Assembly: GCA_013360465.1 (NCBI GenBank)
Contig: JABWBO010000007.1
Coordinates: forward strand, 62,001-126,000
Source: Anaerolineae bacterium
Lineage (GTDB): Bacteria > Chloroflexota > Anaerolineae > Aggregatilineales > Phototrophicaceae
Reading direction: 5' to 3'
DNA: 64,000 bases
Part shown: piece by piece, positions 1 through 64,000 of the stretch
Layout: each line of letters starts with the position of its first letter
Position numbering within the stretch: position 1 is the stretch's first letter
Made by a program: the position numbers and the translations under genes
The notes under the pieces: model-generated
Databases searched by the model: none
What the model saw: only the letters and a program-made list of their open reading frames with translations
Told to the model about the DNA's origin: nothing

Positions 1-109
1 CAAAGAGAACCGCTGGGGGGTGTTGGGCGAATTTGCTGAAACAACCGAGCTGTTCAGCAGCCCCAACAGCGAAGAGACCGAGCGCTACATACGGGGCGAA
101 TTCGGTTAA
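1..109 (+). CDS. pstB: Phosphate ABC transporter ATP-binding protein PstB (3' end only)
   Basis: Only the last 35 codons are inside the window, read from base 2 to a TAA at 107-109. The tail resembles the C-terminus of PstB proteins: a Gly-Glu-Phe segment, an ELFSSPNSEETERYIRGEFG ending, and the final Gly typical of this family (E. coli PstB ends in TEDYITGRYG). PstB is the cytoplasmic ATPase that drives high-affinity phosphate uptake through PstA and PstC. The rest of a pst operon would lie to the left, outside the window. The nucleotide-binding motifs are not visible, so the call rests on the tail alone. Confidence 0.75.
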   Translation, partial: KENRWGVLGEFAETTELFSSPNSEETERYIRGEFG

Positions 110-144
110 AGCAACGTATCACGGCGCGGCATTGAAACCCCCAT

Positions 145-180
145 CGCCGGGGCAGGACGAATCGGTCTTCTGCCCTGGCG
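145..180. terminator. Hairpin between convergent pstB and nitrilase genes
   Basis: An 11-bp stem with one G-U pair (left arm 145-155, right arm 170-180) sits between the pstB stop and the stop of the minus-strand hydrolase. Neither side has a good T-run, so intrinsic termination is uncertain. Confidence 0.4.
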
Positions 181-196
181 TCATGAGCGCTGTTTC

Positions 197-985
197 CTAG
201 GCGCCGAAAATGTCCGACCGACGATCCTCGAATACCGGAATGCGGTTGCGCACGACATCGACATAATCCAGGTCGATCTCGGCGGTGACGACGCCAGGAG
301 TCTCGCCAAATTCCACGACGACCTTCCCCCAGGGATCGACGATCATCGAATGTCCGCCGAATACCTTATCGCCGATCTGTCCAACGGCGTTGGTCGCCGC
401 GATATAGCATTGATTCTCGATAGCGCGTGCGATCAGCAGAGTGCGCCAGTGGTCGATTCGTTCGATAGGCCACTCCGCCGGGATGACGATCAGCTTCGCC
501 CCTTGAACCGCATAGCGCCGGAACAATTCCGGAAAACGCAGATCATAACAGATCGCCATGCCGGTCCCCCCCCAGGGGAGGTCCATCAGCAGCGGCGCGG
601 AACCGGCTTGCAGGAAGCGGTCCTCTTCCATCAAACGAAACAGGTGCATCTTGCGGTAAACGCCCAGCAGCTTACCATTCGGCGCGAAGAATGTCCCGCT
701 GTTGGCGACTTCCAGACCGCGTTTTTCCAGTAGAGAGCCGACGATGCTGAGCTTATTCTGCGTCGCCAACGTCGCAATCTGGGCGAAAATACCAACGTTC
801 AGTGGGTTTGCCAGCTCGCGAGCGCGTTCCAGCGCGTAGCCGGTCGACCACAGTTCAGGCAGCAGAAGCAGATGTGACTTACGGAGCGCCGCTTCCGCAA
901 TGTACTCCTCTGCGGTCGCCATATTCTTGCGCGGGTCGCCCAGGGCGATGTTCATTTGCCCCAGGCTGATCATCAATTTGACCAT
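197..985 (-). CDS. Carbon-nitrogen hydrolase (nitrilase superfamily, omega-amidase-like)
   Basis: A 262-residue cytoplasmic hydrolase with the complete nitrilase triad: Glu44 in LLLLPELWSTGY, Lys112 in YRKMHLF and Cys146 in ICYDLRFPEL. The YDLRFPEL context and the length fit the Nit2/YafV/MtnU branch, which removes amide groups from small alpha-keto acid amides such as 2-oxoglutaramate or 2-oxosuccinamate. The exact substrate cannot be read from the sequence. The ATG at 985 has a GAGAG-type ribosome site. It is the last gene of a minus-strand group of four, 7 nt after the preceding stop, so it is probably co-transcribed with the kinase-like, HAD and SDR-like genes. Confidence 0.85.
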   Translation of the reverse strand: MVKLMISLGQMNIALGDPRKNMATAEEYIAEAALRKSHLLLLPELWSTGYALERARELANPLNVGIFAQIATLATQNKLSIVGSLLEKRGLEVANSGTFFAPNGKLLGVYRKMHLFRLMEEDRFLQAGSAPLLMDLPWGGTGMAICYDLRFPELFRRYAVQGAKLIVIPAEWPIERIDHWRTLLIARAIENQCYIAATNAVGQIGDKVFGGHSMIVDPWGKVVVEFGETPGVVTAEIDLDYVDVVRNRIPVFEDRRSDIFGA

Positions 986-992
986 AGCTCTC

Positions 993-1538
993 TCACCCCA
1001 AGTCTACAACGCCCGAACGCTGCCGCCAGTGCGCAACGGCTTCCTCTAGCACCTCATTATCGCTCATTTCTGAGCTGTCGATTTCGATCACGCCGGGGCG
1101 ACCGCGCACCGCCCACTCGCGACGCAGCATGCCGATGGCGCGTTCCCGCTCCGCCGGATCGTGATAGCGCGCGCCCATCGCAATGTGCAGGCGTCGCAGC
1201 ACAGCATCCAGCGACGCCGCCAGACAGACCACGATGGAATTCACCTGAAGCCTTTCCAGAACCCCTACCTGCGCCAGCACATGTCCGCTGATATTCAGCA
1301 CGCTGCCGCGCGCCAGCGAAATCTCGGCGACAACATCGCCTTCCAGCGCCTTGAGCCGCGTCTCGCCGAAGCGAAGGCGAAACTCGTCGATGGGGGTGTC
1401 GACACGGGCTTCCAGCATGGCTTCAAAGTGCAGAAAGGGCATACGCAAACGTTCGGCGATGCGCCGGCTCAAGGCGAGCTGACCAGGTCCAATATACCCA
1501 GTCAGCACGAGATTCTGGTCAAAAGGCGTGGGCTGCAC
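993..1538 (-). CDS. Shikimate kinase-like protein with degenerate P-loop
   Basis: 181 residues with the overall layout of a shikimate kinase: an N-terminal glycine loop, a segment resembling the shikimate-binding helix, an FGE..LK.LE block, then an ISGHVLAQ strand where the family has its Gly-Gly loop. The key catalytic residues are missing. The loop reads G14-YI-G17-P-G19-Q20-L21, so the Walker A Lys and Ser/Thr are replaced by Gln and Leu, and the usual Asp of the substrate site is replaced (PFLHFEAM). It is therefore unlikely to phosphorylate shikimate in the standard way. The start is GTG at 1538. It lies between HAD and nitrilase genes with gaps of 17 and 7 nt. It could be a nucleotide-binding regulator or a non-enzymatic relic. 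Confidence 0.6.
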   Translation of the reverse strand: MQPTPFDQNLVLTGYIGPGQLALSRRIAERLRMPFLHFEAMLEARVDTPIDEFRLRFGETRLKALEGDVVAEISLARGSVLNISGHVLAQVGVLERLQVNSIVVCLAASLDAVLRRLHIAMGARYHDPAERERAIGMLRREWAVRGRPGVIEIDSSEMSDNEVLEEAVAHWRQRSGVVDLG

Positions 1539-1555
1539 GGTCGATCCGCAGGTCC

Positions 1556-2329
1556 TCAGGCATTGCCGGTGACACGCCGCCAGCCCGCATACCAGGCATC
1601 AAGCAGGGACAGCAGTTCGGACAGACTGCGTATGCTGGCGTCGGGCACGACATCGGTGCGCAGCCCGCTTTCGGTGCGTGGAGTCAGACGCAGTACGGCG
1701 CGCATGCCAACACGCTGTGCCCCGACGATGTCAGCGTCGAGATCGTCGCCGACGAATACCGCCTCGGAAGGCGCAGCCCCGACCAGGTCCAGCGCCGCAT
1801 GGAAAATTTCCGCATGCGGCTTGAGCAAGCCGAAATCTGCCGCCGAAATCCGACAAATCGGGAAATAGTCGAACAACCCGTGCGCCGAAAGCTCGATATC
1901 GCGCATACTCATCGGCTGCGGCGCGTTGGTGACGATGCCGATCTTGATCCCCTGGTCGATCAGCTGCTTCAAGCTGGGGACGACATCGGGGAAAACGACC
2001 GTGCCAGGGACGATACCCCAGTTATAGGCGCGCAGCGCCTCTGCCATCTCCAAACCATCCACGGGGACGCCAAATTCGAGCGCCGTCTCCATGATGAGGT
2101 GCCCGACATGCGGCGCGCGCGCCGTTGTTCGCGATACCGACCAGGCATTCATCGCCCGATCGCGGAATCTTCGAGCATAGGCATCGGGATCATCGATGGC
2201 GTAACCGCACATCGCGAAATAGCGCAGCACCCCCTGAAGGTAGGAGCGCTCAAGCACCGCCCAGTCGCTGTCAAAACCGCTCCAGTCGATGAGCGTATCA
2301 TCGAGATCAAACAGCACGGCGCGCAGCAT
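1556..2329 (-). CDS. HAD-superfamily hydrolase
   Basis: A 257-residue protein with the four HAD motifs: FDLDDTLID at the N-terminus (nucleophile and acid Asp), an IVTNAP motif II Thr, a Lys in LLKPHAEIF, and the acidic motif IV FVGDDLDADIVGAQ. The sizeable cap between motifs I and II suggests a C1-type small-molecule phosphatase. The substrate cannot be named. Its ATG directly follows the TGA of the upstream SDR-like gene with no spacer, so the two are translationally coupled. Confidence 0.85.
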   Translation of the reverse strand: MLRAVLFDLDDTLIDWSGFDSDWAVLERSYLQGVLRYFAMCGYAIDDPDAYARRFRDRAMNAWSVSRTTARAPHVGHLIMETALEFGVPVDGLEMAEALRAYNWGIVPGTVVFPDVVPSLKQLIDQGIKIGIVTNAPQPMSMRDIELSAHGLFDYFPICRISAADFGLLKPHAEIFHAALDLVGAAPSEAVFVGDDLDADIVGAQRVGMRAVLRLTPRTESGLRTDVVPDASIRSLSELLSLLDAWYAGWRRVTGNA

Positions 2330-3268
2330 TCAGCGAGCAGCTCCCTCAATCGCGCGCCAGGACAGCAGCACATCATCGATCCCCCGGCGGAAATCGACGA
2401 AACGCGGCGACCAGCCCAGCACCGTCTTCGCCTCGGTCAGGTCTGGATGCACGTGTACTCTGCTGGGATCGACCGCAGTCTCTCCGGAAAGCAGTGCGCG
2501 CAAATTCATCCCACTGCCCTTGGATGGACGGGTCAAGCCCTGAACTTCTGCGAAATAGTTCATGAACTCCAGCGCCGAAGCCGGGTGAGAGTCGGCAATT
2601 GTGAGAGTCACACCCACCGGCTGCTGCTGCACTGCCGCCAGCACGGCACCGGCAGCGTCCGCCGCATGGAGCCAGTAGCCACGCGCCTGAGGATCGCCAG
2701 CGGCGACCGAACGCCCTTTCGCCATGACGCGGCGCGCCTCGCTCAATTCGGGCGAGTCGCCTCCATATACGAAGCCGAAGCGCAGGACGCAGGCGGGGAT
2801 ACCTCCTCCCAGCGCAGACCTTTCGCCAGCCTGCGCCGCTTCGATGAGCGACGCTGCTGCTTCATCTTCGCCGCCGGCGAAGATATAGCTGGTGTGAACC
2901 AGATACTTGACGCCGGCAGCTGCCGCCGCTTCCGCCAGCGCTGCCGCGCCTTCGATCAGCAGGCGAGAATCCCAGGGATCGCCGCCGGGAACGGCATGGT
3001 TGGCGCTTTGCGGCGCGAGATTGACGACCAGGTCCGCTTCGGCAGACAGGATCGCGCTGCGCAGCTCACCGGCGCGCAGTATATCGGCATAGACTGGAAT
3101 GCCGCCGTCAGCGCGCACCGTCTTCGCGCCGTCCATATTATGGGAAGTCGCCCCAAAGACCCGATAGCCCCGTGCGCTCAGCAGACGCACCGCTGCGCGT
3201 CCCGCTGCGCTCGCCGCACCGGTCACGAAAATATTGAGAGCGCCTGCCTGGGTAATTTCGTTCGCCAT
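2330..3268 (-). CDS. NAD(P)-dependent epimerase/dehydratase-like (atypical SDR)
   Basis: About 312 residues with a Rossmann start (NIFVTGAASAAGRAAVRLL), an acidic second strand region (VYADI), an NLAPQSAN strand, and a C-terminal half typical of extended SDRs acting on nucleotide sugars. The usual catalytic Tyr-x-x-x-Lys is not visible: after the HTSYIFAGG strand there is no Tyr followed three residues later by Lys. The family link is good but enzymatic activity is doubtful. ATG 3268 was chosen because the domain begins ten residues later; an upstream ATG (3280) and TTG (3292) in frame are possible. It is the first gene of the minus-strand group ending at 197. Confidence 0.7.
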   Translation of the reverse strand: MANEITQAGALNIFVTGAASAAGRAAVRLLSARGYRVFGATSHNMDGAKTVRADGGIPVYADILRAGELRSAILSAEADLVVNLAPQSANHAVPGGDPWDSRLLIEGAAALAEAAAAAGVKYLVHTSYIFAGGEDEAAASLIEAAQAGERSALGGGIPACVLRFGFVYGGDSPELSEARRVMAKGRSVAAGDPQARGYWLHAADAAGAVLAAVQQQPVGVTLTIADSHPASALEFMNYFAEVQGLTRPSKGSGMNLRALLSGETAVDPSRVHVHPDLTEAKTVLGWSPRFVDFRRGIDDVLLSWRAIEGAAR

Positions 3269-3361
3269 GTCCGTTCCCATGTCATTGTGCAAGTCGAAGT
3301 CTGCCGATTATGCCATGCCAGAAGAAGGGTATCAAGAAAACGAGTCATTCTGAAATAACAA

Positions 3362-3391
3362 CGCCGGGGCAGCGAATCGTCCACCCCGGCG
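3362..3391 (-). terminator. Rho-independent terminator after the MoxR gene
   Basis: A perfect 8-bp GC stem (3362-3369 with 3384-3391), followed on the minus strand by a T-rich run, lies 35 nt beyond the stop of the MoxR gene and before the next minus-strand gene group. Confidence 0.6.
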
Positions 3392-3426
3392 CATGCTCCC
3401 TGCTGCGCGGATACCCGCACCGGTTC

Positions 3427-4395
3427 TCAATTGCTCCAGTCGCCCCCACCGCCGCGCCGCCCGCCGCGCCGCATATCGCGATCCAGCGGGTGCGACCGCC
3501 CTCCAAGCAACGCCCGTTTGGCTTTCTGCACATCCGACTCATGCTTCAGAAGCACGGTCAGCGTGTTCTCCAGCGTTTCACGGTCGAGGTTGTCGGCATT
3601 GAGCATCACCAGCGCCCGCGCCCAATCGATGGTCTCGGATACGCTGGGATTCTTCTTCAGGTCCAGCCCGCGCAGTGCCTGCACGACATCGACCGCTTCA
3701 CGCGCCAGCTTCTCGCGAATTTCCGGGACGCGCATACGCACGATGCTGATCTCCGTCTCGGCGTTCGGGTAATCGATGAACAGGTACAGACAGCGCCGCT
3801 TGAGCGCCTCAGAAAGCTCGCGGGTGTTGTTGCTGGTCAGCAGCACAATCGGCTGATGTGTCGCCGTGATCGTGCCCAGTTCAGGAATGGAAACCTGGAA
3901 ATCGCTCAGGATTTCCAGCAAGAACGCCTCGAACTCGGCGTCCGCCCGGTCGATCTCGTCGATCAGCAGGACAACCGGTTGAGGCGAGGTGATCGCCTTC
4001 AGCAAAGGACGCGCCAATAGAAAGCGGTTGGAGAAGAAAACATCTTCTTCCTTCGCCAACCGGTCAGCGGCGCTGGTCAAGGACTCCGCCTCGGAAAGAA
4101 TCTGGCTGAGCTTGTCGCGCAGAAGCTGGGTGTACAACATCTGCTTGGCATATTCCCACTCATAGAGCGCCTTGCTCTCGTCCAGTCCTTCATAGCATTG
4201 CAGGCGGATGAGCGGGCGGCTGCTGATCTTCGACCACGCCTTCGCCAGCTCCGTCTTTCCCACGCCCGCCGGACCTTCCGCGAGGACAGGCTTTCCCAGC
4301 CGATCCGCCAGAAACATCACGGTCGCAATATCATCAGTCGCGATGTACTGCTGTTCGCGAAGGGACGTTTTTACCTGGCTGATGTCATTGAGCAT
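3427..4395 (-). CDS. MoxR-family AAA+ ATPase
   Basis: 322 residues. Walker A is GPAGVGKT at residues 41-48 and Walker B is VVLLIDEIDRAD around 141-153. A sensor-1-like LLTSNNTRELSEALKRRCLY segment follows, and the protein ends in a Gly/Arg-rich tail. MoxR ATPases act as chaperones that mature or activate partner proteins, often with VWA-domain proteins. No VWA gene is adjacent here, so the client is unknown. The ATG at 4395 has an AGGA site 8 nt upstream. It follows uppS by 35 nt on the same strand and may be the distal gene of the frr-uppS unit. Confidence 0.9.
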   Translation of the reverse strand: MLNDISQVKTSLREQQYIATDDIATVMFLADRLGKPVLAEGPAGVGKTELAKAWSKISSRPLIRLQCYEGLDESKALYEWEYAKQMLYTQLLRDKLSQILSEAESLTSAADRLAKEEDVFFSNRFLLARPLLKAITSPQPVVLLIDEIDRADAEFEAFLLEILSDFQVSIPELGTITATHQPIVLLTSNNTRELSEALKRRCLYLFIDYPNAETEISIVRMRVPEIREKLAREAVDVVQALRGLDLKKNPSVSETIDWARALVMLNADNLDRETLENTLTVLLKHESDVQKAKRALLGGRSHPLDRDMRRGGRRGGGGDWSN

Positions 4396-4430
4396 AAGTT
4401 TGTCCTATCGTCTTTCGCTGAAGCTTCGGA

Positions 4431-5189
4431 TCACTCAATTTGCTCATCGGTCTTTCCGTAGCGGCGCTTGCGGCGACCATATTCCGCCACCGCCTTGTGC
4501 AGTTCCGCCTCATCGAAGTCGGGCCAATAGGTCGATGTCGCATAGTATTCGGCGTACGCCCCCTGCCAGATGAGGAAATTGCTCACCCGCAGCTCGCCGC
4601 TGGTGCGGATAATCAGGTCGGGATCGGGCAGATCGCTGGTGTACATATAATGGCTGAGCAGCGCTTCGTTGACCTCATCGGCGGGGATACCCTCACGGAT
4701 GATGCGCTGCACAGCATTGATAATCTCGTCACGTCCGCCGTAGTTGAAAGCGATATTGACGATCAGGCGGTGATTGTCGCGGGTCATTTCCATCGCCTGT
4801 CGAATCTTGCGCTGAAGCCGTGAGCCTATCCCCTCCAGCCTGCCGATGTGGCGAAGCTGCACGCCATTTTTGTGCAGAGCCGTTAACTCGCGGTCGATGA
4901 CGGTCTCCAGGATGCGCAGAAGCATCTGAACTTCACTCGGCGGGCGGGACCAGTTCTCAGTCGAAAAGGCATAGATGGTCAGAATCTCGATGCCGATTTC
5001 CGCCGCGCATTCGAAGATGCGCCGCAGGTTTTCCGTACCCTGACGGTGCCCCTCGGAACGCGGCAGCCCGCGTTCCTTCGCCCACCGTCCGTTTCCATCC
5101 ATGATGATGGCGACATGACGCGGCACACGCCCATTCGGTTGGACTGCGATCTTTCGTAACTCCTCTTGCACCGCTGCGACCATCATCAT
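4431..5189 (-). CDS. uppS: Isoprenyl (undecaprenyl) diphosphate synthase
   Basis: 252 residues with the cis-prenyltransferase signature [14 protein letters not shown] (catalytic Asp31), the [12 protein letters not shown] segment, [26 protein letters not shown]-like block and the [15 protein letters not shown] motif. It condenses isopentenyl diphosphate units onto farnesyl diphosphate to give the C55 carrier needed for peptidoglycan and surface polymers. Three ATG codons in tandem begin the ORF, with AAAGG just upstream. It starts 9 nt after frr. The frr-uppS order is widely conserved, but cdsA, often next in line, is 9 kb away here. Confidence 0.96.
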
Positions 5190-5198
5190 CTGCCTTTG

Positions 5199-5756
5199 CT
5201 AGACCTCAAGGATTTCTTTCTCTTTGGCGTGGCTGCGCGCCTCCACATCAGCGATGAATTTGTCTGTCATCTTCTGTATTTCCGCTTCGCCGCGCTTGAG
5301 TTCGTCCTCCGAGATCATCCCTTCTTTCTCGAATTCCTTGAGGTCGTCGTTGCTGCCCCGGCGCACATTGCGGATGGCGACGCGGGTCTCTTCGGTCTTT
5401 CGGTGCAGGAATTTGACGAGGTCCTGACGGCGTTCGCGGGTCAGCGGCGGCATGTTCAGGCGAATGGATTCGCCATCAACATTCGGATTGATGCCCAGGT
5501 CGGACGCCTGGATCGCCTTCTCAATGGGCTTCACGCTGGATTTCTCGAAGGGGCGGATGAGGATCTGCATCGGCTCCGGCGTCGAAATCGTGGCGATCTG
5601 CCGCAGCTCGGTCATCTGACCGTAATAATCGACATGCAGGCGATCCACCAGTGCAGGACTGGCGCGCCCGGTTCGAATACCCGACAGCTCTTCTTCGAAG
5701 ACCTGCAGGGTCGAACGCATCTTGTGGGTTGCTTCCTTTAGGACGTCCTCGATCAT
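5199..5756 (-). CDS. frr: Ribosome recycling factor
   Basis: A 185-residue protein matching RRF throughout: the IRTGRASPALVDRLHVDYYG block, an ISTPEPMQILIRPFE block, INPNVDGESIRLNMPPLTRERR, and a long charged C-terminal helix. With EF-G it splits post-termination ribosomes. It is the promoter-proximal gene of frr-uppS. The ATG at 5756 has no clear Shine-Dalgarno sequence in the preceding 15 nt, although a strong AAGGAGGAG occurs about 35 nt farther upstream. Confidence 0.97.
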   Translation of the reverse strand: MIEDVLKEATHKMRSTLQVFEEELSGIRTGRASPALVDRLHVDYYGQMTELRQIATISTPEPMQILIRPFEKSSVKPIEKAIQASDLGINPNVDGESIRLNMPPLTRERRQDLVKFLHRKTEETRVAIRNVRRGSNDDLKEFEKEGMISEDELKRGEAEIQKMTDKFIADVEARSHAKEKEILEV

Positions 5757-5912
5757 GTTGGGTATAGCGCGACTGAAACAGCCCGGCGCGCTCCTCCTTA
5801 AGCTGTATAGATAAGCGACATCAAGTGCAGCATGTATTGCCAGACCTGCTCAATACACGAGACATCTCTCATGATACACGATTTGGGCTGATGATCCCTA
5901 AACCCGCTCCGC

Positions 5913-6674
5913 TCAGGCGTGCGCCCACCCGCTCCAGCCGCGCGCCTGCCATGCCGCGTACAGCGCCACCGAGCCGACGGTCGCCACGTTGAGGCTGGCG
6001 ACGGAGCCGCGCATCGGCAGCGACACCAGCAGATCACAGGTGTCGCGCACCAGGCGGCGCAGCCCTTCCCCTTCACTGCCCAGCAGCAGCCCCAGGGGCA
6101 TATTGAGATCGGTCTTGTCGATGGGCGCGACATTGGGTCCTACATCCAAGCCGACCATCCAGACATCCTTCTCCTTCAGATCGCGCATCGCCTGGACCAG
6201 GTTGGTCACCTGAACCACCTGAAGATGCTCGACCGCCCCCGATGAGGCGCTCACCACCGCCGGCGTCACCGCGACGTTGCGCCGCTCCTGCATGACGATG
6301 CCATGCACGCCGACGGCGTCGGCGACACGCATCAGCGTGCCGACGTTCTGCGGGTCTTTGAGCAGGTCCAGCAGCAGGATCAGCGGCTTCTCGTCGCGCT
6401 TCTTGCTCAGTGCGAGGACTGCTTCCAGATCGACGTAGGGATAGGGGCTGACGCGCAGCGCCATGTTCTGATGTGTCGTGCTTTGGGTGACATCATCGAG
6501 GATGCGCCGAGGAACTCGCTTCACCGGGACGCCGCGCTCGGCGGCAATCGCCAGGATTTCGCCAACGATTCCGCGCGTATCCGCCGTCTCACCCAGGAGC
6601 AGTTGATCGATATTCCGCCGCGACGCTCTCAGCGTCTCCATGACGGGCCAGTGCCCGTAGATGAACTCTGTCAT
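5913..6674 (-). CDS. rlmB: 23S rRNA 2'-O-methyltransferase, RlmB/TrmH family (SpoU)
   Basis: 253 residues. The N-terminal ~80 residues form the substrate-binding domain typical of RlmB (IYGHWPVMETL start). The SPOUT core follows with its three motifs: DPQNVGTLMRVADAVG, LLLGSEGEGLRRL and LPMRGSVASLNVATVGSVAL. These build the knotted SAM site. It likely methylates the 2'-OH of a guanosine in 23S rRNA (G2251 in E. coli); members of the family can differ in target. The 156-bp gap to frr holds no gene that I can support. Confidence 0.88.
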   Translation of the reverse strand: MTEFIYGHWPVMETLRASRRNIDQLLLGETADTRGIVGEILAIAAERGVPVKRVPRRILDDVTQSTTHQNMALRVSPYPYVDLEAVLALSKKRDEKPLILLLDLLKDPQNVGTLMRVADAVGVHGIVMQERRNVAVTPAVVSASSGAVEHLQVVQVTNLVQAMRDLKEKDVWMVGLDVGPNVAPIDKTDLNMPLGLLLGSEGEGLRRLVRDTCDLLVSLPMRGSVASLNVATVGSVALYAAWQARGWSGWAHA

Positions 6675-6764
6675 GACATCTCACCCGATTCCCGATACAG
6701 GGCTAGAATAGCACGATTGTAGATCAGAAGCGGGTGTGAACGTAGGTCTTCTGCGCATTCGCAC

Positions 6765-8435
6765 ATGTGGGAGGCAAAGGGCGTGGGGCATCAGCGAATT
6801 GACCGATCAGAATGGCGCTGGGTCGCGCTCTTCGCGAGCGTCGTCATGCTCGTGACCACGATTCCCTACTGGCTCGCCTGGGGAGAGGATGGATGGCTCT
6901 CCGGCATGGGCGATCTAACTTTCAGCGGGTTCTTCTACGGCGTCGAAGACGGGCATTCCTACCTGGGCAAGATGCGCCAGGGCGCGCGCGGCGAACTGAG
7001 CTTCAGCCTGTTCTACACGTCGGAAGCGCATGAGGCGGAGCCGCTCGTCTTCCTGCCCTATCTCCTGCCTGGATGGGTCGTCGGCAGGGTCATCGACTCG
7101 GACGATCCGGCGCTGACCCCGGCGCTGCTCGGCGTCTTCCATCTGATGCGCGTCGTCTTCGGCGCGCTGATGATCGCCGTCATCTATGCCTTTGTGTCGC
7201 GCTTCCTCGATCAGGTCCGTCTGCGCCGCTTGGCGCTGGCGCTGGGGGTTTTCGGCGGTGGTCTGGGGATTATCCAGATGCTCGTCCTGCCTGGACACAC
7301 GCCGCTGGAGATGTACACGCCGGAAGCTGCCTCCTGGCTGATTCTGCTCGGCATCCCGCACCTGGCGCTGGCTCGCGCCGCGCTGCTCGGCGGGCTGCTG
7401 GCGCTGATCGACGCTCAGGATCAGCCGCGCTGGTTCGGTCGTGTGCTGATCGCGGGGCTGTGCTGGCTGATCACCGGTCTCGCCGTGCCCTTCTATCTGG
7501 CAATCCTCTACTGCATCGCCGGCGCGTGGGGTTTAGCGGCGCTGATTCGAACACGCCGCTTCCCAACGGCGTTATTCCTCCGAGCAGCTGCCGCCTGCGG
7601 GCTAACGCTGCCCCTGTTCCTCCACTATGCCGCCATCTTCACCGGAAATCCGGCGTTTGTCGTCTGGTCGGTGCAGAATAACCTGCCCTCTCCCCCCATA
7701 CTGGACTACTTGTTCACCTATGGGCTGATCGGCGTCCTGGCGCTGATCGCCTTCTTTCGCCTCCCTCGCGAGATGGAACGGCGTTTCATGCTCCTCATCG
7801 GCTGGCTCGCCGCTGTGCCCTTTCTCGTCTACCTGCCGATCAACGTGCAGCGGCGGATGAGCGAGGCGGTCCTGATTCCCCTGGCGATCTTCTCCGCTAT
7901 CACCCTCGACCGGATACGCCGCCTGCCGCGACTCGTGATCATCGCTGCGCTCTGCTCTTCCAGCGTGGTGCTGCTGGCAGGGAACTTCTTCCTTACTGGC
8001 GACAAGACCTATCCTGGCTTTCAGCCGACTGCTCGTATCGCCGCCTTCCACTGGCTGAGCGCGCACGCCGAACCGGGGGCAGTCATCATGACGGCGGTCG
8101 AGACCGGCAACGCCCTGCCCGCCTACGCCGATCTGCGCGTTTTCATGGGGCACGGACCGGAGACGCTGTATTGGTTGGGCAAGACGGCACAGCTCGAAGC
8201 ATTTTATGAGTCAAGGATGACTGACGCCGAGATCCTCGATCTGGCGCGCCATCCCTGCGCACCGTCGTTCGAGTGTGAGGGACCGCTGCGCTACATCTAC
8301 TACGGGCGGGACGAGGGCAACCCGCCGGCTGATGGGGCTATGCCTCGATGGGTGCAGGTCCTCGCGCCGACGCTCATCTACAGCCAGGACGGCGTCGATA
8401 TCTATGAGGTGATGTCGCTGCCGGAGGCAGGATAG
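6765..8435 (+). CDS. Multi-pass membrane protein, glycosyltransferase-like
   Basis: 556 residues with roughly ten hydrophobic helices: a first TM near residues 20-40, a long periplasmic loop with GVEDGHSYLGKM, then a dense block of TMs to about residue 420 and a soluble C-terminal part. Acidic residues in the first loop and the dense helix packing resemble GT-C type (PMT/ArnT-like) glycosyltransferases, but no family signature is decisive. The gene is divergent from rlmB. A TAGAAT hexamer at 6704-6709 could be its -10. The ATG at 6765 has no clear ribosome site. Confidence 0.6.
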   Translation: MWEAKGVGHQRIDRSEWRWVALFASVVMLVTTIPYWLAWGEDGWLSGMGDLTFSGFFYGVEDGHSYLGKMRQGARGELSFSLFYTSEAHEAEPLVFLPYLLPGWVVGRVIDSDDPALTPALLGVFHLMRVVFGALMIAVIYAFVSRFLDQVRLRRLALALGVFGGGLGIIQMLVLPGHTPLEMYTPEAASWLILLGIPHLALARAALLGGLLALIDAQDQPRWFGRVLIAGLCWLITGLAVPFYLAILYCIAGAWGLAALIRTRRFPTALFLRAAAACGLTLPLFLHYAAIFTGNPAFVVWSVQNNLPSPPILDYLFTYGLIGVLALIAFFRLPREMERRFMLLIGWLAAVPFLVYLPINVQRRMSEAVLIPLAIFSAITLDRIRRLPRLVIIAALCSSSVVLLAGNFFLTGDKTYPGFQPTARIAAFHWLSAHAEPGAVIMTAVETGNALPAYADLRVFMGHGPETLYWLGKTAQLEAFYESRMTDAEILDLARHPCAPSFECEGPLRYIYYGRDEGNPPADGAMPRWVQVLAPTLIYSQDGVDIYEVMSLPEAG

Positions 8436-8502
8436 AGTCGCGCTGTGGCGACCGATCATCGATACGGTAGAACGGCAGTTGCAATCCCGATGACGCGCCG
8501 CC

Positions 8503-9561
8503 CTAATCACGGTCGTCCGTCGGGTCGGCGAAGATGATGCGCCCGGTCGGACGGTTGATCAGCTTGGTCACGTTCACGTAGATCGTGCGATCCATGTAGT
8601 TCTTGCCATCCTTGACGATCACCATCGTGCCGTCATCAAGGTAGCCGACTCCCTGCCCCGGTTCGGTGCCATCCTGAATCACGCGCAGCGCGAAGGTCTC
8701 ACCGGGGATGTAGGCGGAGCGAACAGCGTTCGCCAGCTCATTGATGTTCAGCACCGTCGCGCCCTGCGCCGCCGCTACCTGGTTGAGCGGATAGTCGATA
8801 GTTACAATCGCTGCATCCATGCGCAACGCCAGCGCGATCAGCTTGTCATCGACCGCCGGGATGTCATCGGGGTCTTCCTCAATGATCTTGAAGGGGACGT
8901 GAGTCTCTCGCTGAAGCTCGTTCAGCTTGGTCAGCCCGCGCCGTCCGCGATTGCGCCGCTGCGGATCGCTCGAATCGGCGACATGGTGCAGTTCCGAGAT
9001 CACAAAGCGGGGGACGACCAGCGTACCTCCCAGAAAGCTGGTGCGGGCGATGTCTACGATGCGTCCGTCGATGAGTACGCTGGTATCCAGCAGCAGCAGA
9101 CGTTCCCCCGTCGCCAGCAGACCGGGACGGCGCGGCTTCCAGCCGAACCACTCCTCCAGAAACAGCCATATCTCCCGTGAGCGAATGTGAAAGATGGTCG
9201 TCACGAGATAGCCGGAGACAATCAACGCCGCCGGTGGCGCAATCGTGCCGAGCGGCTCTTCGAGCGAAGAAAGCGGCACGCTGATCAACAGCGCGATGAA
9301 CGCCCCCAGCACGATGCCCGCCAGCGTGGTGAACAGGACATCGATTGCCATCTCGTTGACCATCCGCCGCAGGCTCTTCACCGGGCGGACGGTCAGCCAG
9401 GGGGTCATGACGAGTCCGAAGAGGATGCCAACCAGAGCGAAGACGAACGAAACCGCCAGCTCGTCCAGGTCAAGCGACGGCGCAGTCATCACACCAAGCC
9501 GCGCGCCGATGAAGGCGAAGATCACCATCCCAATCAGCCGGGAGGCAAAATCAAGGGTCAT
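8503..9561 (-). CDS. Membrane PIN-TRAM domain protein (YacL-like)
   Basis: About 352 residues: four N-terminal hydrophobic helices, then a PIN domain beginning at LLLLDTSVLIDGRIVDI with further acidic residues in PAVDDKLIALA and IVTIDYPLN, and a C-terminal TRAM-like domain (GQGVGYLDDGTMVIVKDG). This order matches Bacillus YacL-type proteins, inferred to be membrane-tethered RNA-binding nucleases. ATG 9561 is preferred over the in-frame TTG at 9597 because a GGAG lies 9 nt upstream and the first TM follows directly. Its substrate is unknown. Confidence 0.85.
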   Translation of the reverse strand: MTLDFASRLIGMVIFAFIGARLGVMTAPSLDLDELAVSFVFALVGILFGLVMTPWLTVRPVKSLRRMVNEMAIDVLFTTLAGIVLGAFIALLISVPLSSLEEPLGTIAPPAALIVSGYLVTTIFHIRSREIWLFLEEWFGWKPRRPGLLATGERLLLLDTSVLIDGRIVDIARTSFLGGTLVVPRFVISELHHVADSSDPQRRNRGRRGLTKLNELQRETHVPFKIIEEDPDDIPAVDDKLIALALRMDAAIVTIDYPLNQVAAAQGATVLNINELANAVRSAYIPGETFALRVIQDGTEPGQGVGYLDDGTMVIVKDGKNYMDRTIYVNVTKLINRPTGRIIFADPTDDRD

Positions 9562-9658
9562 GCCAGCGCTCCAGACTCGTCTGCCATCACCGTCCAAGAC
9601 TCCAATAAGGGGGAGTCAGGGGTGAGGGGGAATCAATGCCACAGAAATGCATACAAGC

Positions 9659-10996
9659 TCAGGGATAGTTTCTGCTCAGCATACGCGCGTAAGGAATCGT
9701 TTCACGCACGTGCGGCAGACCACACATCCAGGCGACGGTTCGTTCCAGCCCAATGCCGAAACCGGCATGCGGCACGCTGCCAAAGCGGCGCAGATCGATA
9801 TACCACTGGTACGCCTCGCGCGGCAGCGCCATCGTCTTGATGCGTTCTTCCAGCAGCGTCGGATCATAGATGCGTTCGCTGCCACCGGTGATCTCGCCAT
9901 AGCCCTCAGGAGCGAGCAGATCGACGCTCCGGCACACTTCCGGTCTGCCCTCCACCGGCTGCATGTAGAACGCCTTGACAGCGGTCGGGTAGTGATAGAC
10001 GAATAAAGGGCGGTCGAACATCTCGGCGAGCGCCGTCTCATGCGGGCTGCCGAAATCTTCGCCCCACTCGATCTTGAGCAGGTCTTTCTGCTCCGGGTCT
10101 TCCGTCTTGTCGTAAACCTGTTTCAGCCGCTCCACCGCCTCATCATAGCTGATGCGGGCGAACGGCGTCTTGATCGCCTCCAGCCGCGCGACATCGCGCT
10201 CGATGAGCGCCAGCTCGTGAGGGTGATTCTCCAGTACCCGCCCGACGACGAAGCTGATCATCTGCTCTTCCAGCGTCATCATGTCTTCCAGCGACAGATG
10301 CGCCGCTTCCGGTTCCATCATCCAGAATTCCTGAAGATGACGACGGGTCTTCGATTTTTCGGCGCGAAACGTGGGACCAAAGCAGTACACTTTGCCAAAC
10401 GCCATCATGTTCGCTTCGTTATAAAGCTGTCCGGTCTGCGCCAGGAAGGCGCGTTCGCCGTGAAAGTCGATTTCGAACAGCGTCGTGGTGTTCTCGCCCG
10501 CCGCCGGCGTGATGATCGGCGTATCGACCAGCAGATAGCCCTGAGAGTCCATGAAGTCACGCAGAGAGCGCTCGATGGTCGCGCGGATGCGCAGGATCGC
10601 CCACTGTCGGCTGGAACGCAGCCACAGATGGCGATTATCCATCAGGAACTCGGTGCCATGCTCTTTCGGCGTGATAGGGTACTCTTCCGCCTTTTGCAGC
10701 AGTTCGAGGGACTGGATGCCGACCTCGAAGCCGCTTGGAACGCCGGGCGCGCGGCTGTCGGCGCGTACTGAACCGCGAATGACCACCGATGATTCCTGAG
10801 TCAGCTTGCTGGCGATGTCAAACTGCACCTCATCCAGTTCCTTTTTGAAGGCGACGCACTGCACGATGCCTGATCCATCGCGCACCTGAATGAACTGAAG
10901 CTTGCCCTTATCGGTGCGGTTGTAGACCCACCCGCGAATTTCGACCGACTGATCGACGTACTGCGCAATGTCGCTGATGTTTACGTAGACAGACAC
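9659..10996 (-). CDS. asnS: Asparagine--tRNA ligase
   Basis: 445 residues. The N-terminal OB-fold anticodon-binding domain (VEIRGWVYNRTDKGKLQFIQVRDG within ~20-45) is followed by a class II catalytic core: motif 2 FRAEKSKTRRHLQEFWMMEPE and motif 3 GFGIGLERTVAWMCG. The TTLFEIDF and AQTGQLYNE blocks point to AsnRS, not AspRS. It charges tRNA-Asn with asparagine. GTG 10996 has an AAAGG site upstream; the farther GTG at 11023 does not. A TATAAT on the minus strand (11052-11047) is a plausible -10. Confidence 0.94.
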   Translation of the reverse strand: MSVYVNISDIAQYVDQSVEIRGWVYNRTDKGKLQFIQVRDGSGIVQCVAFKKELDEVQFDIASKLTQESSVVIRGSVRADSRAPGVPSGFEVGIQSLELLQKAEEYPITPKEHGTEFLMDNRHLWLRSSRQWAILRIRATIERSLRDFMDSQGYLLVDTPIITPAAGENTTTLFEIDFHGERAFLAQTGQLYNEANMMAFGKVYCFGPTFRAEKSKTRRHLQEFWMMEPEAAHLSLEDMMTLEEQMISFVVGRVLENHPHELALIERDVARLEAIKTPFARISYDEAVERLKQVYDKTEDPEQKDLLKIEWGEDFGSPHETALAEMFDRPLFVYHYPTAVKAFYMQPVEGRPEVCRSVDLLAPEGYGEITGGSERIYDPTLLEERIKTMALPREAYQWYIDLRRFGSVPHAGFGIGLERTVAWMCGLPHVRETIPYARMLSRNYP

Positions 10997-11059
10997 TGAG
11001 ATAAGCCTTTGGCAAACGAACACTATCGATGTTCAAAGATAACGCCATTATAACATGGA

Positions 11060-11091
11060 GACTTCCGCCGCTCAGCGAAGCGGCGGAAGTC
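11060..11091 (-). terminator. Hairpin between maeB and asnS
   Basis: A perfect 13-bp stem (11060-11072 with 11079-11091, 6-nt loop) lies 66 nt after the maeB stop and just upstream of the asnS -10 on the same strand. It likely insulates asnS from maeB transcription. The following minus-strand run is T-containing but not a pure T-tract. Confidence 0.55.
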
Positions 11092-11156
11092 AGGAGGATG
11101 AAGGAGGCGGGGCGGCGTCTCGTCTGATCGCTCCCCTACTCACTGCGATGATCCGC

Positions 11157-13415
11157 TTAAACTTCGCGGTTTCGTCCCTGCGCGTCCATCACTGCGACCG
11201 CGGTCATAGCGACGATCTGCTCGACATCATCGCCGGCTTGCAAAACGTGTACCGGCGCGCCAATGCCCAGCAGGATAGGTCCGATGGTCTGGGCGCCGCC
11301 CAGCCGCGCCAGCAGCTTGTAGGCGACGTTCGCCGAGGCAAGATCAGGGAAGACCAGCACGTTGGCGTCCTCCACCTGGCTGAATGGGTAGCGCGAGGTG
11401 ATGATCTCCGGCACGATGGCGGTATCCGCCTGCATTTCGCCATCGACGGCGATGTCTGGACGGCGGCTGCGCACCAGCTCGACCGCGTCCCTCACCTTCT
11501 TGGACTGCGGGTGCGGAGTGCTGCCGAAGTTAGAGAAGGAGAGCATCGCCACGCGCGGCTCGATGTCGAGCGAGCGGGCGAAGTCGGCGGCAAGGATGGC
11601 GATCTCCGAGAGCGTTTCAGCATCCGGGTCGATGTTGACGGTCGCATCAGTGAAGAGATAGACGCGCCCCTTCACGATCACCAGATAGACGCCGCTCGCT
11701 CGCACCGTGCCGGGACGAGTATGGAAGACCTGAAGGGCGGGACGCAGGACATCGGGATACTCGTGCGTCAGACCGCTGATCAGCGCGTCCGCCTCGCCGG
11801 CGTGCAGGACCATCGGGGCAAGGACGTTGCGATCACGCATGAGCGTCCGAGCGCGCGCGGCGGTGACGCCGGAGCGCTGGCGCAGCTGATAGTAGGCGTT
11901 GCAGTACTTCTCGCGCAGTGCCTCATCATCAAGATCGATGATCTCCGGCGAAAACGCCAGTCCAAGTTCTGCGATAACTTCCAGGATGCGCGTCTTGCTG
12001 CCGATCAAGACCGGTTCGGCGATGCCATCTTCCTGCACCTGCGCCGCCGCACGGACGATCTTCGGCTCCTCCCCCTCGTCATAGACAACGCGCGCCTTGG
12101 GACCGCTCTTGGCTTTGCTAATGATCTGGCTGCGAAGCTGCTGACCCAGCCCCTGACGGCGAATCAACTCATTGCGATACTGCTCCAGATCGATGGTACG
12201 CCGGGCTGCGCCGCTTTCCATCGCCGCCCTGGCGACCGCCGGAGCCACCCACAGCAGGACGCGCGGGTCAAGCGGCTTCGGAATCAGGTAGTCGCGTCCG
12301 AAGCGCAGCGAGGTCAGTCCATAGGCTGCCAGTACGCTGTCCGGGACATCCTCCATCGTCAATTCAGACAGCGCCTGCGCCGCCGCCAGCTTCATTTCTT
12401 CGTTGATCTGGCGCGCATAGACATCCAGGGCGCCGCGGAAGATGAAGGGGAAGCCCAGCACATTGTTGACCTGATTCGGGTAGTCGCTTCTGCCCGTCGC
12501 CATGATCACATCGGAACGCGCCGCCAGCGCCTCTTCCGGCATGATCTCTGGTGTTGGGTTCGCCAGCGCGAAGACCAGCGGGTCTTTCGCCATCGTCTTG
12601 ACCATCGCGCCGGTCAGCACGCCTGGACCGGAGAGTCCGAGGAACATGTCTGCACCGCGAACGGCGTCCTCGAGCGTCCGGGCATCCGTGTCAGCGGCAT
12701 AACGCGCCTTGTAGGGGTTCATATTGGTTTCGCGCCCGGCATAGATCACGCCGGTCGAATCCACCATGAGGATATGTTCTTTGCGAACGCCAAGCTGCAC
12801 ATAGAAATCTGCGGTGGCGATGGCGCTTGCGCCTGCCCCCGACACCACAATACGTATTTGATCCAGCGACTTGCCCAACACCTTGACGGCGTTCATGAGC
12901 GCCGCGCCAGAAATGATCGCCGTTCCGTGCTGATCGTCGTGGAAGACAGGGATATCCAGCTCTTCACGCAGCCGCCGCTCAATCTCGAAGCATTCGGGCG
13001 CTTTAATGTCTTCCAGATTGATTCCGCCGAAGGTCGGCGCCAGGGCGCGCACTACCGCGATGATTTCCTCGGCAGTCTTAGCGTTGATTTCGATGTCGAA
13101 CACGTCGACATCAGCGAATCGCTTGAACAGGACGCCCTTGCCTTCCATCACGGGCTTAGACGCCAGCGCCCCAAGGTTCCCCAGACCGAGGATCGCCGTT
13201 CCATTGGAGACGACAGCGACCAGATTGGATTTTGCAGTGAGTTCATAGGCTGTGAGCGGATCGCGCTTCACTTCCAGGACAGCTTCGGCAACGCCGGGCG
13301 AGTATGCCAACGAGAGATCGCGCTGAGTAGCGAGCGGTTTTGTCGGAACGACTTCTATCTTTCCAGGACGACCACGCCGATGGTATTCAAAGACATCTTG
13401 CTGAGTGATCGACAC
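11157..13415 (-). CDS. maeB: NADP-dependent malic enzyme with phosphotransacetylase-like domain
   Basis: 752 residues with two parts. The malic enzyme part (about 1-430) has [11 protein letters not shown] with the catalytic Tyr, [21 protein letters not shown], the metal-binding [10 protein letters not shown] and a Rossmann region. The second part (about 430-752) resembles phosphate acetyl/butyryltransferase. This is the MaeB arrangement, which converts malate to pyruvate, CO2 and NADPH; in known MaeB the second domain binds acetyl-CoA and regulates. The GTG start at 13415 has AAGGAG 7 nt upstream. It is transcribed alone. Confidence 0.93.
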
Positions 13416-13643
13416 AATATATCTCCTTGACGAGACGAACGTTTTCGCAAGTCGATTCTACTCCCACTTTCTCACACCGTCTCAGGACAAGCGACATGAT
13501 CCCCGTATGACTAAGGGCACATGAGCCGAAAACAATCGTGAAACTTTTGTGAATTTTCTGTAGAAACCATGATCTTTTCATGGATGCGCTTTATGATCTG
13601 ACCCATAAGTTACGATAGAATCAATTTTCGGGCGGAGGATGGT

Positions 13644-14450
13644 ATGGATGCCAGCACGCCGTACTTCTCGAAAGCAGAATATCAGTCGCTTCACTCGCTG
13701 CTGTCCGCCCCGGAACTGGCGGCATCCTCGCAGTTCCGCAGCATCATCGACCGCATGAACCATCTGCAATTTGGCTTAAACCGGCGGCTTTCCATGATGG
13801 GTAGCGATCTGCAGCCGTCGTGGGAACGAAAGCTGCCGGTTTCGAACTACTCCTTCGCTTCTAGCGGCTGCATCGACGGCTTGGCGTTCGCCTTTTCTCG
13901 ACCACGCGCACACGCCGCCCTCATCGAAAAGCTGATGGGACGCAGCGCCAACCTCTCCGCTGCCGCCGACCCCTGCCGTCACCCGGTGCTGGAAGTTCGC
14001 CTGGACGCCGATCAATTCGTGGTAGAGCTGATCATGTCCCCACTGGCACGCTGGGATCAGCGCAACATCGCCGGCAAAATGCGCATCGAACGCCACCGCG
14101 AGGTCTTCCGGTCACTGCTGCGTGCCTGCCCGGAAGACCTGATCATCGGTTTCTGGCATGGCGAAGCGCTTCAGGATACTTACCTCACATCGCGCCAGAT
14201 TTTGCGCGGACGCTTCCTGGAGGAATGGTTCGACACCTTCGCTGCCGAGCATGAATGGCTGCGCATCGGTGTGTGGCGTACACCCGAACATCCTAACCTC
14301 ACACAGGATCGAATCCTCGCAGAGACGTTCGGGGCTGCGGCGGCGCTGGCACACATCTACCGATTCTTCGCCTGGTCCAGTGAGAACGATTTTCACAGCT
14401 TCCTGGGGGGTGGCAAGAAAAGAGCCAATGCTGCCCAGGCGATAGTCTGA
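13644..14450 (+). CDS. Hypothetical protein
   Basis: 268 residues that I do not recognise. The start is secure: ATG 13644 has GGCGGAGGA upstream and a TAGAAT hexamer at 13616-13621. It has no signal peptide or membrane segment. The N-terminal third looks helical, and the central part alternates strands and helices (LEVRLDADQFVVELIMSP, then a basic KMRIERHREVFRSLL helix). Trp and Phe are concentrated in the C-terminal half (GFWHGEAL, EEWFDTF, FFAWSS). Codon use resembles the neighbours. It is monocistronic, divergent from maeB and followed by a repeat-bearing gap. Confidence 0.75.
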   Translation: MDASTPYFSKAEYQSLHSLLSAPELAASSQFRSIIDRMNHLQFGLNRRLSMMGSDLQPSWERKLPVSNYSFASSGCIDGLAFAFSRPRAHAALIEKLMGRSANLSAAADPCRHPVLEVRLDADQFVVELIMSPLARWDQRNIAGKMRIERHREVFRSLLRACPEDLIIGFWHGEALQDTYLTSRQILRGRFLEEWFDTFAAEHEWLRIGVWRTPEHPNLTQDRILAETFGAAAALAHIYRFFAWSSENDFHSFLGGGKKRANAAQAIV

Positions 14451-14504
14451 TCCCTCCCCCGCTATAGACACGAGGGTTGAGTCAATTCGATGTCTTAGAG
14501 ACTG

Positions 14505-14600
14505 TTTGCAAACTGCTCACCTCACCCCGTTTCGCTGCGCTCAACCGCCCCTCTCCAATTGGAGAGGGGCAGGAAACCGTCAGGTTTCCGCTCTTACTGG
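14505..14600. repeat. Palindrome-bearing intergenic element, possible dispersed repeat
   Basis: This segment contains a perfect 24-bp palindrome at 14547-14570 (GCCCCTCTCCAA and its complement) followed directly by a second hairpin, GGAAACC-GTCA-GGTTTCC (14572-14589). The flanking CTCACCCCG..CGCTCAACCG text is of a style I associate with dispersed intergenic repeats in Chloroflexota and cyanobacteria. Only one copy is visible in this window. It could also end transcription of the upstream gene. Confidence 0.5.
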
Positions 14601-14630
14601 GCTGAACGCAACAACTGGGAAACTCTGCTA

Positions 14631-14667
14631 CAATTCGGGCAAATACTGATCATTGCTGCCCGAATTG
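14631..14667 (+). promoter_or_regulatory. Inverted repeat upstream of cdsA (operator or 5' mRNA hairpin)
   Basis: CAATTCGGGC (14631-14640) and its exact complement GCCCGAATTG (14658-14667) flank 17 nt and end 3 nt before the cdsA ATG. The left arm overlaps a TACAAT -10-like hexamer (14629-14634). As DNA it could be an operator; as RNA it would fold directly in front of a start codon that has no Shine-Dalgarno sequence. Confidence 0.45.
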
Positions 14668-14670
14668 ATT

Positions 14671-15348
14671 ATGGCTGAGGCAACGACCCGCAAGACATCC
14701 TCTACCACAAATCTGATCCAGCGTATCATCACTGCTGCGATCGCTATTCCCCCTGTGATCGGCTTGATTGTGGTTGGGGGCGTGCCGTTCATCATCCTGG
14801 TCACAGTGTTCGCCACCCTGGCTGTGATCGAGATGGTTTTCATCTTACGCCACCGGGTCTTCTTCTTCGTACTCAGTCTGTTCTATATCGGCGTCCCATT
14901 GATAATGCTGCTGATTCTTCGCGAGTCGCCGCTGGGTCTCGTCTGGATGGCGGTGATCGTCGCCGTGACCTGGGTGACCGACACCATGGCATTCGTCGGC
15001 GGCAGGCTCTTCGGCAAAACGCCGCTCAGCCCGACAATCTCACCCAACAAGACTCGCGAGGGTGCAGTCATCGGTTATGTGAGCGGCTGCCTTGCGGCAC
15101 TCCTTACGCTTGCGGCAGCAGGCTATCTCAGTGTCAGCGCGCTCCTGATACCGATCTTCGGTCCTATCGCGGCGATCCTGGGCGACCTGTTTGAGTCCTA
15201 CATCAAGCGCCGATTTCACACCAAAGACTCGCACCCACCGGGATTCAACATCTTGCCGGGACACGGTGGAGTCATGGATCGCATCGACGGACTGTTGTTT
15301 GTCAGCGTATTCTGCTTTTTTTTCGCGGTATTGATCGGGCTGTACTGA
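14671..15348 (+). CDS. cdsA: Phosphatidate cytidylyltransferase
   Basis: 225 residues with six to seven predicted membrane helices and the C-terminal signature of CdsA: ESYIKRRFHTKDSHPPGF followed by LPGHGGVMDRIDGLLF, with the Lys-Asp and Gly-x-x-Asp-Arg-x-Asp residues intact. It makes CDP-diacylglycerol from phosphatidate and CTP, the branch point of phospholipid synthesis. It is shorter than the usual ~270 residues and lacks some N-terminal helices. ATG 14671 is preferred over the in-frame TTG at 14653, which lies inside an inverted repeat. It is separated from frr-uppS. Confidence 0.92.
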   Translation: MAEATTRKTSSTTNLIQRIITAAIAIPPVIGLIVVGGVPFIILVTVFATLAVIEMVFILRHRVFFFVLSLFYIGVPLIMLLILRESPLGLVWMAVIVAVTWVTDTMAFVGGRLFGKTPLSPTISPNKTREGAVIGYVSGCLAALLTLAAAGYLSVSALLIPIFGPIAAILGDLFESYIKRRFHTKDSHPPGFNILPGHGGVMDRIDGLLFVSVFCFFFAVLIGLY

Positions 15349-15469
15349 CCTGTTTTTGGGCATAGGCAGAGTGCGGACACGGCTGCCGGGACGGACGCCC
15401 TAGCGCGCCCGGCGCGCTTCAGGGCTATACTAGATTGGCGTCGAGTGGTTGACAGGCGGGGAGATTCAC

Positions 15470-15853
15470 ATGGCACAATTGGGGTTGGATGATTCACGCG
15501 GGCAAGCGCCGAATCGTGAACAGATCCTGCAGATGGCGATCACCACCGCCAAGCAGGGCAACCGCAGCGCTGCGCGCCTCATGTTTCGGCGCGTTCTAAG
15601 CGAGGACAAGAATAACGAACGCGCAATGATGTGGATGGCAAAGCTGGCAGAGAGCAAGGCTGAGCGTAAAGTCTGGTTGGAGCGGGTGCTGGCAGTCAAT
15701 CCCAACAACGAAGTCGTGCGTGATGCGCTGGGGCGGCTCAGCTATCGACGCAGCGCTCGCGATAATCGCGTCCTGCTTATCTTCGGCGTCCTGGCGGCGG
15801 TCTTGATCATCCTCGCCGTCATCGTCTTTCTCGCCTTGAGTACCAGCCGCTAG
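15470..15853 (+). CDS. Small TPR-like protein with C-terminal membrane anchor
   Basis: 127 residues: a helical repeat segment at about 15-85 (QMAITTAKQGNRSAARLMF..LSEDKNNERAMMWMA) and one strong TM at about 103-124 (VLLIFGVLAAVLIILAVIVFLA) followed by a short tail. GGGGAG 9 nt upstream supports ATG 15470 over an earlier GTG-type start. The same repeat-plus-TM layout begins the next two genes, so this looks like a truncated or propeller-less paralogue. Likely a tail-anchored scaffold protein; the function is unknown. Confidence 0.75.
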   Translation: MAQLGLDDSRGQAPNREQILQMAITTAKQGNRSAARLMFRRVLSEDKNNERAMMWMAKLAESKAERKVWLERVLAVNPNNEVVRDALGRLSYRRSARDNRVLLIFGVLAAVLIILAVIVFLALSTSR

Positions 15854-15907
15854 TTCGGCGCTCATTTTCCAGGGGTCCGACCGACTACCAGAACGGGAGA
15901 GTTGACC

Positions 15908-17401
15908 TTGACACAGGGACCGAATATCCAGGCGCGGCTCCGTGAGGGCATTGACGCCGCCAAACGGGGTGACCGGCTGACCGCTCGGCGGCTCCTTCAA
16001 CAGGTACTCGCCTTCGACCGCGACAATGAGCTGGCGCTGATGTGGATGGCGTCGGTGGTCGATACGATTGAGGAAAGGCGCTCATTCCTGCAGCGCGCAC
16101 TGCAGGTCAACCCCGACAATGCCCGTGCCCGCGAAGCGCTGCGCCGCCTGGGCGATACGTCCGGTACGGCAATGCCCGGCAGCGCGCCCTCTTCTGCTGG
16201 TTCGCCTGCTCTGGCAGGCGGTTCGCTGCGTAGCAATAACGTCTATCTTTGGCTGGCGGGTGCGGTGGTGCTGATCGTCGCCGTCATCCTGGGGGTCATC
16301 CTCCTGAATCCTTCCAGGAATCAAACGCCGACTGCAACCATTTCAAATATCCAGCGCACGTTTATTGCCGCCGCCAACCCCTCTGTGACTCCCAGTCCAG
16401 ACCGTCGCCCACCCACCGCCACCGTATTCACCGGCGTTATTGTCACTTTCGATCCGAACACCGCGCCGCAGCTTCCGCCGACCTTCACCCCGACCTTCGT
16501 CCCGACCAGCACGCCGACGCCATTGCCTTCGGCGACTCCACTGCCGCTCAGCGATTTTTCGGTCGTCTACGGCGACATCGAGCCAAACGCTTCGGCGCCA
16601 AGCTTGTATTCTGCCAGCGCCAACGGCACCAACGAGATCAAACTGGAGTCGGGCACGTTGGGCGGTTTCACTGATGCGGCGGTCTCGCCGGACGGCAGAT
16701 CGGTCGCCTTCGTCCGCGAGATCGCCACCGACGAAGCGGAACCGAAGCGTTACCCTCAGTTATTCATCGCGCCGCTGGAAAACCTGCCAGCGGCACAGCC
16801 CGTCACCAGATTCACCGGAAGCATCCTTGCCGGTCCCTCCTGGTCGGCAGATTCGTCCTCTATCGTCTTCAGCAGCAATCACGATGTGGATGAAGAGATC
16901 TACCGTTATGACGTGCAGTCCGGCAATCTCAGACAGCTAACCCGCAATCAGACACGCGACTTCGACCCGGCATTCTCGCCCGATGGCAGCCTAATCGTGT
17001 TCGCCTCCGACGTCGACTCGCCCGATTTTTCTGAAATTTACCAGATGACACGCGAGGGCGCGGCGATCACCCGCCTGACTGAAGACTCTGGCAGCAGCTT
17101 TTCCCCGGCTTATGCGCCGAATGGGGCGCGCATCGCGTTCATCAGCGACCGTCAGGGCGATGCCGATCTTTTCATCATCGACGCCGACGGGCAGCGCCCG
17201 TTCATGCTCACCGTCGACGACAACGGTGCGGAAGATCGCTCACCCATCTGGTCACCAGACAGCCGCTGGATCGTGTTCGCTTCGAACCGGGAACTGGATC
17301 GCTTCGCCTGGTACGCCATTGATCTATCCGGGGCAATCCAGGCGCTACCGAAAAATGATCGGCTCCCGCAGTCCTTAACCTTCATCGCCCAATCGCCCTG
17401 A
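15908..17401 (+). CDS. TPR - TM - PT-rich linker - PD40 propeller protein
   Basis: About 497 residues. A cytoplasmic TPR-like region (residues ~5-75, with LMWMASVVDTIEERRSFL) is followed by a TM at ~110-132, a Pro/Thr/Ser linker (~140-215) and a TolB-like PD40 beta-propeller with repeated 'SPDG' blades (AVSPDGRSVAF, AFSPDGSLIVF, IWSPDSRWIVF). TTG 15908 is preferred because a GGGAG site lies 8 nt upstream; TTG 15902 is too close to it. The topology places the propeller outside the cell. It is a tandem paralogue of the genes on either side. Confidence 0.8.
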   Translation: MTQGPNIQARLREGIDAAKRGDRLTARRLLQQVLAFDRDNELALMWMASVVDTIEERRSFLQRALQVNPDNARAREALRRLGDTSGTAMPGSAPSSAGSPALAGGSLRSNNVYLWLAGAVVLIVAVILGVILLNPSRNQTPTATISNIQRTFIAAANPSVTPSPDRRPPTATVFTGVIVTFDPNTAPQLPPTFTPTFVPTSTPTPLPSATPLPLSDFSVVYGDIEPNASAPSLYSASANGTNEIKLESGTLGGFTDAAVSPDGRSVAFVREIATDEAEPKRYPQLFIAPLENLPAAQPVTRFTGSILAGPSWSADSSSIVFSSNHDVDEEIYRYDVQSGNLRQLTRNQTRDFDPAFSPDGSLIVFASDVDSPDFSEIYQMTREGAAITRLTEDSGSSFSPAYAPNGARIAFISDRQGDADLFIIDADGQRPFMLTVDDNGAEDRSPIWSPDSRWIVFASNRELDRFAWYAIDLSGAIQALPKNDRLPQSLTFIAQSP

Positions 17402-17411
17402 GGGAAACAGC

Positions 17412-18947
17412 GTGGCAACGAAAAACGATATCCCGGAACTGCTTCGAAAAGGAATTGAGGCGGCGCGCGAAGGAAAGAAAGCCGAAGCACGCGCCCTCTT
17501 TGAACAAGTCACGGAGCTGGACGAGAACAACGAAAAAGGCTGGTTCTGGCTGGCGTCGGTGGTCGATACCGACGAGGAACGCCGCATCTGTCTGAGCAAC
17601 GTGCTGCACATCAATCCCAGCAACGAAAAAGCGCAGCGGGCAATGGCGGCGCTGGAAGAGAAGCTGAAGAGTAAAAGGCGGCAGCAGCAGGAAGATGAGG
17701 TGATCGCCGGAGTCCCCCGCCGTCAGTTCAATCTGATCCTGGGCGGCGGCATCCTCCTGGTCCTGATCATCCTGATCGTGGGCGTGGTCGTGATCATTGG
17801 CAACAACAACCGCATCGCCGCCGAGAACGCCTCGGCGACGGAGATCGCCTTCGCCGCCACCGGAACCAGTGAGGCCGTCCTCGCCGCACAGGCAGCGGCG
17901 ACCGAAGCGGCGATTGCCCTAGCCGCCACACAGACTGCGCTGGTCCCTACGCCGATTCCCATCACCCCGACAGCCAACATTCCAACGCTGCCGCCGGCAT
18001 GGACTCCAACCCCGTCCAATACGCCGGTCACAACCCCAACCTCGCTGCCACCGCCCCTCGGTCTCACTGGACGGTTGGCGGTTTGGGGCGGGCGCGATGA
18101 ACTGAATACCGGCTATCTGGCGGTGGGCTACTATAATCTGGATTTCGGCAACCAGTACACGCGCATCGGCGGCGAGTTGGGTCAGTACGTCAGCATGACC
18201 ACCAACGGACAGCGCATCCTGTACGAGCGCTACGATGATCTGCTGTTCTCCAGCGTCATTGAGGCGATCAATCTCAACGGCACGGAACAACAGAACCTTG
18301 CCGAATTCTACGGCGGTTCAGGGACGACCATCATCCAGCCGAAGCAGCCCAATTTCGGGGCATTCGGTCAGCGCATCGCCTTCGTCGCCAAGACCTCGAC
18401 CCGCAATACGTTTCAGGTGTTCGTCGTTGAAATCGGCGACGTGCCGGAAGGCGTAGCGCGCGTCAAGCAGCTCACCGACGACGACATCGACTACAGCTTC
18501 CCCACTTTCTCGCCTGATGGTACGCACATCGCGGCGGTTCGCACCGATCTTAACACCGCCATTCCCAGCATCGATCTGGTCAATATCGATGTGGCAACCG
18601 GCGGAAAGTTCCTGATCAGCAGCGATTTCGATGCGACGGTCGAAACGCATCCGCGATGGACTCGCGATGGACGCCAGATCATCTATGCTGCCGCGACGGC
18701 GAATGATCCTAACAATCACGACATCTTCCTGCGCAACGCCGACGGCGGGGGAACGCCGCTGCCTCTCTATCGCAGTCCCCACGATGAACAGTTCCCGATC
18801 ATGAGTCCTGACCAGCGTTATATCGCCTTCGCTGCCAATCCTGCCGATAACTACGATATCTTCGTGTTCGATCAAACCACGCAGGCGCTGTTTCAGCTGA
18901 CCAGCGACCCGGCAAACGACTACCCAGGCGATTGGTGGCAGCCGTAG
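17412..18947 (+). CDS. TPR - TM - PT-rich linker - PD40 propeller protein (paralogue)
   Basis: 511 residues with the same plan as the gene 10 nt upstream: TPR-like repeats (~5-85, GWFWLASVVDTDEERR), a basic patch, a TM at ~107-130, an Ala-rich then Pro/Thr-rich linker (~140-215), and a PD40 propeller with TFSPDGTHIAAVR, WTRDGRQIIYAAA and MSPDQRYIAFAA blades. The GTG start at 17412 has GAGGG upstream. Close spacing indicates one transcript for the three genes from 15470. Extracellular sensing or scaffolding is a guess from topology. Confidence 0.8.
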   Translation: MATKNDIPELLRKGIEAAREGKKAEARALFEQVTELDENNEKGWFWLASVVDTDEERRICLSNVLHINPSNEKAQRAMAALEEKLKSKRRQQQEDEVIAGVPRRQFNLILGGGILLVLIILIVGVVVIIGNNNRIAAENASATEIAFAATGTSEAVLAAQAAATEAAIALAATQTALVPTPIPITPTANIPTLPPAWTPTPSNTPVTTPTSLPPPLGLTGRLAVWGGRDELNTGYLAVGYYNLDFGNQYTRIGGELGQYVSMTTNGQRILYERYDDLLFSSVIEAINLNGTEQQNLAEFYGGSGTTIIQPKQPNFGAFGQRIAFVAKTSTRNTFQVFVVEIGDVPEGVARVKQLTDDDIDYSFPTFSPDGTHIAAVRTDLNTAIPSIDLVNIDVATGGKFLISSDFDATVETHPRWTRDGRQIIYAAATANDPNNHDIFLRNADGGGTPLPLYRSPHDEQFPIMSPDQRYIAFAANPADNYDIFVFDQTTQALFQLTSDPANDYPGDWWQP

Positions 18948-18990
18948 CGTGTCCTGTGGGCTGCTGGTCGGAGGACCTGAGACGACGAGC

Positions 18991-19018
18991 GTTGAGGCGC
19001 GGCATGTTGCGCCTCAAC
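18991..19018. terminator. Hairpin between convergent genes
   Basis: A perfect 10-bp stem (GTTGAGGCGC, 18991-19000, with 19009-19018; 8-nt loop) lies between the PD40 gene and the minus-strand nucleotidyltransferase. No T-run follows on either strand. Confidence 0.45.
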
Positions 19019-19049
19019 CGGGGGGCTAGAATGCCGGGATCGGCGGGAC

Positions 19050-19523
19050 TCAGGGGAGCGCCTTGATTCGGGCGATGAGCGCGCTGGTACTGTGGTCGGG
19101 CAGCAGGTCGATCAGGATGACGCGCCCCCCCAGCGACTCGACTGTCGAGCGTTCCGGAAGCGGCTTGCTGTGATAATCGCCGCCCTTGACGTAAATATCG
19201 GGTTCTAGCGCACGGATGAGCGCAATGGCTGTATCCTCGTCAAAGACCACCACCGCATTCACAATGCTTAGCGCTGCCAGCAGGCGCGCACGCTCTGCCG
19301 CCGGCACAATCGGACGCCCCGTCCCTTTCAAGTGCTGCGTGGCGCGATCACCGTTGACACCAACGATCAGTGCGTCGCCCAGCCTGCGCGCCTGCTCGAG
19401 GTAGTCGAGATGTCCGACGTGCAGCAGATCGAAGTGACCATTGGTGAAGACGCAGCGCCGCTGTTCGCAGCGCAGTCTTTCGCGAAGATCACGCGCCTCA
19501 TTCAGGGTGACTACTTCGCCCAT
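19050..19523 (-). CDS. Sugar-phosphate nucleotidyltransferase (RfaE2/HldE C-domain type)
   Basis: 157 residues forming a single cytidylyltransferase-like fold: FTNGHFDLLHVGHLDYLEQA carries the HxGH motif (35-38), followed by VGVNGD, KGTGRPIVPAAERARLLAAL, and a C-terminal STSALIARI segment. This matches the adenylyltransferase half of HldE, which makes ADP-heptose from heptose-1-phosphate, but small proteins of this family also act on other sugar or polyol phosphates. No heptose pathway partner is in the window. ATG 19523 has AAGGA upstream; earlier in-frame starts (19532, 19547) lack one. Confidence 0.8.
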   Translation of the reverse strand: MGEVVTLNEARDLRERLRCEQRRCVFTNGHFDLLHVGHLDYLEQARRLGDALIVGVNGDRATQHLKGTGRPIVPAAERARLLAALSIVNAVVVFDEDTAIALIRALEPDIYVKGGDYHSKPLPERSTVESLGGRVILIDLLPDHSTSALIARIKALP

Positions 19524-19564
19524 AGCTTGCATCCTTCGTGTCGTCACGGTCGTGAGCGTGCGCT

Positions 19565-21097
19565 GTGAGGGCGACGAAATCGTCTACAGTCCCGAACACG
19601 TCCTCTGCAGATCGCGTCAGCAGTCTATCACAGCGCGTCTTCTGGGGGATCGGTCAGCTGCTCGTGCTGCTGGCATTCGCGGCGCTTCTCATCGCCGCGG
19701 GGCGAGCGCTGCTGCTGTTTGCCGATCACGCGCGTTCGGCGATTGAGTTCCCTTATACCGCCAATTATGGAGAGGGACCTCTCCTCGATCAAACCATGCG
19801 CCTGCTGCGCGGTGAACTTCTGTACAGTGCCGATCTCTCCCGGACCCCCTACACCATCACCAACTACCCGCCGCTTTTCCTGCTCGTTCAGGCACCGTTC
19901 GCCGCAGCATTTGGTCCCGGCTTCTGGTACGGACGGGCGATCTCGACAGCGGCGACGCTGGTCGCTGCCCTCATGCTAGCGCTGCTCACCCGTGCGCTGA
20001 CCCGCGATTCTATCGCCGGGGCGGCATCAGGGCTGAGCCTGCTCGCCATTCCCTACATCTTTCACTGGTCGGCGCTGGCGCGCATCGACGCGCTGGCGTT
20101 GGCGCTGAGCCTTGCCGGTCTGTGGGTCATTGCGCAGGCTCCGCACCGCTGGCTGAATATCTTTGTTGCCGTCCTGCTGATCACCGGCGCAATCTACACA
20201 CGACAGACTTACGCGCTGGCAGCACCTCTCGCCGCGTTCGCCTGGCTCCTGGGAAAACGCGAAATCTATCGAGCGCTGATCTTCGCCGTCAGCCTGGCGG
20301 CGCTGGTCCTCGCCATCTTCATCGCCGCCCTGGTGTTCACTCGTGGAGGATTCTTCGTCCATCTGATCACGGCAAACGCCAACGGACTGGACCTGTCGCT
20401 CATCCAGTTCTATATCGACGAGATCACGCGCAATCTCCCCCTGATGCTGGTCGGCGCGGCGCTCAGCCTGGCAGTTGGCGCGGTTTGGGGGCGTCCCGGC
20501 TGGTGGCTGACTGCGCCTTATGCCCTGGGTGCGACAGCCACCGCGCTGACCATCGCCAAGATCGGTTCCGATGTTAACTACCTCTGGGAGCTTTCGGCGG
20601 CGCTCTGCCTGCTGGCGGGGGTGTTGATCGCCATCATGCGGCGGCTGCCGCTCATCCGCGCCATGCTGCTTGTCGCCCTGGCAGCGCAGATCGTCTTCGC
20701 CTACGATTTGTCGGTCAGCAAATACGCGCTGATCCTCACCGACCGCATCGCCAAGACCGATCAGTTTGCGGCGCTCGCCGCCTTCATCGCGTCGTCAGAA
20801 GAACCGGTCGTCCTGACGGATGAATTCATGGGCGAGCTGGTGATGAACGGGCGGCGGGTCCAGTTTCAACCTTTCGAGTTCAGCCAGCTCAACCGGGACG
20901 GAATATGGGATCAGTCCACCTTCCTGGCGGCGCTGGACAGAGGCGATTACCCTCTGGTGATTCTCTATCAGCCTTTTCGTAACCCCTCGCTGCGATTCGA
21001 GCGCTGGACCGGGGAAATGCTGCGCATCCTCAACGAACGCTTCCGCCCGCTCATGCAGATCGGCGAGACGACTCTCTATCAGCATGTGGGTCCCTAA
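19565..21097 (+). CDS. Multi-pass membrane protein, glycosyltransferase-like (GT39/ArnT style)
   Basis: 510 residues with about eleven predicted TMs. After the first TM comes a loop EFPYTANYGEGPLLDQTMRL with acidic residues followed by ITNYPPLFLLVQAP; this acidic-loop then YPP pattern is common in GT-C glycosyltransferases that use polyprenyl-linked sugars. The C-terminal ~100 residues are soluble. The GTG start at 19565 is 41 nt from the divergent nucleotidyltransferase start. The donor and acceptor are unknown. The membrane protein at 6765 is similar in type. Confidence 0.65.
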   Translation: MRATKSSTVPNTSSADRVSSLSQRVFWGIGQLLVLLAFAALLIAAGRALLLFADHARSAIEFPYTANYGEGPLLDQTMRLLRGELLYSADLSRTPYTITNYPPLFLLVQAPFAAAFGPGFWYGRAISTAATLVAALMLALLTRALTRDSIAGAASGLSLLAIPYIFHWSALARIDALALALSLAGLWVIAQAPHRWLNIFVAVLLITGAIYTRQTYALAAPLAAFAWLLGKREIYRALIFAVSLAALVLAIFIAALVFTRGGFFVHLITANANGLDLSLIQFYIDEITRNLPLMLVGAALSLAVGAVWGRPGWWLTAPYALGATATALTIAKIGSDVNYLWELSAALCLLAGVLIAIMRRLPLIRAMLLVALAAQIVFAYDLSVSKYALILTDRIAKTDQFAALAAFIASSEEPVVLTDEFMGELVMNGRRVQFQPFEFSQLNRDGIWDQSTFLAALDRGDYPLVILYQPFRNPSLRFERWTGEMLRILNERFRPLMQIGETTLYQHVGP

Positions 21098-21193
21098 CTG
21101 CCATCCGCGCAATCTATCATCCAGCACTCATATCACCGGCATATACTTGTGAAGTTCGGAGCAATCGATCCTGAAAAGCTATCACTACATCCT

Positions 21194-21928
21194 ATGAACG
21201 CTAACGGCAAACCGCCGCACACCATCGTTCAGGTCCGCGGACTCTGTAAACAGTTCACCGAGGGGGAAACGGCGCATCAAAGCACGCGGCGCATCCTCGA
21301 CAGCGTCGATTTGGACATCGCGCAGGGCGAATTCCTGGTCCTGCTTGGCAAGAGCGGCAGCGGCAAAAGCACCCTGCTCAACCTCATCAGCGGAATCGAC
21401 ACGGCAGATTCCGGCAGCATCCTGATCGACGGAGAGGATATCACCCGGCTCAACGACCGGGCGCTCACCCTCTTTCGACGCAAGCGCGTCGGCATCATCT
21501 TCCAGTTCTTCAACCTGATCCCAACGCTCACCGTCCTGGAGAACATCCTCCTGCCCGTCGAACTGAGCGGGTCGCGGACAGGCGAAGACAAAGCGCGCGA
21601 TCTTCTGGCGCGCGTCGGGCTGGCGGATCGGGCGGACAGCTTCCCGGACAAGCTGAGCGGAGGCGAACAGCAGCGAGTCGCCATCGCCCGCGCGCTGATC
21701 AACGAACCAGCGGTGGTCATCGCTGACGAGCCAACCGGCAATCTAGACGAAGAGACAGGTCAACGAATTCTGTCACTTTTGCTAGAATTAACTTGTCGTT
21801 CTGGGCGTACACTGATTATGGCGACCCATAACGCGGACGTGGTCGCCATCGCGGATCGAGTTTGTCGTATCCACGAAGGCAAACTCGTGATCACCCGTAG
21901 TAGAATCGGTGAAGGAGCGTACCGATGA
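21194..21928 (+). CDS. ABC transporter ATP-binding protein (LolD/MacB/YbbA type)
   Basis: 244 residues: Walker [10 protein letters not shown] (52-60), Q-loop in [18 protein letters not shown], signature LSGGEQQR (154-161), Walker [13 protein letters not shown] and an [13 protein letters not shown] switch His. The [11 protein letters not shown] and EPTGNLD texts are typical of the LolD/MacB family that powers mechanotransmission-type exporters. ATG 21194 was chosen because a TATACT hexamer at 21142-21147 would place the transcript start after the alternative GTG at 21149. It overlaps the HEAT gene by 4 nt and belongs with the permease at 22422. Confidence 0.9.
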
Positions 21929-22344
21929 CTGATCCTGACCCTATCGTCATGAAACAGGTCCTTTCAGAACTGCGCGACGTGAACAAGGAACGCCGCCGCA
22001 CCGCCGTGATGAAATTGGGTATGCTGGGGGGCGAAGAAGCCGTCCGCACACTCATCCATGTCGTCAGTAACCATCATGAGGATCTCATCGTACGCGGGCG
22101 CGCCGCCCTGATGCTCGGCAAGTTGGGCGATGTGCGGGCAGTTGAGCCGCTCATCGAAGCGCTGGACGCGCCGGGTTATCAAACCCCTCTGCACGCTGTC
22201 GAAGCGCTGGGAAGGCTGGGCGACGAACGCGCCATTGATCCGCTCATTCGGGTGATGGGAGCGCGCAATGACCGCATGCGTGAGGCGGCTGAACGCGCGC
22301 TGCGCAGCCTCGGCTACAATTTTCAGGAAGAGCCGACGCCCTGA
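21925..22344 (+). CDS. HEAT-repeat protein
   Basis: 139 residues built from about four HEAT/PBS-lyase-like repeats: [55 protein letters not shown] and a final [14 protein letters not shown]. It is soluble, with no signal peptide. Its ATG overlaps the TGA of the ABC ATPase gene (ATGA), implying coupled translation, and the permease follows 77 nt later. HEAT repeats mediate protein binding, so an adaptor or regulator of the exporter is plausible, but this is inference. Confidence 0.85.
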
Positions 22345-22368
22345 TCGGCGTCTTCTGCCAGATGACTG

Positions 22369-22395
22369 TGCGGGGCGGTCTAAGACCGCCCCGCA
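22369..22395. terminator. Strong palindromic hairpin inside the exporter operon
   Basis: A 13-bp inverted repeat (22369-22381 with 22383-22395) around a single base lies between the HEAT gene and the permease. There is no T-run, so it may act as an attenuator, mRNA stabiliser or processing site instead of a full terminator. Confidence 0.45.
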
Positions 22396-22421
22396 TGATT
22401 CCTGCTTGACATGAGAGAGTC

Positions 22422-24995
22422 ATGAACGCATCTTTGATCCCACGCCTTGTGCTGCGCCACATTCGTCGCCGTGCGCTGCAAAGCGCCTTATTCGCCCTGG
22501 GGGTGGCGCTTGGCGTCGCGGTCGTGGTCGCCATCGATCTGGCGAACTACTCCGCCAAGCGTGCGTTCGCCCTCAGCGCTGAGACGGTCACCGGTCGGGC
22601 AACACATCAAATCATTGGCGGACCAACCGGGCTGCCCACCGAGTTCTACACACGTCTTCGCCTTGATCTGCTCCTGCGCGACGCAGCGCCGGTGGTCGAA
22701 GGCTACGCGCAGGCGCTCGAACTGGGAAGGCGTTCGATGCGCATTCTCGGCATCGATCCGCTCGCCGATGCCCCATTTCGGTCCTATCTTAGCGATGTTC
22801 AGGTAGAAGGCGGCGCAGAGGAGACAGCAAGCGCCATCAACGCCTTCATCGTCACACCCGGCAGCATGCTGATCAGCGCTGCAACGGCGGCGCGCTACGG
22901 CGTCGAAATCGGCGATACGATCACCCTCCTCCCGCCGGGGCGGCAGGTCGAGGCGCGCGTCATCGGTCTGCTCCAGACGGCGGATGATGCGGGCGCGGAA
23001 GCGCTGAATAATCTGATCGTGATGGATATCGCCACCGCGCAGGAGATCGTCGGTATCCCAGGGCAGATCAGCCGCATCGACCTGTCTCTGCCCGAAGGCT
23101 ACGATCTAGCGCTCATTGAAGGACGGCTGCCGGCGGGCGCGGCGATCACCACACCACGCGCGCAGAGCAGCGCGCTGGGACAGATGACCAGCGCCTTCGA
23201 GTTCAACCTTCAGGCGCTCAGCCTGCTGGCGCTGGTGGTCGGCATGTTCCTCATCTACAACACTGTCTCGTTCAGCGTCGTCCAGCGCCGGGGCGAGTTG
23301 GGGATCATGCGCTCGCTCGGCGCAATCGATCTTCAGGTGTTGTGGCTGGTCCTCGGCGAAGCGCTCTTCCTGGGCTTCATCGGAACGGTGTGCGGGCTGG
23401 CGCTGGGCATCCTTTTTGGACGGGGAGCGGTGGGTCTGGTTGCGCAGACCATCAGCGACCTGTATTTCGCCGTCGATGTGCAGCGGGTCTCAGTCGATCC
23501 GCTGACGCTGCTCAAAGGTGCGGGTATTGGCATCGGTGCAAGCCTGATCGCCGCGCTCATCCCGTCGTTCGAGGCGACGCGCACGCCGCCCGCCGGCTCG
23601 CTGCGCCGTTCGCTGCTTGAAGAGCAGGCGCGCCGCCTGCTTCTACCGCTCACGCTGCTGGCTGCCGGTTTAGTCGGAGTCGGCGCGCTGCTGATCGCTG
23701 CTCCTTCCACCAGCCTGATCATCAGCTTCGTCGCGTTGTTCTGCGTGGTGGTCGGCGGGGCGCTGCTCACCCCTGCCGGGCTGATCCTCGGAACTCGGCT
23801 GTTCACGCCGTTAATCGGGAGGCTCTTCGGCGTGGTCGGGCGGATGGCGACGCGCGCTGTCGCCCGCTCGCTCAGCCGCACTTCGGTGGCGGTGGCGGCG
23901 CTGACCGTCGCCGTCAGCGTGATCGTCGGCGTCAGTGTGATGATCGACTCCTTCCGGGGTACAGTCGGCAACTGGTTGGAGACGACCCTGGGCGCAGACA
24001 TCTACATCTCGCCGCCCCAGGTCACCGCCGCCCGCCCGGAAGCCAACGTTGACCCGGCGCTTGCCGTGCTGGTTTCGCGAGTCGAAGGGATTGATCGGCT
24101 CGTCACAGGTCGCAACGTCCGCGTTGTCGCGCCAGATTATCCCGATCTGCCGCCGGTCAATCTGAATGTTGCCACAGGGGAGGTGGTCAGCACCGAACGG
24201 CAGTTCGTCTGGCTTGCTGCACCGCGCGAAACCTATATGGAAATCCTCAACCAGGGGCAGATCATGGTCAGCGAGCCGTTCGCTTTCCGGCGGGGAATCA
24301 CGCCGGAAGCCAACACGCTGACACTCCTGACCGATCACGGCGCAGAGACCTTCACCGTCGCCGGCGTCTACTACGATTATGCGACCGACCAGGGATCGGT
24401 CTTCATGGCGGACAGTGTATATCGCCGCCACTTCGACGACAGCTACATCACGACGATGGCGGTGTTCCTGAAGGCGGATGCCGACCCGGCGGCGGTGATC
24501 GACGCCATCCGCGAGGCGCTGGGCGGTACGCAGCTCATCGTCCAGAGCAACCAGACACTGCGCGCCAACGTCTTCAACGTGTTCGAGCGCACCTTCGCCA
24601 TCACGGCAGCGCTGCGCCTTCTGGCGGTGACCGTCGCCTTCATCGGCATCCTCAGCGCACTGCTTTCGCTTCAGTTAGAACAGACACGGCAGTACGGGAT
24701 CATGCGCGCTATCGGCTTGACCCGCGATCAGCTCTGGCGCTTCACCTTGATTCAGACAGGGGTGATGGGCACGGTCGCCGGGCTGCTCGCCCTGCCCATC
24801 GGCGCGGCGCTCGCCGCCATCCTTGTCTACGTCATCAACGTGCGCTCCTTCGGCTGGACGATGCACCTCACGCTGATGCCGGATGAATTCCTGATGGCGT
24901 TTCTCGTGGCGATAGGCGCAGCGCTGCTTGCCGGAATCTATCCTGCGCGGCAGATCGCGCGGCTGATTCCGGCGCGCGCCCTGCGGGGTGAATAG
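22422..24995 (+). CDS. ABC transporter permease, FtsX/MacB type with two FtsX domains (YbbP-like)
   Basis: 857 residues. An N-terminal TM (~16-38) is followed by a large extracytoplasmic domain, a three-TM FtsX block (~265-420, with VVQRRGELGIMRSLGA), a pair of central TMs, a second extracytoplasmic domain, and a second FtsX block (~730-855, with LEQTRQYGIMRAIGLT). Length and duplicated layout match YbbP-type permeases that pair with a YbbA-like ATPase, here the gene at 21194. The cargo is unknown; such systems export or extract hydrophobic compounds or lipoproteins. Confidence 0.87.
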   Translation: MNASLIPRLVLRHIRRRALQSALFALGVALGVAVVVAIDLANYSAKRAFALSAETVTGRATHQIIGGPTGLPTEFYTRLRLDLLLRDAAPVVEGYAQALELGRRSMRILGIDPLADAPFRSYLSDVQVEGGAEETASAINAFIVTPGSMLISAATAARYGVEIGDTITLLPPGRQVEARVIGLLQTADDAGAEALNNLIVMDIATAQEIVGIPGQISRIDLSLPEGYDLALIEGRLPAGAAITTPRAQSSALGQMTSAFEFNLQALSLLALVVGMFLIYNTVSFSVVQRRGELGIMRSLGAIDLQVLWLVLGEALFLGFIGTVCGLALGILFGRGAVGLVAQTISDLYFAVDVQRVSVDPLTLLKGAGIGIGASLIAALIPSFEATRTPPAGSLRRSLLEEQARRLLLPLTLLAAGLVGVGALLIAAPSTSLIISFVALFCVVVGGALLTPAGLILGTRLFTPLIGRLFGVVGRMATRAVARSLSRTSVAVAALTVAVSVIVGVSVMIDSFRGTVGNWLETTLGADIYISPPQVTAARPEANVDPALAVLVSRVEGIDRLVTGRNVRVVAPDYPDLPPVNLNVATGEVVSTERQFVWLAAPRETYMEILNQGQIMVSEPFAFRRGITPEANTLTLLTDHGAETFTVAGVYYDYATDQGSVFMADSVYRRHFDDSYITTMAVFLKADADPAAVIDAIREALGGTQLIVQSNQTLRANVFNVFERTFAITAALRLLAVTVAFIGILSALLSLQLEQTRQYGIMRAIGLTRDQLWRFTLIQTGVMGTVAGLLALPIGAALAAILVYVINVRSFGWTMHLTLMPDEFLMAFLVAIGAALLAGIYPARQIARLIPARALRGE

Positions 24996-25004
24996 TGCGT
25001 CACT

Positions 25005-25045
25005 GGCTCGGATGAAGGCGAGCGCGATTCGCCTTCGTCCGAGCC
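25005..25045. terminator. Bidirectional hairpin between convergent genes
   Basis: A 17-bp stem with a single G-U pair (25005-25021 with 25029-25045) fills the 57-bp gap between the permease stop and the stop of the minus-strand oxidoreductase. It lacks a T-run but is strong and well placed. Confidence 0.6.
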
Positions 25046-25052
25046 GCTGTCA

Positions 25053-26786
25053 TCACAGAAGCGGCGGGCGTGGGGTGAGCGTGATCGTACCGCTCACCGT
25101 CGTGCGCACCGAATGCAGCCCCGTCGCTCCGCTGGGGCGCGTCCCGGCGGTCGCCTCCATCTGCATCGCGCCATCGCCCTCGGCGCAGCGCACTTCAAAT
25201 GTATGATCGCCTTCGATGAAGGACCAGTCGTAGCGCCACAGATTCCAGGCACGGTCACTGACCGCCCGCCGGATCTGCGCTTCGACCCATTCGCCGCCAT
25301 CAACCCGCACCTCGACCTTTGAGATACCGCGATCCCCCGCCCAGGCAATGCCGCCGATGGGGATCAGCGTATTCTGATCGGCATCGCTGAAGGCATCGTC
25401 GGTCGCCACCGTATCGATCACCGAGGTCGCTCGCACAATCGCGTCCTTGTCCCACCCCCGGCGCACCCAGTAGCCTTCAATTTCGCCTTCGATGAACTCC
25501 ATGCGGGTGATCCATTTTGGCTGCTTCATGCCATAGAGGTCGGGGATGTGAATGCGCAGCGGGAAACCGTGACGAGCGGTCAGCGGCTGATCTTCCCAGG
25601 CGTAACAGAGCATGACGCGCTCATCGTCCTCGATCACATCGAGCGCGACGACTTCATCGAAATCATCGCCTCCCCAGATATGCAGATGTGTCGCCCGCTC
25701 CGGCACGGCAATCGCCGCCAGCACATCTTTCATCCGCACACCGGTCCACTTGATCGTGCTGATCAGGTCGCCGCCGACCCGATTCGAGATGCACGACATC
25801 GTGATGTAATCGCTGATGGTCTCGAAGTTACCTCGAATTTCATCGAGAGTCATTTCGGCGATCAAGCCCTCTTCGCCGGGGACAGCCGACTCAAACTTCA
25901 GGGTGTAGCCCTCTTCAGGGATGACCAATCCGTTCGGGTCGGAACGGATATCGATCCGGTAATGATCGCGCAGCGGCGTCACTTCGGCGCGCGTCCCCGG
26001 CGCGGGGATGATCGGATCGTCGGCGTTCGGCAGCGCCTGAGCGACCACCGATTCGGAAGATGCTTCCGGAGTCGCCGCCGCCTGAAGCTGCGCCACGCCG
26101 AGGTCTTCGGAGACCCGCCGGCTGAGCAGTGAACCCAATCCTGCGCCGATGACCGTCACCGTCGCCGTCGCCGCTCCAACCTGGATCAGGAAAGTTCGGC
26201 GGTCGAGCGTCTGCGCCGAGGCGTCCGCGCGCCCCCTCACTAAAACAGCCGGTTCGTGAGCATTCAGCCTGCTGTACGCCCAACTGACCGCCAACCCCCA
26301 GATAGCGAACAGCGCCACGATCCAGACCAGCGCGACCAGCGGGTCAGCGGTGGATTCCAGGTTGACGGAAAACGTGAACAGCAGGAACGGCAAACTGACC
26401 AGCGCACCCAGGACAAGCCCGGGGATAGCGCTGTCCTGATTCCCGCGAAGTCGGCTCATCAGCGCGAAGAACAGCGCGCCGGCAATCCCCCCGATGACGA
26501 CCACCATCAGGATGCTCATCAAGTTTTCGGCGGTCTTGGCGGCGTCGGAGGAACTGCCGATCTGTACTGCTGCGACCACTTCCTCGACAGTGCCGCGCCC
26601 AACCGTGATCAGCGGTTCCGGCAAATTCCGCGCCAGCCAGTCGAACAGGTCAAACGGTACAAAAGCCAGCCGCGCCGCCTGCTGACCCAGGTGCGACAGG
26701 GCAACCAGGGGGAGCGCCAGCACCGCACCGATCAGCGCCCCCCAACCCAGACTCGATCTCAACGTCAAGATAACCTCCTGCGCCAT
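25053..26786 (-). CDS. Membrane-anchored molybdopterin oxidoreductase (sulfite oxidase family)
   Basis: 577 residues. The first ~175 form four hydrophobic helices. A twin-arginine-like RRTFLIQVGAATATV segment (Arg196-197) with another TM follows. A sulfite-oxidase-type domain then spans ~275-480, with the Mo-ligating Cys332 in ITMSCISNRVGGD and HIWGGDD, RHGFPLRI and GMKQPKWI blocks. A C-terminal Mo-co dimerisation Ig-like domain (~485-570) contains GIAWAGDRGISKVEVRVDGG. The expected active site is outside the membrane. Substrate (sulfite, sulfoxide or other) is not determined. It is divergent from the dipeptidase gene. Confidence 0.87.
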   Translation of the reverse strand: MAQEVILTLRSSLGWGALIGAVLALPLVALSHLGQQAARLAFVPFDLFDWLARNLPEPLITVGRGTVEEVVAAVQIGSSSDAAKTAENLMSILMVVVIGGIAGALFFALMSRLRGNQDSAIPGLVLGALVSLPFLLFTFSVNLESTADPLVALVWIVALFAIWGLAVSWAYSRLNAHEPAVLVRGRADASAQTLDRRTFLIQVGAATATVTVIGAGLGSLLSRRVSEDLGVAQLQAAATPEASSESVVAQALPNADDPIIPAPGTRAEVTPLRDHYRIDIRSDPNGLVIPEEGYTLKFESAVPGEEGLIAEMTLDEIRGNFETISDYITMSCISNRVGGDLISTIKWTGVRMKDVLAAIAVPERATHLHIWGGDDFDEVVALDVIEDDERVMLCYAWEDQPLTARHGFPLRIHIPDLYGMKQPKWITRMEFIEGEIEGYWVRRGWDKDAIVRATSVIDTVATDDAFSDADQNTLIPIGGIAWAGDRGISKVEVRVDGGEWVEAQIRRAVSDRAWNLWRYDWSFIEGDHTFEVRCAEGDGAMQMEATAGTRPSGATGLHSVRTTVSGTITLTPRPPLL

Positions 26787-26869
26787 ACATCCGCTGCCAA
26801 AAACAGGCGATCAGTTCACTGGTTCATTGTCGGCACAAATCTTGCAGAGGGATTAAATGCAGGTGAACG

Positions 26870-26899
26870 TTGGCATTTTGGCGTACTGCCGCGTAGAAT
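26870..26899 (+). promoter_or_regulatory. Promoter of the dipeptidase gene
   Basis: TTGGCA (26870-26875) and TAGAAT (26894-26899) with an 18-nt spacer, 40 nt before the dipeptidase ATG. This is one of the better sigma70-like matches in the window. Confidence 0.5.
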
Positions 26900-26939
26900 C
26901 TGCAGGCGATGCCTATTCACGATAGCAGAGTTCAAGATC

Positions 26940-28010
26940 ATGTTCATCATCGACGGTCATCAGGATATCGCCTACAACGCGCTGTACTTCGGGCGTGACT
27001 ACCGGCACAGCGTCGGCGAAAAGCGCGCCCGTGAAGCGGGCGGCACTTATCCCAATGGAGTCGCGACCCTGGGGCTGCCGGATGCCCTTCTCGGTCGGGT
27101 TGCCCTCGTCTTCTCCACGATCTTCACTGAGCCGATCACCTCGCCTGTCGCGCTGAGCGATCTGACTCCGCGCTACAAGACGCCTCGCGAAGCCTATCGC
27201 TACGGACTGGACCAGCTGGACTACTACAATCGGCTGGCAGATGAAAACGATACCATCCGTCTGGTGCGCACCCAGAAGGAACTGGATGCGGTAGTTGAGT
27301 CCTGGAAGCCAGACAAGCCGGCGGCGGATCGCAAGCTGGGCTTCGTCCTCTTGATGGAGAATGGCGATCCTATCCTGGAGCCGCGCCAGTTCGATGAATG
27401 GTATGGACGCGGCATCCGTCTGGTCGGACCTGCCTGGGCGGCGTCGCGCTACTGCGGCGGGACAGGTCAGCCAGGCGGGCTGACAGCGGACGGGCAAGCC
27501 CTGCTGGACATTATGGCGAACTACAACGCCATTCTCGATCTGTCGCATATGGCGGAACAGGCATTTCTCGAATCGCTGGATCGCTACACCGGCACGGTGA
27601 TCGCCAGCCACAGCAACCCGCGCCGCTTCCGCTCTACCGACCGGCACCTCAGCGACGAAATGATCCTTCGACTCGCCGAGCGCGGCGGCGTGATGGGCAT
27701 CGTCCTCTTCAACCGTTTTCTGAGCGAGACATGGCAGAAAAACGATCCTAAGAGCGGTGTGCCGTTCGCTACCATCCTGGACGCTATCGATTACGTCTGC
27801 CAGCTCACCGGGAGCGCGGAACATGTCGGTATCGGCAGCGATCTCGATGGAGGATTCGGCGTAGAAAGCATCCCTGAGGGCTTGGATTCGGTCGCGAGCT
27901 TGTGGGAGATCGGCGAAGGGCTTCGCCGGCGTCGTTACAGCGAGAGCGACATCGATAAAATCCTGAGCGGCAACTTCCTGCGCAAGCTGCGCGAAACGCT
28001 GCCGGCATGA
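26940..28010 (+). CDS. Membrane dipeptidase (peptidase family M19)
   Basis: 356 residues. The N-terminal IIDGHQDI supplies the first His-x-Asp metal pair (His7, Asp9). A bridging Glu follows in LLMENGDPI, then His residues in LDLSHMAEQAF and VIASHSNPRRF, and the late Asp in HVGIGSDLDGGFG. All M19 metal ligands appear present. These zinc enzymes cut dipeptides, including D-amino-acid-containing ones. There is no signal peptide, so it is probably cytoplasmic. ATG 26940 begins the conserved domain; upstream in-frame codons run antisense to the oxidoreductase and are not part of the gene. Confidence 0.92.
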   Translation: MFIIDGHQDIAYNALYFGRDYRHSVGEKRAREAGGTYPNGVATLGLPDALLGRVALVFSTIFTEPITSPVALSDLTPRYKTPREAYRYGLDQLDYYNRLADENDTIRLVRTQKELDAVVESWKPDKPAADRKLGFVLLMENGDPILEPRQFDEWYGRGIRLVGPAWAASRYCGGTGQPGGLTADGQALLDIMANYNAILDLSHMAEQAFLESLDRYTGTVIASHSNPRRFRSTDRHLSDEMILRLAERGGVMGIVLFNRFLSETWQKNDPKSGVPFATILDAIDYVCQLTGSAEHVGIGSDLDGGFGVESIPEGLDSVASLWEIGEGLRRRRYSESDIDKILSGNFLRKLRETLPA

Positions 28011-28450
28011 TTGGACCTGCGCAGTTTGGGATCGTCATCGGCGCGCTGGGGGGAGTCCTCATGTTGATGGGCTTGTTCCCCACCGTGACCGGCATCACAC
28101 CTGGGGAAGGCATCGGCATCGTCCAGTTTGTTGCCATGGTCCTGGGTGCAGGTCTGCTTAATGTCGGCGCGATCCTCTACGTGAAATTCACGCTCTATCC
28201 GAACCAGGAAGCCAATCTCACCCAACAGATCTGCGTGCGGGTGGCATTCACCGGGCTGGTGCTGGCGGCGTTCACCGGCATGGGTGATTATCTGGGCTTC
28301 GGATCGCATGTCGTCGAGCTGGGCAGCCCGGAGGTCTTCTTTGGCTCCCTCCAGGCGGGGGCGCTGCTGGTGTTCCTGCTGCTCGCCGCCCTGGGCGTCC
28401 TGCTCTATGCTATGGCAGGATCACCACCGGGCGGAAGCGAGATTCCATAG
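28007..28450 (+). CDS. Small four-helix membrane protein
   Basis: 147 residues with four hydrophobic segments (about 7-28, 36-58, 77-98 and 113-137), short polar loops and a Gly/Ser/Pro tail. Its ATG overlaps the dipeptidase TGA (ATGA), so the two are translationally coupled. I recognise no family. A partner role with the dipeptidase is suggested only by the coupling. Confidence 0.75.
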   Translation: MIGPAQFGIVIGALGGVLMLMGLFPTVTGITPGEGIGIVQFVAMVLGAGLLNVGAILYVKFTLYPNQEANLTQQICVRVAFTGLVLAAFTGMGDYLGFGSHVVELGSPEVFFGSLQAGALLVFLLLAALGVLLYAMAGSPPGGSEIP

Positions 28451-28522
28451 CGCATCTGCCCGCCTAATTCAGGAACCCGGCGATTTTCACCGAATTATTA
28501 TGATGCGCCTCTTTTTTTGCGC

Positions 28523-28528
28523 TAGAAT
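28523..28528 (+). promoter_or_regulatory. Candidate -10 element of the FAS1 gene
   Basis: TAGAAT in a GCTAGAATAT context, 50 nt before the ATG. No convincing -35 was found at 16-18 nt spacing, so this is a weak call. Confidence 0.35.
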
Positions 28529-28577
28529 ATCCTTCGTAACTCAGTTGTGTTTACACTGCGTATAGGAGGCATTCCGA

Positions 28578-30191
28578 ATGCGTAAAATATTGTCCCTTTG
28601 GCTGGTTGCTGCGCTCCTGCTGATGGCTGCTGCGCCTTCGATGGCGCAGGATCGTCCTAGCATCAGCGATCTGCTGTCGAGCGGTGAGGTTGGCGATTTT
28701 TCCACGTTGCTGGCGGCGATCCAGGCTGCCGGACTGGGCGAAACGCTGGCTGGCGAAGGTCCTTTCACAGTACTCGCCCCGACCGATGAAGCTTTTGCCG
28801 CGGCGATGGAGTCGATGGGTCTGTCTGCCGCCGACATCGTCGCAAATCCCGATATGCTGACCAGCATCCTGCTCTATCATGTCGTCCCTGGTCGCTATTT
28901 CTTCCGCAATCTCACCGCTGGTCCTACCCTCGAAACGGCGTTGGAAGGTGAGTCCGTCACGTTCGACCTGACCGACGGCGCTTTCACCGTCAACGGCGTG
29001 GGCATCTCTAACCCCGATAACCTGGTCGCTAACGGCATCGTCCACGTGATCGACGGCGTGCTGCTGCCCGCCTCGCTGGCGGCTGCGGCGGAAGCGCCTG
29101 CCGAAACCGAAACCGCGCAGACTACTGAGACGGTCGCACCACCCGCGCGTCCCTCGATTGCCGAGCTGCTCTCTGCCGGTGAGATAGAGAGCTTCACGAC
29201 CCTGCTGGCAGCCGCTGAGGCCGCGGGGCTGACCGAAACGCTGGCGGGCGAAGGTCCTTTTACCGTCTTTGCGCCGACCGACGACGCCTTTGCGGCGCTG
29301 CTCGATGAGGTTGATCTGACGGCTGAGGACGTGCTGGCGCAGCCTGAGCTGCTGCGCGACATCCTGCTCTATCACGTTGTCCCTGGTCAGTATTTCTTCC
29401 GCAACCTGACCTCTGACCCAACGCTGACGACGGCGCTCGAAGGCGAAACGGTGAGCGTGGTGCAGGAAGGGCGCAGCCTCACGGTCAATGATGTCAACAT
29501 CACCGATGTCGATAACGTCGCCGCCAATGGTATCGTCTTCGTCACCGACGGCGTTCTGCTGACCGCGGCACAGCGCGCAGCGCTAACTCCCAGCGGTGCG
29601 CATCTGCGCGCGGCGCACTTCTCGCCCGATGCCGGTGCGGTTGATGTCTACGTCAATGGCGAAGCCAAGCTTGAAGGTGTCACCTTCGCCGCCATCAGCG
29701 CGTGGATGGATGTTCGCCCTGGAACCTACACTTTTGCCGTCGTTCCGACCGGCACCGAACCTGGCGAAGCGACGTTCAGTGTGGATATCGCCGAAGGCGA
29801 CTGGATCACCCTCGCCGCGACCGGGACGGTCGCTCGCGATACGCTGACGCTGAATGCGCTGCGCGAAGACTTCAGCCCGCTGGCGGAAAACCGCGTCCGC
29901 CTCAGCATCTTCCACGCTATCGAGAATGCCGGCGCGGTTGACATTTACGTCAACGGGGCGCTGCTGGTCGGTGCGCTTGGCTATCCTGGCGTGTTTGGCG
30001 ACAACGACGGCTTCGACATCCGCGAAGTCGGCGCCGGTTCCTATGATCTTCAGGTGCGGCTGGCGGGTTCAGGCGCGGTCGTCCTCGATCTGCCCGGTTC
30101 AACTTTCCAGCCCGGTCAGAACTATCTGCTCGCCGCGGTCGGGACGCCTGGTCTGCCCAGCCTCGCCGGGTCGGCGACGCCGGTTCAGTAA
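28578..30191 (+). CDS. Secreted protein with two fasciclin (FAS1) domains and DUF4397-like repeats
   Basis: 537 residues with a signal peptide cleaved after about Ala23 (LLLMAAAPSMAQ). FAS1 domain 1 (~28-155) and domain 2 (~190-325) each carry GPFTV(L/F)APTD(E/D)AFAA and LLYHVVPG(R/Q)YFFRNLT. Two DUF4397-like beta units follow (~335-440 and ~445-530), each with an AGAVD(V/I)YVNG core. FAS1 domains mediate adhesion and matrix binding, so a surface or matrix protein is likely. The two FAS1 copies are close paralogues from internal duplication. A strong terminator follows. Confidence 0.88.
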   Translation: MRKILSLWLVAALLLMAAAPSMAQDRPSISDLLSSGEVGDFSTLLAAIQAAGLGETLAGEGPFTVLAPTDEAFAAAMESMGLSAADIVANPDMLTSILLYHVVPGRYFFRNLTAGPTLETALEGESVTFDLTDGAFTVNGVGISNPDNLVANGIVHVIDGVLLPASLAAAAEAPAETETAQTTETVAPPARPSIAELLSAGEIESFTTLLAAAEAAGLTETLAGEGPFTVFAPTDDAFAALLDEVDLTAEDVLAQPELLRDILLYHVVPGQYFFRNLTSDPTLTTALEGETVSVVQEGRSLTVNDVNITDVDNVAANGIVFVTDGVLLTAAQRAALTPSGAHLRAAHFSPDAGAVDVYVNGEAKLEGVTFAAISAWMDVRPGTYTFAVVPTGTEPGEATFSVDIAEGDWITLAATGTVARDTLTLNALREDFSPLAENRVRLSIFHAIENAGAVDIYVNGALLVGALGYPGVFGDNDGFDIREVGAGSYDLQVRLAGSGAVVLDLPGSTFQPGQNYLLAAVGTPGLPSLAGSATPVQ

Positions 30192-30219
30192 GACACGCGG
30201 CTCTCAGCTTTTCCGATAA

Positions 30220-30252
30220 AAAACACCCCAGGCGTACTGCCTGGGGTGTTTT
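30220..30252. terminator. Strong bidirectional rho-independent terminator
   Basis: A perfect 14-bp stem (30220-30233 with 30239-30252), 5-nt loop, with A-rich sequence to the left and TTTT to the right, serves both the FAS1 gene and the convergent gene ending at 30256. Confidence 0.85.
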
Positions 30253-30255
30253 GAT

Positions 30256-31644
30256 TCATGGAACCGGCGTCCCGCCCTCCGTTGCCGGCGGTTCGACCGT
30301 CCTCTGTCGGGCAGTTGACGGCGCTTCAGGGACTCGCACCTCGGTCATCGGCGGATGTCCCGCAGTATCTTCTTCCGCAGGCGGCGCTGCCGGTTTGAAG
30401 ACCAGTGCAGCAAAGACGCGGGTCAGGTCCCCTTCCAGACGCCGCGCAAACGCCCTGCGCGACTCGCCGTGACGCTGTCCGTAAAACGAATAGCCAAACT
30501 GCTCGACCGCATCATTTGCCGATGAGTAGGTGGGCAGCGCCGTCCAGGAATCGAAGGGCTGCCACTCGCCGCCAGCGCAGCGCCAGAGTTCAAAATGCAT
30601 ACGCGCCAGATCGCGTTCCCCTTTGAATCGCACATCGACGGCGATCGGCAGAATCGCGCTGCGCTTATCGCTGTACTTCAGGATATCTTTGGTCAGTGCG
30701 CGGGCAACCGGACGAGCGGCACCCAGAGCCGCTTTTTCATTGAGCTTCCTGCGCCGCGCCGCGCGATCCAGCCGCCGCACAGCGCGCCGCCCCATCGTGT
30801 GATGAGTCCGGTTGATGCGCCCGTACTGGTCATATCGTCCTGAGCGAATGCCGACGATATGCCAGCCGTCGAACCTGCCGCCGCCTGCGCCGATCAGCAG
30901 CTTGCGCGCGATCACACTCCCCGAAGGACAGGGCATCGGCAGATGATCGCTCTGCGCATGCTGCTGCCAGAGATAGCGGCGTCCATCGGTCGTGTTCGGG
31001 TCAATGACCGCCGGAGCGGGATACATCGGCTGCCACACGCCGAACGGTTCAGGCTTCGACCGGGTCAGCCGGATGATGACCCAGATCACCCACAGCAGCA
31101 GCAGGCACAGCGCGGCAATGCCGATCGCCAGTGCCGTCTGAACCGGATCGTTGAGATCAACCTGCACCGGCAGTGGAATATTCAGGATGCTGGTTGGCGT
31201 CGGTGTGGATAACGGGGCCGGCGGCATCTCTACCAGTGGAGGGGCGTTCACCATGATAGAGGCGATGTTGCCGCGCCCGGTCAGCGTGCCGCCGGGCAGT
31301 GTATCCAAGCCGACCGTGATGTACAGGTTGGATCGCACACCGGGCGGCAGCCGGTCCAGCGGCGCAAACAGTACGACGGAAGCGCGTGTCTGAGGTTCCA
31401 GCGGCATGAGGGGCGCTGAATTCAGTTCCACGCCGCGCTCATCGAACAACCGGACAATCGATGCCGCAGTCGCCACGTTTCCGTCGTTGCGTACATCCAG
31501 CTCGACGATGATGCTCCGCCCGTCATCGCTGAGTCGGCTGCTGGGACTGCGAATCAGCAGCGTATCGCCCTGTGCCCGGCTTGCGAATGCGGTCAGACCG
31601 ACCCACAGCATTACGATCATCATCAGCCAACGGGTGCGAATCAT
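30256..31644 (-). CDS. Signal-peptide protein with Ig/CARDB-like domain, TM and cytoplasmic tail
   Basis: 462 residues: signal peptide (~1-24), an extracellular beta domain (~30-130, ELDVRNDGNVATAASIVRLF) resembling CARDB/NPCBM-type Ig modules, a Pro/Thr linker, one TM (~172-192, IGIAALCLLLLWVIWVII), and a ~270-residue cytoplasmic part rich in Arg and Lys with no family that I recognise. It ends in a Pro/Glu-rich tail. The type I orientation suggests coupling of an outside domain to a cytoplasmic role. It is monocistronic. Confidence 0.7.
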   Translation of the reverse strand: MIRTRWLMMIVMLWVGLTAFASRAQGDTLLIRSPSSRLSDDGRSIIVELDVRNDGNVATAASIVRLFDERGVELNSAPLMPLEPQTRASVVLFAPLDRLPPGVRSNLYITVGLDTLPGGTLTGRGNIASIMVNAPPLVEMPPAPLSTPTPTSILNIPLPVQVDLNDPVQTALAIGIAALCLLLLWVIWVIIRLTRSKPEPFGVWQPMYPAPAVIDPNTTDGRRYLWQQHAQSDHLPMPCPSGSVIARKLLIGAGGGRFDGWHIVGIRSGRYDQYGRINRTHHTMGRRAVRRLDRAARRRKLNEKAALGAARPVARALTKDILKYSDKRSAILPIAVDVRFKGERDLARMHFELWRCAGGEWQPFDSWTALPTYSSANDAVEQFGYSFYGQRHGESRRAFARRLEGDLTRVFAALVFKPAAPPAEEDTAGHPPMTEVRVPEAPSTARQRTVEPPATEGGTPVP

Positions 31645-31886
31645 TGCATCTTTGCCTGTCTGCCGTGCAGAGACCTCGAAACCCTCCCTACCACTATAGA
31701 CAGCTTTGCCAGACTCTCCAAGTCGATTGTCCTACGCTTCGGCAACTGAAAGCCCGCTCAGTCACAGCGCGCGTGACGACTCTGACCGCCTTCTGTCCGT
31801 TTTATGTCCGCTTCTGGGGGACAAGCCGCCGCCAATTTGAAAGGATGAGGTCATCGCTCGTTTGTCTTCGCCAGGAGTACTTGCGC

Positions 31887-32000
31887 ATGACCAGCCAACC
31901 GCTCTTCCACGCTGACCCGCCGCTGCCCCCTATTCCCCCGCCGAACGATCCTTCTCGGCGAGGCGATCCGCCGCTGCCCCCCATTCCTCCGCCGAACTAG
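31887..32000 (+). CDS. Proline-rich microprotein, 37 residues
   Basis: A very short ORF with an excellent ribosome site (AGGAG, 9 nt before ATG 31887), followed 25 nt after its stop by a strong terminator. After MTSQPLFHA the peptide has two identical 11-residue units, DPPLPPIPPPN, separated by DPSRRG. The DNA of the two units differs at several third positions while the peptide is identical, which favours protein-level selection. It has no signal peptide. Proline-rich PPLPP stretches could bind SH3-, WW- or EVH1-like partners or form a PPII rod. No homologue is known to me. Confidence 0.6.
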   Translation: MTSQPLFHADPPLPPIPPPNDPSRRGDPPLPPIPPPN

Positions 32001-32024
32001 ATCACCGCATACTGCCATTCGGGC

Positions 32025-32068
32025 AAAAGAGGACCGGGTGGCGCGGCGACGTCAGCCGGTCCTCTTTT
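32025..32068. terminator. Rho-independent terminator after the microprotein ORF
   Basis: A perfect 13-bp stem (32025-32037 with 32056-32068) with AAAA at the left base and TTTT at the right, so it can act in both directions. It also serves the minus-strand TPR gene ending at 32098. Confidence 0.8.
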
Positions 32069-32097
32069 CGGGGCTGCCGCTTCGACGCGATCTACCG

Positions 32098-33297
32098 CTA
32101 ACCGGGTGGGCAGTCCAGCAAAGCGATCTTCTCAAGGATCAGCCGCTCCAACTGTTCACGGGCAGCGTGGCGCTCCACTTTCGCCACCGCCTCAAAGGCA
32201 CGCCGGAAAAGCTGACAGGCGAATCCGCGCGTCTCAACCGATCGATCCATTTCGATGAAGGCGCGGGTGTAGGTAGCATGCGCCATCATGTAGGCATTGC
32301 CGAGATATTCCCAAATGCTGTGCGCCTCTTCAATTGCCTCAGCCGCCTCATCCATAAGCCGCAGTTTCAGGCACGCCAGCGACAATCCGACATAACACAG
32401 CCCGGTCTCGTAGGCATTCTCGCGCCCCTCGATGTACAGCACCGCCTCCTGAAACCGATCCAGGGCTTCGTTGGGCCGATCCAGTTCCAACCGGACGCAG
32501 CCTTCCTCATAACACAGCAGCACGTAATTCTTTGGATGCTGGTTGGTCTTCGGGTAGGTTTCGCGCGCGCGCCGCAATATCTCTGCGCTCGCCTGCCAGT
32601 CGTCTAATTGGCGAAGCAGAGTCGCCTGAATCAGCAGCGATCGAAGCAGCAGGTTCTGCTCCTGCAGGCGAACAGCGATCTCGACGCTCAGGGTCACGTG
32701 ACTGCGAGCGAGATCCATCTCCTGACGATGGATATGGGCGACAGCGATCATCTGATGGATCAACGCCTTCAGGTCTTCGCGCTCGCTGCGAGCGGCGATC
32801 TCCAGCGCTTCGCCAAACTGCGCGGCATCGAAGCGTGGATGAGGCGACAGGATATAGGTCTCGATCAATCCGGCGTAGGACTCCAGCAGGAAATCTTCAT
32901 TCCGCTGATCGGCATATCCCTGTGCCTGCTGAAGCAGCGTGTTCGCCCTGGAAGGCTCGCCGATCATGTTGTGATAACGCGCCAGGGCAATCGAAAGCCG
33001 CGCGAGCAGGTCTTTGTCTCCCAGGTCCTGAGCGAATACCAGCGACTCGATCAGGCGATGCCACCACGGCTGGAACATCCGACTGGTGAGCATGACGGGC
33101 AGGATGTTCATCAGCGTATCGACAGCGTAATGATAGTACAGCCCGCGATTGACCGTCGCCCGGATCACGCCGTTGATCCGGTCCGCATTGTTGAGCAGCC
33201 AACCCCGATCATAAGCATGGTCATTGATGATTTGGAGTGAGCGCATCATATCGCCATCTCCGCCGGGATACTCCGGCAAATCTCCGGAAGTCATCAT
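32098..33297 (-). CDS. Tetratricopeptide-type helical repeat protein
   Basis: 399 residues, soluble and almost entirely helical. Successive ~40-residue units contain TPR-like A/B helix pairs (for example LARLSIALARYHNMIGEPSR, CYEEGCVRLELDRPNEALDR, CYVGLSLACLKLRLMDEAAE). There is no enzymatic domain and no HTH. Such repeats resemble the C-terminal halves of MalT/AfsR-type regulators, but nothing N-terminal of that kind is present. It is monocistronic, and its role is unknown beyond protein interaction. Confidence 0.75.
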   Translation of the reverse strand: MMTSGDLPEYPGGDGDMMRSLQIINDHAYDRGWLLNNADRINGVIRATVNRGLYYHYAVDTLMNILPVMLTSRMFQPWWHRLIESLVFAQDLGDKDLLARLSIALARYHNMIGEPSRANTLLQQAQGYADQRNEDFLLESYAGLIETYILSPHPRFDAAQFGEALEIAARSEREDLKALIHQMIAVAHIHRQEMDLARSHVTLSVEIAVRLQEQNLLLRSLLIQATLLRQLDDWQASAEILRRARETYPKTNQHPKNYVLLCYEEGCVRLELDRPNEALDRFQEAVLYIEGRENAYETGLCYVGLSLACLKLRLMDEAAEAIEEAHSIWEYLGNAYMMAHATYTRAFIEMDRSVETRGFACQLFRRAFEAVAKVERHAAREQLERLILEKIALLDCPPG

Positions 33298-33453
33298 TCA
33301 GCCTCATTTCCAGCGAAAATCAGCCTGTACCTGCTTCAATAGTAGCTTGTCGATCGATTCGGTTGGAGAGAGGTTACAACGGCGAAATCGAATTCAGCAG
33401 GTTAATTGTATCGCAGAAGCGGTGAGGGCTGCGCAGTCAATTACCATGAAAAT

Positions 33454-33512
33454 GCAGCCGCGCATTCCTACATACCTTCTGAAAACCAGGCGATCTGTAG
33501 GTGCGCGGCTGC
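33454..33512 (-). terminator. Terminator of the sugar dehydrogenase gene
   Basis: A long stem (33454-33472 with 33496-33512, 17 bp with a 2-nt bulge), followed on the minus strand by ATTTTC, 34 nt after the dehydrogenase stop. Confidence 0.65.
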
Positions 33513-33545
33513 AAGAGCCATCGGGCGTGGGGAAGCGGTGAGGCG

Positions 33546-34751
33546 TTAGCCGCTGACAATCCGATAGATGCTGCCACTGTAATCGATCAGGTAAAGCTCG
33601 CCCTGTTCGTCTTCGCCGAAAGAGCTGATCGTCCTCCCGGAGCGCATCAGGACGACCGTTCGCCATTGATCTGGCGTCTCGCGGTAGGTCCCCCAGACCA
33701 TCCCGGAGCCAAAATCACCGTAGACGTAGACTCCCTGCCAGTCGGGGATGGCGTTCCCGCGATAGACGTATCCTCCGGTCACCGAAATGCCCTGGCTGTG
33801 TGGATATTCGGCAATGGGCAGCATCATATCTGCCGGAGCCAACGCCCCGCTGTAGGGGTGCATCGCTTCATAGATATTCCAGCCCAGGTTAAACCCGCCC
33901 TGCCCCGCTGGAATGAAGTTGACCTCTTCCCACTGATTCTGCCCCACATCCGCAGCGTAGAGATCGCCGGTCAGACGGTCGAAGCTGAACCGCCAGACGT
34001 TGCGTACGCCGTACAGCCAGATTTCGGACCTGGCGTTGGACCGCCCGACGAACGGGTTATCCGAGGGCACGGCGTAAGCCTGCCCCGCAGGCACGTCGAT
34101 GTCGATGCGCAGGATCGTCCCCAGCAGGGTGCCGAGGTTCTGCCCGTTGCCTTCAGGATCGCCGCCCGAACCGCCATCGCCGACGGAGCTATACAGATAG
34201 CCGTCGGGTCCAAACGCCATATGACCGCCGTTGTGGTTGGGATACGGCTGGCTGATATGGAGAATCTGAAAAGCGCTCTGCGCATCGGCAGTATTCGCGT
34301 CATCGTCCGACACCTGATAGCGCTCGACCACCGTCGCGCCGCTGATATCCGTGTAGTTGACGAAGAGCAGCCCGTTTTCCGCGAAGTTGGGATGAAATGC
34401 CAGTCCGAGCAAGCCGCGTTCGGTATAGCCGGTCGCCGGTATCGCCTCCGGGCTGATCTTGTGGGAGATGTTCAGAAAAGGTTCGGCGCGACGCTCGCCA
34501 TCGTCCAGAATCCAGATTTTTCCGCCCTGCTCAACGACGAACAAGCGCCCACTGCCATCTCCGGCATGGGTGAGATAGAGAGGGCGGATGAAGCCGCCCG
34601 CTGCTTCGTCCAGCGCGCCCATCTCCGCGACAGGAGGCGCGGCGCGCAGCATCTCAGCGTTCTGCGCCGCGCCGGGCGCTTCCCCCGTCATGGCTCCGAT
34701 CAGCAGCGAGAGTACGATGACGATCCGGATGCGACCCTTGATTGAAGACAT
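33546..34751 (-). CDS. PQQ-dependent sugar dehydrogenase-like (soluble GDH/YliI family), secreted
   Basis: 401 residues with a signal peptide (~1-28) and a six-bladed propeller of the soluble glucose dehydrogenase/Asd family. Motifs include GRLFVVEQGGKIWI, ERGLLGLAFHPNF, the catalytic-His context QPYPNHNGGHMAFGPDGYLY, GDGGSGGDPEGNGQN, and EIWLYGVRNVWRFSFD. Known members oxidise aldose sugars with PQQ, but PQQ use cannot be proven from sequence. ATG 34751 is preferred over GTG 34763 by the AAGGTGAG upstream. A 53-bp gap separates it from the M16 gene upstream. Confidence 0.85.
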   Translation of the reverse strand: MSSIKGRIRIVIVLSLLIGAMTGEAPGAAQNAEMLRAAPPVAEMGALDEAAGGFIRPLYLTHAGDGSGRLFVVEQGGKIWILDDGERRAEPFLNISHKISPEAIPATGYTERGLLGLAFHPNFAENGLLFVNYTDISGATVVERYQVSDDDANTADAQSAFQILHISQPYPNHNGGHMAFGPDGYLYSSVGDGGSGGDPEGNGQNLGTLLGTILRIDIDVPAGQAYAVPSDNPFVGRSNARSEIWLYGVRNVWRFSFDRLTGDLYAADVGQNQWEEVNFIPAGQGGFNLGWNIYEAMHPYSGALAPADMMLPIAEYPHSQGISVTGGYVYRGNAIPDWQGVYVYGDFGSGMVWGTYRETPDQWRTVVLMRSGRTISSFGEDEQGELYLIDYSGSIYRIVSG

Positions 34752-34804
34752 TCTCGAACTCACCTTTCACTCCATCGACATTGCTGTCCGACAGCGGGCA
34801 GCGT

Positions 34805-36088
34805 CTAGGCGTCCGGTGGACCCGCAACCGCGACGACCAGAGACTCGGGGTTCAGATAATGCTGCGCCGCCTTCAGCAAATCCTCACGGGTCAGCACGCC
34901 GACGATGTCACGATACCCCAGCAGGTAATCCAGTCCAAGATCGAAGGTCTCGATGTTGCGGATCATCGACGCGATCCCTTCATTCGCCTCCAGCTGAAGC
35001 GGCAGACGACCGATGAAGAAGGATTTATTATCCGCCAGCTCGTCGTCGCTTACCAACTCGCGGGTGATTCGACGAATCTCGTCGGTGATCTTCTCAATGG
35101 CGAGATCTACGTTCTCCGGATCGACCCCTGCCGAGACATTCCAGGGCAGCGCCGTCACGCCGCCCTCGATCTGGCTGTAAGCATAGTAAGCAAGTCCCAG
35201 CTCCTCGCGCACTTTTCCGCCAATGCGTCCCATCATGCCGAACTGACCGAGGATGCTGTTGGCGAGCTGTGCGGCATGGTAGTCGGCGTCCAGTCGAGAC
35301 GGTCCCACCGCGCCGAGCATAATATCGCTCTGCGTCTTGCCCGGAATGGCGACCTGCACGCGGCGCGTCGCCTGGGCTGGGGCGGGGTTTTGCGGTCGTA
35401 CGCGCGGGGGCTGATCGGGGTTGAACCAGTCGTCAAAGCGCTGACGTACCGCCTGGATCGCCTCATCTGCCTTGACTGCGCCTGTGATGACCAGGATCAT
35501 CTCCCGCGGACCATAGCAGCGCCTGTGAAATGCGCGCAGATCATCCACCGAGAGCCGTGCGACCGTCTCAAGCGTGCCGCGCGCGCTCAAATGGTAGGGA
35601 TGCCCTTCCGGGTAAAGCGTCTCATAGAAAGCGCGTGCGGCACGATAGCGGGTATCCTGCTGGCGATAGTTTAATCCGGTCAGGGTCTCGCCGCGCAGCC
35701 GTTCGACCTCGTTCTCAGGAAACGTCGGATGACGCAGGACATCGCCCAGGATGTCCAGCAGGAGCGGCAGATCCTCGCCGAGCGCTTTGCCGGAGAATGA
35801 CGATGTGAAAGTCGAACCGTTGACATCCAGGTCCGCGCCGACCGATTCCAGCGCCTCGCTGATGGCGGCGAAATCGTAGGATGCCGATCCGCGCGTCAGG
35901 GCGTCTGCGGTCATCGCTGCGAGTCCGCTCTGGACAGCCGATTCCAGAGAACTGCCCACCGTCAGCGATCCGGTCAGGACTACCGACTGGGCGGTGAAGT
36001 TTTCATAGACCAGGACGACCAAGCCGTTAGGCAGGACCTCGCGGACGATATTGCGCGAATTCGGGAAAGAGTCGATAGGCGCGCTCAT
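34805..36088 (-). CDS. M16 peptidase-family protein lacking the zinc motif
   Basis: 427 residues with the two-domain M16 fold (VREVLPNGLVVLVYEN start; YGPREMILVITGAV linker; GLAYYAYSQIEGG late block). The region that should hold HxxEH reads SGLAAMTADALTRG, so no zinc site exists. In heterodimeric M16B enzymes one subunit keeps the zinc and the other shapes the chamber; this would be the non-catalytic partner. Its ATG overlaps the stop of the active partner by 4 nt, consistent with a 1:1 complex. There is no signal peptide. Confidence 0.9.
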   Translation of the reverse strand: MSAPIDSFPNSRNIVREVLPNGLVVLVYENFTAQSVVLTGSLTVGSSLESAVQSGLAAMTADALTRGSASYDFAAISEALESVGADLDVNGSTFTSSFSGKALGEDLPLLLDILGDVLRHPTFPENEVERLRGETLTGLNYRQQDTRYRAARAFYETLYPEGHPYHLSARGTLETVARLSVDDLRAFHRRCYGPREMILVITGAVKADEAIQAVRQRFDDWFNPDQPPRVRPQNPAPAQATRRVQVAIPGKTQSDIMLGAVGPSRLDADYHAAQLANSILGQFGMMGRIGGKVREELGLAYYAYSQIEGGVTALPWNVSAGVDPENVDLAIEKITDEIRRITRELVSDDELADNKSFFIGRLPLQLEANEGIASMIRNIETFDLGLDYLLGYRDIVGVLTREDLLKAAQHYLNPESLVVAVAGPPDA

Positions 36089-37395
36089 TCAACATCCTCT
36101 TCGTCTTGTTCGGCGTCGTCCTGAGCGGCGTCCGTCATGGGCACGAACCAGCCAACCGTTCGATTCTGCGTGCGCAGGTAGCGCGCAGCGACCTCTTTCA
36201 CGTCATCCAGCGTGACCGATTCGAGGCTCTGCACGTAGTCCTCGAACCAGGAATAGCTGTTGAAGTTCTCGGCGAACGCCAACCAGAACGCCTGCATCGT
36301 CACCCGTTCGGTGCCATAGGCAAAGAGCGCCCGCGCCTGTTTCTTGGCGCGCTCCAGCTCGCGTTCGGTCACCCCCTCGGCGATGACCCGGTTGATCGCC
36401 TCATCAAGGGCGTTCTGGACGGTCTGATGTTCGACGCCGTCGCGCAGAACAACAGTGATCGTGTACATGAACGGATCAATCGTCGGGGTCATGCCGCCGT
36501 CAACGTCGATCGCAAGCGCCGTCTCTACCAGGGCTTTATACAGCCGCGTGGTGCGGTTATCGATGCCACCGCCGCCAAATCCGTCCGTGCCTGCCAGGAC
36601 GCTGTTCAGCAGTTCGAGCTTGAACCAGTCGGGATCAGTCGCCGCCGGCACACGATAGGCAAGCTGGATGAATGAAGTCGTCCCGTGCCGCTCGACCGCC
36701 ACGCGCCGCTCGCCCTGCTGCGCAGGTTCGGGGCGAACGAACAACATCGGCGCAGTGCCAGCCGGTATCGGCTCGTAAATCGTTCGAATGCGTTCCAGCA
36801 TCTCATCGGGATCGAAGTCACCGACGGCGACGGCGATAGCATTGTTCGGCATGTAATGCCGGCGGTAGTGTCCATAGAGATCATCGCGCGTCATGGTGCG
36901 CAGGTCGGTCATGTCGCCGATGATCTCGTGATGATACCCATGTACGCGAAAGACGGACGCCTGTACTTCCTCGCCCAACCAGAACATCGGCGAGTTCTCC
37001 GCCCCCTGGCGCTCGGAGATGATGACCGTCCGTTCCGACTCGACTTCTTCGACATCAAAACGGGCGTTAATCATTCGGTCGGCTTCCAGGCGCAGCGCCA
37101 GGTCGATTTCGGCAGCGGGCAGCGTCTCGTAGTACGCGGTGTAGTCGAAAAACGTCTGGGCATTCCAGGATCCGCCGACGCGGTCAATCGCCTTATCGAG
37201 ATACCCCGCCGGGAACTGATCGGTCCCTTTGAAGAGCATATGCTCGACCCAGTGCGACGCGCCGGTGATCCCGGTCGGTTCGTTGCGACTGCCGATTCGG
37301 TACAGCACCCACCAGCTGATGATCGGTGCGGTGCGCACGGGCTTCAACAGCACGACCAGCCCGTTCGACAAGACATGACGGACAACGTTGCTCAC
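36085..37395 (-). CDS. M16 zinc metallopeptidase (catalytic subunit)
   Basis: 436 residues. HWVEH (48-52) is the inverted HxxEH zinc motif, and the downstream Glu lies in FDVEEVESERTVIISER. The C-terminal half has the usual M16 sheet (AYGTERVTMQAFW). Processing peptidases of this family degrade or trim peptides and unfolded substrates. GTG 37395 has a GAGGAG site 7 nt upstream. The acidic tail (DEEDVE) overlaps the start of the inactive partner. No signal peptide is present, so it is probably cytoplasmic. Confidence 0.92.
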   Translation of the reverse strand: MSNVVRHVLSNGLVVLLKPVRTAPIISWWVLYRIGSRNEPTGITGASHWVEHMLFKGTDQFPAGYLDKAIDRVGGSWNAQTFFDYTAYYETLPAAEIDLALRLEADRMINARFDVEEVESERTVIISERQGAENSPMFWLGEEVQASVFRVHGYHHEIIGDMTDLRTMTRDDLYGHYRRHYMPNNAIAVAVGDFDPDEMLERIRTIYEPIPAGTAPMLFVRPEPAQQGERRVAVERHGTTSFIQLAYRVPAATDPDWFKLELLNSVLAGTDGFGGGGIDNRTTRLYKALVETALAIDVDGGMTPTIDPFMYTITVVLRDGVEHQTVQNALDEAINRVIAEGVTERELERAKKQARALFAYGTERVTMQAFWLAFAENFNSYSWFEDYVQSLESVTLDDVKEVAARYLRTQNRTVGWFVPMTDAAQDDAEQDEEDVE

Positions 37396-37424
37396 TACCG
37401 ACTCCTCTACCCTAACAACAAATC

Positions 37425-37450
37425 AGGGCATGGCGGCGCTGCCATGCCCT
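37425..37450 (-). terminator. Terminator after the UDP-glucose dehydrogenase gene
   Basis: A perfect 10-bp stem (37425-37434 with 37441-37450), 6-nt loop, followed on the minus strand by the T-rich GATTTGTTGTTAG. It separates ugd from the M16 pair. Confidence 0.65.
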
Positions 37451-37475
37451 CTCCCCCCTGCGCGATCACATCCGG

Positions 37476-38864
37476 TCAGGACGCAGCGGTTCCCGACATG
37501 AACCCGGAACCGACTGCGAGATAGTCGTACCCTTGTGTGACCAGTTCCCTGTAGTCAGGGATCATGCGCCGCCCATCGATGATCAGATACGGCGGCTTGA
37601 CGGTCTCTTCGATGGTGCGCGACAGTCCCCGGAATTCCTCCCAGTCCGTCGAGATGAACAGCATGTCGCTGCCGAAGATCGCCTCTCTTGGGGACTCATG
37701 ATAGGTGATGCACCCGAACAGGTGATTCTTGTCCGGGTCGAAATAACGGCGCGCTTCTTCAGTCGCCAGCGGATCGTAAGCGCGGATCGCTTTGACGCCC
37801 TTCGCCAGCAGGGCATCGACGACCTTGAGCGACGAAGAGTCGCGCATATCGTTGGTGCGCTGTTTGAAGGACAAGCCGAGGAGCGCAACCGTCTTCTGAT
37901 TGAAGCTCACGCCGGCTTCCTGAACGGCACGGTCGATCAGATAGGTCTTCTGATATTCGTTGATGCGGTAGACCGCCTGGAGCAGATCCGCCGGATAGCC
38001 CACCGTCGAAAACTGGTGGATGAGCGACTGAATATCCTTGCCGAAACATGACCCGCCCGCGCCGTTAGAGACGTATGATCCCCAGGTGCTGATGCGCGCA
38101 TCGGCGGTGACGCCGCGCTTCAGGTCTTCCATATGCACGTTATCGAAGCGTTCACCCAGGCGCGCGCCGACCCCGTTCCAGAAGGAGATATAGGTCAGCA
38201 GCAGCGTGTTGGCGACGTACTTGATGGCTTCGGCGGTCTCCGGCGTCGTCTCGATATAGCGAATGCGCACATGGTTGACGAACTGCGAGTAAATCCGCCG
38301 CATGATGCGGAAGTCATCTTCGGTGTCCGCGCCAAGCACCACACGATCTGGGCGGCGCGACTTTTCCACCGCATCGCCTTCCGGCAGAAATTCTGGGTTC
38401 GACGCCACCCCGGCGTTAGGGACCTGATGCCGCCTGAGTACTGCCTCCAGCTGGCGGGCGGTACCGATCGGCACCGTACTCTTGTTGATCAGCACAACGC
38501 GGCGCTGATCAGCACGTTTTGCCAGCCTGCTGGCAATGGTGTCGAGCGCGTCGAAATAGTAGCTCAGGTCCGAAGAGCCGTCCGGGTTCGGCGGCGTCGG
38601 CAGGCACAGAAAGATGGCATCCGTACCTTCGAGGATCGGTTCCAGTTCGGTAGTGAAAAAGAGGTAGCGGTTGAGGTTCTCGCGGATGACCGCCGCCAAC
38701 CCCGGCTCATTCACATATCGCTCGATGGCTTCTGCTTCGCCGGATTGATAGGCAGCAATGCGCGCCTTATCGATGTCGTAGGCGTACACTTCATGCCCAT
38801 ACTCAGCCGTCGTGGCGGCATGAGTCAAGCCGACAAAGCCCGTTCCAACTACGATGATCTTCAT
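37476..38864 (-). CDS. ugd: UDP-glucose/GDP-mannose dehydrogenase family protein
   Basis: 462 residues. The N-terminal Rossmann motif is GTGFVGLTHA (7-16), followed by FLCLPTPPNPDGSSDL, KSTVPIGTA and EFLPEGDAV. The central helix carries KYVANT (Lys215), and the catalytic Cys273 lies in GAGGSCFGKDIQSL. The C-terminal domain includes LGLSFKQRTNDMRDS. It oxidises a nucleotide sugar twice to the uronate, most likely UDP-glucose to UDP-glucuronate for surface polymers. ATG 38864 has AAGGAC upstream. It is monocistronic; no polymer cluster is adjacent. Confidence 0.9.
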   Translation of the reverse strand: MKIIVVGTGFVGLTHAATTAEYGHEVYAYDIDKARIAAYQSGEAEAIERYVNEPGLAAVIRENLNRYLFFTTELEPILEGTDAIFLCLPTPPNPDGSSDLSYYFDALDTIASRLAKRADQRRVVLINKSTVPIGTARQLEAVLRRHQVPNAGVASNPEFLPEGDAVEKSRRPDRVVLGADTEDDFRIMRRIYSQFVNHVRIRYIETTPETAEAIKYVANTLLLTYISFWNGVGARLGERFDNVHMEDLKRGVTADARISTWGSYVSNGAGGSCFGKDIQSLIHQFSTVGYPADLLQAVYRINEYQKTYLIDRAVQEAGVSFNQKTVALLGLSFKQRTNDMRDSSSLKVVDALLAKGVKAIRAYDPLATEEARRYFDPDKNHLFGCITYHESPREAIFGSDMLFISTDWEEFRGLSRTIEETVKPPYLIIDGRRMIPDYRELVTQGYDYLAVGSGFMSGTAAS

Positions 38865-39031
38865 GCAGCATGTCCTTCAAACGTGAATGCAAGACTCAGT
38901 GCATATACACGGCATGTGCCCTGCTTTCCTTGAACTGGCAGAAGTGTAGCACCGCCGCTCGCCTGCGAACATAGCGCAGTTGCCGGAAGCCGATTACAAT
39001 CCAGGGGCAGCAGCTACCTCTGAGGTGAATC

Positions 39032-40618
39032 ATGTACGTCTTCTACAACGGCGTCATCCACACCCTGGACCCGGCATATCCCAACCCGGATATCGTCGTC
39101 GTCGATGAAGAGACCGGGCGCGTGCGTTCGGTGGGTCGGCTGGACTTCCGCACCACCATGCCCCCGGTCAAACGGGTCGATCTGCGCGGCAGGACTCTCC
39201 TCCCCGGCTTCAACGACGCGCATGTGCATATCTGGAAGCTGGGGCTGCTGCTTACGGTTCAGGTGGATGCGCGCCGCGCCGCCGCGCCGGATATTCCCGC
39301 CATCATCGAGCAGTTTCGCCGGCGCGCCGCCGCTGCGCCGGCGGGCACATGGCTGACCGGGCGCGGCTACAACGAAGTCGATCTGCCGGAGAACCGTCAC
39401 CCCACACGCGCCGATCTGGATCAGGTCAGCGCCGATCATCCGATTGCGCTAACGCGCACCTGTGGGCACATGATCGTCGCCAACAGCCTGGCGCTGCGCC
39501 TCGCCGGGATCACCGCCGAAACGCCCAACCCGCCGGGTGGCGTGATCGTACGTGGTGAAGATGGGGAGCCAACCGGACTGCTGCAAGAAACGGCGATGGG
39601 CTTGCTCACACGGGCGATTCCGCCTTACGACGATGCGACGATGGCGAACGCCATCCGCGCGGCGACAGCACATCAGCGGCACCTGGGCATCACCAGCGCC
39701 ACCGATCCGCTCCTCACCCCAGATCACCTGCGGGTCTATCGCCAGCTCGACGCGGCGGGTCATCTCGATGTGCGCGTGAACGGTCTGCCCATCCGCCGAC
39801 CCGACGGCGGGAGCGAAACCTACCCGCTGCCTGACATGCACCAGAGCGACTTCCTTCGCGTTGATACCGTCAAATTCTTCGCCGATGGCGGGCTGAGCGG
39901 GGCGACTGCCGCCCTCAGCGAACCGTACAAAGTCACCGGTGAACGCGGCGTGCTGCGCTTCGAAACCGATGAACTGCTGGACCTGATGTGGGAAGCGCAT
40001 AACGCCGGTTTCCGCATCGCGACTCACGCCATTGGCGACGTGGCGCTGGATCAGGTCATCGGCGTATACGAGACGCTGCACGCTCGCAAGCCGGGGCTGC
40101 GTCATCGTGTCGAACACCTGGGACTGCCATCGCCTGATCATCTGCGGCGGCTCAGAGCAGTCGATGCCATCGCCGTCCCGCAAACGATCTTTCTCGCCGC
40201 GCTGGGCAATGCCTTCCGGCGCTATCTGCCGGATCACTTTCTGCCGCGCTGCTATCCGGTGCGGGCGATGCTCAACGCCGGGCTGGAAGTTGCCCTCAGC
40301 TCCGATGCGCCGGTTGTGCCCGATGATAACCCGCTGTTGGGGATCAAGGCAGCTGTCGATCGCTTCGATCCGTCAGGAGAAGCCATCGCCCCCGAACAGG
40401 CGATCAGCCCCTACGAAGCGCTCTATGCTTACACGATGGGTGGCGCGATTGCCAGCGGCGACGCGGCGAACCGGGGCAGCATCACCCCCGGCAAATGGGC
40501 GGACCTGATCATCGTGAATGGCGATCCTCTGCGCGAAGCCGCCATCGCGCCGGAACGCCTGCTGGACATTCATGTCGAAGAGGTTTACGTCGGCGGCAGG
40601 CTGGTCGCCGAAACGTGA
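39032..40618 (+). CDS. Amidohydrolase, YtcJ-like
   Basis: 528 residues. The composite metal-dependent hydrolase fold starts with FYNGVIHTLDP and reaches GFNDAHVHIWKLG with the His-x-His pair. Further likely metal/catalytic residues are in FFADGGLSG, IATHAIGDVALD, RHRVEHLGL and ALSSDAPVVPDDNP. The C-terminal ends with the usual GSITPGKWADLIIVNGDP. YtcJ-type enzymes hydrolyse amides or formamide-like groups; the substrate is unknown. ATG 39032 has GAGGTGA upstream. Its stop abuts the stop of the convergent permease gene with no spacer. Confidence 0.87.
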   Translation: MYVFYNGVIHTLDPAYPNPDIVVVDEETGRVRSVGRLDFRTTMPPVKRVDLRGRTLLPGFNDAHVHIWKLGLLLTVQVDARRAAAPDIPAIIEQFRRRAAAAPAGTWLTGRGYNEVDLPENRHPTRADLDQVSADHPIALTRTCGHMIVANSLALRLAGITAETPNPPGGVIVRGEDGEPTGLLQETAMGLLTRAIPPYDDATMANAIRAATAHQRHLGITSATDPLLTPDHLRVYRQLDAAGHLDVRVNGLPIRRPDGGSETYPLPDMHQSDFLRVDTVKFFADGGLSGATAALSEPYKVTGERGVLRFETDELLDLMWEAHNAGFRIATHAIGDVALDQVIGVYETLHARKPGLRHRVEHLGLPSPDHLRRLRAVDAIAVPQTIFLAALGNAFRRYLPDHFLPRCYPVRAMLNAGLEVALSSDAPVVPDDNPLLGIKAAVDRFDPSGEAIAPEQAISPYEALYAYTMGGAIASGDAANRGSITPGKWADLIIVNGDPLREAAIAPERLLDIHVEEVYVGGRLVAET

Positions 40619-41581
40619 TCAGATGCGGTTCAGCCGGGGGTCAAGCGCGTCGCGCATACCGTCGCCCAGCAGGTTGAACCCCAGCACCGTGATCATGATG
40701 GCAAAACCGGGGAAGAACACCATGTGCGGCGCGGTGAAGACGTAGCTGCGCGCTTCGCTGAGCATCGCCCCCCATTCTGGATCGGGAGGCTGTGCCCCCA
40801 GCCCGATGAAGGACAGCGCCGCCGCCTCCAAGACCGCCCCGCCAATCCCCAGCGTCCCCTGCACGATCAGCGGCGTCAGCGAGTTCGGGAAGATGTGGAC
40901 GAACAGGATGCGTATCGGTCCTGCACCCAGGGCGCGGTTGGCAGTGATGTACTCGTATTCCTTAACCGCCAGGACCTGCGCCCGCGCCAGTCGCGCATAC
41001 ACCGGAATGCTGACGATAGAGATCGCCAGCAGGGCGTTCTGCAGCCCCGGACCCAACACCGTGACGATGACAATCGCCAGCAGCAGTGAGGGGAATGCCA
41101 TCAGCACATCCATGAAGCGCATGATGAGATTGTCTACCCAGTGACCCACATAGCCGGAGATCATCCCCAGCATCGTTCCGACCACAATTGAAAAGGTCAC
41201 CGCCAGAAACCCGACGAGGAGCGACACGCGCGACCCGTACACGATACGACTGAAGACATCGCGCGCGTTGAGATCCAGTCCAAGGTAGTGTTCGACTTCC
41301 TCCGCCGGGCAGCCCAGCAGGTGAATGCACGGAGCCTTCGCCTGAAGCCGCCCCGTGTGCCCAGGCACTCCGATCATTGGCTGAAGCGGATCGTAAGTCG
41401 CAATCGTCGGCGCGAAGAGGGCGATGATGATCAGCAGCAGGATGATCGCCATTCCGATCACCGCCAGGCGGTTGCGAAACAGGTAATGCATCGAATCCAT
41501 CCACAGGCTGGACGGACGGGCAGCCTGGCGCGCCCCGGTACTGTCGAGCTTGATAGGTTTGCCCGTAGTGGTGGTGGACAT
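40619..41581 (-). CDS. Peptide ABC transporter permease (DppC/OppC type)
   Basis: 320 residues with six TMs: one at ~36-57 preceded by FRNRLAVIGM, then five in the C-terminal half. The binding-protein-dependent transport signature is ALGAGPIRILFVHIFPNSLTPLIV. A cysteine-containing loop (HLLGCPAEEVEHYLG) sits in the first extracytoplasmic region. It starts 15 nt after the DppB-type gene with GGAG upstream. With the permease at 41597 and the binding protein at 42781 it forms an importer of peptides or similar solutes. The ATPase genes are not in the window. Confidence 0.92.
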   Translation of the reverse strand: MSTTTTGKPIKLDSTGARQAARPSSLWMDSMHYLFRNRLAVIGMAIILLLIIIALFAPTIATYDPLQPMIGVPGHTGRLQAKAPCIHLLGCPAEEVEHYLGLDLNARDVFSRIVYGSRVSLLVGFLAVTFSIVVGTMLGMISGYVGHWVDNLIMRFMDVLMAFPSLLLAIVIVTVLGPGLQNALLAISIVSIPVYARLARAQVLAVKEYEYITANRALGAGPIRILFVHIFPNSLTPLIVQGTLGIGGAVLEAAALSFIGLGAQPPDPEWGAMLSEARSYVFTAPHMVFFPGFAIMITVLGFNLLGDGMRDALDPRLNRI

Positions 41582-41596
41582 GGCAGCTCCGTCTAT

Positions 41597-42673
41597 CTAG
41601 CTCAGCCGGATACGCGGGTCAAGGTACCCGTAGAGGATATCGACGAACAGATTAATCAGGACAAAGGCAGAGGCGATGATGATGGTGAATCCCTGCACCA
41701 GGGTATAGTCGCGCGTGGTGATGCCGTCGACCAGCGTGCGTCCTACGCCTGTCAGCCCGAAAACCGTCTCGGTCAGCACCGCGCCGCTGATCAGCAGGCT
41801 GAAGTTCAGACCGATGATCGTCACAACCGGCAGCAGGGCATTCCGGACGGCGTGATTGATCACGACGAATACCTCTCGCAACCCCTTGGAACGCGCCGTT
41901 CGAACGTAGTCCTGCCCCAGGGTTTCAAGCACGCTGGAGCGCGTCATTCGGGCAATGATCGCCAGCGGAATCGTCCCGACCGCGAATGCTGGCAGGATCA
42001 GATAGCGTATCGCCGTAATGAACAGGCTGCCATTCAGCGTGAGGATGGCGTTCAAGAGATTCAGCCGCGACAGAAAGATCAACAGCGGACTGGCGCTGTT
42101 GACATCCGGCGACAGCCCCCACTGCACAAAAAAGGGGACCGCCTCAAAGCCTGGGGGGAGTCTTCCAGACGGAGGTAGGGCGAGAAAAGTATCCTTAAGA
42201 AGGACCGAAAAAATGTAGGCGAGCATCAGTCCCAACCAAAAGACCGGCATCGACACGCCGATGTTCGCGCCGATCATCGTCCCGACATCGATTGCCGAAT
42301 TGCGGAAATAGGCAGAGATGATTCCGAGTGGAATTCCGACAAAGATGGCGAACAGCATCGCTGCCAGCCCCAGTTCAATCGTGACCGGAAGGCGCTCAGC
42401 CATCAGATCAACGATGGTCCGCCCGTAGCGAATCGAGGTGCCAAAATCGCCGCGCAGGATATTGCCGAGGTAGATGCTAAACTGCGTCGTGAGCGGTTCG
42501 TTCAGCCCCATGCGTTCGATGAAATCGTCGCACACCTCATCTGTTGCCCGCTCGCCCAGTACGGCGCGGCAGGGATCGCCGGGGATAAATCTTTGCAGTG
42601 CAAATGTGATGAAGATGATGCCGAATAAGACAGGCACAGCCAGAAGAAGTCGTCTGAGGATAAACACAAGCAT
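41597..42673 (-). CDS. Peptide ABC transporter permease (DppB/OppB type)
   Basis: 358 residues. The classical N-terminal TM (MLVFILRRLLLAVPVLFGII) is followed by FALQRFIPGDPCR, five more TMs, and the signature DYVRTARSKGLREVFVVINHAVRNALLP. It has an enlarged extracytoplasmic loop (~165-215) compared with E. coli DppB. It is the first permease gene of the operon and lies 107 nt downstream of the binding-protein gene, with a terminator-like hairpin in between. Confidence 0.92.
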   Translation of the reverse strand: MLVFILRRLLLAVPVLFGIIFITFALQRFIPGDPCRAVLGERATDEVCDDFIERMGLNEPLTTQFSIYLGNILRGDFGTSIRYGRTIVDLMAERLPVTIELGLAAMLFAIFVGIPLGIISAYFRNSAIDVGTMIGANIGVSMPVFWLGLMLAYIFSVLLKDTFLALPPSGRLPPGFEAVPFFVQWGLSPDVNSASPLLIFLSRLNLLNAILTLNGSLFITAIRYLILPAFAVGTIPLAIIARMTRSSVLETLGQDYVRTARSKGLREVFVVINHAVRNALLPVVTIIGLNFSLLISGAVLTETVFGLTGVGRTLVDGITTRDYTLVQGFTIIIASAFVLINLFVDILYGYLDPRIRLS

Positions 42674-42722
42674 AGTTCACGTGCCCTAGCGCCGTGGGCG
42701 GCCCGAGTTCAGAAAAAACGAA

Positions 42723-42756
42723 TGGGGAGACGGCTGCAGTGGATGCCGTCTCCCCA
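42723..42756 (-). terminator. Intercistronic terminator between binding protein and permease genes
   Basis: A perfect 12-bp stem (42723-42734 with 42745-42756), followed on the minus strand by TTCGTTTTTTC. Its place inside an ABC operon suggests partial termination that leaves more binding-protein mRNA than permease mRNA. Confidence 0.8.
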
Positions 42757-42780
42757 CACCTTCACGAGAAAGCCTGATCC

Positions 42781-44448
42781 TTAGGATTCAGGCGCGTTCA
42801 GGAACGCCGCGAAGAAGCCGCTGAAGTAGTCGAACGCACCGCTGCGCCCCACATGGAGCGGATTCGCTGCATCCCACTGTACCGCAAAGGTCATGACGAC
42901 ATCGTTCGAATCGAGCGCCGAACCATCGTGGAACGTCACGCCGGGGCGCAGATGGAACGTCCACTCGGTCAGGTCTTCGCTGGCTTCGTAGGTCTCCGCC
43001 AGGCTCGGAACAACCGCCGTGCCGCCGACTTCATAGGCGAGCAGCGACTCGATAACCTGCTCGCAGGCGCGCAGCGATTCGCCATCGGTCTCATCCGAGC
43101 AGTACATGCTGATCGGTTCAGCGTTCTGCATCCACACGAAGGTGTCCGAGGTCGGATCGTCCATGACGCTGAAGTTCTCGTTACCGAGCGGGCTGGTGTG
43201 CGCACCGGCGACGCCCGCCTTGTAGGCGATGCCCGAACCCCCATGAGCGACCGGGAGCATCGGGACCAGATCACGGATGGCGGTGTTCGCCTCGATGTAG
43301 TACGGGTAGCGTTCCGCGAAGTCGGCGAGACGCGCGCCAGCCTGGAGCGGCTCGGTGATTTCGGGGTGCTTCGTGCCAAAGGAATCGTTGGCGCCAACGC
43401 CGAAGTGGAAGTCAAGGAAATTGGTCGCGTCCGGGTAGTCCGCGCCCCAGCCCAGAAGGAAGATGGGCAGACGGCCCGCCGATGCGTTGTCCAGGAACGT
43501 ACCGGATTCCTGTACTTCGATGGTCAGATTGATGCCGATGGCGGCGAGCTGCTGCTGCAGGTCAGCCGCTACGACGCCGGGAGATGGCAGATAGCCGCGC
43601 ACGACATCGCGATAGCTGATCGTCGTCTCAATGGGCAGGCTGAAGCCGCCTTCCGCCGCCGCCTCTTCAAGCAGCTGGCGCGCCATTTCCGGGTCATACG
43701 GGAACGGCTCTACTTCCGGGGTATAACCAAAGATCGAGGTCGGCATGAACTGATCGGCAACCGACGAGCCGGGAGGATAGAACTGATCGACGATGCGCTG
43801 CTTGTCGACGCCATAAGCAACCGCCTGGCGCACCTTGACGTTGTCAAACGGCGCGATGGTGTTGTTCATACCCACATAGAAGACGTTGGTGCCTTCGCGC
43901 GGAAGGAACTGAAGGTTCGGATCGCCCTGGACGACCGGGATGTCGAGCGCGCCGGGGTTGTCGATGGCGGAGACATTGCCCGCCTGAAGTTCGGTTAAAC
44001 GCTGCGCAGACTCGGAGTTCCAGCGGAAGATGAGCGTAGATTCGATGGCGGCATCGCCCCAATAGGAGTCATTGCGGGCGAGGACGATTTCGTTGCCCAG
44101 GTCCCAGTGATCGAGCATATAGGGACCGGTACCGATCGGTGTGCTGAGCAGATCGCCGCCGCCGCCGGTCACCTCAAGCTGATCAGACGAGCGGATGCCA
44201 AACGCCGCGAAGGCAACCTTCGACGGGAAAGCGGGATCAGCATAGCACAGTGTGAACTTGACGGTTGTTTCATCGACGGCTTCAATGCTCAGAATCTCGC
44301 CGCCGTAGTCGCAGCTTTCCGCCGCATAAGTGATCAACCCGCTGTCGGAAACTGTCATGTTCGCCGGGGCATCCTGGGCAAGCACCGGGACGCTTAAAGC
44401 AACGAAGACCAGGATCAACAGCATTCCCAAACCAAATCTCTTAACCAT
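42781..44448 (-). CDS. Peptide ABC transporter substrate-binding protein (family 5), apparently circularly permuted
   Basis: 555 residues with a clear signal peptide (1-24, ending VLAQ). The domain order is unusual. Residues ~48-90 (EILSIEAVDETTVKFTL), 104-131 (PIGTGPYML, SYWG), 200-215 (FDNVKVRQAVAYGVDK) and 330-345 match the middle and C-terminal parts of DppA-like proteins. The part that normally begins the mature protein comes last: MYCSDETDGESLRACEQV, VVPSLAETYEASEDLTEWTF and HLRPGVTFHDGSALDSNDVV (~448-518). All canonical pieces seem present once. ATG 44448 has AAGGAG upstream. The solute is unknown, likely peptides. Confidence 0.88.
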   Translation of the reverse strand: MVKRFGLGMLLILVFVALSVPVLAQDAPANMTVSDSGLITYAAESCDYGGEILSIEAVDETTVKFTLCYADPAFPSKVAFAAFGIRSSDQLEVTGGGGDLLSTPIGTGPYMLDHWDLGNEIVLARNDSYWGDAAIESTLIFRWNSESAQRLTELQAGNVSAIDNPGALDIPVVQGDPNLQFLPREGTNVFYVGMNNTIAPFDNVKVRQAVAYGVDKQRIVDQFYPPGSSVADQFMPTSIFGYTPEVEPFPYDPEMARQLLEEAAAEGGFSLPIETTISYRDVVRGYLPSPGVVAADLQQQLAAIGINLTIEVQESGTFLDNASAGRLPIFLLGWGADYPDATNFLDFHFGVGANDSFGTKHPEITEPLQAGARLADFAERYPYYIEANTAIRDLVPMLPVAHGGSGIAYKAGVAGAHTSPLGNENFSVMDDPTSDTFVWMQNAEPISMYCSDETDGESLRACEQVIESLLAYEVGGTAVVPSLAETYEASEDLTEWTFHLRPGVTFHDGSALDSNDVVMTFAVQWDAANPLHVGRSGAFDYFSGFFAAFLNAPES

Positions 44449-44535
44449 ATGAAACTTCTCCTTCCAAAGCGATTCACCGCACACGTCAGACAAACGACCC
44501 ACGAATGACTATCCAGTAGTGACGGAATGGGTTCG

Positions 44536-44590
44536 AATGTTGCCGTACGCTGCCCATAATTGTAATCTTTTTAGGTGTAACGGCAACATT
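44536..44590. promoter_or_regulatory. Divergent regulatory region with 11-bp inverted repeat and overlapping promoters
   Basis: AATGTTGCCGT (44536-44546) and its exact complement (44580-44590) flank 33 nt. Each arm contains TTGCCG as a -35-like hexamer. Rightward, TTGCCG and TGTAAT (44561-44566) are 15 nt apart; leftward, TTGCCG (44586-44581) and TACAAT (44564-44559) are 16 nt apart. The two promoters would overlap, so use of one may exclude the other. They would serve the thioesterase and the ABC importer. Confidence 0.45.
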
Positions 44591-44617
44591 TCATGAACGA
44601 GAGAGGGCGTACCTCAC

Positions 44618-45115
44618 ATGAAGCCACCCGCAGTTCCACTCGAAGCCATTCGGGCGCTCCCCGCGATCTTTCGGCAGACCATTCCCGAAACCTATCAGGA
44701 CGAGAACGGGCACATGAACATGCGCTGGTATCTCGCCCTCTTCGATGATGCCGGCTATCCCCTATCCGCCTCCTTCGGGCTGACCGGCGAGTTCCACACA
44801 CAGCACGACAGCGGCGGCTACGATCTGGAACATCATCTGCATTATCTGCGCGAGGTGATGGTCGGCGACGATGTGACGATCTACGCTCGCCTGCTGGGCA
44901 GGTCCGCCAAGCGCATCCATTACATGATGTTCATGGTCAACGAGATGCGCGGGGCGCTCGCCGCGACGTTCGAATGCGTGAATTCCTTCGCCGACATGCG
45001 CACCCGCCGAACCGCCCCCTACCCTTCGGAGATCGCGGCGCGTATCGATGCGCTGTTGGCGGTACACCAGGTGCTTGACTGGACCGCACCCGTGAGCGGC
45101 ATCATGAGCGCATGA
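44618..45115 (+). CDS. Hotdog-fold thioesterase
   Basis: 165 residues of the 4HBT type: an N-terminal IPETYQDENGHMNMRWYLALFDDA helix region with the conserved Asp and Asn/His-Met, then HHLHYLREVMVGDDVTIYARLLGRSAKRIHYMMFM sheet and AATFECVNSFADMRTR. Thioesterases of this family hydrolyse acyl-CoA or acyl-ACP; the chain specificity cannot be read. It is divergent from the ABC importer. Its last 14 bases overlap the end of the convergent HAD gene. Confidence 0.82.
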   Translation: MKPPAVPLEAIRALPAIFRQTIPETYQDENGHMNMRWYLALFDDAGYPLSASFGLTGEFHTQHDSGGYDLEHHLHYLREVMVGDDVTIYARLLGRSAKRIHYMMFMVNEMRGALAATFECVNSFADMRTRRTAPYPSEIAARIDALLAVHQVLDWTAPVSGIMSA

Positions 45116-45794
45116 TCACGGCGTCCAGCACATCGACGAACTCTCCCAGATGCGGGATGAGATAATCCGGCTGGTGGGCGAGCAGCTCCTCGCGCGAGGC
45201 AAAGCCGCATTCGACCGCCACCGCGACCGCCTGAATTGCCCGTGCGCAAGCGATGTCCATCGGCGTATCGCCGACGACGATCACCGCTGCCGGCTCACCG
45301 CCGAGCCGCATCCGCGCCCGTTCCAGCGCCAGAGGCGTCAGGTGGTTGCGGTCGAGCGCCTCGCTTCCGTATGCGCCGACGACGAACCACTCCGGATCAA
45401 AACCGGCAGCGCGCAGTTTGTGCGGGGCGGCGCTGCGCGCGTTGCCGGTGACGATGCCGAGCAGCAGATCGTCGCGCCGACGCAGGTCTTCGACAGCGTT
45501 CAGCGCCCCTTCGCAGGCGGCGATCTCGTACTGCGGGATGACCTCCGCTGTGTGCCTGCCGACGCTGGCATCGTAGAGCGGCATCATCACCCCGATTCGC
45601 TGGTCTGTGTAGCCTTCGCCGCTCAGCAGTTCGACGAGCGTCTGCCAGTCGGTCTTGCCGCTGAAATGATGCGCGGCGACGCCGGCTTCCGTGCCGAACA
45701 CTTCCAGCAGCGCGCGTCGGGTCGCCTCACGCCCTGCGCCGCGTGTGCGCAGCAGCGTGCCATCGATGTCGAAGAGGATCAGCGCCGGCATCAT
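45102..45794 (-). CDS. HAD-superfamily hydrolase (phosphoglycolate phosphatase-like)
   Basis: 230 residues with all HAD motifs: LILFDIDGTLLRT, IVTGNA motif II, a Lys in APHKLRAAG plus an Arg/Lys-bearing region, and VVGDTPMDIACARA motif IV. The helical cap between motifs I and II places it with Gph/PGMB-type phosphatases. It may clear phosphoglycolate or another small phosphate ester. It starts 3 nt after the DUF427 gene, so the two are co-transcribed. The 3' end overlaps the thioesterase gene. Confidence 0.85.
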   Translation of the reverse strand: MMPALILFDIDGTLLRTRGAGREATRRALLEVFGTEAGVAAHHFSGKTDWQTLVELLSGEGYTDQRIGVMMPLYDASVGRHTAEVIPQYEIAACEGALNAVEDLRRRDDLLLGIVTGNARSAAPHKLRAAGFDPEWFVVGAYGSEALDRNHLTPLALERARMRLGGEPAAVIVVGDTPMDIACARAIQAVAVAVECGFASREELLAHQPDYLIPHLGEFVDVLDAVIMRS

Positions 45795-45797
45795 CCG

Positions 45798-46295
45798 TCA
45801 CCAGCCCCAGGTCCCGGTGCCGCCTTTGAAAGGACCGACGATGTCGGCGGTGATCCAGCCGCCGTAGAAATCGCCTTCCTGCGCCTGCACCTGCTCGTCA
45901 TCGACGAAGCAGGCATCGACGCGGTTGGCGTAGAAGGCGAGGTGATCCTTGATGGATTCGTATCCGGGCTGCGGCGCTGAGTAGCTCCAGGCAGCTTCTT
46001 CCGAGGTCCTGCCGTCCACCGTGATCGTCCAGTAGTTCGCCGCACCCTTGAACTCGCAAATCGTCCGGCGAGATGTCTGACTGAGCAGGTCCAGGCGCAC
46101 ATCTTCGGGTGGGATGTAATACGTCGGCGGGTGACTGGTCTCCAGGACGCGCCGGGCGCGGGTCGTCTCGGCAATAGTCACGCCGTTGAAGATCACCCGC
46201 AGACGTTTAGGCGTCGGCTCGACGCGCGGCGGGCGAGGATAATCCCAGACCGACTCCTGACCAGGCTGAGCAGTCGGTCGCGACAGGTTAGTCAT
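45798..46295 (-). CDS. DUF427 domain protein
   Basis: 165 residues. The text ESVWDYPRPPRVEPTPKRLRV, followed by ETTRARRVLETSHPPTYYIPPEDV and ending in EGDFYGGWITADIVGPFKG, matches the DUF427 family, a small beta-barrel of unknown function. It is soluble. It is encoded directly before the HAD gene and 39 nt after the giant kinase gene on the same strand. No enzymatic residues can be assigned. Confidence 0.88.
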   Translation of the reverse strand: MTNLSRPTAQPGQESVWDYPRPPRVEPTPKRLRVIFNGVTIAETTRARRVLETSHPPTYYIPPEDVRLDLLSQTSRRTICEFKGAANYWTITVDGRTSEEAAWSYSAPQPGYESIKDHLAFYANRVDACFVDDEQVQAQEGDFYGGWITADIVGPFKGGTGTWGW

Positions 46296-46334
46296 GGTGG
46301 AACCTCATTCGCTTTCCAATCCGCCCATTATACG

Positions 46335-49300
46335 CTAGGAGATATCGCAAAGCGGCTCTATTCGGTATTGGGCGCGTTCCTCGCACGAGAAGTCCTGCTG
46401 GTAGCGGTTGGCGCGCACCCACGACAGCAGCTCGTTCAGCGGACGGTCGGCGACCTGCCATTCGATCACCTTGCCATCCATGCCGGCGGAATAGGCGGTC
46501 CGCCCATCGGCGCTGAAGACGGCTTCCCAGACAAAGTTTGTATGCCCGTAGAACCGCCGCACCTCCTGCCCGCCGGCAAAATCCCACAGGATGACCAGCC
46601 CAGACTGATCGCCGGAGATGACGTAACGCTGATCGACGCTGAGGTCAAGGTCGCGCACCCAATTGCTGTGACAGCAGTAGCGGTGGATCACTTCACCCGT
46701 TTCGTAGTCGATGCGCTGAATTTCGCCGCTGCCCAAACCCGCCAGCACCTGGGGGGTTTCCGGCACCAGCGCCAGGCTAAGAATCGTCGAATCAGGGAGG
46801 AAATGGCGAAGCTCCTGCCCTGTCGCCGCGTCCCAAACGATCAACCCGGTGATGGTGGTCGTGCCGGAACCGGTCAGGATGGCGCTGCCGTCTTCGGTGA
46901 ACAGGCTGGCGTTGACCCACAGGTCGGTGTTCAGCCTCAGGGCTTCCTCACCCGTCTGTACGCTCCAGACGATGGTATCGCCGTGCGAATTATCCTCCCA
47001 GAAATCCCCCCACTGGATGCTGTTCGCCAGCGCATACCGACCGTCAGGGCTGAAAGACGCCCAGTAGGGGATGTAGTCGAATCCCTCAAGCGTATGAAGT
47101 TTCGCCCCGGTTTCGACATCCCACAGGGTGTAGCTGCCCGCGCCGGTGTTGCCAAACCAGTCCGCCGAGGCGACGAAGAGCGTGCGCCCATCTCCGCTGA
47201 AGGCGATCCGCCAGACCCATCCGACCGCGCCGGGGAATCGGCGAACTTCTTCACCGGCGGACTTCTCCTGAAGGATCACCACGCCGTCGGCAGTGCCCAG
47301 CGCCAGATACCGCCCGTCGGGGCTTTCGGCGGCAGACGTGAATCGGACGGTCTCGTCGCCGAAGCGGCGATTTGCCCCGGTCTGGGGGAGTTCCCAAACA
47401 ATAAGGTCTCCAGATTCCGTCCCATAAATCCCTGTCCCCGAAGCGCCGACCGCCAGCGACACAATGCGGTGCATACGCAGCCCATGATAGGAAACTCCGT
47501 ACTGGAGAGACCACTGATCGATGTTCCAGGCGCGCAGATGCCCCAATTCGGCAAAGAACAGGGTTCGCCCGTCGGGTGACAGCGCCAGATCGGTCGGGTT
47601 GCCGATGAACGACGACTGCTGTCGCTCAAGGTCGCCCGTGTCCAGGTTCCACAGGCTGATCAGATTGTTCCGCGTTACCGAGACTAGGCGTTCTCCAGCC
47701 GCGAACGCCACACCCGTCACGCGCGATCCGTGCCCCTCAAGCGCCATCAGCCGGTCGCCAGACGCAGCATCCCACAGGATGACCATCCCTTCCGCACCGC
47801 CGGTCGCCAGCATCGCACCGTCCGCGCTGAAAGCGAGACTGTCGATCTCGGCGGCGTGCCCTTCCAGAGCGAGGATGATCTCGCCGGTCTCCGCATCCCA
47901 CAGCGCCGCCGTCGCGTCGTCGGACGCCGTAGCGAAGACCCTCCCGTCCGGGCTGAAAGCGACATCATTGATACCCGCCTTGTGCCCTTCGAAACGGCGA
48001 ATCGCTACGCCATCCGGCATCCCCCACTGAATCACCATCCCGTCCGAGGAAGCCGAAAGCGCCGTCCTGCCATCCGGCGCGAAGCTCACGGCGTTCACCC
48101 AGCCGGCATGTCCTTCTAGACGCCGGACTTCGACTTTCGCCTGAACATCCCAAACGATCAGCTCGCCCACCGCGCACGCCTCACCCTCACTCAACACTGC
48201 GCAGCTTCCGGTCAGGGCATAGCGCCCATCAGGGCTGAGCGCACCCGATCTGATCTCGCTGCTGTGACCGTGCAAAACCGCCCGAACGCCCGCACCCTGG
48301 GCGATTTCCCGAAAGGCGATTTCCGCTTCTGATGGCGGCTCCTCTATTTCCAGCGCTTCCAAAGCCAGTGCGGTCGCCAGGACTGTATTGCCGTTCTCGT
48401 AAGAGTCGAGCGCGCTGCCCGCCAGCACCAGGCTGTGGTTCACCGCGCTTTCGCGTTCTGCCTGAGCGAGCGCCGCCTGTGCCCGCACCTCCTGCTGAAA
48501 GGCGTACAGGGCAAGCGCCACCGCTGCCACCAGAAACACTCCCAAGCCCGCCGCCAGATAGCGCAGACGGTTTGCTGCCCGCCGCTGACTTTCAGCGAGC
48601 AGCCGCTGCGTCTCCATTTCGCGCCGCTGGCGTTCCTGTTCCGCACTTCGCTGGCGCTCCGTTTCGGCGACGCTGGTTTCCAGGTAGGTGCGCTCCTCCT
48701 GATTGAGCGCCAGACGCGCGTCGGCGGACCATGCCGCCATCTGATCCAGCCGAGCGCCGCGCAGCAGATAACTGGCGTCCCTGCCTGCCTCATACCATTC
48801 CGCGGCAGCGGCAGCCAGGAGGCGCTGCTGGCGAATGTCATGCCGGCTCTCGTCGATCCAGCTTCTCAGCCGTTCCCACTCCCACAGGATCGCCTCATGC
48901 GCAATCTCCACCGTGGGACGGCGCGTCGCCGGGTCATGATCCAGCGTGAGCAGCCGATAGGCGGCATACATATCGAGAATCTCATCGGTCATGTCTGCAT
49001 CATCAGCGACTGCCAGCAGTTCTGAACGCGGCGCCCGCCGGCGCGCATCGCCTGTGCCTTCGCCCAGCGCGACCAGACGCAGAAACATCTGTCGGATGAT
49101 CTCCCGCCCGGCTTCCGGCTGCTCGTGATACAGAACTTCGGCGCGTTTCGCCAGCGCGCCCGAAGCCCCTCCCAGCGCATGGTAGGCGTCGCTGGTCAGG
49201 GTGTGGTCTGAACGCCGCTGGAACAGCTCGGTCAGCGCGTATTGCAGCAGAGGCAGCGCTCCCGGTTGCGCATGAACGTCCCCGCTGATCGCGGCGACCA

Positions 49301-51119
49301 GCCCAGGCTCAAACGCCACGCCTTCGCGCGATGCGGGCTGGGTGATCGCCTCTTCCAGCTCTTCGGGAGACAGGGGCATGACTGTCTCCATGCGGCTCCG
49401 CACCAGTTCGCCAAACTCCGGGTATTGCAGCGGACGGTCATAGAAGTCGGCGCGCAGCGTGATGATCACACGAACGCGGCTGCGCGGGTTGGCAACAGCA
49501 GCAGCCAGCAGCCCGATGAACTGCGCGCGCCGGGCTTCATCTTCGACCAGGGTGAACACCTCTTCGAACTGATCGACGATGACCGCCAGTTCACTGTCGT
49601 CTTCTGGCAGGATGAGCGCGGCGGCGCGCCCCAAGCCGCGTGCATCGCGGTCCAGGTGTTCGCGCAGATTCCCTGCCGGATGAGCAGCGACTCTGGTCAG
49701 CGCGATCTCCAGCTCGTCCAGCGGATATGCGCCGGGAGTCATCTCGACCAAGAACCAGCGTTCTGATCCGGGGAGACCGCCACGGCGCAGCGCCGGCAGC
49801 AGCCCCGCTTTCACGACGCTCGATTTTCCGCAGCCGCTTGGACCTACCACCGCCAGGAAACGCGCCAGCGGATCTTCCTCACCCAGGCGCTTGATTAGCT
49901 TCTGAACCAGCCGCCCACGCCCGAAGAAGTCGGCAGAATCTGCCTCATCGAACGCCCGCAAACCCTTGTAGGGATTCACCAGTTCAACGGCAGCGCGCGC
50001 GGAAACCGCCCCTTCACTGATCCGAAGGGTGGGCGTATCGACAGCCTCCTCTTCGTCCACCCGCGCTCTCGCGGCATAAGGCTCAGTCAGGCGCAGGGCG
50101 AGTGCGCGTTCAATCGCCTGCTGCCGACTATGAACGTCCAGCTTGCTGTAGATCTGCCGCATGTACCACTTCACCGTCTCCGGCGAAAGCACCAGCCGCT
50201 CGCAGATCTGGCTGTTCGTCAGCCCTTCGACCACCAGACGCATGACTTCGATCTCGCGCTCGGTCAGCGCATCGACGAGAGGCTGCGCCGGAACGCGCGG
50301 CAGCGCGGCTGGCAGCGCGGCGCGAAACGCCGCCGCAAAGCGCTGCACGGACGGGTAACGCAGTTTTGGATTCTTGGCTGTCGCAGTTTGCAGCACCTCA
50401 TCGAGTATAGCGGGAAAGTTGGGTCGGCTCTGGCTGATCGTCGGAAGCGGAACCGCCAAATGCTTCTGGATGTAATCGCTGGGAGTCTTTGCGTCAGGAT
50501 AGGGCGCGACGCCGGTGAGGACCTCGTACATCACATAGCCGAGGCTGTAGATGTCGGATCGCGGACTGACTTCCTCGCTCCGAATCTGCTCTGGCGAGGA
50601 ATAGGCGGGCGAGCCGAGGAACTCCTCCTCGGCAGGTGTTTCATGTCGCTGGGTATCGACGGCAATGCCGAAGTCCGCCAGATAAGCATTGCTATCCTCA
50701 TCGAGGAGGATGTTCTCCGGTTTGATGTCCCGATGGACGATTCCCTCACGATGCGCCACCGTCAGCGCCTCCGACAGATGATCGAGCAGGCGCGCCGCCG
50801 CTTCCAGCTTCCAGACGCCTGGCTCCAGCGAGGCGCGCAGGCTGGTAGGCAGCCAGCGCATGATGAGATAGGCGCCTTCCGGGTCCCTCCAGTAGTCATA
50901 CAGCGGGACGATGTGGGGGTGTTCCAGCCGCGCGATGATCTGCGCTTCGATCTCGAAACGGCGGATGAAGTCCGGTTGGTTCGCGTGCTTGGGGAGGATG
51001 ATCTTGATCGCCACTTCGCGCTGGACCGAAGGCTGGTAAGCTCGGTAGACAACACCGAAACCGCCGGCTCCGATCCGCTCCCGAAGCTCGTATCCCTTGA
51101 TCGTTGTAGAGGCAGCCAT
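46335..51119 (-). CDS. Giant Ser/Thr kinase - LuxR HTH - STAND NTPase - TM - WD40 protein
   Basis: About 1594 residues. Hanks-type kinase (8-270): GAGGFG loop (17-22), Lys39, HRDIKPEN (129-136), DFG (149-151). LuxR-type HTH (284-340): LTEREIEVMRLVVEGLTNSQ, then an SPETVKWYMRQIYSKL recognition region. nSTAND-like NTPase: NPYKGLRAFDEADSADFFGR then Walker A GPSGCGKSS (426-434) and Walker B LAVIVDQFEEVF. A helical stretch and one TM (LRYLAAGLGVFLVAAVALAL, ~880-900) precede a long C-terminal WD40 array with repeated 'SPDGR' and 'WD' blades. Topology predicts WD40 outside and signalling domains inside. ATG 51119 has AAAGGGG upstream. Presumably a stress or envelope signalling protein. Confidence 0.9.
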   Translation of the reverse strand: MAASTTIKGYELRERIGAGGFGVVYRAYQPSVQREVAIKIILPKHANQPDFIRRFEIEAQIIARLEHPHIVPLYDYWRDPEGAYLIMRWLPTSLRASLEPGVWKLEAAARLLDHLSEALTVAHREGIVHRDIKPENILLDEDSNAYLADFGIAVDTQRHETPAEEEFLGSPAYSSPEQIRSEEVSPRSDIYSLGYVMYEVLTGVAPYPDAKTPSDYIQKHLAVPLPTISQSRPNFPAILDEVLQTATAKNPKLRYPSVQRFAAAFRAALPAALPRVPAQPLVDALTEREIEVMRLVVEGLTNSQICERLVLSPETVKWYMRQIYSKLDVHSRQQAIERALALRLTEPYAARARVDEEEAVDTPTLRISEGAVSARAAVELVNPYKGLRAFDEADSADFFGRGRLVQKLIKRLGEEDPLARFLAVVGPSGCGKSSVVKAGLLPALRRGGLPGSERWFLVEMTPGAYPLDELEIALTRVAAHPAGNLREHLDRDARGLGRAAALILPEDDSELAVIVDQFEEVFTLVEDEARRAQFIGLLAAAVANPRSRVRVIITLRADFYDRPLQYPEFGELVRSRMETVMPLSPEELEEAITQPASREGVAFEPGLVAAISGDVHAQPGALPLLQYALTELFQRRSDHTLTSDAYHALGGASGALAKRAEVLYHEQPEAGREIIRQMFLRLVALGEGTGDARRRAPRSELLAVADDADMTDEILDMYAAYRLLTLDHDPATRRPTVEIAHEAILWEWERLRSWIDESRHDIRQQRLLAAAAAEWYEAGRDASYLLRGARLDQMAAWSADARLALNQEERTYLETSVAETERQRSAEQERQRREMETQRLLAESQRRAANRLRYLAAGLGVFLVAAVALALYAFQQEVRAQAALAQAERESAVNHSLVLAGSALDSYENGNTVLATALALEALEIEEPPSEAEIAFREIAQGAGVRAVLHGHSSEIRSGALSPDGRYALTGSCAVLSEGEACAVGELIVWDVQAKVEVRRLEGHAGWVNAVSFAPDGRTALSASSDGMVIQWGMPDGVAIRRFEGHKAGINDVAFSPDGRVFATASDDATAALWDAETGEIILALEGHAAEIDSLAFSADGAMLATGGAEGMVILWDAASGDRLMALEGHGSRVTGVAFAAGERLVSVTRNNLISLWNLDTGDLERQQSSFIGNPTDLALSPDGRTLFFAELGHLRAWNIDQWSLQYGVSYHGLRMHRIVSLAVGASGTGIYGTESGDLIVWELPQTGANRRFGDETVRFTSAAESPDGRYLALGTADGVVILQEKSAGEEVRRFPGAVGWVWRIAFSGDGRTLFVASADWFGNTGAGSYTLWDVETGAKLHTLEGFDYIPYWASFSPDGRYALANSIQWGDFWEDNSHGDTIVWSVQTGEEALRLNTDLWVNASLFTEDGSAILTGSGTTTITGLIVWDAATGQELRHFLPDSTILSLALVPETPQVLAGLGSGEIQRIDYETGEVIHRYCCHSNWVRDLDLSVDQRYVISGDQSGLVILWDFAGGQEVRRFYGHTNFVWEAVFSADGRTAYSAGMDGKVIEWQVADRPLNELLSWVRANRYQQDFSCEERAQYRIEPLCDIS

Positions 51120-51233
51120 GCGAATAACCCCTTTCAAAAAAGGATTGTACTTTTAGTCACATTATAAGCAGCAATCGGCTCACTGGTGCAGGCGGTTCCG
51201 CCAAAGGGGACGGGCAAGCGGGCAAGACGCTGC

Positions 51234-51262
51234 TTGACAAAACTCGGCAAACCCTTTAGCCT
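51234..51262 (+). promoter_or_regulatory. Promoter of the sulfur operon
   Basis: A consensus TTGACA (51234-51239), a 17-nt spacer, then TAGCCT (51257-51262) as a weak -10. Transcription would start near 51269, giving a leader of about 250 nt before the first structural gene. Confidence 0.55.
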
Positions 51263-51305
51263 TTCAAATGTCAATGAGAAATCAGCAAACCTGAAACAGG
51301 ATCTG

Positions 51306-51389
51306 ATGCTTTCCTTCCAGATGCGCGCCACCTCCATGTGTATGTCCTGTTGTTGTGCGAACAACAGACGGGGTCCGCATCAGCTGTAA
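51306..51389 (+). CDS. Cysteine-rich leader peptide of a transcription attenuator
   Basis: A 27-codon ORF in the 5' leader of the sulfur operon. ATG 51306 has AGGA just upstream; ATG 51321 in the same frame is an alternative. The middle reads MCMSCCCANNRRG: four Cys codons, all TGT, three of them adjacent (51348-51356), although TGC predominates among the Cys codons of the following genes. The stop is TAA at 51387-51389. The peptide has no recognisable domain. Its sense lies in translation itself: a ribosome waiting for Cys-tRNA would mask the left arm of the overlapping hairpin. Known poly-Cys leader peptides in actinobacteria control sulfur genes, which supports the role by analogy. Confidence 0.7.
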   Translation: MLSFQMRATSMCMSCCCANNRRGPHQL

Positions 51390-51457
51390 TCGTCATCTGA
51401 CTTCACTCAGCACACCTGCGCCCCGTCTTCGGTCTTCCGAGTCGGGGCGCTTTTGTT
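51347..51457 (+). promoter_or_regulatory. Cysteine attenuator: alternative 1:2, 2:3 and 3:4 RNA pairings with terminator
   Basis: Region 1 CTGTTGTT (51347-51354, over the Cys codons) pairs with region 2 AACAACAG (51360-51367). Region 2 also holds AGACGGGG (51366-51373), which pairs perfectly with CCCCGTCT in region 3 (51419-51426); a wobble and three further pairs (51377-51379 with 51415-51417) extend it. Region 3 GCGCCCCG (51416-51423) pairs instead with region 4 CGGGGCGC (51441-51448), followed by TTTTGTTTT, a canonical terminator. Predicted logic: a ribosome stalled at Cys codons frees region 2, which forms the antiterminator and transcription continues; with ample Cys the ribosome reaches the stop codon, covers region 2 and the terminator forms. 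Confidence 0.75.
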
Positions 51458-51461
51458 TTCG

Positions 51462-51489
51462 GCGCACGACACGGGTCATGCGCTTTTTT
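51462..51489 (+). terminator. Second terminator-like hairpin before the rhodanese gene
   Basis: GCGCA (51462-51466) pairs with TGCGC (51479-51483), with an inner GAC/GTC pairing, followed by TTTTTT (51484-51489). It is weaker than the attenuator terminator and could reinforce it. Confidence 0.45.
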
Positions 51490-51517
51490 GTTCGTAGGAC
51501 GAAAGAGAAAATCGGAA

Positions 51518-52321
51518 ATGTCGCAAACCAGCCCGCTCAGCGTCGTCGGCAGCCTGCTGATCGAATCGGAATGGCTTGTCGCCCACCTTGACGCCGAAAA
51601 CCTGCGCATCGTCGATGTACGCCTGGCGGAAAGCTATGTCGATGGGCACATTCCGAACGCCGTCCATCTCGACCTGAATGCGCTGCGTGCCGAGCGCGAC
51701 GGCATCGAAGGGATGCTGATCACGCCAGAATCCTTTTCCAGGATCGTCGGGCAAATGGGAATAGATGCCGACACAACGGTGGTCCTTTACGACGATCATC
51801 ACGGCATGCCGGCGGCACGCGCCGCCTGGAGCCTGCTGCGCTATGGACATGCGAACCTCGCGCTGCTCGACGGCGGATGGGACGCCTGGGAAAACGGCGC
51901 TTTTCCAACCACACAGGACGTGCCATTCATCGCACCACACCGATTCGGCGTCGTTCAGGCAGAACTATACGGCGCAGACTTCCTGTGGGTGCGTGCCCAT
52001 CTGAACCACCCCCAGGTGACGTTGCTCGATGTGCGTTCCAGCGCCGAATACGACAAAGGGCATCTGCCCGGCGCGCTGCTGTGGGACTGGCAGAACGGGG
52101 CAGACGAAAGCAGCACCTTCCGCAGTGTCAGTGAACTGCGCGCTTCGCTGTCGGCTGCCGGCGTCACGCCCGACCACGAGATCGTCACCTACTGCCAGAG
52201 CGGCGTCCGCGCCTCGCACACCTTCCTGCTGCTCAAACACCTGGGCTTTGAGCGGGTGCGCATGTATGACGGCTCGTGGGCGGAATGGTCGAGCCGGGGT
52301 TCAGAAGTCGAACGTTCATAG
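51518..52321 (+). CDS. sseA: Thiosulfate/3-mercaptopyruvate sulfurtransferase (tandem rhodanese)
   Basis: 267 residues with two rhodanese domains. The N-terminal domain (~10-135) is inactive: its loop reads YDDHHGMPAARA without Cys. The C-terminal domain (~145-265) has the active loop TYCQSGVRASH with Cys226. There is no signal peptide, so it acts in the cytoplasm and moves sulfane sulfur from thiosulfate or mercaptopyruvate to an acceptor. ATG 51518 is used; the in-frame TTG at 51488 lies inside the U-run of a hairpin and is unlikely. First structural gene after the cysteine attenuator, 49 nt before the thiosulfate transporter gene. Confidence 0.92.
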   Translation: MSQTSPLSVVGSLLIESEWLVAHLDAENLRIVDVRLAESYVDGHIPNAVHLDLNALRAERDGIEGMLITPESFSRIVGQMGIDADTTVVLYDDHHGMPAARAAWSLLRYGHANLALLDGGWDAWENGAFPTTQDVPFIAPHRFGVVQAELYGADFLWVRAHLNHPQVTLLDVRSSAEYDKGHLPGALLWDWQNGADESSTFRSVSELRASLSAAGVTPDHEIVTYCQSGVRASHTFLLLKHLGFERVRMYDGSWAEWSSRGSEVERS

Positions 52322-52370
52322 GAGTATGCAGCGCACGGCGCTCAGTCACTTTATCTTCAGGGAGGGACAC

Positions 52371-53618
52371 ATGCAGGCACAATCCGGATCGCTTCTGCCA
52401 CCCACGCCAGCGCTCAATTTCGGCGGTCCGCGCGCGGTGCGCGGCGCGCTGGCGCTCGCCGCTGCCGTCGCCGTCTACTACTTCGCCGCCGGTAACGAAG
52501 TCCGCATGGGCACATTCTGGGTGCTGGGGCTGGCGTTCGGTTTCGTCTTGCAGCGCAGCCGCTTCTGTTTCGCCAGCGCCTTCCGCGACATCTTCCTGCT
52601 CCGTCATGGACGCACGCTCAAAGGGGTTCTCGTCGGTCTGGCGGTTGCCGCCGTTGGCTTTTCAACTCTGATGGCGCGCCAGGTCCCCAATACCGCATTG
52701 GGCGTGCTTCCGCCAGACGCCAACGTCCTGCCGATGGGGCTGCACACGGTTGTTGGCGGCATCCTCTTCGGCTTCGGCATGGTCATCGCGGGCGGCTGCG
52801 TCTCTGGCAGCATCTACCGCATGGGCGAGGGCTACGTCGCCTCCTGGGTGAGCTTCTTCGGCATCATCCTTGGGGTGCTGGGCGCTGCCTACACCTGGAA
52901 CTGGTGGTGGGAATTCCAGATCGAGGACGGCTTACGGCTCTGGTTGCCCAATCTGCTCGGTCACGGCGGAGCGCTGGTGCTGACGCTGGCGGCGCTGGCG
53001 GGTCTCTTCGTGCTGACGCTGTGGTGGGAAAGCCGCGCCGGCGTGGTTGTGCCGGATGCTCCGTTCCAGGCAGAGGAAGAAGCGAATTTCGCCGCCAGGC
53101 TGCGCAATCTGTTCAAGCGCATCTTCGTTCACGGTTGGACGCCGCTTCTGGGCGGCGCGGTGCTGGGCGGACTGAACGTCGTCTCGTTCATCACTGAACG
53201 CCCCTGGGGGTTCACCGGCGAGCTGTCCCGCTGGAGTATCGGCATCTCCAACAGCCTGGGTTTTGGTCCCGGCATCCTCAAAGGCGTCGACGCCCTCCCC
53301 GGCTGCACGCTGGAACTGGGCGACAACGGCGTCCTGCACTTCATGCTCTTTCTGGTCCTCGGCATGATCTACGGCTCGTTTCTGGCGGCATACTTCGCCG
53401 GCGAGTTCAAGATTCGCATCCCCAGGCAGCGAATCCGCTTCGTTCAGGCGGGCGGCGGCGGACTGATCATGGGCTACGGCGCGGGCATCGCGATGGGCTG
53501 CACCATCGGCGCGTTTTTTTCCGCCATCGCTTCACTGGCGGTCAACGGCTGGGTTTTCGCCATCTTCCTGGCAGTCGGCGCATGGCTGGGTACACAGGCA
53601 ATTCAAAGAATTCCGTGA
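52371..53618 (+). CDS. tsuA: YeeE/YedE-family sulfur transporter (TsuA-like)
   Basis: 415 residues with about ten membrane segments. Family cysteines sit in SRFCFASAFRD (Cys66), AGGCVSGSIYRMGEG (Cys143), PGCTLELG (Cys312) and AMGCTIGAFFSA (Cys377); in characterised TsuA, conserved membrane cysteines pass thiosulfate by hydrogen bonding. The repeated GGC/MGC segments reflect internal pseudo-symmetry. ATG 52371 has an optimal GGGAGGG site. Between a rhodanese and a TusA-like gene, it most likely imports thiosulfate for cysteine synthesis. Confidence 0.88.
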   Translation: MQAQSGSLLPPTPALNFGGPRAVRGALALAAAVAVYYFAAGNEVRMGTFWVLGLAFGFVLQRSRFCFASAFRDIFLLRHGRTLKGVLVGLAVAAVGFSTLMARQVPNTALGVLPPDANVLPMGLHTVVGGILFGFGMVIAGGCVSGSIYRMGEGYVASWVSFFGIILGVLGAAYTWNWWWEFQIEDGLRLWLPNLLGHGGALVLTLAALAGLFVLTLWWESRAGVVVPDAPFQAEEEANFAARLRNLFKRIFVHGWTPLLGGAVLGGLNVVSFITERPWGFTGELSRWSIGISNSLGFGPGILKGVDALPGCTLELGDNGVLHFMLFLVLGMIYGSFLAAYFAGEFKIRIPRQRIRFVQAGGGGLIMGYGAGIAMGCTIGAFFSAIASLAVNGWVFAIFLAVGAWLGTQAIQRIP

Positions 53619-53646
53619 ATGGGCAGTCATACAAGGAGCATCCTAG

Positions 53647-53871
53647 GTGAGCAAACAAATCGATCTGCGCGGTGAGATTTGTCCGTATCCGATGATGAAG
53701 ACCGTGCAAGCCCTGAAGAAACTGGGCAGGGAGGACCATGAACTTGTGGTGATCATCGACCACGCACCGGCGCTGGAGACCATCCCGACGCAGGCGGAGC
53801 GGCTCGGCTTCACTGTCGAGATCAAAGAGACCGGTTCGCCGGAATGGCGAATCACCCTGACACGCAAATAA
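53647..53871 (+). CDS. TusA/SirA-family sulfur carrier (TsuB-like)
   Basis: 74 residues with the family motif ICPYPMMKTVQALKKL (Cys12 in CPxP), then a two-layer alpha/beta fold. TusA-like proteins carry a persulfide on this Cys; TsuB (YeeD) works with TsuA in thiosulfate use. GTG 53647 has AAGGAG 8 nt upstream. Gaps of 28 and 26 nt to its neighbours show it is within the operon. A role as a cytoplasmic acceptor of sulfur from imported thiosulfate is inferred from context. Confidence 0.9.
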   Translation: MSKQIDLRGEICPYPMMKTVQALKKLGREDHELVVIIDHAPALETIPTQAERLGFTVEIKETGSPEWRITLTRK

Positions 53872-53897
53872 CCTGTACAGCGGAGGCATTTTTTCCC

Positions 53898-54800
53898 ATG
53901 AAGAAAGTCCTGATCTTCGTCCTGCTGTCGCTTCTTGTGCTGAGCGGCGCGCTGGTCAGCGCCCAGGAGGCAGAGCTTGATTACGCCAAACCGGAAATCC
54001 TGGTGGATACGGCTTGGGTCCTGGAGCATCTGGAAGACGAGAATGTCCGCCTGATCCATCTGGCGAGCAATCTGGAAGACTACGAAGCGGCGCATATCGA
54101 CGGCGCGCTCTTCGCCACCATCGCCAATCTGAATAATCCCGATGATCCGATCAGCGGGCAGATCGGCACGCCGGAGCAGGTCTCTACAGGTCTGGGGAGC
54201 CTTGGCGTCACGGTGGAAAACACGGTCGTTCTGTATGACGCCAACAATAACCTTTTCGCGGCGCGCGCCTACTGGGTGCTGAAGTACTACCAGCACGCCG
54301 ACGTGCGCATCTACAACGGTGGAACCAAGCGGTGGGAAGAAGACGGGCAGGCGTTGGTGACGGGCACAGCCCCGGAGGTCGAGCCGGTCGTTTATGAGAT
54401 CGCCGAAGCTGATCCGGAGATTCGCACCACCAGCGAGTATGTCTTGGAACACCTCGACGACGCCGGCGTGCAGATGTGCGATGCGCGTAATCCGGAAGAA
54501 TACATCGGCACCGATGTGCGCGCCGACCGGGGCGGGCATATCCCCGGCGCGATCAATCTGGATTGGGTACACACGGTGAATCAGGACGGCACATTCAAGT
54601 CTTTTGCCGAGCTGGATACCCTGTTCCAGGCGGCGGGCTTCGACCGCACCAAGCAGATCATCACCTACTGCCAGACGGGGGTACGCGGCGCACATGTCTG
54701 GTTCGCGCTGCGCGAGCTGCTCGGCTACGAAGACGTACGCAACTACGATGGTTCCTGGGTAGAATGGGGAAACAGCGCCGAACTCCCCATCGATAACTAG
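53898..54800 (+). CDS. Exported tandem-rhodanese sulfurtransferase
   Basis: 300 residues with a signal peptide (~1-22, LLVLSGALVSAQ). Two rhodanese domains follow: an inactive one (~30-155; loop YDANNNLFAAR) and an active one (~175-295) with TYCQTGVRGAH (Cys258). Unlike the first gene of the operon, this copy acts outside the membrane, where it could process thiosulfate or sulfane sulfur before uptake. ATG 53898 has GGAGG 11 nt upstream. A hairpin follows the stop. It resembles the first rhodanese in its C-terminal half (YDGSW.EW ending), so the two are probably paralogues. Confidence 0.9.
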   Translation: MKKVLIFVLLSLLVLSGALVSAQEAELDYAKPEILVDTAWVLEHLEDENVRLIHLASNLEDYEAAHIDGALFATIANLNNPDDPISGQIGTPEQVSTGLGSLGVTVENTVVLYDANNNLFAARAYWVLKYYQHADVRIYNGGTKRWEEDGQALVTGTAPEVEPVVYEIAEADPEIRTTSEYVLEHLDDAGVQMCDARNPEEYIGTDVRADRGGHIPGAINLDWVHTVNQDGTFKSFAELDTLFQAAGFDRTKQIITYCQTGVRGAHVWFALRELLGYEDVRNYDGSWVEWGNSAELPIDN

Positions 54801-54818
54801 ACGCTGTCGCATCGATCA

Positions 54819-54850
54819 CGCCGGGAGCGCCGACATCGGCACTCTCGGCG
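54819..54850. terminator. Hairpin at the end of the sulfur operon
   Basis: A 13-bp stem with one mismatch and one G-U pair (54819-54831 with 54838-54850), 6-nt loop, between convergent genes. No T-run follows. Confidence 0.5.
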
Positions 54851-54865
54851 TCTCACGTTATTCCC

Positions 54866-55981
54866 CTATGGCGACTTGACGCCGCTGCGCCGCGCGATCT
54901 CCTGCCGCACCGCCGGCGCGACCACCGTGCCCAGCAGTTCGATGGCGCGCAGCATCTTCTTATGTTCGATGGTATTGTAGCCAAGGTAGAGCAGCAGCCG
55001 CTGATGACCAAAGATCTCGTGCTGGAAGAGTATCTTGTCGATGATCTGCTGCGGCGTCCCGACATAATCCGCGCCACGAAGAGTCCGCGACGCTTCAAGC
55101 TGCTGGCGGTTGGCAGGCGACCAGCCTCTTTCGCGCCCGATCCGGTTCATGATCACGGCAGCGGTGGGATAGTACGAGTCCACCGCGTCCGGCTCTGTAT
55201 CGGCGATGAACCCATGCGAATTGACGCTGAGCGGAATCTGCGACGGATCATGCCCTGCCTGCGCCGCCGTCTGCCGGTAGAGTTCGAAGAACGGAGCGAA
55301 GCGCTCCGGCATGCCGCCGATGATCGCCAGCGCCATCGGCAGTCCTTTGCGTGCGGCGCGGATGACCGACTCCGGCGTGCCACCGACGGCGACCCAGATC
55401 GGTATCTTCTCCTGCACCGGACGTGGATAGACTCCCAGGTTGTCAATCGCCGGACGATGTCCGCCTGACCAGGTGATCCGCTCGGACTCGCGCAGCTTCA
55501 CCAGCAGGTCGAGCTTCTCTGCGAACAGATCGTTGTAGTCGTTCAGGTCATAGCCGAACAGCGGAAACGACTCGATGAATGAACCGCGTCCCGCCATGAT
55601 CTCGGCGCGCCCACTAGAGATCAGATCAAGCGTGGCGAAATCCTGAAAGACGCGCACCGGATCGTCGGAACTGAGTACCGTCACCGCCGTCGAAAGCCGG
55701 ATCGAACGGGTGCGCGCCGCCGCCGCCGCCAGCAAGACCACCGGCGAAGACGACAGATATTCGACGCGGTGATGTTCACCGATGGCGAAGATATCCAGCC
55801 CGACCTGATCTGCCAGTTCTATCGTCTCGATCAGATTCCGCACGCGCTCCGCCGGACTGCCGAGCGCCCCGGTGACCGGGTCCGCCAGCAGCTCGACGAA
55901 ATTGTAGATGCCGATCTCGAAATGGCGAGGCTGGTAGCCGTTCGCTGTCAGCGGCGTTCTATGAGTTGGGGGTGTCGTCAA
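54866..55981 (-). CDS. LLM-class flavin-dependent oxidoreductase (luciferase-like)
   Basis: 371 residues of the bacterial luciferase-like TIM barrel: HFEIGIYNF start, [47 protein letters not shown], and [17 protein letters not shown]. These enzymes use reduced FMN or F420 with varied substrates; neither cofactor nor substrate can be fixed here. The TTG start at 55981 is supported by GAGGAG 8 nt upstream and the absence of an in-frame ATG nearby. It is convergent with the sulfur operon and could act on organosulfur compounds, but only position suggests that. Confidence 0.88.
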
Positions 55982-56031
55982 TGCATTTCTCCTCGATGCT
56001 TCGAAACCGATGAACGCTTCTGCTGCGTTCG

Positions 56032-57111
56032 TCAGGGGGTTTTATCACTCGGCGGGTTGGTCGGCGTGTCGGGGGTCCGTTTGCCGCCCAACCGCTGCGG
56101 CGCAACGCGCGTGACCGCCCGTTTGATCCGCTCATTGCGCTGTCGATTCTGCTCGCGAATGATGGCAACCTTGTGATCTTCGCTGTCCGTCTCGTGAAAT
56201 TCGACATTCGCCCGGCTCGCCTCGCGGCGGGCTTTGAACTCGTTCATCCAGGTCGCATCATCGTCAGGGCGGATGTACGAGCCGTAATTGCGCGCCCACA
56301 CCTCCGTGAATTCCGCCCCAAAGAGCAGGATTTGCGCCGAATAGTAGATCCAGACCAGGATCGCCGTCAGCGATCCCGCAGCGCCGAAGACTGAACTGAA
56401 GTTTGAGCGAGAGAGGTATAATCCGACCAGGAACTGTCCGATGTAGAACAGGACGGCAGTGAATGCTGCCCCGACCAGTACATCACGCCAGCGGATGATC
56501 ACATCCGGCAGTATTTTGAACACTGCGCCGATCAACAGCGTGGTCAGCGCCACCGTCACCAGGAATTGCAGCGGGCGGGCGATGATCTCCACCGATCCGA
56601 TGGCGGACGCTCGCAGTGCCGAATTGACGGATGAGTTCACCAGCATGGTGGCGAACAAGACCAGCGACACCAGGATCACCAGCAGAAAAGAGAAGGCGCG
56701 GTTTTTGATCAGCGCCGTCGGCGATCTGCCGGGCACGGGCTTCACCTCCCAAATCTTGTTCAGCGCGTTCTGAAGCTGCGCGAACAGCCCGGACGCCCCC
56801 CAGACAACCACGCCGATCCAGATCAGGCTGCTGATCACATCGGTCCGTGTCTCACGCTGACCGCTGATCAGCTGGCTGATGATCTCCGCGCCTCCGTCGC
56901 CCACCGCTGTGCGCACGCCATCGATCACCCCCTCCTGTATCGTCCGCTCATCGAGCATGACGCCGAGTACCAGGGCGATGACGATCAACAGCGGCGACAG
57001 CGAGAAGATCGTGTAATACGCCAGCGAGGCGGCGATTGACGCGCCGCCATCTTCCGTCCATTCCCGAAGGGTCTCGCGCAGCAACAGGATGAACTGCTTC
57101 AAGAGCGCCAT
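56032..57111 (-). CDS. YihY/BrkB-family membrane protein
   Basis: About 359 residues with six TMs. The family hallmark is the first block [22 protein letters not shown]; later TMs include [27 protein letters not shown] and [20 protein letters not shown] ~85-residue basic, hydrophilic C-terminal tail extends into the cytoplasm. The family was once named ribonuclease BN in error; its function is unsettled. ATG 57111 is preferred because the TTG at 57135 lies inside the upstream terminator T-run. Confidence 0.88.
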
Positions 57112-57137
57112 GCTTATCCCTGTCCTACGGAACAAAA

Positions 57138-57169
57138 AAGCGTCGAGGATGTAATTATCCCCGACGCTT
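57138..57169 (-). terminator. Terminator after the thioredoxin-domain gene
   Basis: An 8-bp stem extended past one mismatch by 4 bp (57138-57150 with 57157-57169), followed on the minus strand by TTTTTTG. It separates the thioredoxin gene from the BrkB gene. Confidence 0.75.
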
Positions 57170-57189
57170 CTTACGGCTCAAGTCCTAGG

Positions 57190-57969
57190 TTACTGCGGCG
57201 TGGTCTGCGGTTCCGGTTTGTTCGGGGTGGGAACCTCGACAGCAATCGCCTGCTTGATCAGGTCGCGCAGCACCGGTTCAGGCAGGGCGCCCGGCTGATT
57301 GAAGATGATCGTGCGGTTCTTGACGATCATCAGGTTGGGGATGCTCTGGATGCGAAAGACCTGGGAAAGCCCGGGGTTGGCATCGACATCGACCTTGGCG
57401 ATCTTGATCTGACCGGCAAATTCCTTTGCCAGCTTGTCCAGGACCGGCGCGACCTGACGGCACGGTCCACACCACGCCGCCCAGAAGTCAACCAGCACGG
57501 GCAGGTCGCTGTCGAGTACTTCCATCTCGAATGTCGCATCCGTCACGGCTGCGGGCTTGTCCTGAACCATCATCGGTTGTGTCACGGGAGTTTCTTCCTT
57601 TACGGGTTGATCTTGCTGCGCGACCGGCTTCGGGCTGCGCTCTTTCAGGATTTGTTCGACGCGCTCCACCGCCAGCGGCAGGTCACTTCCCCAGGGGCGA
57701 GATCGACGCAGCACTTCCTCGCCGCAGTACCAGCCGACCAGAATCGCCTTGTCGCCGGCACCGAACAGCTTCGCCGCGCGCGGGTTTTTGTCCGGGTCCA
57801 GCCGCACATAGACCGCCCCGCCCTTGCGCTCCTGCGCCGCCTGATTAAAGGCGGTCTTGAAGTCACCTCGCAGACCGTCACCGTTAGTCACCAGGACGAG
57901 CAGGGGCTTGTCGGTGTTCAGCACATCGTCGAGCGTCTCATCTGTCAGCGTCACGTAGGCGTCTGTCAT
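57190..57969 (-). CDS. Double thioredoxin-fold protein, C-terminal domain active
   Basis: 259 residues. Residues ~1-105 look like a thioredoxin fold without a redox motif (LLVLVTNGDGLRGDF where CxxC would be). A charged Pro-rich linker (~106-140) leads to a standard thioredoxin (~142-245) with DFWAAWCGPCRQVAP and the cis-Pro in IQSIPNLMIV. A Pro/Thr tail ends the protein. It has no signal peptide. The active domain should reduce disulfides in the cytoplasm; the first domain may bind substrates or partners. Confidence 0.9.
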   Translation of the reverse strand: MTDAYVTLTDETLDDVLNTDKPLLVLVTNGDGLRGDFKTAFNQAAQERKGGAVYVRLDPDKNPRAAKLFGAGDKAILVGWYCGEEVLRRSRPWGSDLPLAVERVEQILKERSPKPVAQQDQPVKEETPVTQPMMVQDKPAAVTDATFEMEVLDSDLPVLVDFWAAWCGPCRQVAPVLDKLAKEFAGQIKIAKVDVDANPGLSQVFRIQSIPNLMIVKNRTIIFNQPGALPEPVLRDLIKQAIAVEVPTPNKPEPQTTPQ

Positions 57970-58077
57970 CAGCCATCCCTGTCTTTGAACATCACTGCCG
58001 GCGGCTTCTGCCGCCTGAAGTTGTTTTGAGTGGACGTATCGATCATTCAGACGCCACCCACCTGCCGATCTTACGCG

Positions 58078-59697
58078 CTAAAACGCTGCCGTTTGTCCGT
58101 CCTTGCGGGGGTCGCTGCCGCCAAACAGCACGCCCGTGCCGGCATCGCGCATAATGATCTGTCCATCGCCAAACACGCCCCGCCCCTGCCCGCTGACCGG
58201 GCGCACGCGGTGTCCCATCTCCGCCAGGCGCGCCATGCTGGCGACAGGGATGCCCTCTTCCAGAGCGAGCTGGCTGCTGCCTGTGCCGTCTTCCAGACGC
58301 CAGCGCGGACGGTTCAGCGCCTCCTGGGGGTTCAAATCGTCATCCAGCAGCGCGCTGATCACCTGGACATGCCCCTGCGGCTGCATAAAGTCGCCCATCA
58401 CGCCGAAAGAAGCGAACAGCGCGCCGTCGCGGGTCGCCATCGCCGGGATAATCGTGTGATAAGGGCGCTTATTGGGCGCGAGTTCGTTAGGATTGCCGGG
58501 TTGGAGCGAGAAGAGCGCCGCCCGGCTTTGCAGGAAAACCCCCGTTCCAGGCACCATGATGCCAGAGCCGAAATTGGTAAACAGGCTGTTGATGAACGAG
58601 CAGGCGTTGCCGCTGCCATCGACAGCGCTCAGGTAAACCGTATCCGAGCCGCCCAACGGGATGCCGTAGCTCGGCGGCTGCATCGCCGCGTCGGGTCTGA
58701 TAAGTGCGCGGCGTTCAGCGGCGTAGGCGTCGCTGAGCAGCCATTCGACCGGCACATCCTGCACGCTCATGTCGGCGACATACTGGCGGGCGTCGGCGAA
58801 CGCCAGACGCAGCGCCTCGACCATCAGATGCAGGCGCTCCGGCGACTCCCAGGGCATAGACGCCAGATCGAACGCCTGAAGAATCTTGAGCGCCTGCAGC
58901 GCGACGATGCCCTGCCCGTTCGGCGGACATTCATAGATCGTGACGCCGCGATAATCGACATGAAGCGGCTCATCCCAGGTGGAGGTATGCCCTTTCAGAT
59001 CGTCCAGCGTCATGACGCCGCCGAACGCCTGTAGGGTGCTGACGATCTTTTCGGCAGTGCTGCCGGTGTAGAATGCCGCCGCCCCGCCTTCAGCGACGGC
59101 GCGCAGAGTCTTCGCCAGATCGTTCAGCGTCACCACCTGTCCGGCTTCCGGGGCGCATCCGCCGGGGAGAAACTCGCCGTAGCTGGGGCTTTCCCGCAGA
59201 AACGCCTGAGCGCGCCGCCATGCTGCCGCGAAGATCGGATGCACCGGGCAGCCAGATTCGGCGTAGGTGATCGCATCCACCAGCACACGCGCCAGGGGCA
59301 TAGTGCCGTGCCGTTTGAGCAGGTCTTCCCAGCCCGCGACCGCGCCGGGGACGCTGACGGCGTGCGGGCTGCGAATGGGGATATCGGTCATCCCCTGCCG
59401 GCGCAGATCCTCGGCAGTCAGCGCTGCGGGGGCGCGTCCGCTGCCATTCAGCGCCGTCACCTGGCGGGAAGCAGCCTCATAATAGAGGGCGAACATGTCA
59501 CCGCCCATCCCAGTGGAGGCAGGCTCGGTTACGTGGAGTACTGCCGCCGCCGCTATCGCCGCGTCGGCAGCGTTGCCGCCTTCTCGAAGGATCGCCAGTC
59601 CAGCCTGCGACGCCAGCGGGTTGCTGGTCGCCACCATGCCGCGCTGCGCTGTAATCATCGACCGGCGGGAACGAAAATCGAAAGACATCGGACGCAT
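58078..59697 (-). CDS. ggt: Gamma-glutamyltransferase family protein
   Basis: About 539 residues. The large-subunit part has MVATSNPLASQAGLAILREGGNAADAAIA and TGMGGDMFALYY. The autocatalytic cut site is expected before Thr353 in GGSDTVYLSAVDGSGNACS, followed by the FGSGIMVPGTGVFLQ small-subunit loop. No signal peptide is seen, so it is probably cytoplasmic, unlike E. coli Ggt. It likely hydrolyses gamma-glutamyl or similar amide compounds; some members are acylases. ATG 59697 is chosen because it lies 4 nt after the stop of the preceding gene; upstream in-frame codons overlap that gene. Confidence 0.88.
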   Translation of the reverse strand: MRPMSFDFRSRRSMITAQRGMVATSNPLASQAGLAILREGGNAADAAIAAAAVLHVTEPASTGMGGDMFALYYEAASRQVTALNGSGRAPAALTAEDLRRQGMTDIPIRSPHAVSVPGAVAGWEDLLKRHGTMPLARVLVDAITYAESGCPVHPIFAAAWRRAQAFLRESPSYGEFLPGGCAPEAGQVVTLNDLAKTLRAVAEGGAAAFYTGSTAEKIVSTLQAFGGVMTLDDLKGHTSTWDEPLHVDYRGVTIYECPPNGQGIVALQALKILQAFDLASMPWESPERLHLMVEALRLAFADARQYVADMSVQDVPVEWLLSDAYAAERRALIRPDAAMQPPSYGIPLGGSDTVYLSAVDGSGNACSFINSLFTNFGSGIMVPGTGVFLQSRAALFSLQPGNPNELAPNKRPYHTIIPAMATRDGALFASFGVMGDFMQPQGHVQVISALLDDDLNPQEALNRPRWRLEDGTGSSQLALEEGIPVASMARLAEMGHRVRPVSGQGRGVFGDGQIIMRDAGTGVLFGGSDPRKDGQTAAF

Positions 59698-59701
59698 CAC
59701 T

Positions 59702-61168
59702 TCACCCCGTTCTCTTCTGTGCTGAGCCAAGTATCGCCCGCCCATTCTGCCCGTTGACCAGTCCCATGCGCATGTCACCATCGCGTTCGACCAGGGTGAC
59801 GACCCAGACCGGCAGGAGCAGGAGTTGAAAGATCATCTGTTGCACCAGCGCGTAGACGTTGACTTCGACATTGGCGCTTTCGACGCGCTGGTGGCGTTCG
59901 CGCATACGCGCCGTCGCCGCCGACCGCGCTTCCAGCGAGGCGTCGTCAAAATCGAGCGCATAGATCGCCGCCGGATATTTCGTCAACATCCTGGGATCGT
60001 AGGCTTGCAGCGACGGAAGGTCGTAGTCGCTGATCGCCTGCACCAGCGCCGCCGGTGGCGAAGTCACCGCCGGGATGCACAAGCCCACCACACCATCCTG
60101 AAAGCGAATATTCTCATAGGGCTGCACCTGCCTCCGGTCGTCACGGCTGTGCGGCGTTCGGTGGTCGGTGATCGTCTGCGACACCTCGATCAGCGCATCG
60201 AACACCCAGAACGGCAGATAGACTGCTTCGAGCGACGCCTGAATGACCTTGTTGTCGCCCATCAGCGCGTAGAGGCGTTCGTCCACGCCGCGCAGACGTT
60301 CCCGAACCGCCCCTTTTGCCGCCGCTTCGTCGATCTGAAAGGCGATCATGCCGTCTGGCTGTTCCAGCGCCCCTGCTGCGTCGTGGATGATCACCGCCTG
60401 CGCCCCGCAAAACGGGCAGACTCCGGAGAGCTGCCCCTGTGGGATGGTGCGTTCTGCGCCGCACTGCCGGCAGTGCTGCACGCGCTCGCCGATCTTCCAC
60501 TTTTCGCCTTTGGCGCGCTGTTTCAGCAGCGCTGCGCCCAGGAGCTGCGCGCCATCATCGGTGCGGGTGGTGGTCAGCGGCGCAGTATGACCGCAGAAAC
60601 GGCAGAGGACGCGCCGGTTTTCCTCATCCACAGTCAGAGCGCCGCCGCAGATCGGGCATTTGAGTGCCTGCGTCTCCGCCTGCACGCTGGCAGCACGCCG
60701 CAGGATCGGTCCTGACGAAGAGCGGCTGCGCTCCGCTTCCTCAGAGGTCAGCCGTCCGTCCAGCACCATCAGATCGCGCAGCGCATCCAGGTTTCCGGGG
60801 TCAAGTGCCAGTGCCCGCTCCAGATGATCGCGCTTCACCGCCGGATCATCGCTAATCCGGGCGATCCATAAATGCCCATCGACGAACTCTGGTTGGATGT
60901 CGAGCGCATCTTGGAAGGCGCGCAGCGATGCGGTGGTGTTGCCCTGGCGCAGATAATCGTGGGCCGTTTCGAAGAGCGAGCGGGCGCGCGGCTGAAGCTG
61001 CCCTTTGAAAGTCACCGCTATGGCGGGAGGTTGTCCTCTCAAACGAATCCGTTCCGATGCTTCATCGAGCGTCTCGGCGACCTTGTGCCCGTTGACGCAG
61101 CGAAACATCCCCTGGCGCTCGTCCAGCCTCATCGTCTCCCCGCATCTTGGGCAGAGCCTGGTGATCAT
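59702..61168 (-). CDS. Zinc-ribbon and TPR protein with membrane-proximal C-terminus
   Basis: About 488 residues. Cys pairs form three zinc ribbons: CPRCGETMRL..FRCVNGH (~5-30), CPICGGALTV..LCRFCGH (~170-195) and CRQCGAERTI..CPFCGAQ (~230-260). TPR-like helices lie between the first and second (~65-145). The C-terminal half has a PFWVFDALIEV segment and a hydrophobic stretch near the end (QQMIFQLLLLPVWVVTLV) that may insert in the membrane. ATG 61168 has AGGGGGG upstream. It is coupled to the gamma-glutamyltransferase gene. The function is unknown. Confidence 0.78.
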   Translation of the reverse strand: MITRLCPRCGETMRLDERQGMFRCVNGHKVAETLDEASERIRLRGQPPAIAVTFKGQLQPRARSLFETAHDYLRQGNTTASLRAFQDALDIQPEFVDGHLWIARISDDPAVKRDHLERALALDPGNLDALRDLMVLDGRLTSEEAERSRSSSGPILRRAASVQAETQALKCPICGGALTVDEENRRVLCRFCGHTAPLTTTRTDDGAQLLGAALLKQRAKGEKWKIGERVQHCRQCGAERTIPQGQLSGVCPFCGAQAVIIHDAAGALEQPDGMIAFQIDEAAAKGAVRERLRGVDERLYALMGDNKVIQASLEAVYLPFWVFDALIEVSQTITDHRTPHSRDDRRQVQPYENIRFQDGVVGLCIPAVTSPPAALVQAISDYDLPSLQAYDPRMLTKYPAAIYALDFDDASLEARSAATARMRERHQRVESANVEVNVYALVQQMIFQLLLLPVWVVTLVERDGDMRMGLVNGQNGRAILGSAQKRTG

Positions 61169-61234
61169 GGTGTCCCCCCTATTGCGCACTGCCTTCGACT
61201 CTAGGAGCGGATTGCGCGGCGCACACTCCGCAAA

Positions 61235-62185
61235 TCAGGGGGTTTGCCGCAGGAAAGCTTCTACCGCAGCGCGGTCGGGGAGCGCCGGGATCGCCCCCTT
61301 CTTGGTGGTGGCAATCGCCCCTACGGCGTTGGCGAAGCGCGTCATCTGGGTGATCTCATCACCTGCCAGTCCGTCAAAGCCGCCGCGTCCCAGCAGCCCG
61401 ACGAGCATACCGGCGACGAAACCGTCGCCTGCGCCTGTGGTATCGACGGGCGCCACCTTGAAACCGGGCACACTGTAGCGTCCCCCTTCACTCGGATAGA
61501 TGACCGCGCCTTCCGCGCCATAGGTGACAGCGATCAGGCGCATGTTGTCACGCCACAGCGGGGTCGGGTCGTCTCCGCCGGTCAGGAATTTCACCTCGTC
61601 ATCGCTGATCTTGAGGAAATGGGCGTATTCCAGCCCGCTGAGCAGCCCGGCGCGCGCCGCCGCTTCGTCGGACCACAGCGACAGCCGCAGATTGGGATCG
61701 TAGGAGATCAGCAGCCCTTTTTCCGCCGCGCGACGAATCGCCGTCAGGGTGGCTGACCGGCTCGGCTCGCCGATGAGCGTGATCGAGCCATAGTGGAAGA
61801 TTTTCGCCGTATCGATCAGGTCAAGCGCGACATCTTCAGGGCGCATCATCATGTCGGCACTGGGGTGGCGATAGAAGACGAAGGAGCGTTCGCCCTGCGC
61901 CGCCAGCGAAACGAACGCCAGCATCGTGCGCGCCTCGGTCGAAAAGCGCAGCCCGCGCGTATCCACACCCAACCCGCGCAGCACACCTTCGAGATGACGT
62001 CCGAACGGATCATCGCCGACCTGCCCCAGGAAGATGCTGCCCACTCCCAGCTTCGCCACAGCGCACGCCACGTTGGCAGGTGCGCCGCCGGGCGCTTTCA
62101 CGAAGCCCGATGCCTCGCCGACGGTCACGCCGCTTTCCAGCGCCACGAAGTCGATGAGCAGTTCACCGAACGACACGATGGACAT
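61235..62185 (-). CDS. PfkB-family carbohydrate kinase (fructokinase-like)
   Basis: 316 residues of the ribokinase fold: FGELLIDFV start, APGGAPANVACAVAKLG (PfkB signature 1), QVGDDPFGRHL, and the signature 2 DTTGAGDGFVAGML with the catalytic Asp in GAGD. Texts such as ISYDPNLRLSLW are typical of fructokinases, but ketogluconate and other sugars are possible substrates. It acts in the cytoplasm with ATP. The gap of 66 nt to the zinc-ribbon gene leaves co-transcription open. Confidence 0.9.
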   Translation of the reverse strand: MSIVSFGELLIDFVALESGVTVGEASGFVKAPGGAPANVACAVAKLGVGSIFLGQVGDDPFGRHLEGVLRGLGVDTRGLRFSTEARTMLAFVSLAAQGERSFVFYRHPSADMMMRPEDVALDLIDTAKIFHYGSITLIGEPSRSATLTAIRRAAEKGLLISYDPNLRLSLWSDEAAARAGLLSGLEYAHFLKISDDEVKFLTGGDDPTPLWRDNMRLIAVTYGAEGAVIYPSEGGRYSVPGFKVAPVDTTGAGDGFVAGMLVGLLGRGGFDGLAGDEITQMTRFANAVGAIATTKKGAIPALPDRAAVEAFLRQTP

Positions 62186-62286
62186 GATGTTCCAGCCCCT
62201 TCACATGAAGCACGAAAGATGTGGCTGAATTGTGGATCGCCGACAGCAATGCTTCAAGTCGCTGTTCGCGTGCGCCATAGGCAATA

Positions 62287-62319
62287 ACACAAGCCGCCGG
62301 GGTCGCCGGCGGCTTGTGT
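62287..62319 (-). terminator. Terminator after tRNA-Ser
   Basis: A perfect 14-bp stem (62287-62300 with 62306-62319, 5-nt loop) begins 27 nt after the tRNA 3' end on the minus strand; a weak T-containing run follows. Confidence 0.6.
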
Positions 62320-62346
62320 GAAGGATGGGCTGCCTTTTTAACGGTG

Positions 62347-62431
62347 CGGAGAGGGCGGGATTCGAACCCGCGAGGGTGTTACCCCTACTCGCTTTCCAAG
62401 CGAGCGCACTAGGCCACTATGCGACCTCTCC
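62347..62431 (-). tRNA. tRNA-Ser (anticodon GGA)
   Basis: An 85-nt cloverleaf on the minus strand: 7-bp acceptor GGAGAGG/CCTCTCC, anticodon stem CTCGC/GCGAG around TTGGAAA giving anticodon GGA, a long variable arm (AGGGGTAACACCCT) typical of tRNA-Ser, and a T-arm GCGGG-TTCGAAT-CCCGC. The discriminator base is G; the 3' CCA is not encoded. It reads UCC and UCU codons. Confidence 0.96.
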
Positions 62432-62478
62432 TCTGGCTGCTTGGGTTGCGGCATTATAGCAGTCGCGCCGCCTGCTGA

Positions 62479-62838
62479 CTACGCTGAATTGTCGGCTTCG
62501 GCATCGCGCGTGATGAACCCGTGTTTGGCGAGCCAATGCTCCAGTTGGTCGAATGACGGCTCGGTGATCATCACCCCTCGGTCGATGCCCTGAGGGCTGG
62601 TCCCGCGCGCCAGGGGCAGCGGCGGCTCAACCGGCAGGTCTTCGCCCTCTGCCGCCACGATCAGGGTCGGAACGGACAAGAAGCCGGTCCAATCAAGCAC
62701 ACGCTGTTTCGCCTCCGGGTTTTTGTCGATCATAATCTCACGGTAGGCGACCGCGTGATCTGCCAGGACGCGCTTGGCGACGCTGATGAATGGACAGCCG
62801 AAGGTACGAGAGTACATGACGAGCGTTCTTTGGGTCAT
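62479..62838 (-). CDS. Glutaredoxin-like protein with CPFI active site
   Basis: 119 residues. LVMYSRTFGCPFISVAKRVL places one Cys at the N-terminus of the first helix, with Ile in place of the second Cys of the usual CPYC. The cis-Pro segment is LSVPTLIVA. The rest of the fold fits glutaredoxins, followed by an extra ~40-residue tail. A monothiol site suggests glutathione- or other thiol-dependent reduction or a binding role. It is 63 nt downstream of the cell-wall amidase gene on the same strand. Confidence 0.8.
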   Translation of the reverse strand: MTQRTLVMYSRTFGCPFISVAKRVLADHAVAYREIMIDKNPEAKQRVLDWTGFLSVPTLIVAAEGEDLPVEPPLPLARGTSPQGIDRGVMITEPSFDQLEHWLAKHGFITRDAEADNSA

Positions 62839-62901
62839 CCGGTAAGTTCACCTGTGGGAAGTAAGGTGCGCTGATGGGCGGTTCAGCCCGCGCACTGCCG
62901 G

Positions 62902-63960
62902 TCAATTCACTGCTGTCGGTTCCAGAAAGCACACCACGCCGTCGCTGATCGCCGCCGCCATAATGTCGGGCTGTTCGGTCAGCAGTTGGCGATCTCCCAG
63001 CATGAAGCCGAGTTCGATGATCGCCGCCGGAGTCAGCGGGTGAATCTCGTTGAATGTGTGATACTCCGTCATATCACGTGTCAGTTCCATGCGCCGCTCC
63101 AGCGCCGTCTCCGCCGCGTATCGAACCGCGATGCAGTCCACCAGGAGCGCGTCGTTGCCGCGCGCCGATATGCGCGCCGCCGGGAAGGAGATCAGAAAAC
63201 CGGAGACGGCTTCGCCGAAATCCTGGCAGGTGTTGGCATGGATGGAGACCAGGGCGTCGGCGCGGTAATTCGCCAGTCGTGGATCGAACTCATCGAGCAG
63301 ATCGACGGCATACCCCCGGCTTTGCAGCAGCGCAACAACGCGCTGCGCGACCGAAAGATTGATCTCGGCTTCGGTCAAGCCATCCGGGCAGACCGCGCCG
63401 GGATCGTTTTCTGGTCCGCGATGCCCAGAGACGATGCCGATCCGCCGCAGCCAGTTGGGAGTCGCCACAAGCGTGGGTTCGGCGGTGGCGGCTTCAGTGG
63501 CGATGGCGGCGCTCAACCCTCGACGGACATTGATAGCGATGAACTCATTAGGGGTCGCCCAGGTGAAGATGGTCGCCGCCAGGACTGCCGCCGTCAATGC
63601 GATGATCAGCGACCGCAGACATCCCCCCAGTGCCGTCGTATTCGACTGACGAGCAGATCGCCGGCGCGAGCGGGGTAAGCGCTCCTGCTCCTCTTCAGCT
63701 TCACCGACCGGCGCTTCGTCGATAGACGAGTTCGCAGTCGTCTCCGGGATTGCCGGCGGCACGGGCTGCCACGAGGGTTCGGGCGACGGGTCCTGGCGAT
63801 CCGGTTCTGCTGGCACAGCCTCCTGGGCGGAGCGCGCCGCCGCCCGGCGCATCATTTCCATGAAGGCGACGCTTGGCGAGACTTCGCCCTCCGGCGGATC
63901 GGGCGGCTCATTCCAGGGATTCATCTCGCCATGATCGTTGGACGGCGGCTGTTCGGGCAT
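62902..63960 (-). CDS. N-acetylmuramoyl-L-alanine amidase (Amidase_3) with cytoplasmic N-tail
   Basis: 352 residues. A long disordered, Pro/Glu-rich N-terminal part with a basic RRRSAR stretch (~1-108) precedes one TM (~112-132, LIIALTAAVLAATIF). The extracellular catalytic domain (~170-350) has Amidase_3 zinc ligands: His in IVSGHRG, Glu in LTEAEINLSVAQR and His in LVSIHANT; the catalytic Glu is in AAIIELGFM. It cuts the lactyl-peptide bond in peptidoglycan. The long cytoplasmic tail is unusual for this family and may link to division or signalling proteins. It is the last complete gene. Confidence 0.87.
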   Translation of the reverse strand: MPEQPPSNDHGEMNPWNEPPDPPEGEVSPSVAFMEMMRRAAARSAQEAVPAEPDRQDPSPEPSWQPVPPAIPETTANSSIDEAPVGEAEEEQERLPRSRRRSARQSNTTALGGCLRSLIIALTAAVLAATIFTWATPNEFIAINVRRGLSAAIATEAATAEPTLVATPNWLRRIGIVSGHRGPENDPGAVCPDGLTEAEINLSVAQRVVALLQSRGYAVDLLDEFDPRLANYRADALVSIHANTCQDFGEAVSGFLISFPAARISARGNDALLVDCIAVRYAAETALERRMELTRDMTEYHTFNEIHPLTPAAIIELGFMLGDRQLLTEQPDIMAAAISDGVVCFLEPTAVN

Positions 63961-64000
63961 GTGTCGATACCTTGCGCAGTTCAGCGCAGCATTATGCCGC

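Follow-up and report, generated by a model that had tools for sequence, protein, structure and literature searches.

Several described systems pair a TPR protein with a small peptide. The RRNPP or RRNPPA pairs include Rap–Phr, NprR–NprX, PlcR–PapR, Rgg–SHP and AimR–AimP. The accessible text of PMC10075063 sets the limits of RRNPP systems at 250–500 aa for the TPR protein and at −60 to 400 bp for its distance from the peptide gene, and duplicated pheromones are described for Rap–Phr systems in the accessible text of PMC11343458. In the RopB–LCP system, as covered by the available part of PMC10518010, very short leaderless ORFs stand beside the TPR receptor gene; LCPs are mostly 8–10 aa, highly hydrophobic and encoded divergently from ropB. 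A TPR fold can also accommodate proline-rich ligands, as in collagen prolyl 4-hydroxylase, whose TPR-type peptide-substrate-binding domain takes up such peptides in the polyproline-II form, with (PPG)3 and (Pro)9 among the ligands (PMC12433258, available part). The locus described here sets a very short proline-rich gene convergently against a TPR gene in a genome of the Anaerolineae, a class of Chloroflexota.

The window, the whole 64,000-nt stretch that was analysed, is drawn from contig C84 (62001–126000) of a 5.9-Mb draft genome (G000). The micropeptide gene occupies 31887–32000 of the forward strand, from ATG to TAG with the stop included, and its 37-aa product is MTSQPLFHADPPLPPIPPPNDPSRRGDPPLPPIPPPN. 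A Shine–Dalgarno sequence, AGGAG (31873–31877, forward strand), lies 9 nt before the ATG and is conserved in G006, the one close relative carrying the window ORF and itself an Anaerolineae MAG. Two DPPLPPIPPPN units of 33 nt and 11 aa (31914–31946 and 31965–31997, forward strand) share 91% of their bases; the three that differ are all synonymous third positions. An earlier note on this DNA had described a 37-residue proline-rich frame with a strong Shine–Dalgarno sequence and two identical units distinguished by purely synonymous changes, and both descriptions hold. The operator, the leader block, the TPR partner and the peptide family described below were not noticed there. The partner gene, on the reverse strand at 32098–33297, encodes a TPR protein of 399 aa, and 97 nt separate the two stop codons. 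Within this interval stands a symmetrical hairpin of the intrinsic-terminator type (32025–32068, forward strand), in which a perfect 13-bp outer stem pairs 32025–32037 with 32056–32068 around an inner stem, ending in TTTT. For the 61-nt hairpin region the folding energy is −33.1 kcal/mol and z is −3.9, a stability equalled by none of 200 shuffles, and G006 keeps the hairpin by using G-U pairs. Base 25 past the stop codon is the first of the stem, which agrees with the earlier note. That note's attribution of the hairpin to the micropeptide gene as its own terminator stands in part: the hairpin is present, but it is symmetrical, with a fold on the opposite strand as well (−26.7). The convergent TPR gene might just as readily end there, and the hairpin is probably common to both. 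A hairpin followed by at least four T in eight bases was found at 27 of 28 scanned loci, weakly in G026 and G084 and not in G153; the scan left out G061, G081, G036, G067, G017 and G016. A simple terminator scan with loops of 3–8 did not return the window hairpin, and an Rfam search of 31500–32200 at E values up to 1 gave zero matches.

The TPR gene is the constant neighbour of the micropeptide gene. A search profile (A1) was built from 21 TPR proteins, each 13–22% identical to that of the window. Orthologues at E < 1e-50 were found in 32 of 98 genomes of the family, the next matches being about 4e-32 or weaker and mostly far longer ORFs. At the 3′ end of the TPR gene a convergent micropeptide ORF is present in 30 of these 32 genomes, one of them weak (G016); in G121 and G079 the TPR loci end at contig ends, G079 being judged by coordinates. 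Twenty-four of the 32 were previously known to carry the peptide. Six loci (G061, G081, G036, G067, G017 and G016) were examined from the TPR match alone, and a peptide was present in all six, again weak in G016. G033 supplies a 31st peptide beside a TPR gene that is cut by the contig end yet recognisable (E 4e-12). In all 24 measured family loci the TPR gene is convergent, with 5–282 nt between the peptide stop and the last TPR sense codon, whereas the gene upstream of the peptide changes between loci. The peptide gene and the TPR gene thus travel as a pair. Genes of 11–21 aa are easily overlooked by gene callers, and these peptides are too variable and too low in complexity for ordinary homology search; their fixed position beside one TPR gene makes the whole peptide family visible.

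The pairing is sharpest within the genus. The locus is flanked by genes for a 462-aa putative exported protein, for which a Pfam search gave no match, and a glucose/sorbosone dehydrogenase; both flanks have matches in 15 of 15 genus genomes. Micropeptide and TPR protein are both at the locus in eight (G000, G006, G005, G014, G001, G013, G012 and G004), where the convergent TPR frames are 399–521 aa long. In the other seven (G002, G003 and G007–G011) the locus lacks both genes, and nowhere in the genome does a TPR match reach E 1e-18. Joint presence and absence gives a Fisher p of 1.6e-4, ignoring phylogeny. Other features were seen in the surroundings. Near the module, 28578–30191 (forward strand) encodes a 537-aa protein in which fasciclin and DUF4397 stretches each occur twice. 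A conserved promoter-like TGGAGA...TATAGT (31693–31720, reverse strand) belongs to the 462-aa gene, within a block (31689–31740) that is 98% identical in G006; by eye, a CTATA/CCAA-like block upstream of the 462-aa gene recurs in several other genus genomes. At L204 (G016:C94:29000–38500) three consecutive TPR paralogues are encoded, and the ORF MLFPILP, with no recognisable operator, stands at the 3′ end of the array, the one end that was read. A class-level search also returned TPR homologues in four f42 genomes (E 9e-37 to 3e-42), and at the 3′ ends read no recognisable micropeptide was found.

Since its gene appears and disappears with the TPR gene and its product is extended and proline-rich, the window micropeptide is most simply taken as the cognate ligand of the convergent TPR protein of about 400 aa. 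We place the probability of this reading at about one half. Two precedents make it concrete, the RRNPP pairs (PMC10075063) and a polyproline-II-binding TPR domain (PMC12433258), each as far as the accessible text of the source goes. The proposed mechanism would run as follows. (i) A promoter region with three TGTCCG boxes phased at 11 bp would control the micropeptide transcript. (ii) In about half of the family, though not in the window, a leader hairpin that pairs around the Shine–Dalgarno sequence may tune translation. (iii) The leaderless micropeptide would present its proline-rich motif, duplicated in the window, as the ligand of the TPR protein. (iv) Lying extended, much as in a polyproline-II helix, the peptide would occupy the concave groove of the TPR superhelix. 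(v) The bound peptide would switch the interaction of the TPR protein with a target. From the pairing we infer binding, the direction of regulation, action inside the cell as against export and re-import, and the output. The ligand reading has limits in the f42 homologues, with no such peptide seen at the 3′ ends read, and in family f2, where the neighbours differ (TPR-CHAT, none, contig edge).

The same synteny is open to a plainer account, in which an intracellular microprotein acts on some target other than the TPR protein and the two genes are merely co-travelling neighbours. Synteny alone is no proof of interaction, and G044 (f2) may have the operator and peptide with no TPR gene next to them. 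Against this stand the persistence of the TPR gene while the upstream neighbour changes and the joint absence of both genes from this place in seven of the 15 genomes of the genus, and we consider the account unlikely, although it is the strongest of the alternatives to a TPR ligand.

The micropeptides form a family across 31 genomes of one Chloroflexota family. They are 7–49 aa long, 26 of the 31 falling at 11–21 aa, and are 36% proline. PP is present in 30, and PPP or PP-x(0–4)-PP in 25; the peptides vary around a motif like P/G-x-PP-xx-PP. Genus members include G005 (MNTFETDGPRPPIIPPGSITR), G001 (MSLSYGGPTPPIIPPGSAE) and G012 (MFGYDGPRPPTPWGP) besides those of G000, G006, G014, G013 and G004, the last being 49 aa long with a tandem repeat of another unit, of 18 aa. 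Members elsewhere in the family are G061 (MKKPGPWPPFPPPPSR), G081 (MNTGSGGGTTNGGPGGPIIPPPMQ), G036 (MSTLQRGPGRPPIIPPFE), G067 (MGPLPMPGPIPPPR) and G017 (MNFGHPPWPTPPKC); the 7-aa ORF MLFPILP of G016, which lacks the operator, is a weak case. Hydrophobic runs (A, I, L, M, F, V, W, G or C) never exceed four residues in the 31 peptides, which makes a Sec signal very unlikely. With no secretion signal evident, a pheromone role is disfavoured in the family of the window; from the pairing itself, an intracellular ligand or inhibitor is as compatible as a pheromone.

Ordinary searches recover little of this family. The 37-aa peptide, used in a whole-protein search of 61 relatives, rose above noise only in G000 and G006; a rough scripted look at weaker matches, with several frames missing, found no similar gene. 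The earlier note had proposed looking for PPLPPIPPPN in relatives, and this recovered the double unit in G006 only, five other stretches being longer or unrelated proline-rich frames. A first pattern from four peptides matched 11 times, in 8 of 98 genomes. Four of these were known loci and the other seven (L088–L090, L095–L098) were rejected on reading the DNA, including L088, a suggestive 17-codon frame without a start codon and without an operator. L096 (G064:C17) carries an extremely proline-rich ORF of about 100 aa, beginning MNTYNNTRMIIPPVPTPP, which exceeds micropeptide length.

Upstream of the window gene, 76 nt before the ATG, stands an operator-like array, TGACCG/TGTCCG/TGTCCG (31783–31810, forward strand), of 6-bp boxes spaced 11 bp from start to start. 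It departs by one mismatch from TGTCCG-N5-TGTCCG-N5-TGTCCG, and the array of G006 by none. At six of the eight genus loci the TGTCCG-like boxes keep the 11-bp spacing and show no more than two mismatches (G012 has four, G004 seven), and the best three-box match has at most two mismatches of 18 at 25 of 31 family loci, the exceptions being G081 (3), G012 (4), G036 (4), G067 (5), G004 (7) and G016 (9). Random stretches of 130 nt from these loci never came below five mismatches, so the boxes of G067, G004 and G016 are no better than background. At one mismatch or fewer, the three-box pattern gave 43 matches in 38 of 154 genomes of the order, against three for a reversed control. On reading, 21 were family micropeptide loci, three lay in f2, one in f8 (G139) and 12 in g17; at the six others no such peptide was seen. 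The 12 g17 matches (L149, L151–L158 and L164) have triple boxes of the TGTCC(G/T) type 11 bp apart and stand, by eye, upstream of ORFs with secreted-like starts, and a similar operator may there have a second use. Three TGTCCG boxes without a mismatch also occur in array at position 2045 of L141 (G003:C48), in a genome lacking the module; over 5.6 kb of L141, no micropeptide was seen downstream and no TPR-profile match was found. The idea of a wider regulon was rejected: across the 15 genus genomes a two-box pattern gave 17 matches against 14 for the reversed control, with seven of the 17 at module loci and the remaining ten at chance level. The TPR genes themselves showed no box pair upstream.

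Between operator and gene lies a conserved leader block, TTTGAAAGGATGAGGTCATCG (31836–31856, forward strand; alignment A2). Its consensus over 31 aligned leaders is approximately TTTGAGATGCTGnAnnCATCG; the block is common to all 31 family loci, and the operator to most. In many leaders the Shine–Dalgarno site has a pairing partner in a CTG... arm. Over 29 leaders the arms pair better with their own partner than with swapped ones (none of 20,000 permutations was as good), and the own arm is among the best three of 28 swaps in 16 of the 29, although arm swapping does not remove relatedness among leaders. The window leader has no such hairpin (own 9.0, swapped mean 10.3). Folding gave a mean z of −1.95 over 34 leaders, 11 of which were no better than z = −1.

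PPP and PP-x(0–4)-PP are ribosome stalling motifs. Translation itself might then be what matters, with Pro-Pro codons on a regulatory small RNA stalling ribosomes as an EF-P-dependent sensor. The occurrence of such motifs in 25 of 31 peptides, and a possible leader hairpin near the Shine–Dalgarno sequence in many members, would suit such a device. Yet the next gene, that of the TPR protein, is convergent at every measured locus, which leaves no co-directional gene directly downstream to attenuate; an attenuation leader is thus ruled out. Non-proline residues are also kept, in both G070/G073 and G000/G006, and the window leader is without the hairpin. A stalling sensor accordingly seems doubtful, a little more so than a microprotein with another target.

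A ligand, as opposed to an RNA, calls for a translated product. Between G000 and G006 the ORF differs at 11 nt (1, 1 and 9 at the three codon positions) with zero indels, and the counterpart protein is 95% identical to the window micropeptide. Nine codon changes are synonymous and two nonsynonymous, where 6.2 nonsynonymous codons would be expected if substitutions of the same kind were put at random positions in the ORF (permutation p 0.0028; a repeat run gave 6.0 and p 0.0039). No synonymous bias was found in 5′ extensions of the frame from starts at 31845 or 31749. With mostly synonymous change against G006, the window ORF looks translated and constrained. The earlier note had named a frame not conserved in close relatives, along with missing ribosome footprints, as what would refute the gene; the frame is conserved in G006. 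The claim of the earlier note that this is a real microgene is upheld by the substitution pattern, by the kept Shine–Dalgarno sequence and hairpin and by similar micropeptides in 31 genomes; on these sequence grounds, a short proline-rich microgene is real here. Four peptide pairs were informative elsewhere and here. Purifying bias was found in two: G000/G006, and G070/G073 with seven synonymous and one nonsynonymous codons (p 0.0008). None was found in G001/G013 (three synonymous, seven nonsynonymous, p 0.33) or G026/G062 (one and three, p 0.23); the ORFs of G062 and G072 are identical. The family therefore appears to extend from peptides under constraint among close relatives to ones that change fast.

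The transcript might alternatively be a regulatory RNA, or its 3′ end an antisense to the TPR mRNA, with the ORF incidental. The conserved leader, the common hairpin and the convergent layout would all fit. The synonymous bias in two pairs does not, and a Shine–Dalgarno-like run of at least four bases precedes the ATG at 34 of 34 loci (15 nt away in G001). A background filter was also applied to 290,378 both-strand bases of 26 loci, demanding a Shine–Dalgarno sequence, an ATG, 7–50 aa, PP and at least 40% P+G. It recovered 16 of 22 distinct micropeptide ORFs together with two internal starts of the same peptides, missing G070, G022, G021, G084, G036 and G016, and gave zero matches elsewhere in those bases. 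An RNA with an incidental frame is improbable on this evidence. That the frame is a chance one, such as the shadow of a Gly-rich antisense gene, is scarcely credible: a 60-aa antisense ORF does have wobble positions in common with the micropeptide frame, and a DNA match to the region in G005:C497, rejected as a counterpart, reads, in reverse complement, as a coding-like segment rich in Gly, but the antisense frame fits more poorly (four nonsynonymous of 11, p 0.065, against two, p 0.003), its stop at 31802–31804 is not kept in the G006 alignment, and the family evidence contradicts chance.

Two other families bear on the ligand reading. In G139 (f8) a perfect three-box array is followed by a 69-aa ORF with GAGGAG upstream (L129:310–519, forward strand), which reads MKRRIILIAVVLVFALAAALPLAVPAADD...HFDPPCPPGSSPTDGGGC. 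The ORF opens with a strongly hydrophobic stretch (hydropathy averaging 3.3 across 15 residues), its tail contains ...HFDPPCPPG..., and a TPR homologue (L129:535–1872, reverse strand; local profile E 2.4e-38) faces it convergently 15 nt away. This single locus suggests an exported form of the peptide. In G153 (f2) a 16-aa Gly-rich peptide ORF with a three-box operator (L161:2171–2221, forward strand) is convergent with the gene for a 1023-aa TPR-CHAT (caspase-like) protein (L161:2251–5319, reverse strand), which scores 44 bits against the Csx29 model, whose cut-off is 300. Of the other f2 operator-plus-peptide loci, G044 faces no TPR gene and G150 meets a contig end. Polyproline micropeptides of the Chloroflexota, leaderless or with a signal-like start and with pheromone-type diversification, might together with their own convergent TPR receptors and the operator of three boxes at 11 bp make up an undescribed peptide-signalling module. 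We put this forward tentatively, as possible rather than probable; the signal-bearing ORF of G139 and its convergent TPR homologue raised our estimate. Were this so, communication between peptides and TPR proteins would reach past the Firmicutes, its ligands would include a new chemical class, and in one lineage it may act through a CHAT protease. Should the TPR protein prove to be a receptor, the locus would be a compact peptide–receptor pair in a phylum for which the literature searched listed no such system, and would offer about 30 natural ligand–receptor pairs for the reading of polyproline peptides by TPR grooves.

The TPR protein resembles several solenoids. Pfam recognises TPR_12 in 20 of 21 family TPR proteins and ComR_TPR in one; no DNA-binding, HTH or Rap-type effector domain was found by Pfam in the 21, and the window protein has no CHAT match. 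Among the best 60 of 127 PDB profile matches, LGN/Pins stands first (1e-18), followed by RapI (9e-18), with bacterial kinesin light chain (KLC), NprR, Rap3T and AfsR also present, so that unrelated TPR structures match as well as the Rap/NprR receptors. NCBIfam gave only matches below cut-off (NsdA family regulator, 1.9e-6) and PADLOC one marginal TPR match (7e-4); a single-sequence structure prediction of the window TPR protein reached a mean pLDDT of 50.8. The profile matches point to a TPR solenoid of the peptide-binding type, not to family membership. In the literature searched, which lay outside subscription papers and preprints, the matches listed held no such peptides and no RRNPP-type systems in Chloroflexota; in PMC13118402 'RRNPP' and 'Chloroflexi' co-occur in the reference list only. 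As far as that literature goes, the micropeptide family and its TPR linkage are new.

Comparison with the described systems brings out likenesses and differences. The RopB–LCP system likewise has a very short leaderless ORF adjoining a TPR gene, as far as the available part of PMC10518010 describes it. The peptides here differ in being proline-rich (36%) and convergent, in a length of 37 aa in the window and in hydrophobic runs of at most four; they are not the highly hydrophobic 8–10-aa products beside a RopB-clan receptor by which LCPs are recognised, and an HTH was found in 0 of 21 TPR proteins. The TPR-CHAT (Csx29-like) proteins are approached by the 1023-aa convergent neighbour in G153, with 44 of the 300 bits required for Csx29. 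This is a single f2 case with a Gly-rich peptide, and the window TPR protein is without a CHAT match. Collagen prolyl 4-hydroxylase, in the accessible text on it, combines a TPR fold with proline-rich peptides; it is a eukaryotic enzyme domain with no adjacent gene pair and can be likened by fold and ligand. The RRNPP pairs are alike in several respects. The window TPR protein, at 399 aa with TPRs, lies within 250–500 aa; the RRNPP peptide gene encodes 10–100 aa at −60 to 400 bp, and that of the window encodes 37 aa at 97 nt (G016 has only 7 aa). Profile matches of the TPR protein take in RapI (9e-18), NprR and Rap3T, but those to the TPRs of LGN, KLC and AfsR are comparable and do not single out the RRNPP receptors. 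Rap–Phr duplication, in the accessible part of PMC11343458, is resembled by the duplicated motif of G000 and G006 and, with a different unit, of G004. The differences are the phylum (Chloroflexota here, Firmicutes there), the convergent genes, the 31 family peptides without an evident secretion signal (one appears in G139 of f8), peptides that are mostly 13–24 aa and proline-rich, TPR proteins in which no HTH or other effector domain is recognised, and the three-box operator. The micropeptide–TPR pair would work like the RRNPP pairs, which is a likeness in mode of action and not an assignment to that group.

Follow-up and report, generated by a model that had tools for sequence, protein, structure and literature searches.

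The window, a 64,000-nucleotide stretch of the genome of an Anaerolineae bacterium, contains an operon for sulfur-handling proteins preceded by a short open reading frame (ORF) with clustered Cys codons, which raises the question of whether translation of this ORF decides if transcription proceeds into the operon. We consider it very likely that the attenuator before the operon acts by ribosome-mediated, cysteine-responsive transcription attenuation; no expression data are available, and the response to cysteine is inferred. Its anatomy, conservation, covariation, geometry and operon association were all computed here.

The sulfur operon and its leader

The original prediction had described the downstream genes as a thiosulfate operon of rhodanese, TsuA, TsuB and an exported rhodanese. 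The Pfam matches (Table 1) agree with these domains, but the transporter can only be called TsuA-like: it meets PF04143, and Spirochaeta TsuA is its nearest solved relative (E 3e-31 to 1e-29 against PDB 6leo/8k1r), yet it reaches only 147 bits against the NCBIfam TsuA cut-off of 400, so that rhodanese/Sulf_transp (TsuA-like) is the best name for the operon. The second rhodanese is probably exported, as judged from a signal-like segment found by inspection. In a genome of the same genus (G006), the operon is kept, with the rhodanese 83% and the TsuA-like protein 98% identical to those of the window. In the window's genome (97% complete), the APS/PAPS-reductase family PF01507 gave no match, and therefore the uptake of reduced sulfur may matter more there; such a match is also absent from most of the genus.

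Table 1. Positions in the window of the promoter, leader, RNA elements and operon genes
Feature	Position	Strand	Details
Sigma70-type promoter	51234..51262	+	TTGACA (51234-51239), 17-bp spacer, TAGCCT (51257-51262); from sequence
Mini-ORF	51268..51294	+	MSMRNQQT and stop, 8 codons; starts at about +1; from sequence
Leader ORF	51306..51389	+	MLSFQMRATSMCMSCCCANNRRGPHQL and stop, 27 codons; AGGA SD-like motif at 51298-51301
Control codons	51339-51341, 51348-51356	+	TGT and TGT TGT TGT (Cys codons 12, 15-17), flanked by Met codons
Hairpin 1:2	51347-51354/51360-51367	+	CTGTTGTT/AACAACAG; -8.3 kcal/mol; spans Cys codons
Region 2 (antiterminator 5' strand)	51366..51379	+	AGACGGGG-UC-CGCA; CGCA at 51376-51379
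Region 3	51417..51428	+	UGCGCCCCGUCU; partner of either region 2 or T1 3' arm
Terminator T1	51418..51459	+	Stem 51418-51425/51443-51450, then TTTTGTTTT; -25.7 kcal/mol
Tandem terminator T2	51462..51489	+	Stem 51462-51469/51476-51483, TTTTTT at 51484-51489; -12.7 kcal/mol
Two-domain rhodanese (sulfurtransferase)	51518..52321	+	First structural gene; PF00581, 9e-44
TsuA-like membrane transporter (Sulf_transp, YeeE/YedE family)	52371..53618	+	PF04143, 1.3e-65
TusA/TsuB-like sulfur carrier	53647..53871	+	PF01206, 6.6e-17
Second two-domain rhodanese	53898..54800	+	PF00581, 2.4e-34; N-terminal signal-like segment (by inspection)

The promoter-like TTGACA noticed earlier proved to be followed, after a 17-bp spacer, by a -10 element, and the -35 element, spacer length and -10 position are all kept in G006. 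Equivalent promoters also precede other leaders of TsuA-like operons (TsuA-type leaders). About 37 nt separate the predicted +1 from the leader ORF, which is thus not leaderless. Between the two lies a mini-ORF that the original prediction had missed, ending 11 nt before the leader; translation might restart at 51306 after it. In G006, the first ATG of this mini-ORF is lost and ATGAGAAAYCAGCAAACCTGA is kept.

The sequence contains the 27-codon ORF with four TGT Cys codons, three of them adjacent, just as it had been described. Its counterpart in G006, MLFYQMFAAFMCMPCCCANNRRDSHRL, also has 27 codons without an indel and keeps all four TGT Cys codons; the AGGA SD-like motif is lost there. Of the 21 short ORFs with clustered Cys codons that the two strands of the window contain, this ORF and one implausible overlap are the only ones associated with a terminator. 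A second match to the leader in the same genome (L002) was rejected, as it covers the terminator stretch only and has no poly-Cys leader nearby.

Just upstream of the promoter, on the opposite strand, is the start of a divergent gene (46335-51137, minus strand), whose product of about 1600 residues combines a Ser/Thr kinase, a LuxR-type HTH, an nSTAND NTPase and WD40 repeats.

Alternative RNA structures of the leader

The hairpin over the Cys codons folds at the predicted place; it is identical in G006 and clear in the window, not in all relatives. The proposed 8-bp alternative pairing also exists, except that its 3' partner, CCCCGTCT, lies at 51421-51428 and not at 51419-51426, and the terminator with its U-run is present, although its stem had likewise been placed 2 nt too low (51416-51423/51441-51448). 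The antiterminator extends further across a 2-nt bulge, where CGCA at 51376-51379 pairs with TGCG at 51417-51420, giving a total of 12 bp and -19.1 kcal/mol for AGACGGGG-UC-CGCA with UGCG-CCCCGUCU, stronger than first described and stronger than dinucleotide shuffles (p = 0.02). In G006, T1 is identical, region 2 loses one end pair and one A-U pair becomes G.U. Beyond T1 there is a tandem terminator, T2, which had been overlooked.

When folding was computed for a ribosome held at the Cys codons, with RNA polymerase just short of arm 4, the pairing between regions 2 and 3 (2:3) had a probability near 1; for a ribosome at the stop codon, or for free RNA, T1 formed. At equilibrium, T1 beats the antiterminator even with a stalled ribosome, and the switch must therefore be kinetic. 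A kinetic decision is accepted for the trp and his attenuators.

In the mechanism that we propose, RNA polymerase would start near 51267-51270 and a ribosome would then translate the leader from 51306. If Cys-tRNA, and perhaps Met-tRNA too, were scarce, the ribosome would stall at the TGT run, leaving region 2 free to pair with region 3 and block T1; the 3' arm of T1, once freed, could base-pair with T2 at its 5' arm, and transcription would continue into the sulfur operon. If Cys-tRNA were plentiful, the ribosome would reach the stop codon at 51387 and cover region 2, upon which T1 would form, with T2 as a backstop, and transcription would end. The position of the stop codon fits, as originally claimed, because region 2 begins about 21 nt before it. 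Promoter use, translation, stalling, termination, and the response to cysteine with its direction are inferred from comparative and computational evidence only.

A sulfur operon, a terminator and an alternative pairing are also what a metabolite riboswitch or a T-box acting through T1 would offer, in which case the ORF would be incidental. No regulatory RNA in the window reached an Rfam gathering threshold, the only match being a tRNA, and there is no conserved aptamer-like core. Moreover, region 2 is part of the ORF and keeps a constant spacing to the stop codon, and Cys codons recur before unrelated operons (see below). This alternative is thus scarcely credible.

Recurrence of the leader in related genomes

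TsuA-like genes were found in 34 of 98 genomes of the window's family (E <= 0.001, with short and partial matches counted), and a poly-Cys leader with one or more terminators precedes a rhodanese/TsuA-like operon in 18 genomes, including that of the window (G071 was counted as two loci). Analogues of the window's leader ORF are present in 16 genomes beyond the window's own and G006. The leader persists in operons whose TsuA shares as little as about 34% identity; one genome (G020) has the operon and lacks the leader. Apart from the Cys cluster, the leader peptides are almost unrelated, for example MQAQFAPMCCLCCMAHTRRALRC, MKNLFCTTIKSMCMCCMCKNP and MIFTCCCPCCLCMVNDHRG.

The RNA architecture is kept as well. 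In most cases region 2, the partner of the T1 5' arm, is found about 21 nt ahead of the stop codon; the antiterminator starts between -12 and -33 nt from the stop codon in 13 of 15 TsuA-type leaders, typically at -21, a position at which a terminating ribosome would cover region 2. In these 15 leaders, the antiterminator duplex was stronger than dinucleotide shuffles (mean z -2.2, Fisher p 1.4e-9). Across 8-mer pairs from 17 genomes, 86.8% of cells pair and 12 cells are changed on both sides, compensated pairs including AGCCAGGG/CCCTGGCT; the covariation score was 0.272 against 0.120 after shuffling (0 of 500 shuffles reached the observed value), and slid controls did not exceed 0.109. The arms for the covariation and relay tests were anchored by hand on a shared G/C core, and related rows are not independent. 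The same logic is realised in G080 with a wholly different sequence, GGAGATG/CATCTCC. The check suggested in the original prediction, for conserved Cys codons and alternative pairings in relatives, was run and passed, in G006, in the family leaders and in the covariation.

Many TsuA-type operons have a second, SD-led mini poly-Cys ORF after the terminators, immediately ahead of the first gene, there the exported rhodanese. Examples are found in L244 (1987-2010), L245 (587-622, reverse complement), L252 (1448-1474), L255 (1105-1140), L257 (1653-1676, reverse complement), L263 (1860-1895, reverse complement) and others, with peptides such as MESCCCR, MEPCCCCAHSI, MTSCCRR, MEDCCCCHR, MDCCCSR and MEPCCCDGCST, each ending at a stop codon. 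The window, G006, G067 and G080 showed no such ORF.

The same device, mostly with what looks like a leaderless start, also precedes two other targets, a JAMM operon and cysteine synthase. In most genomes of the family, a leader stands before an operon encoding a JAMM (Prok-JAB) protein, a rhodanese and an O-acetylhomoserine sulfhydrylase (MetY). An unbiased scan of both strands of 80 named loci (1.2 Mb) found a leader with a terminator 64 times at -220 to -40 of a JAMM gene, in 62 of 76 loci, against 34 occurrences elsewhere; when a promoter was included, the counts were 32 and 0. Individually, the JAMM-type antiterminators are weak (mean z -0.75; p < 0.05 in 11 of 64). Within the order, the JAMM leader was found in families f1, f4 and f7. 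In the sampled genomes of f2, f3, f6 and f8 (L299-L306), the JAMM gene has no leader and directly follows the apparent end of a cysteine synthase gene, read by inspection. This order resembles the mycobacterial CysM-CysO-Mec pathway, and the analogy supports the idea that the JAMM protein may act in cysteine synthesis. A class-wide search revealed no Cys leader with a terminator before JAMM genes outside the order. Three contigs titled Bacteroidetes, Pleurocapsa and Proteobacteria (L112, L113 and L134) carry JAMM operons of the Chloroflexota type and are probably mislabelled MAG contigs.

The third target is cysteine synthase (cysKM family), before which CCC or CCCC leaders with terminators occur in most genomes of the genus (13 loci with leader and terminator), including the window's own (MQFLFCACCCRSGGAQGDFGRRRTPA and stop). 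The genome thus carries leaders before the TsuA-like, JAMM and cysteine synthase operons, and the window's attenuator is therefore accompanied there by at least two more like it. No convincing leader was seen at the PAPS-reductase loci of relatives. An exact match to the pattern MCCGMMCC in G004 was discarded as a chance occurrence, as it lies inside an apparent coding frame without leader and terminator.

That the Cys codons stand by chance beside an ordinary promoter-proximal terminator could be entertained only from a single sequence. The pattern at 62 of 76 JAMM loci, 18 TsuA-type loci and 13 cysteine synthase loci refutes it here, and recurrence across the family rules out chance. Rather, since the device recurs before three different cysteine or sulfur operons, it is very probably a shortage of cysteine that is sensed, through the progress of the ribosome along the leader. 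It is also possible, though we hold this with somewhat less than even confidence, that the three sulfur operons form a cysteine (and methionine) attenuator regulon in this branch of Anaerolineae, in which the TsuA-type members have a two-terminator relay and often a second, SD-led poly-Cys mini-ORF as a checkpoint.

The composition of the leaders bears on what the ribosome would sense. TGT makes up 0.66-0.76 of Cys codons in the leaders, against 0.31 in the long ORFs that these loci contain (odds 4.9, p 2e-38), and most NNU codons were decoded more slowly than NNC codons in a his-leader assay (PMC4046918); the preference for TGT over TGC suggests that decoding speed matters. Met accounts for 22-24% of the non-Cys residues within the clusters of JAMM- and TsuA-type leaders, against 2-3% outside the cluster, and for 1% in the clusters of cysteine synthase leaders. 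The peptides are thus split by target, with Cys and Met before the MetY and TsuA-like operons and Cys alone before cysteine synthase. The Met enrichment suggests, without proving it, that methionine supply may be sensed too.

Because the targets handle sulfur and the clusters are rich in Cys and Met, the nascent peptide itself could be imagined to sense a thiol, sulfane sulfur, a metal or the redox state and to arrest the ribosome, operating the same RNA switch. We regard this as highly improbable, given that no peptide sequence outside the Cys cluster is conserved between genomes, that the order within the cluster varies freely and that the TGT bias indicates decoding speed. Such free variation is unlike known arrest peptides.

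Relation to known attenuators and the tandem terminators

Poly-Cys leaders were known before in mycobacteria and were predicted before cysS in Rhodobacterales, and the Chloroflexota device is a variant of these. Poly-Cys leader peptides in actinobacteria, mentioned in the original prediction, are documented in PMC1262725 and PMC4633059. The mycobacterial uORFs (PMC4633059) resemble the present leaders in being short poly-Cys ORFs before rhodanese or cysteine genes, and the JAMM-type copies share their apparently leaderless start: in 28 of 32 JAMM-type leaders the ATG follows the -10 element by 7 nt, so that these are probably leaderless. Leaderless genes have been estimated to be rare in Chloroflexi (4.7% in genomes with any detected; PMC3160421).

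These similarities, together with the second mini poly-Cys ORF just before the first gene in many TsuA-type relatives, would suit a mycobacteria-like translational attenuation, in which the poly-Cys ORF governs access to the next ribosome-binding site and not transcription termination. In mycobacteria, leaderless poly-Cys uORFs precede cys operons (PMC4633059), and PMC13236596, which cites Canestrari 2020, gives translation attenuation as the M. smegmatis mechanism. However, no terminators were found with the actinobacterial Cys leader peptides (Seliverstov 2005, PMC1262725), whereas intrinsic terminators, often tandem, follow almost every leader here, the covarying pairing involves a terminator arm, and the window copy is not leaderless and has no second mini-ORF. 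Translational attenuation in place of transcription attenuation is therefore very unlikely.

The uORFC-8-2 motif before cysS in Rhodobacterales (PMC8632094) has been predicted to be a ribosome-mediated attenuator; its tandem Cys codons and intrinsic terminator are shared by the window's device. Unlike that motif, which has cysS as its single target and for which we saw no tandem terminators mentioned, the present device belongs to Chloroflexota and precedes three sulfur operons. No Chloroflexota example of a cysteine attenuator was found in the literature, within open-licence papers. In Chloroflexota, too, sulfur acquisition is very probably under the control of translation-coupled cysteine sensing, through intrinsic termination and at three operons, which gives an uncultured bacterial group a sulfur-control system.

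Trp-type attenuators combine stall codons, an antiterminator that takes the 5' arm of the terminator and a stop codon that lets the ribosome mask region 2. The window's device has all three, and differs in the amino acid, in a region 2 within the leader ORF and in its tandem terminators. Given two terminators, the chain is nearer to that of the his attenuator than to the trp-type one originally proposed; in the his attenuator, pairings B:C and D:E allow read-through and E:F is the terminator (PMC4046918). Like the enterobacterial his attenuator, the device has consecutive control codons within a short leader ORF, and its putative set of 2:3 and 4:5 against T1 and T2 resembles that pairing chain. 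Unlike it, the device uses cysteine (with Met) in place of histidine, has U-runs after both 3:4 and 5:6 and hence two terminators, and belongs to another phylum and pathway.

Most TsuA-type leaders have a second terminator 6-43 nt past T1. In 14 genomes with a CCCC/GGGG core in both terminators (excluding the window, G006, G080 and G011), the four bases beyond the core were compared. Complementarity was genome-specific for 2:3 and 4:5 (p 0.0002 each) and also for the T2 stem 5:6; neither 2:5 (p 0.31) nor the T1 stem 3:4 (p 0.11) showed this. The pattern fits, and at the family level lends support to, a relay in which 2:3 would free arm 4 and arm 4 would capture arm 5; duplication of a terminator nearby could explain part of the signal. 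In the window itself, the relay is only suggestive: arm 4, the 3' side of T1, has two stretches able to pair with arm 5, the 5' side of T2 (51441-51444/51467-51470, 51447-51450/51462-51465), and this pairing is weak (-12.5 kcal/mol, p 0.09). If confirmed, a tandem-terminator relay would be a new way of sharpening an attenuator. Some T2 tails in the family are weak (TTGTTATTGC). In the cysteine synthase leaders of L316, L317, L321 and L327, the terminators are nested or double hairpins and have two U-runs.
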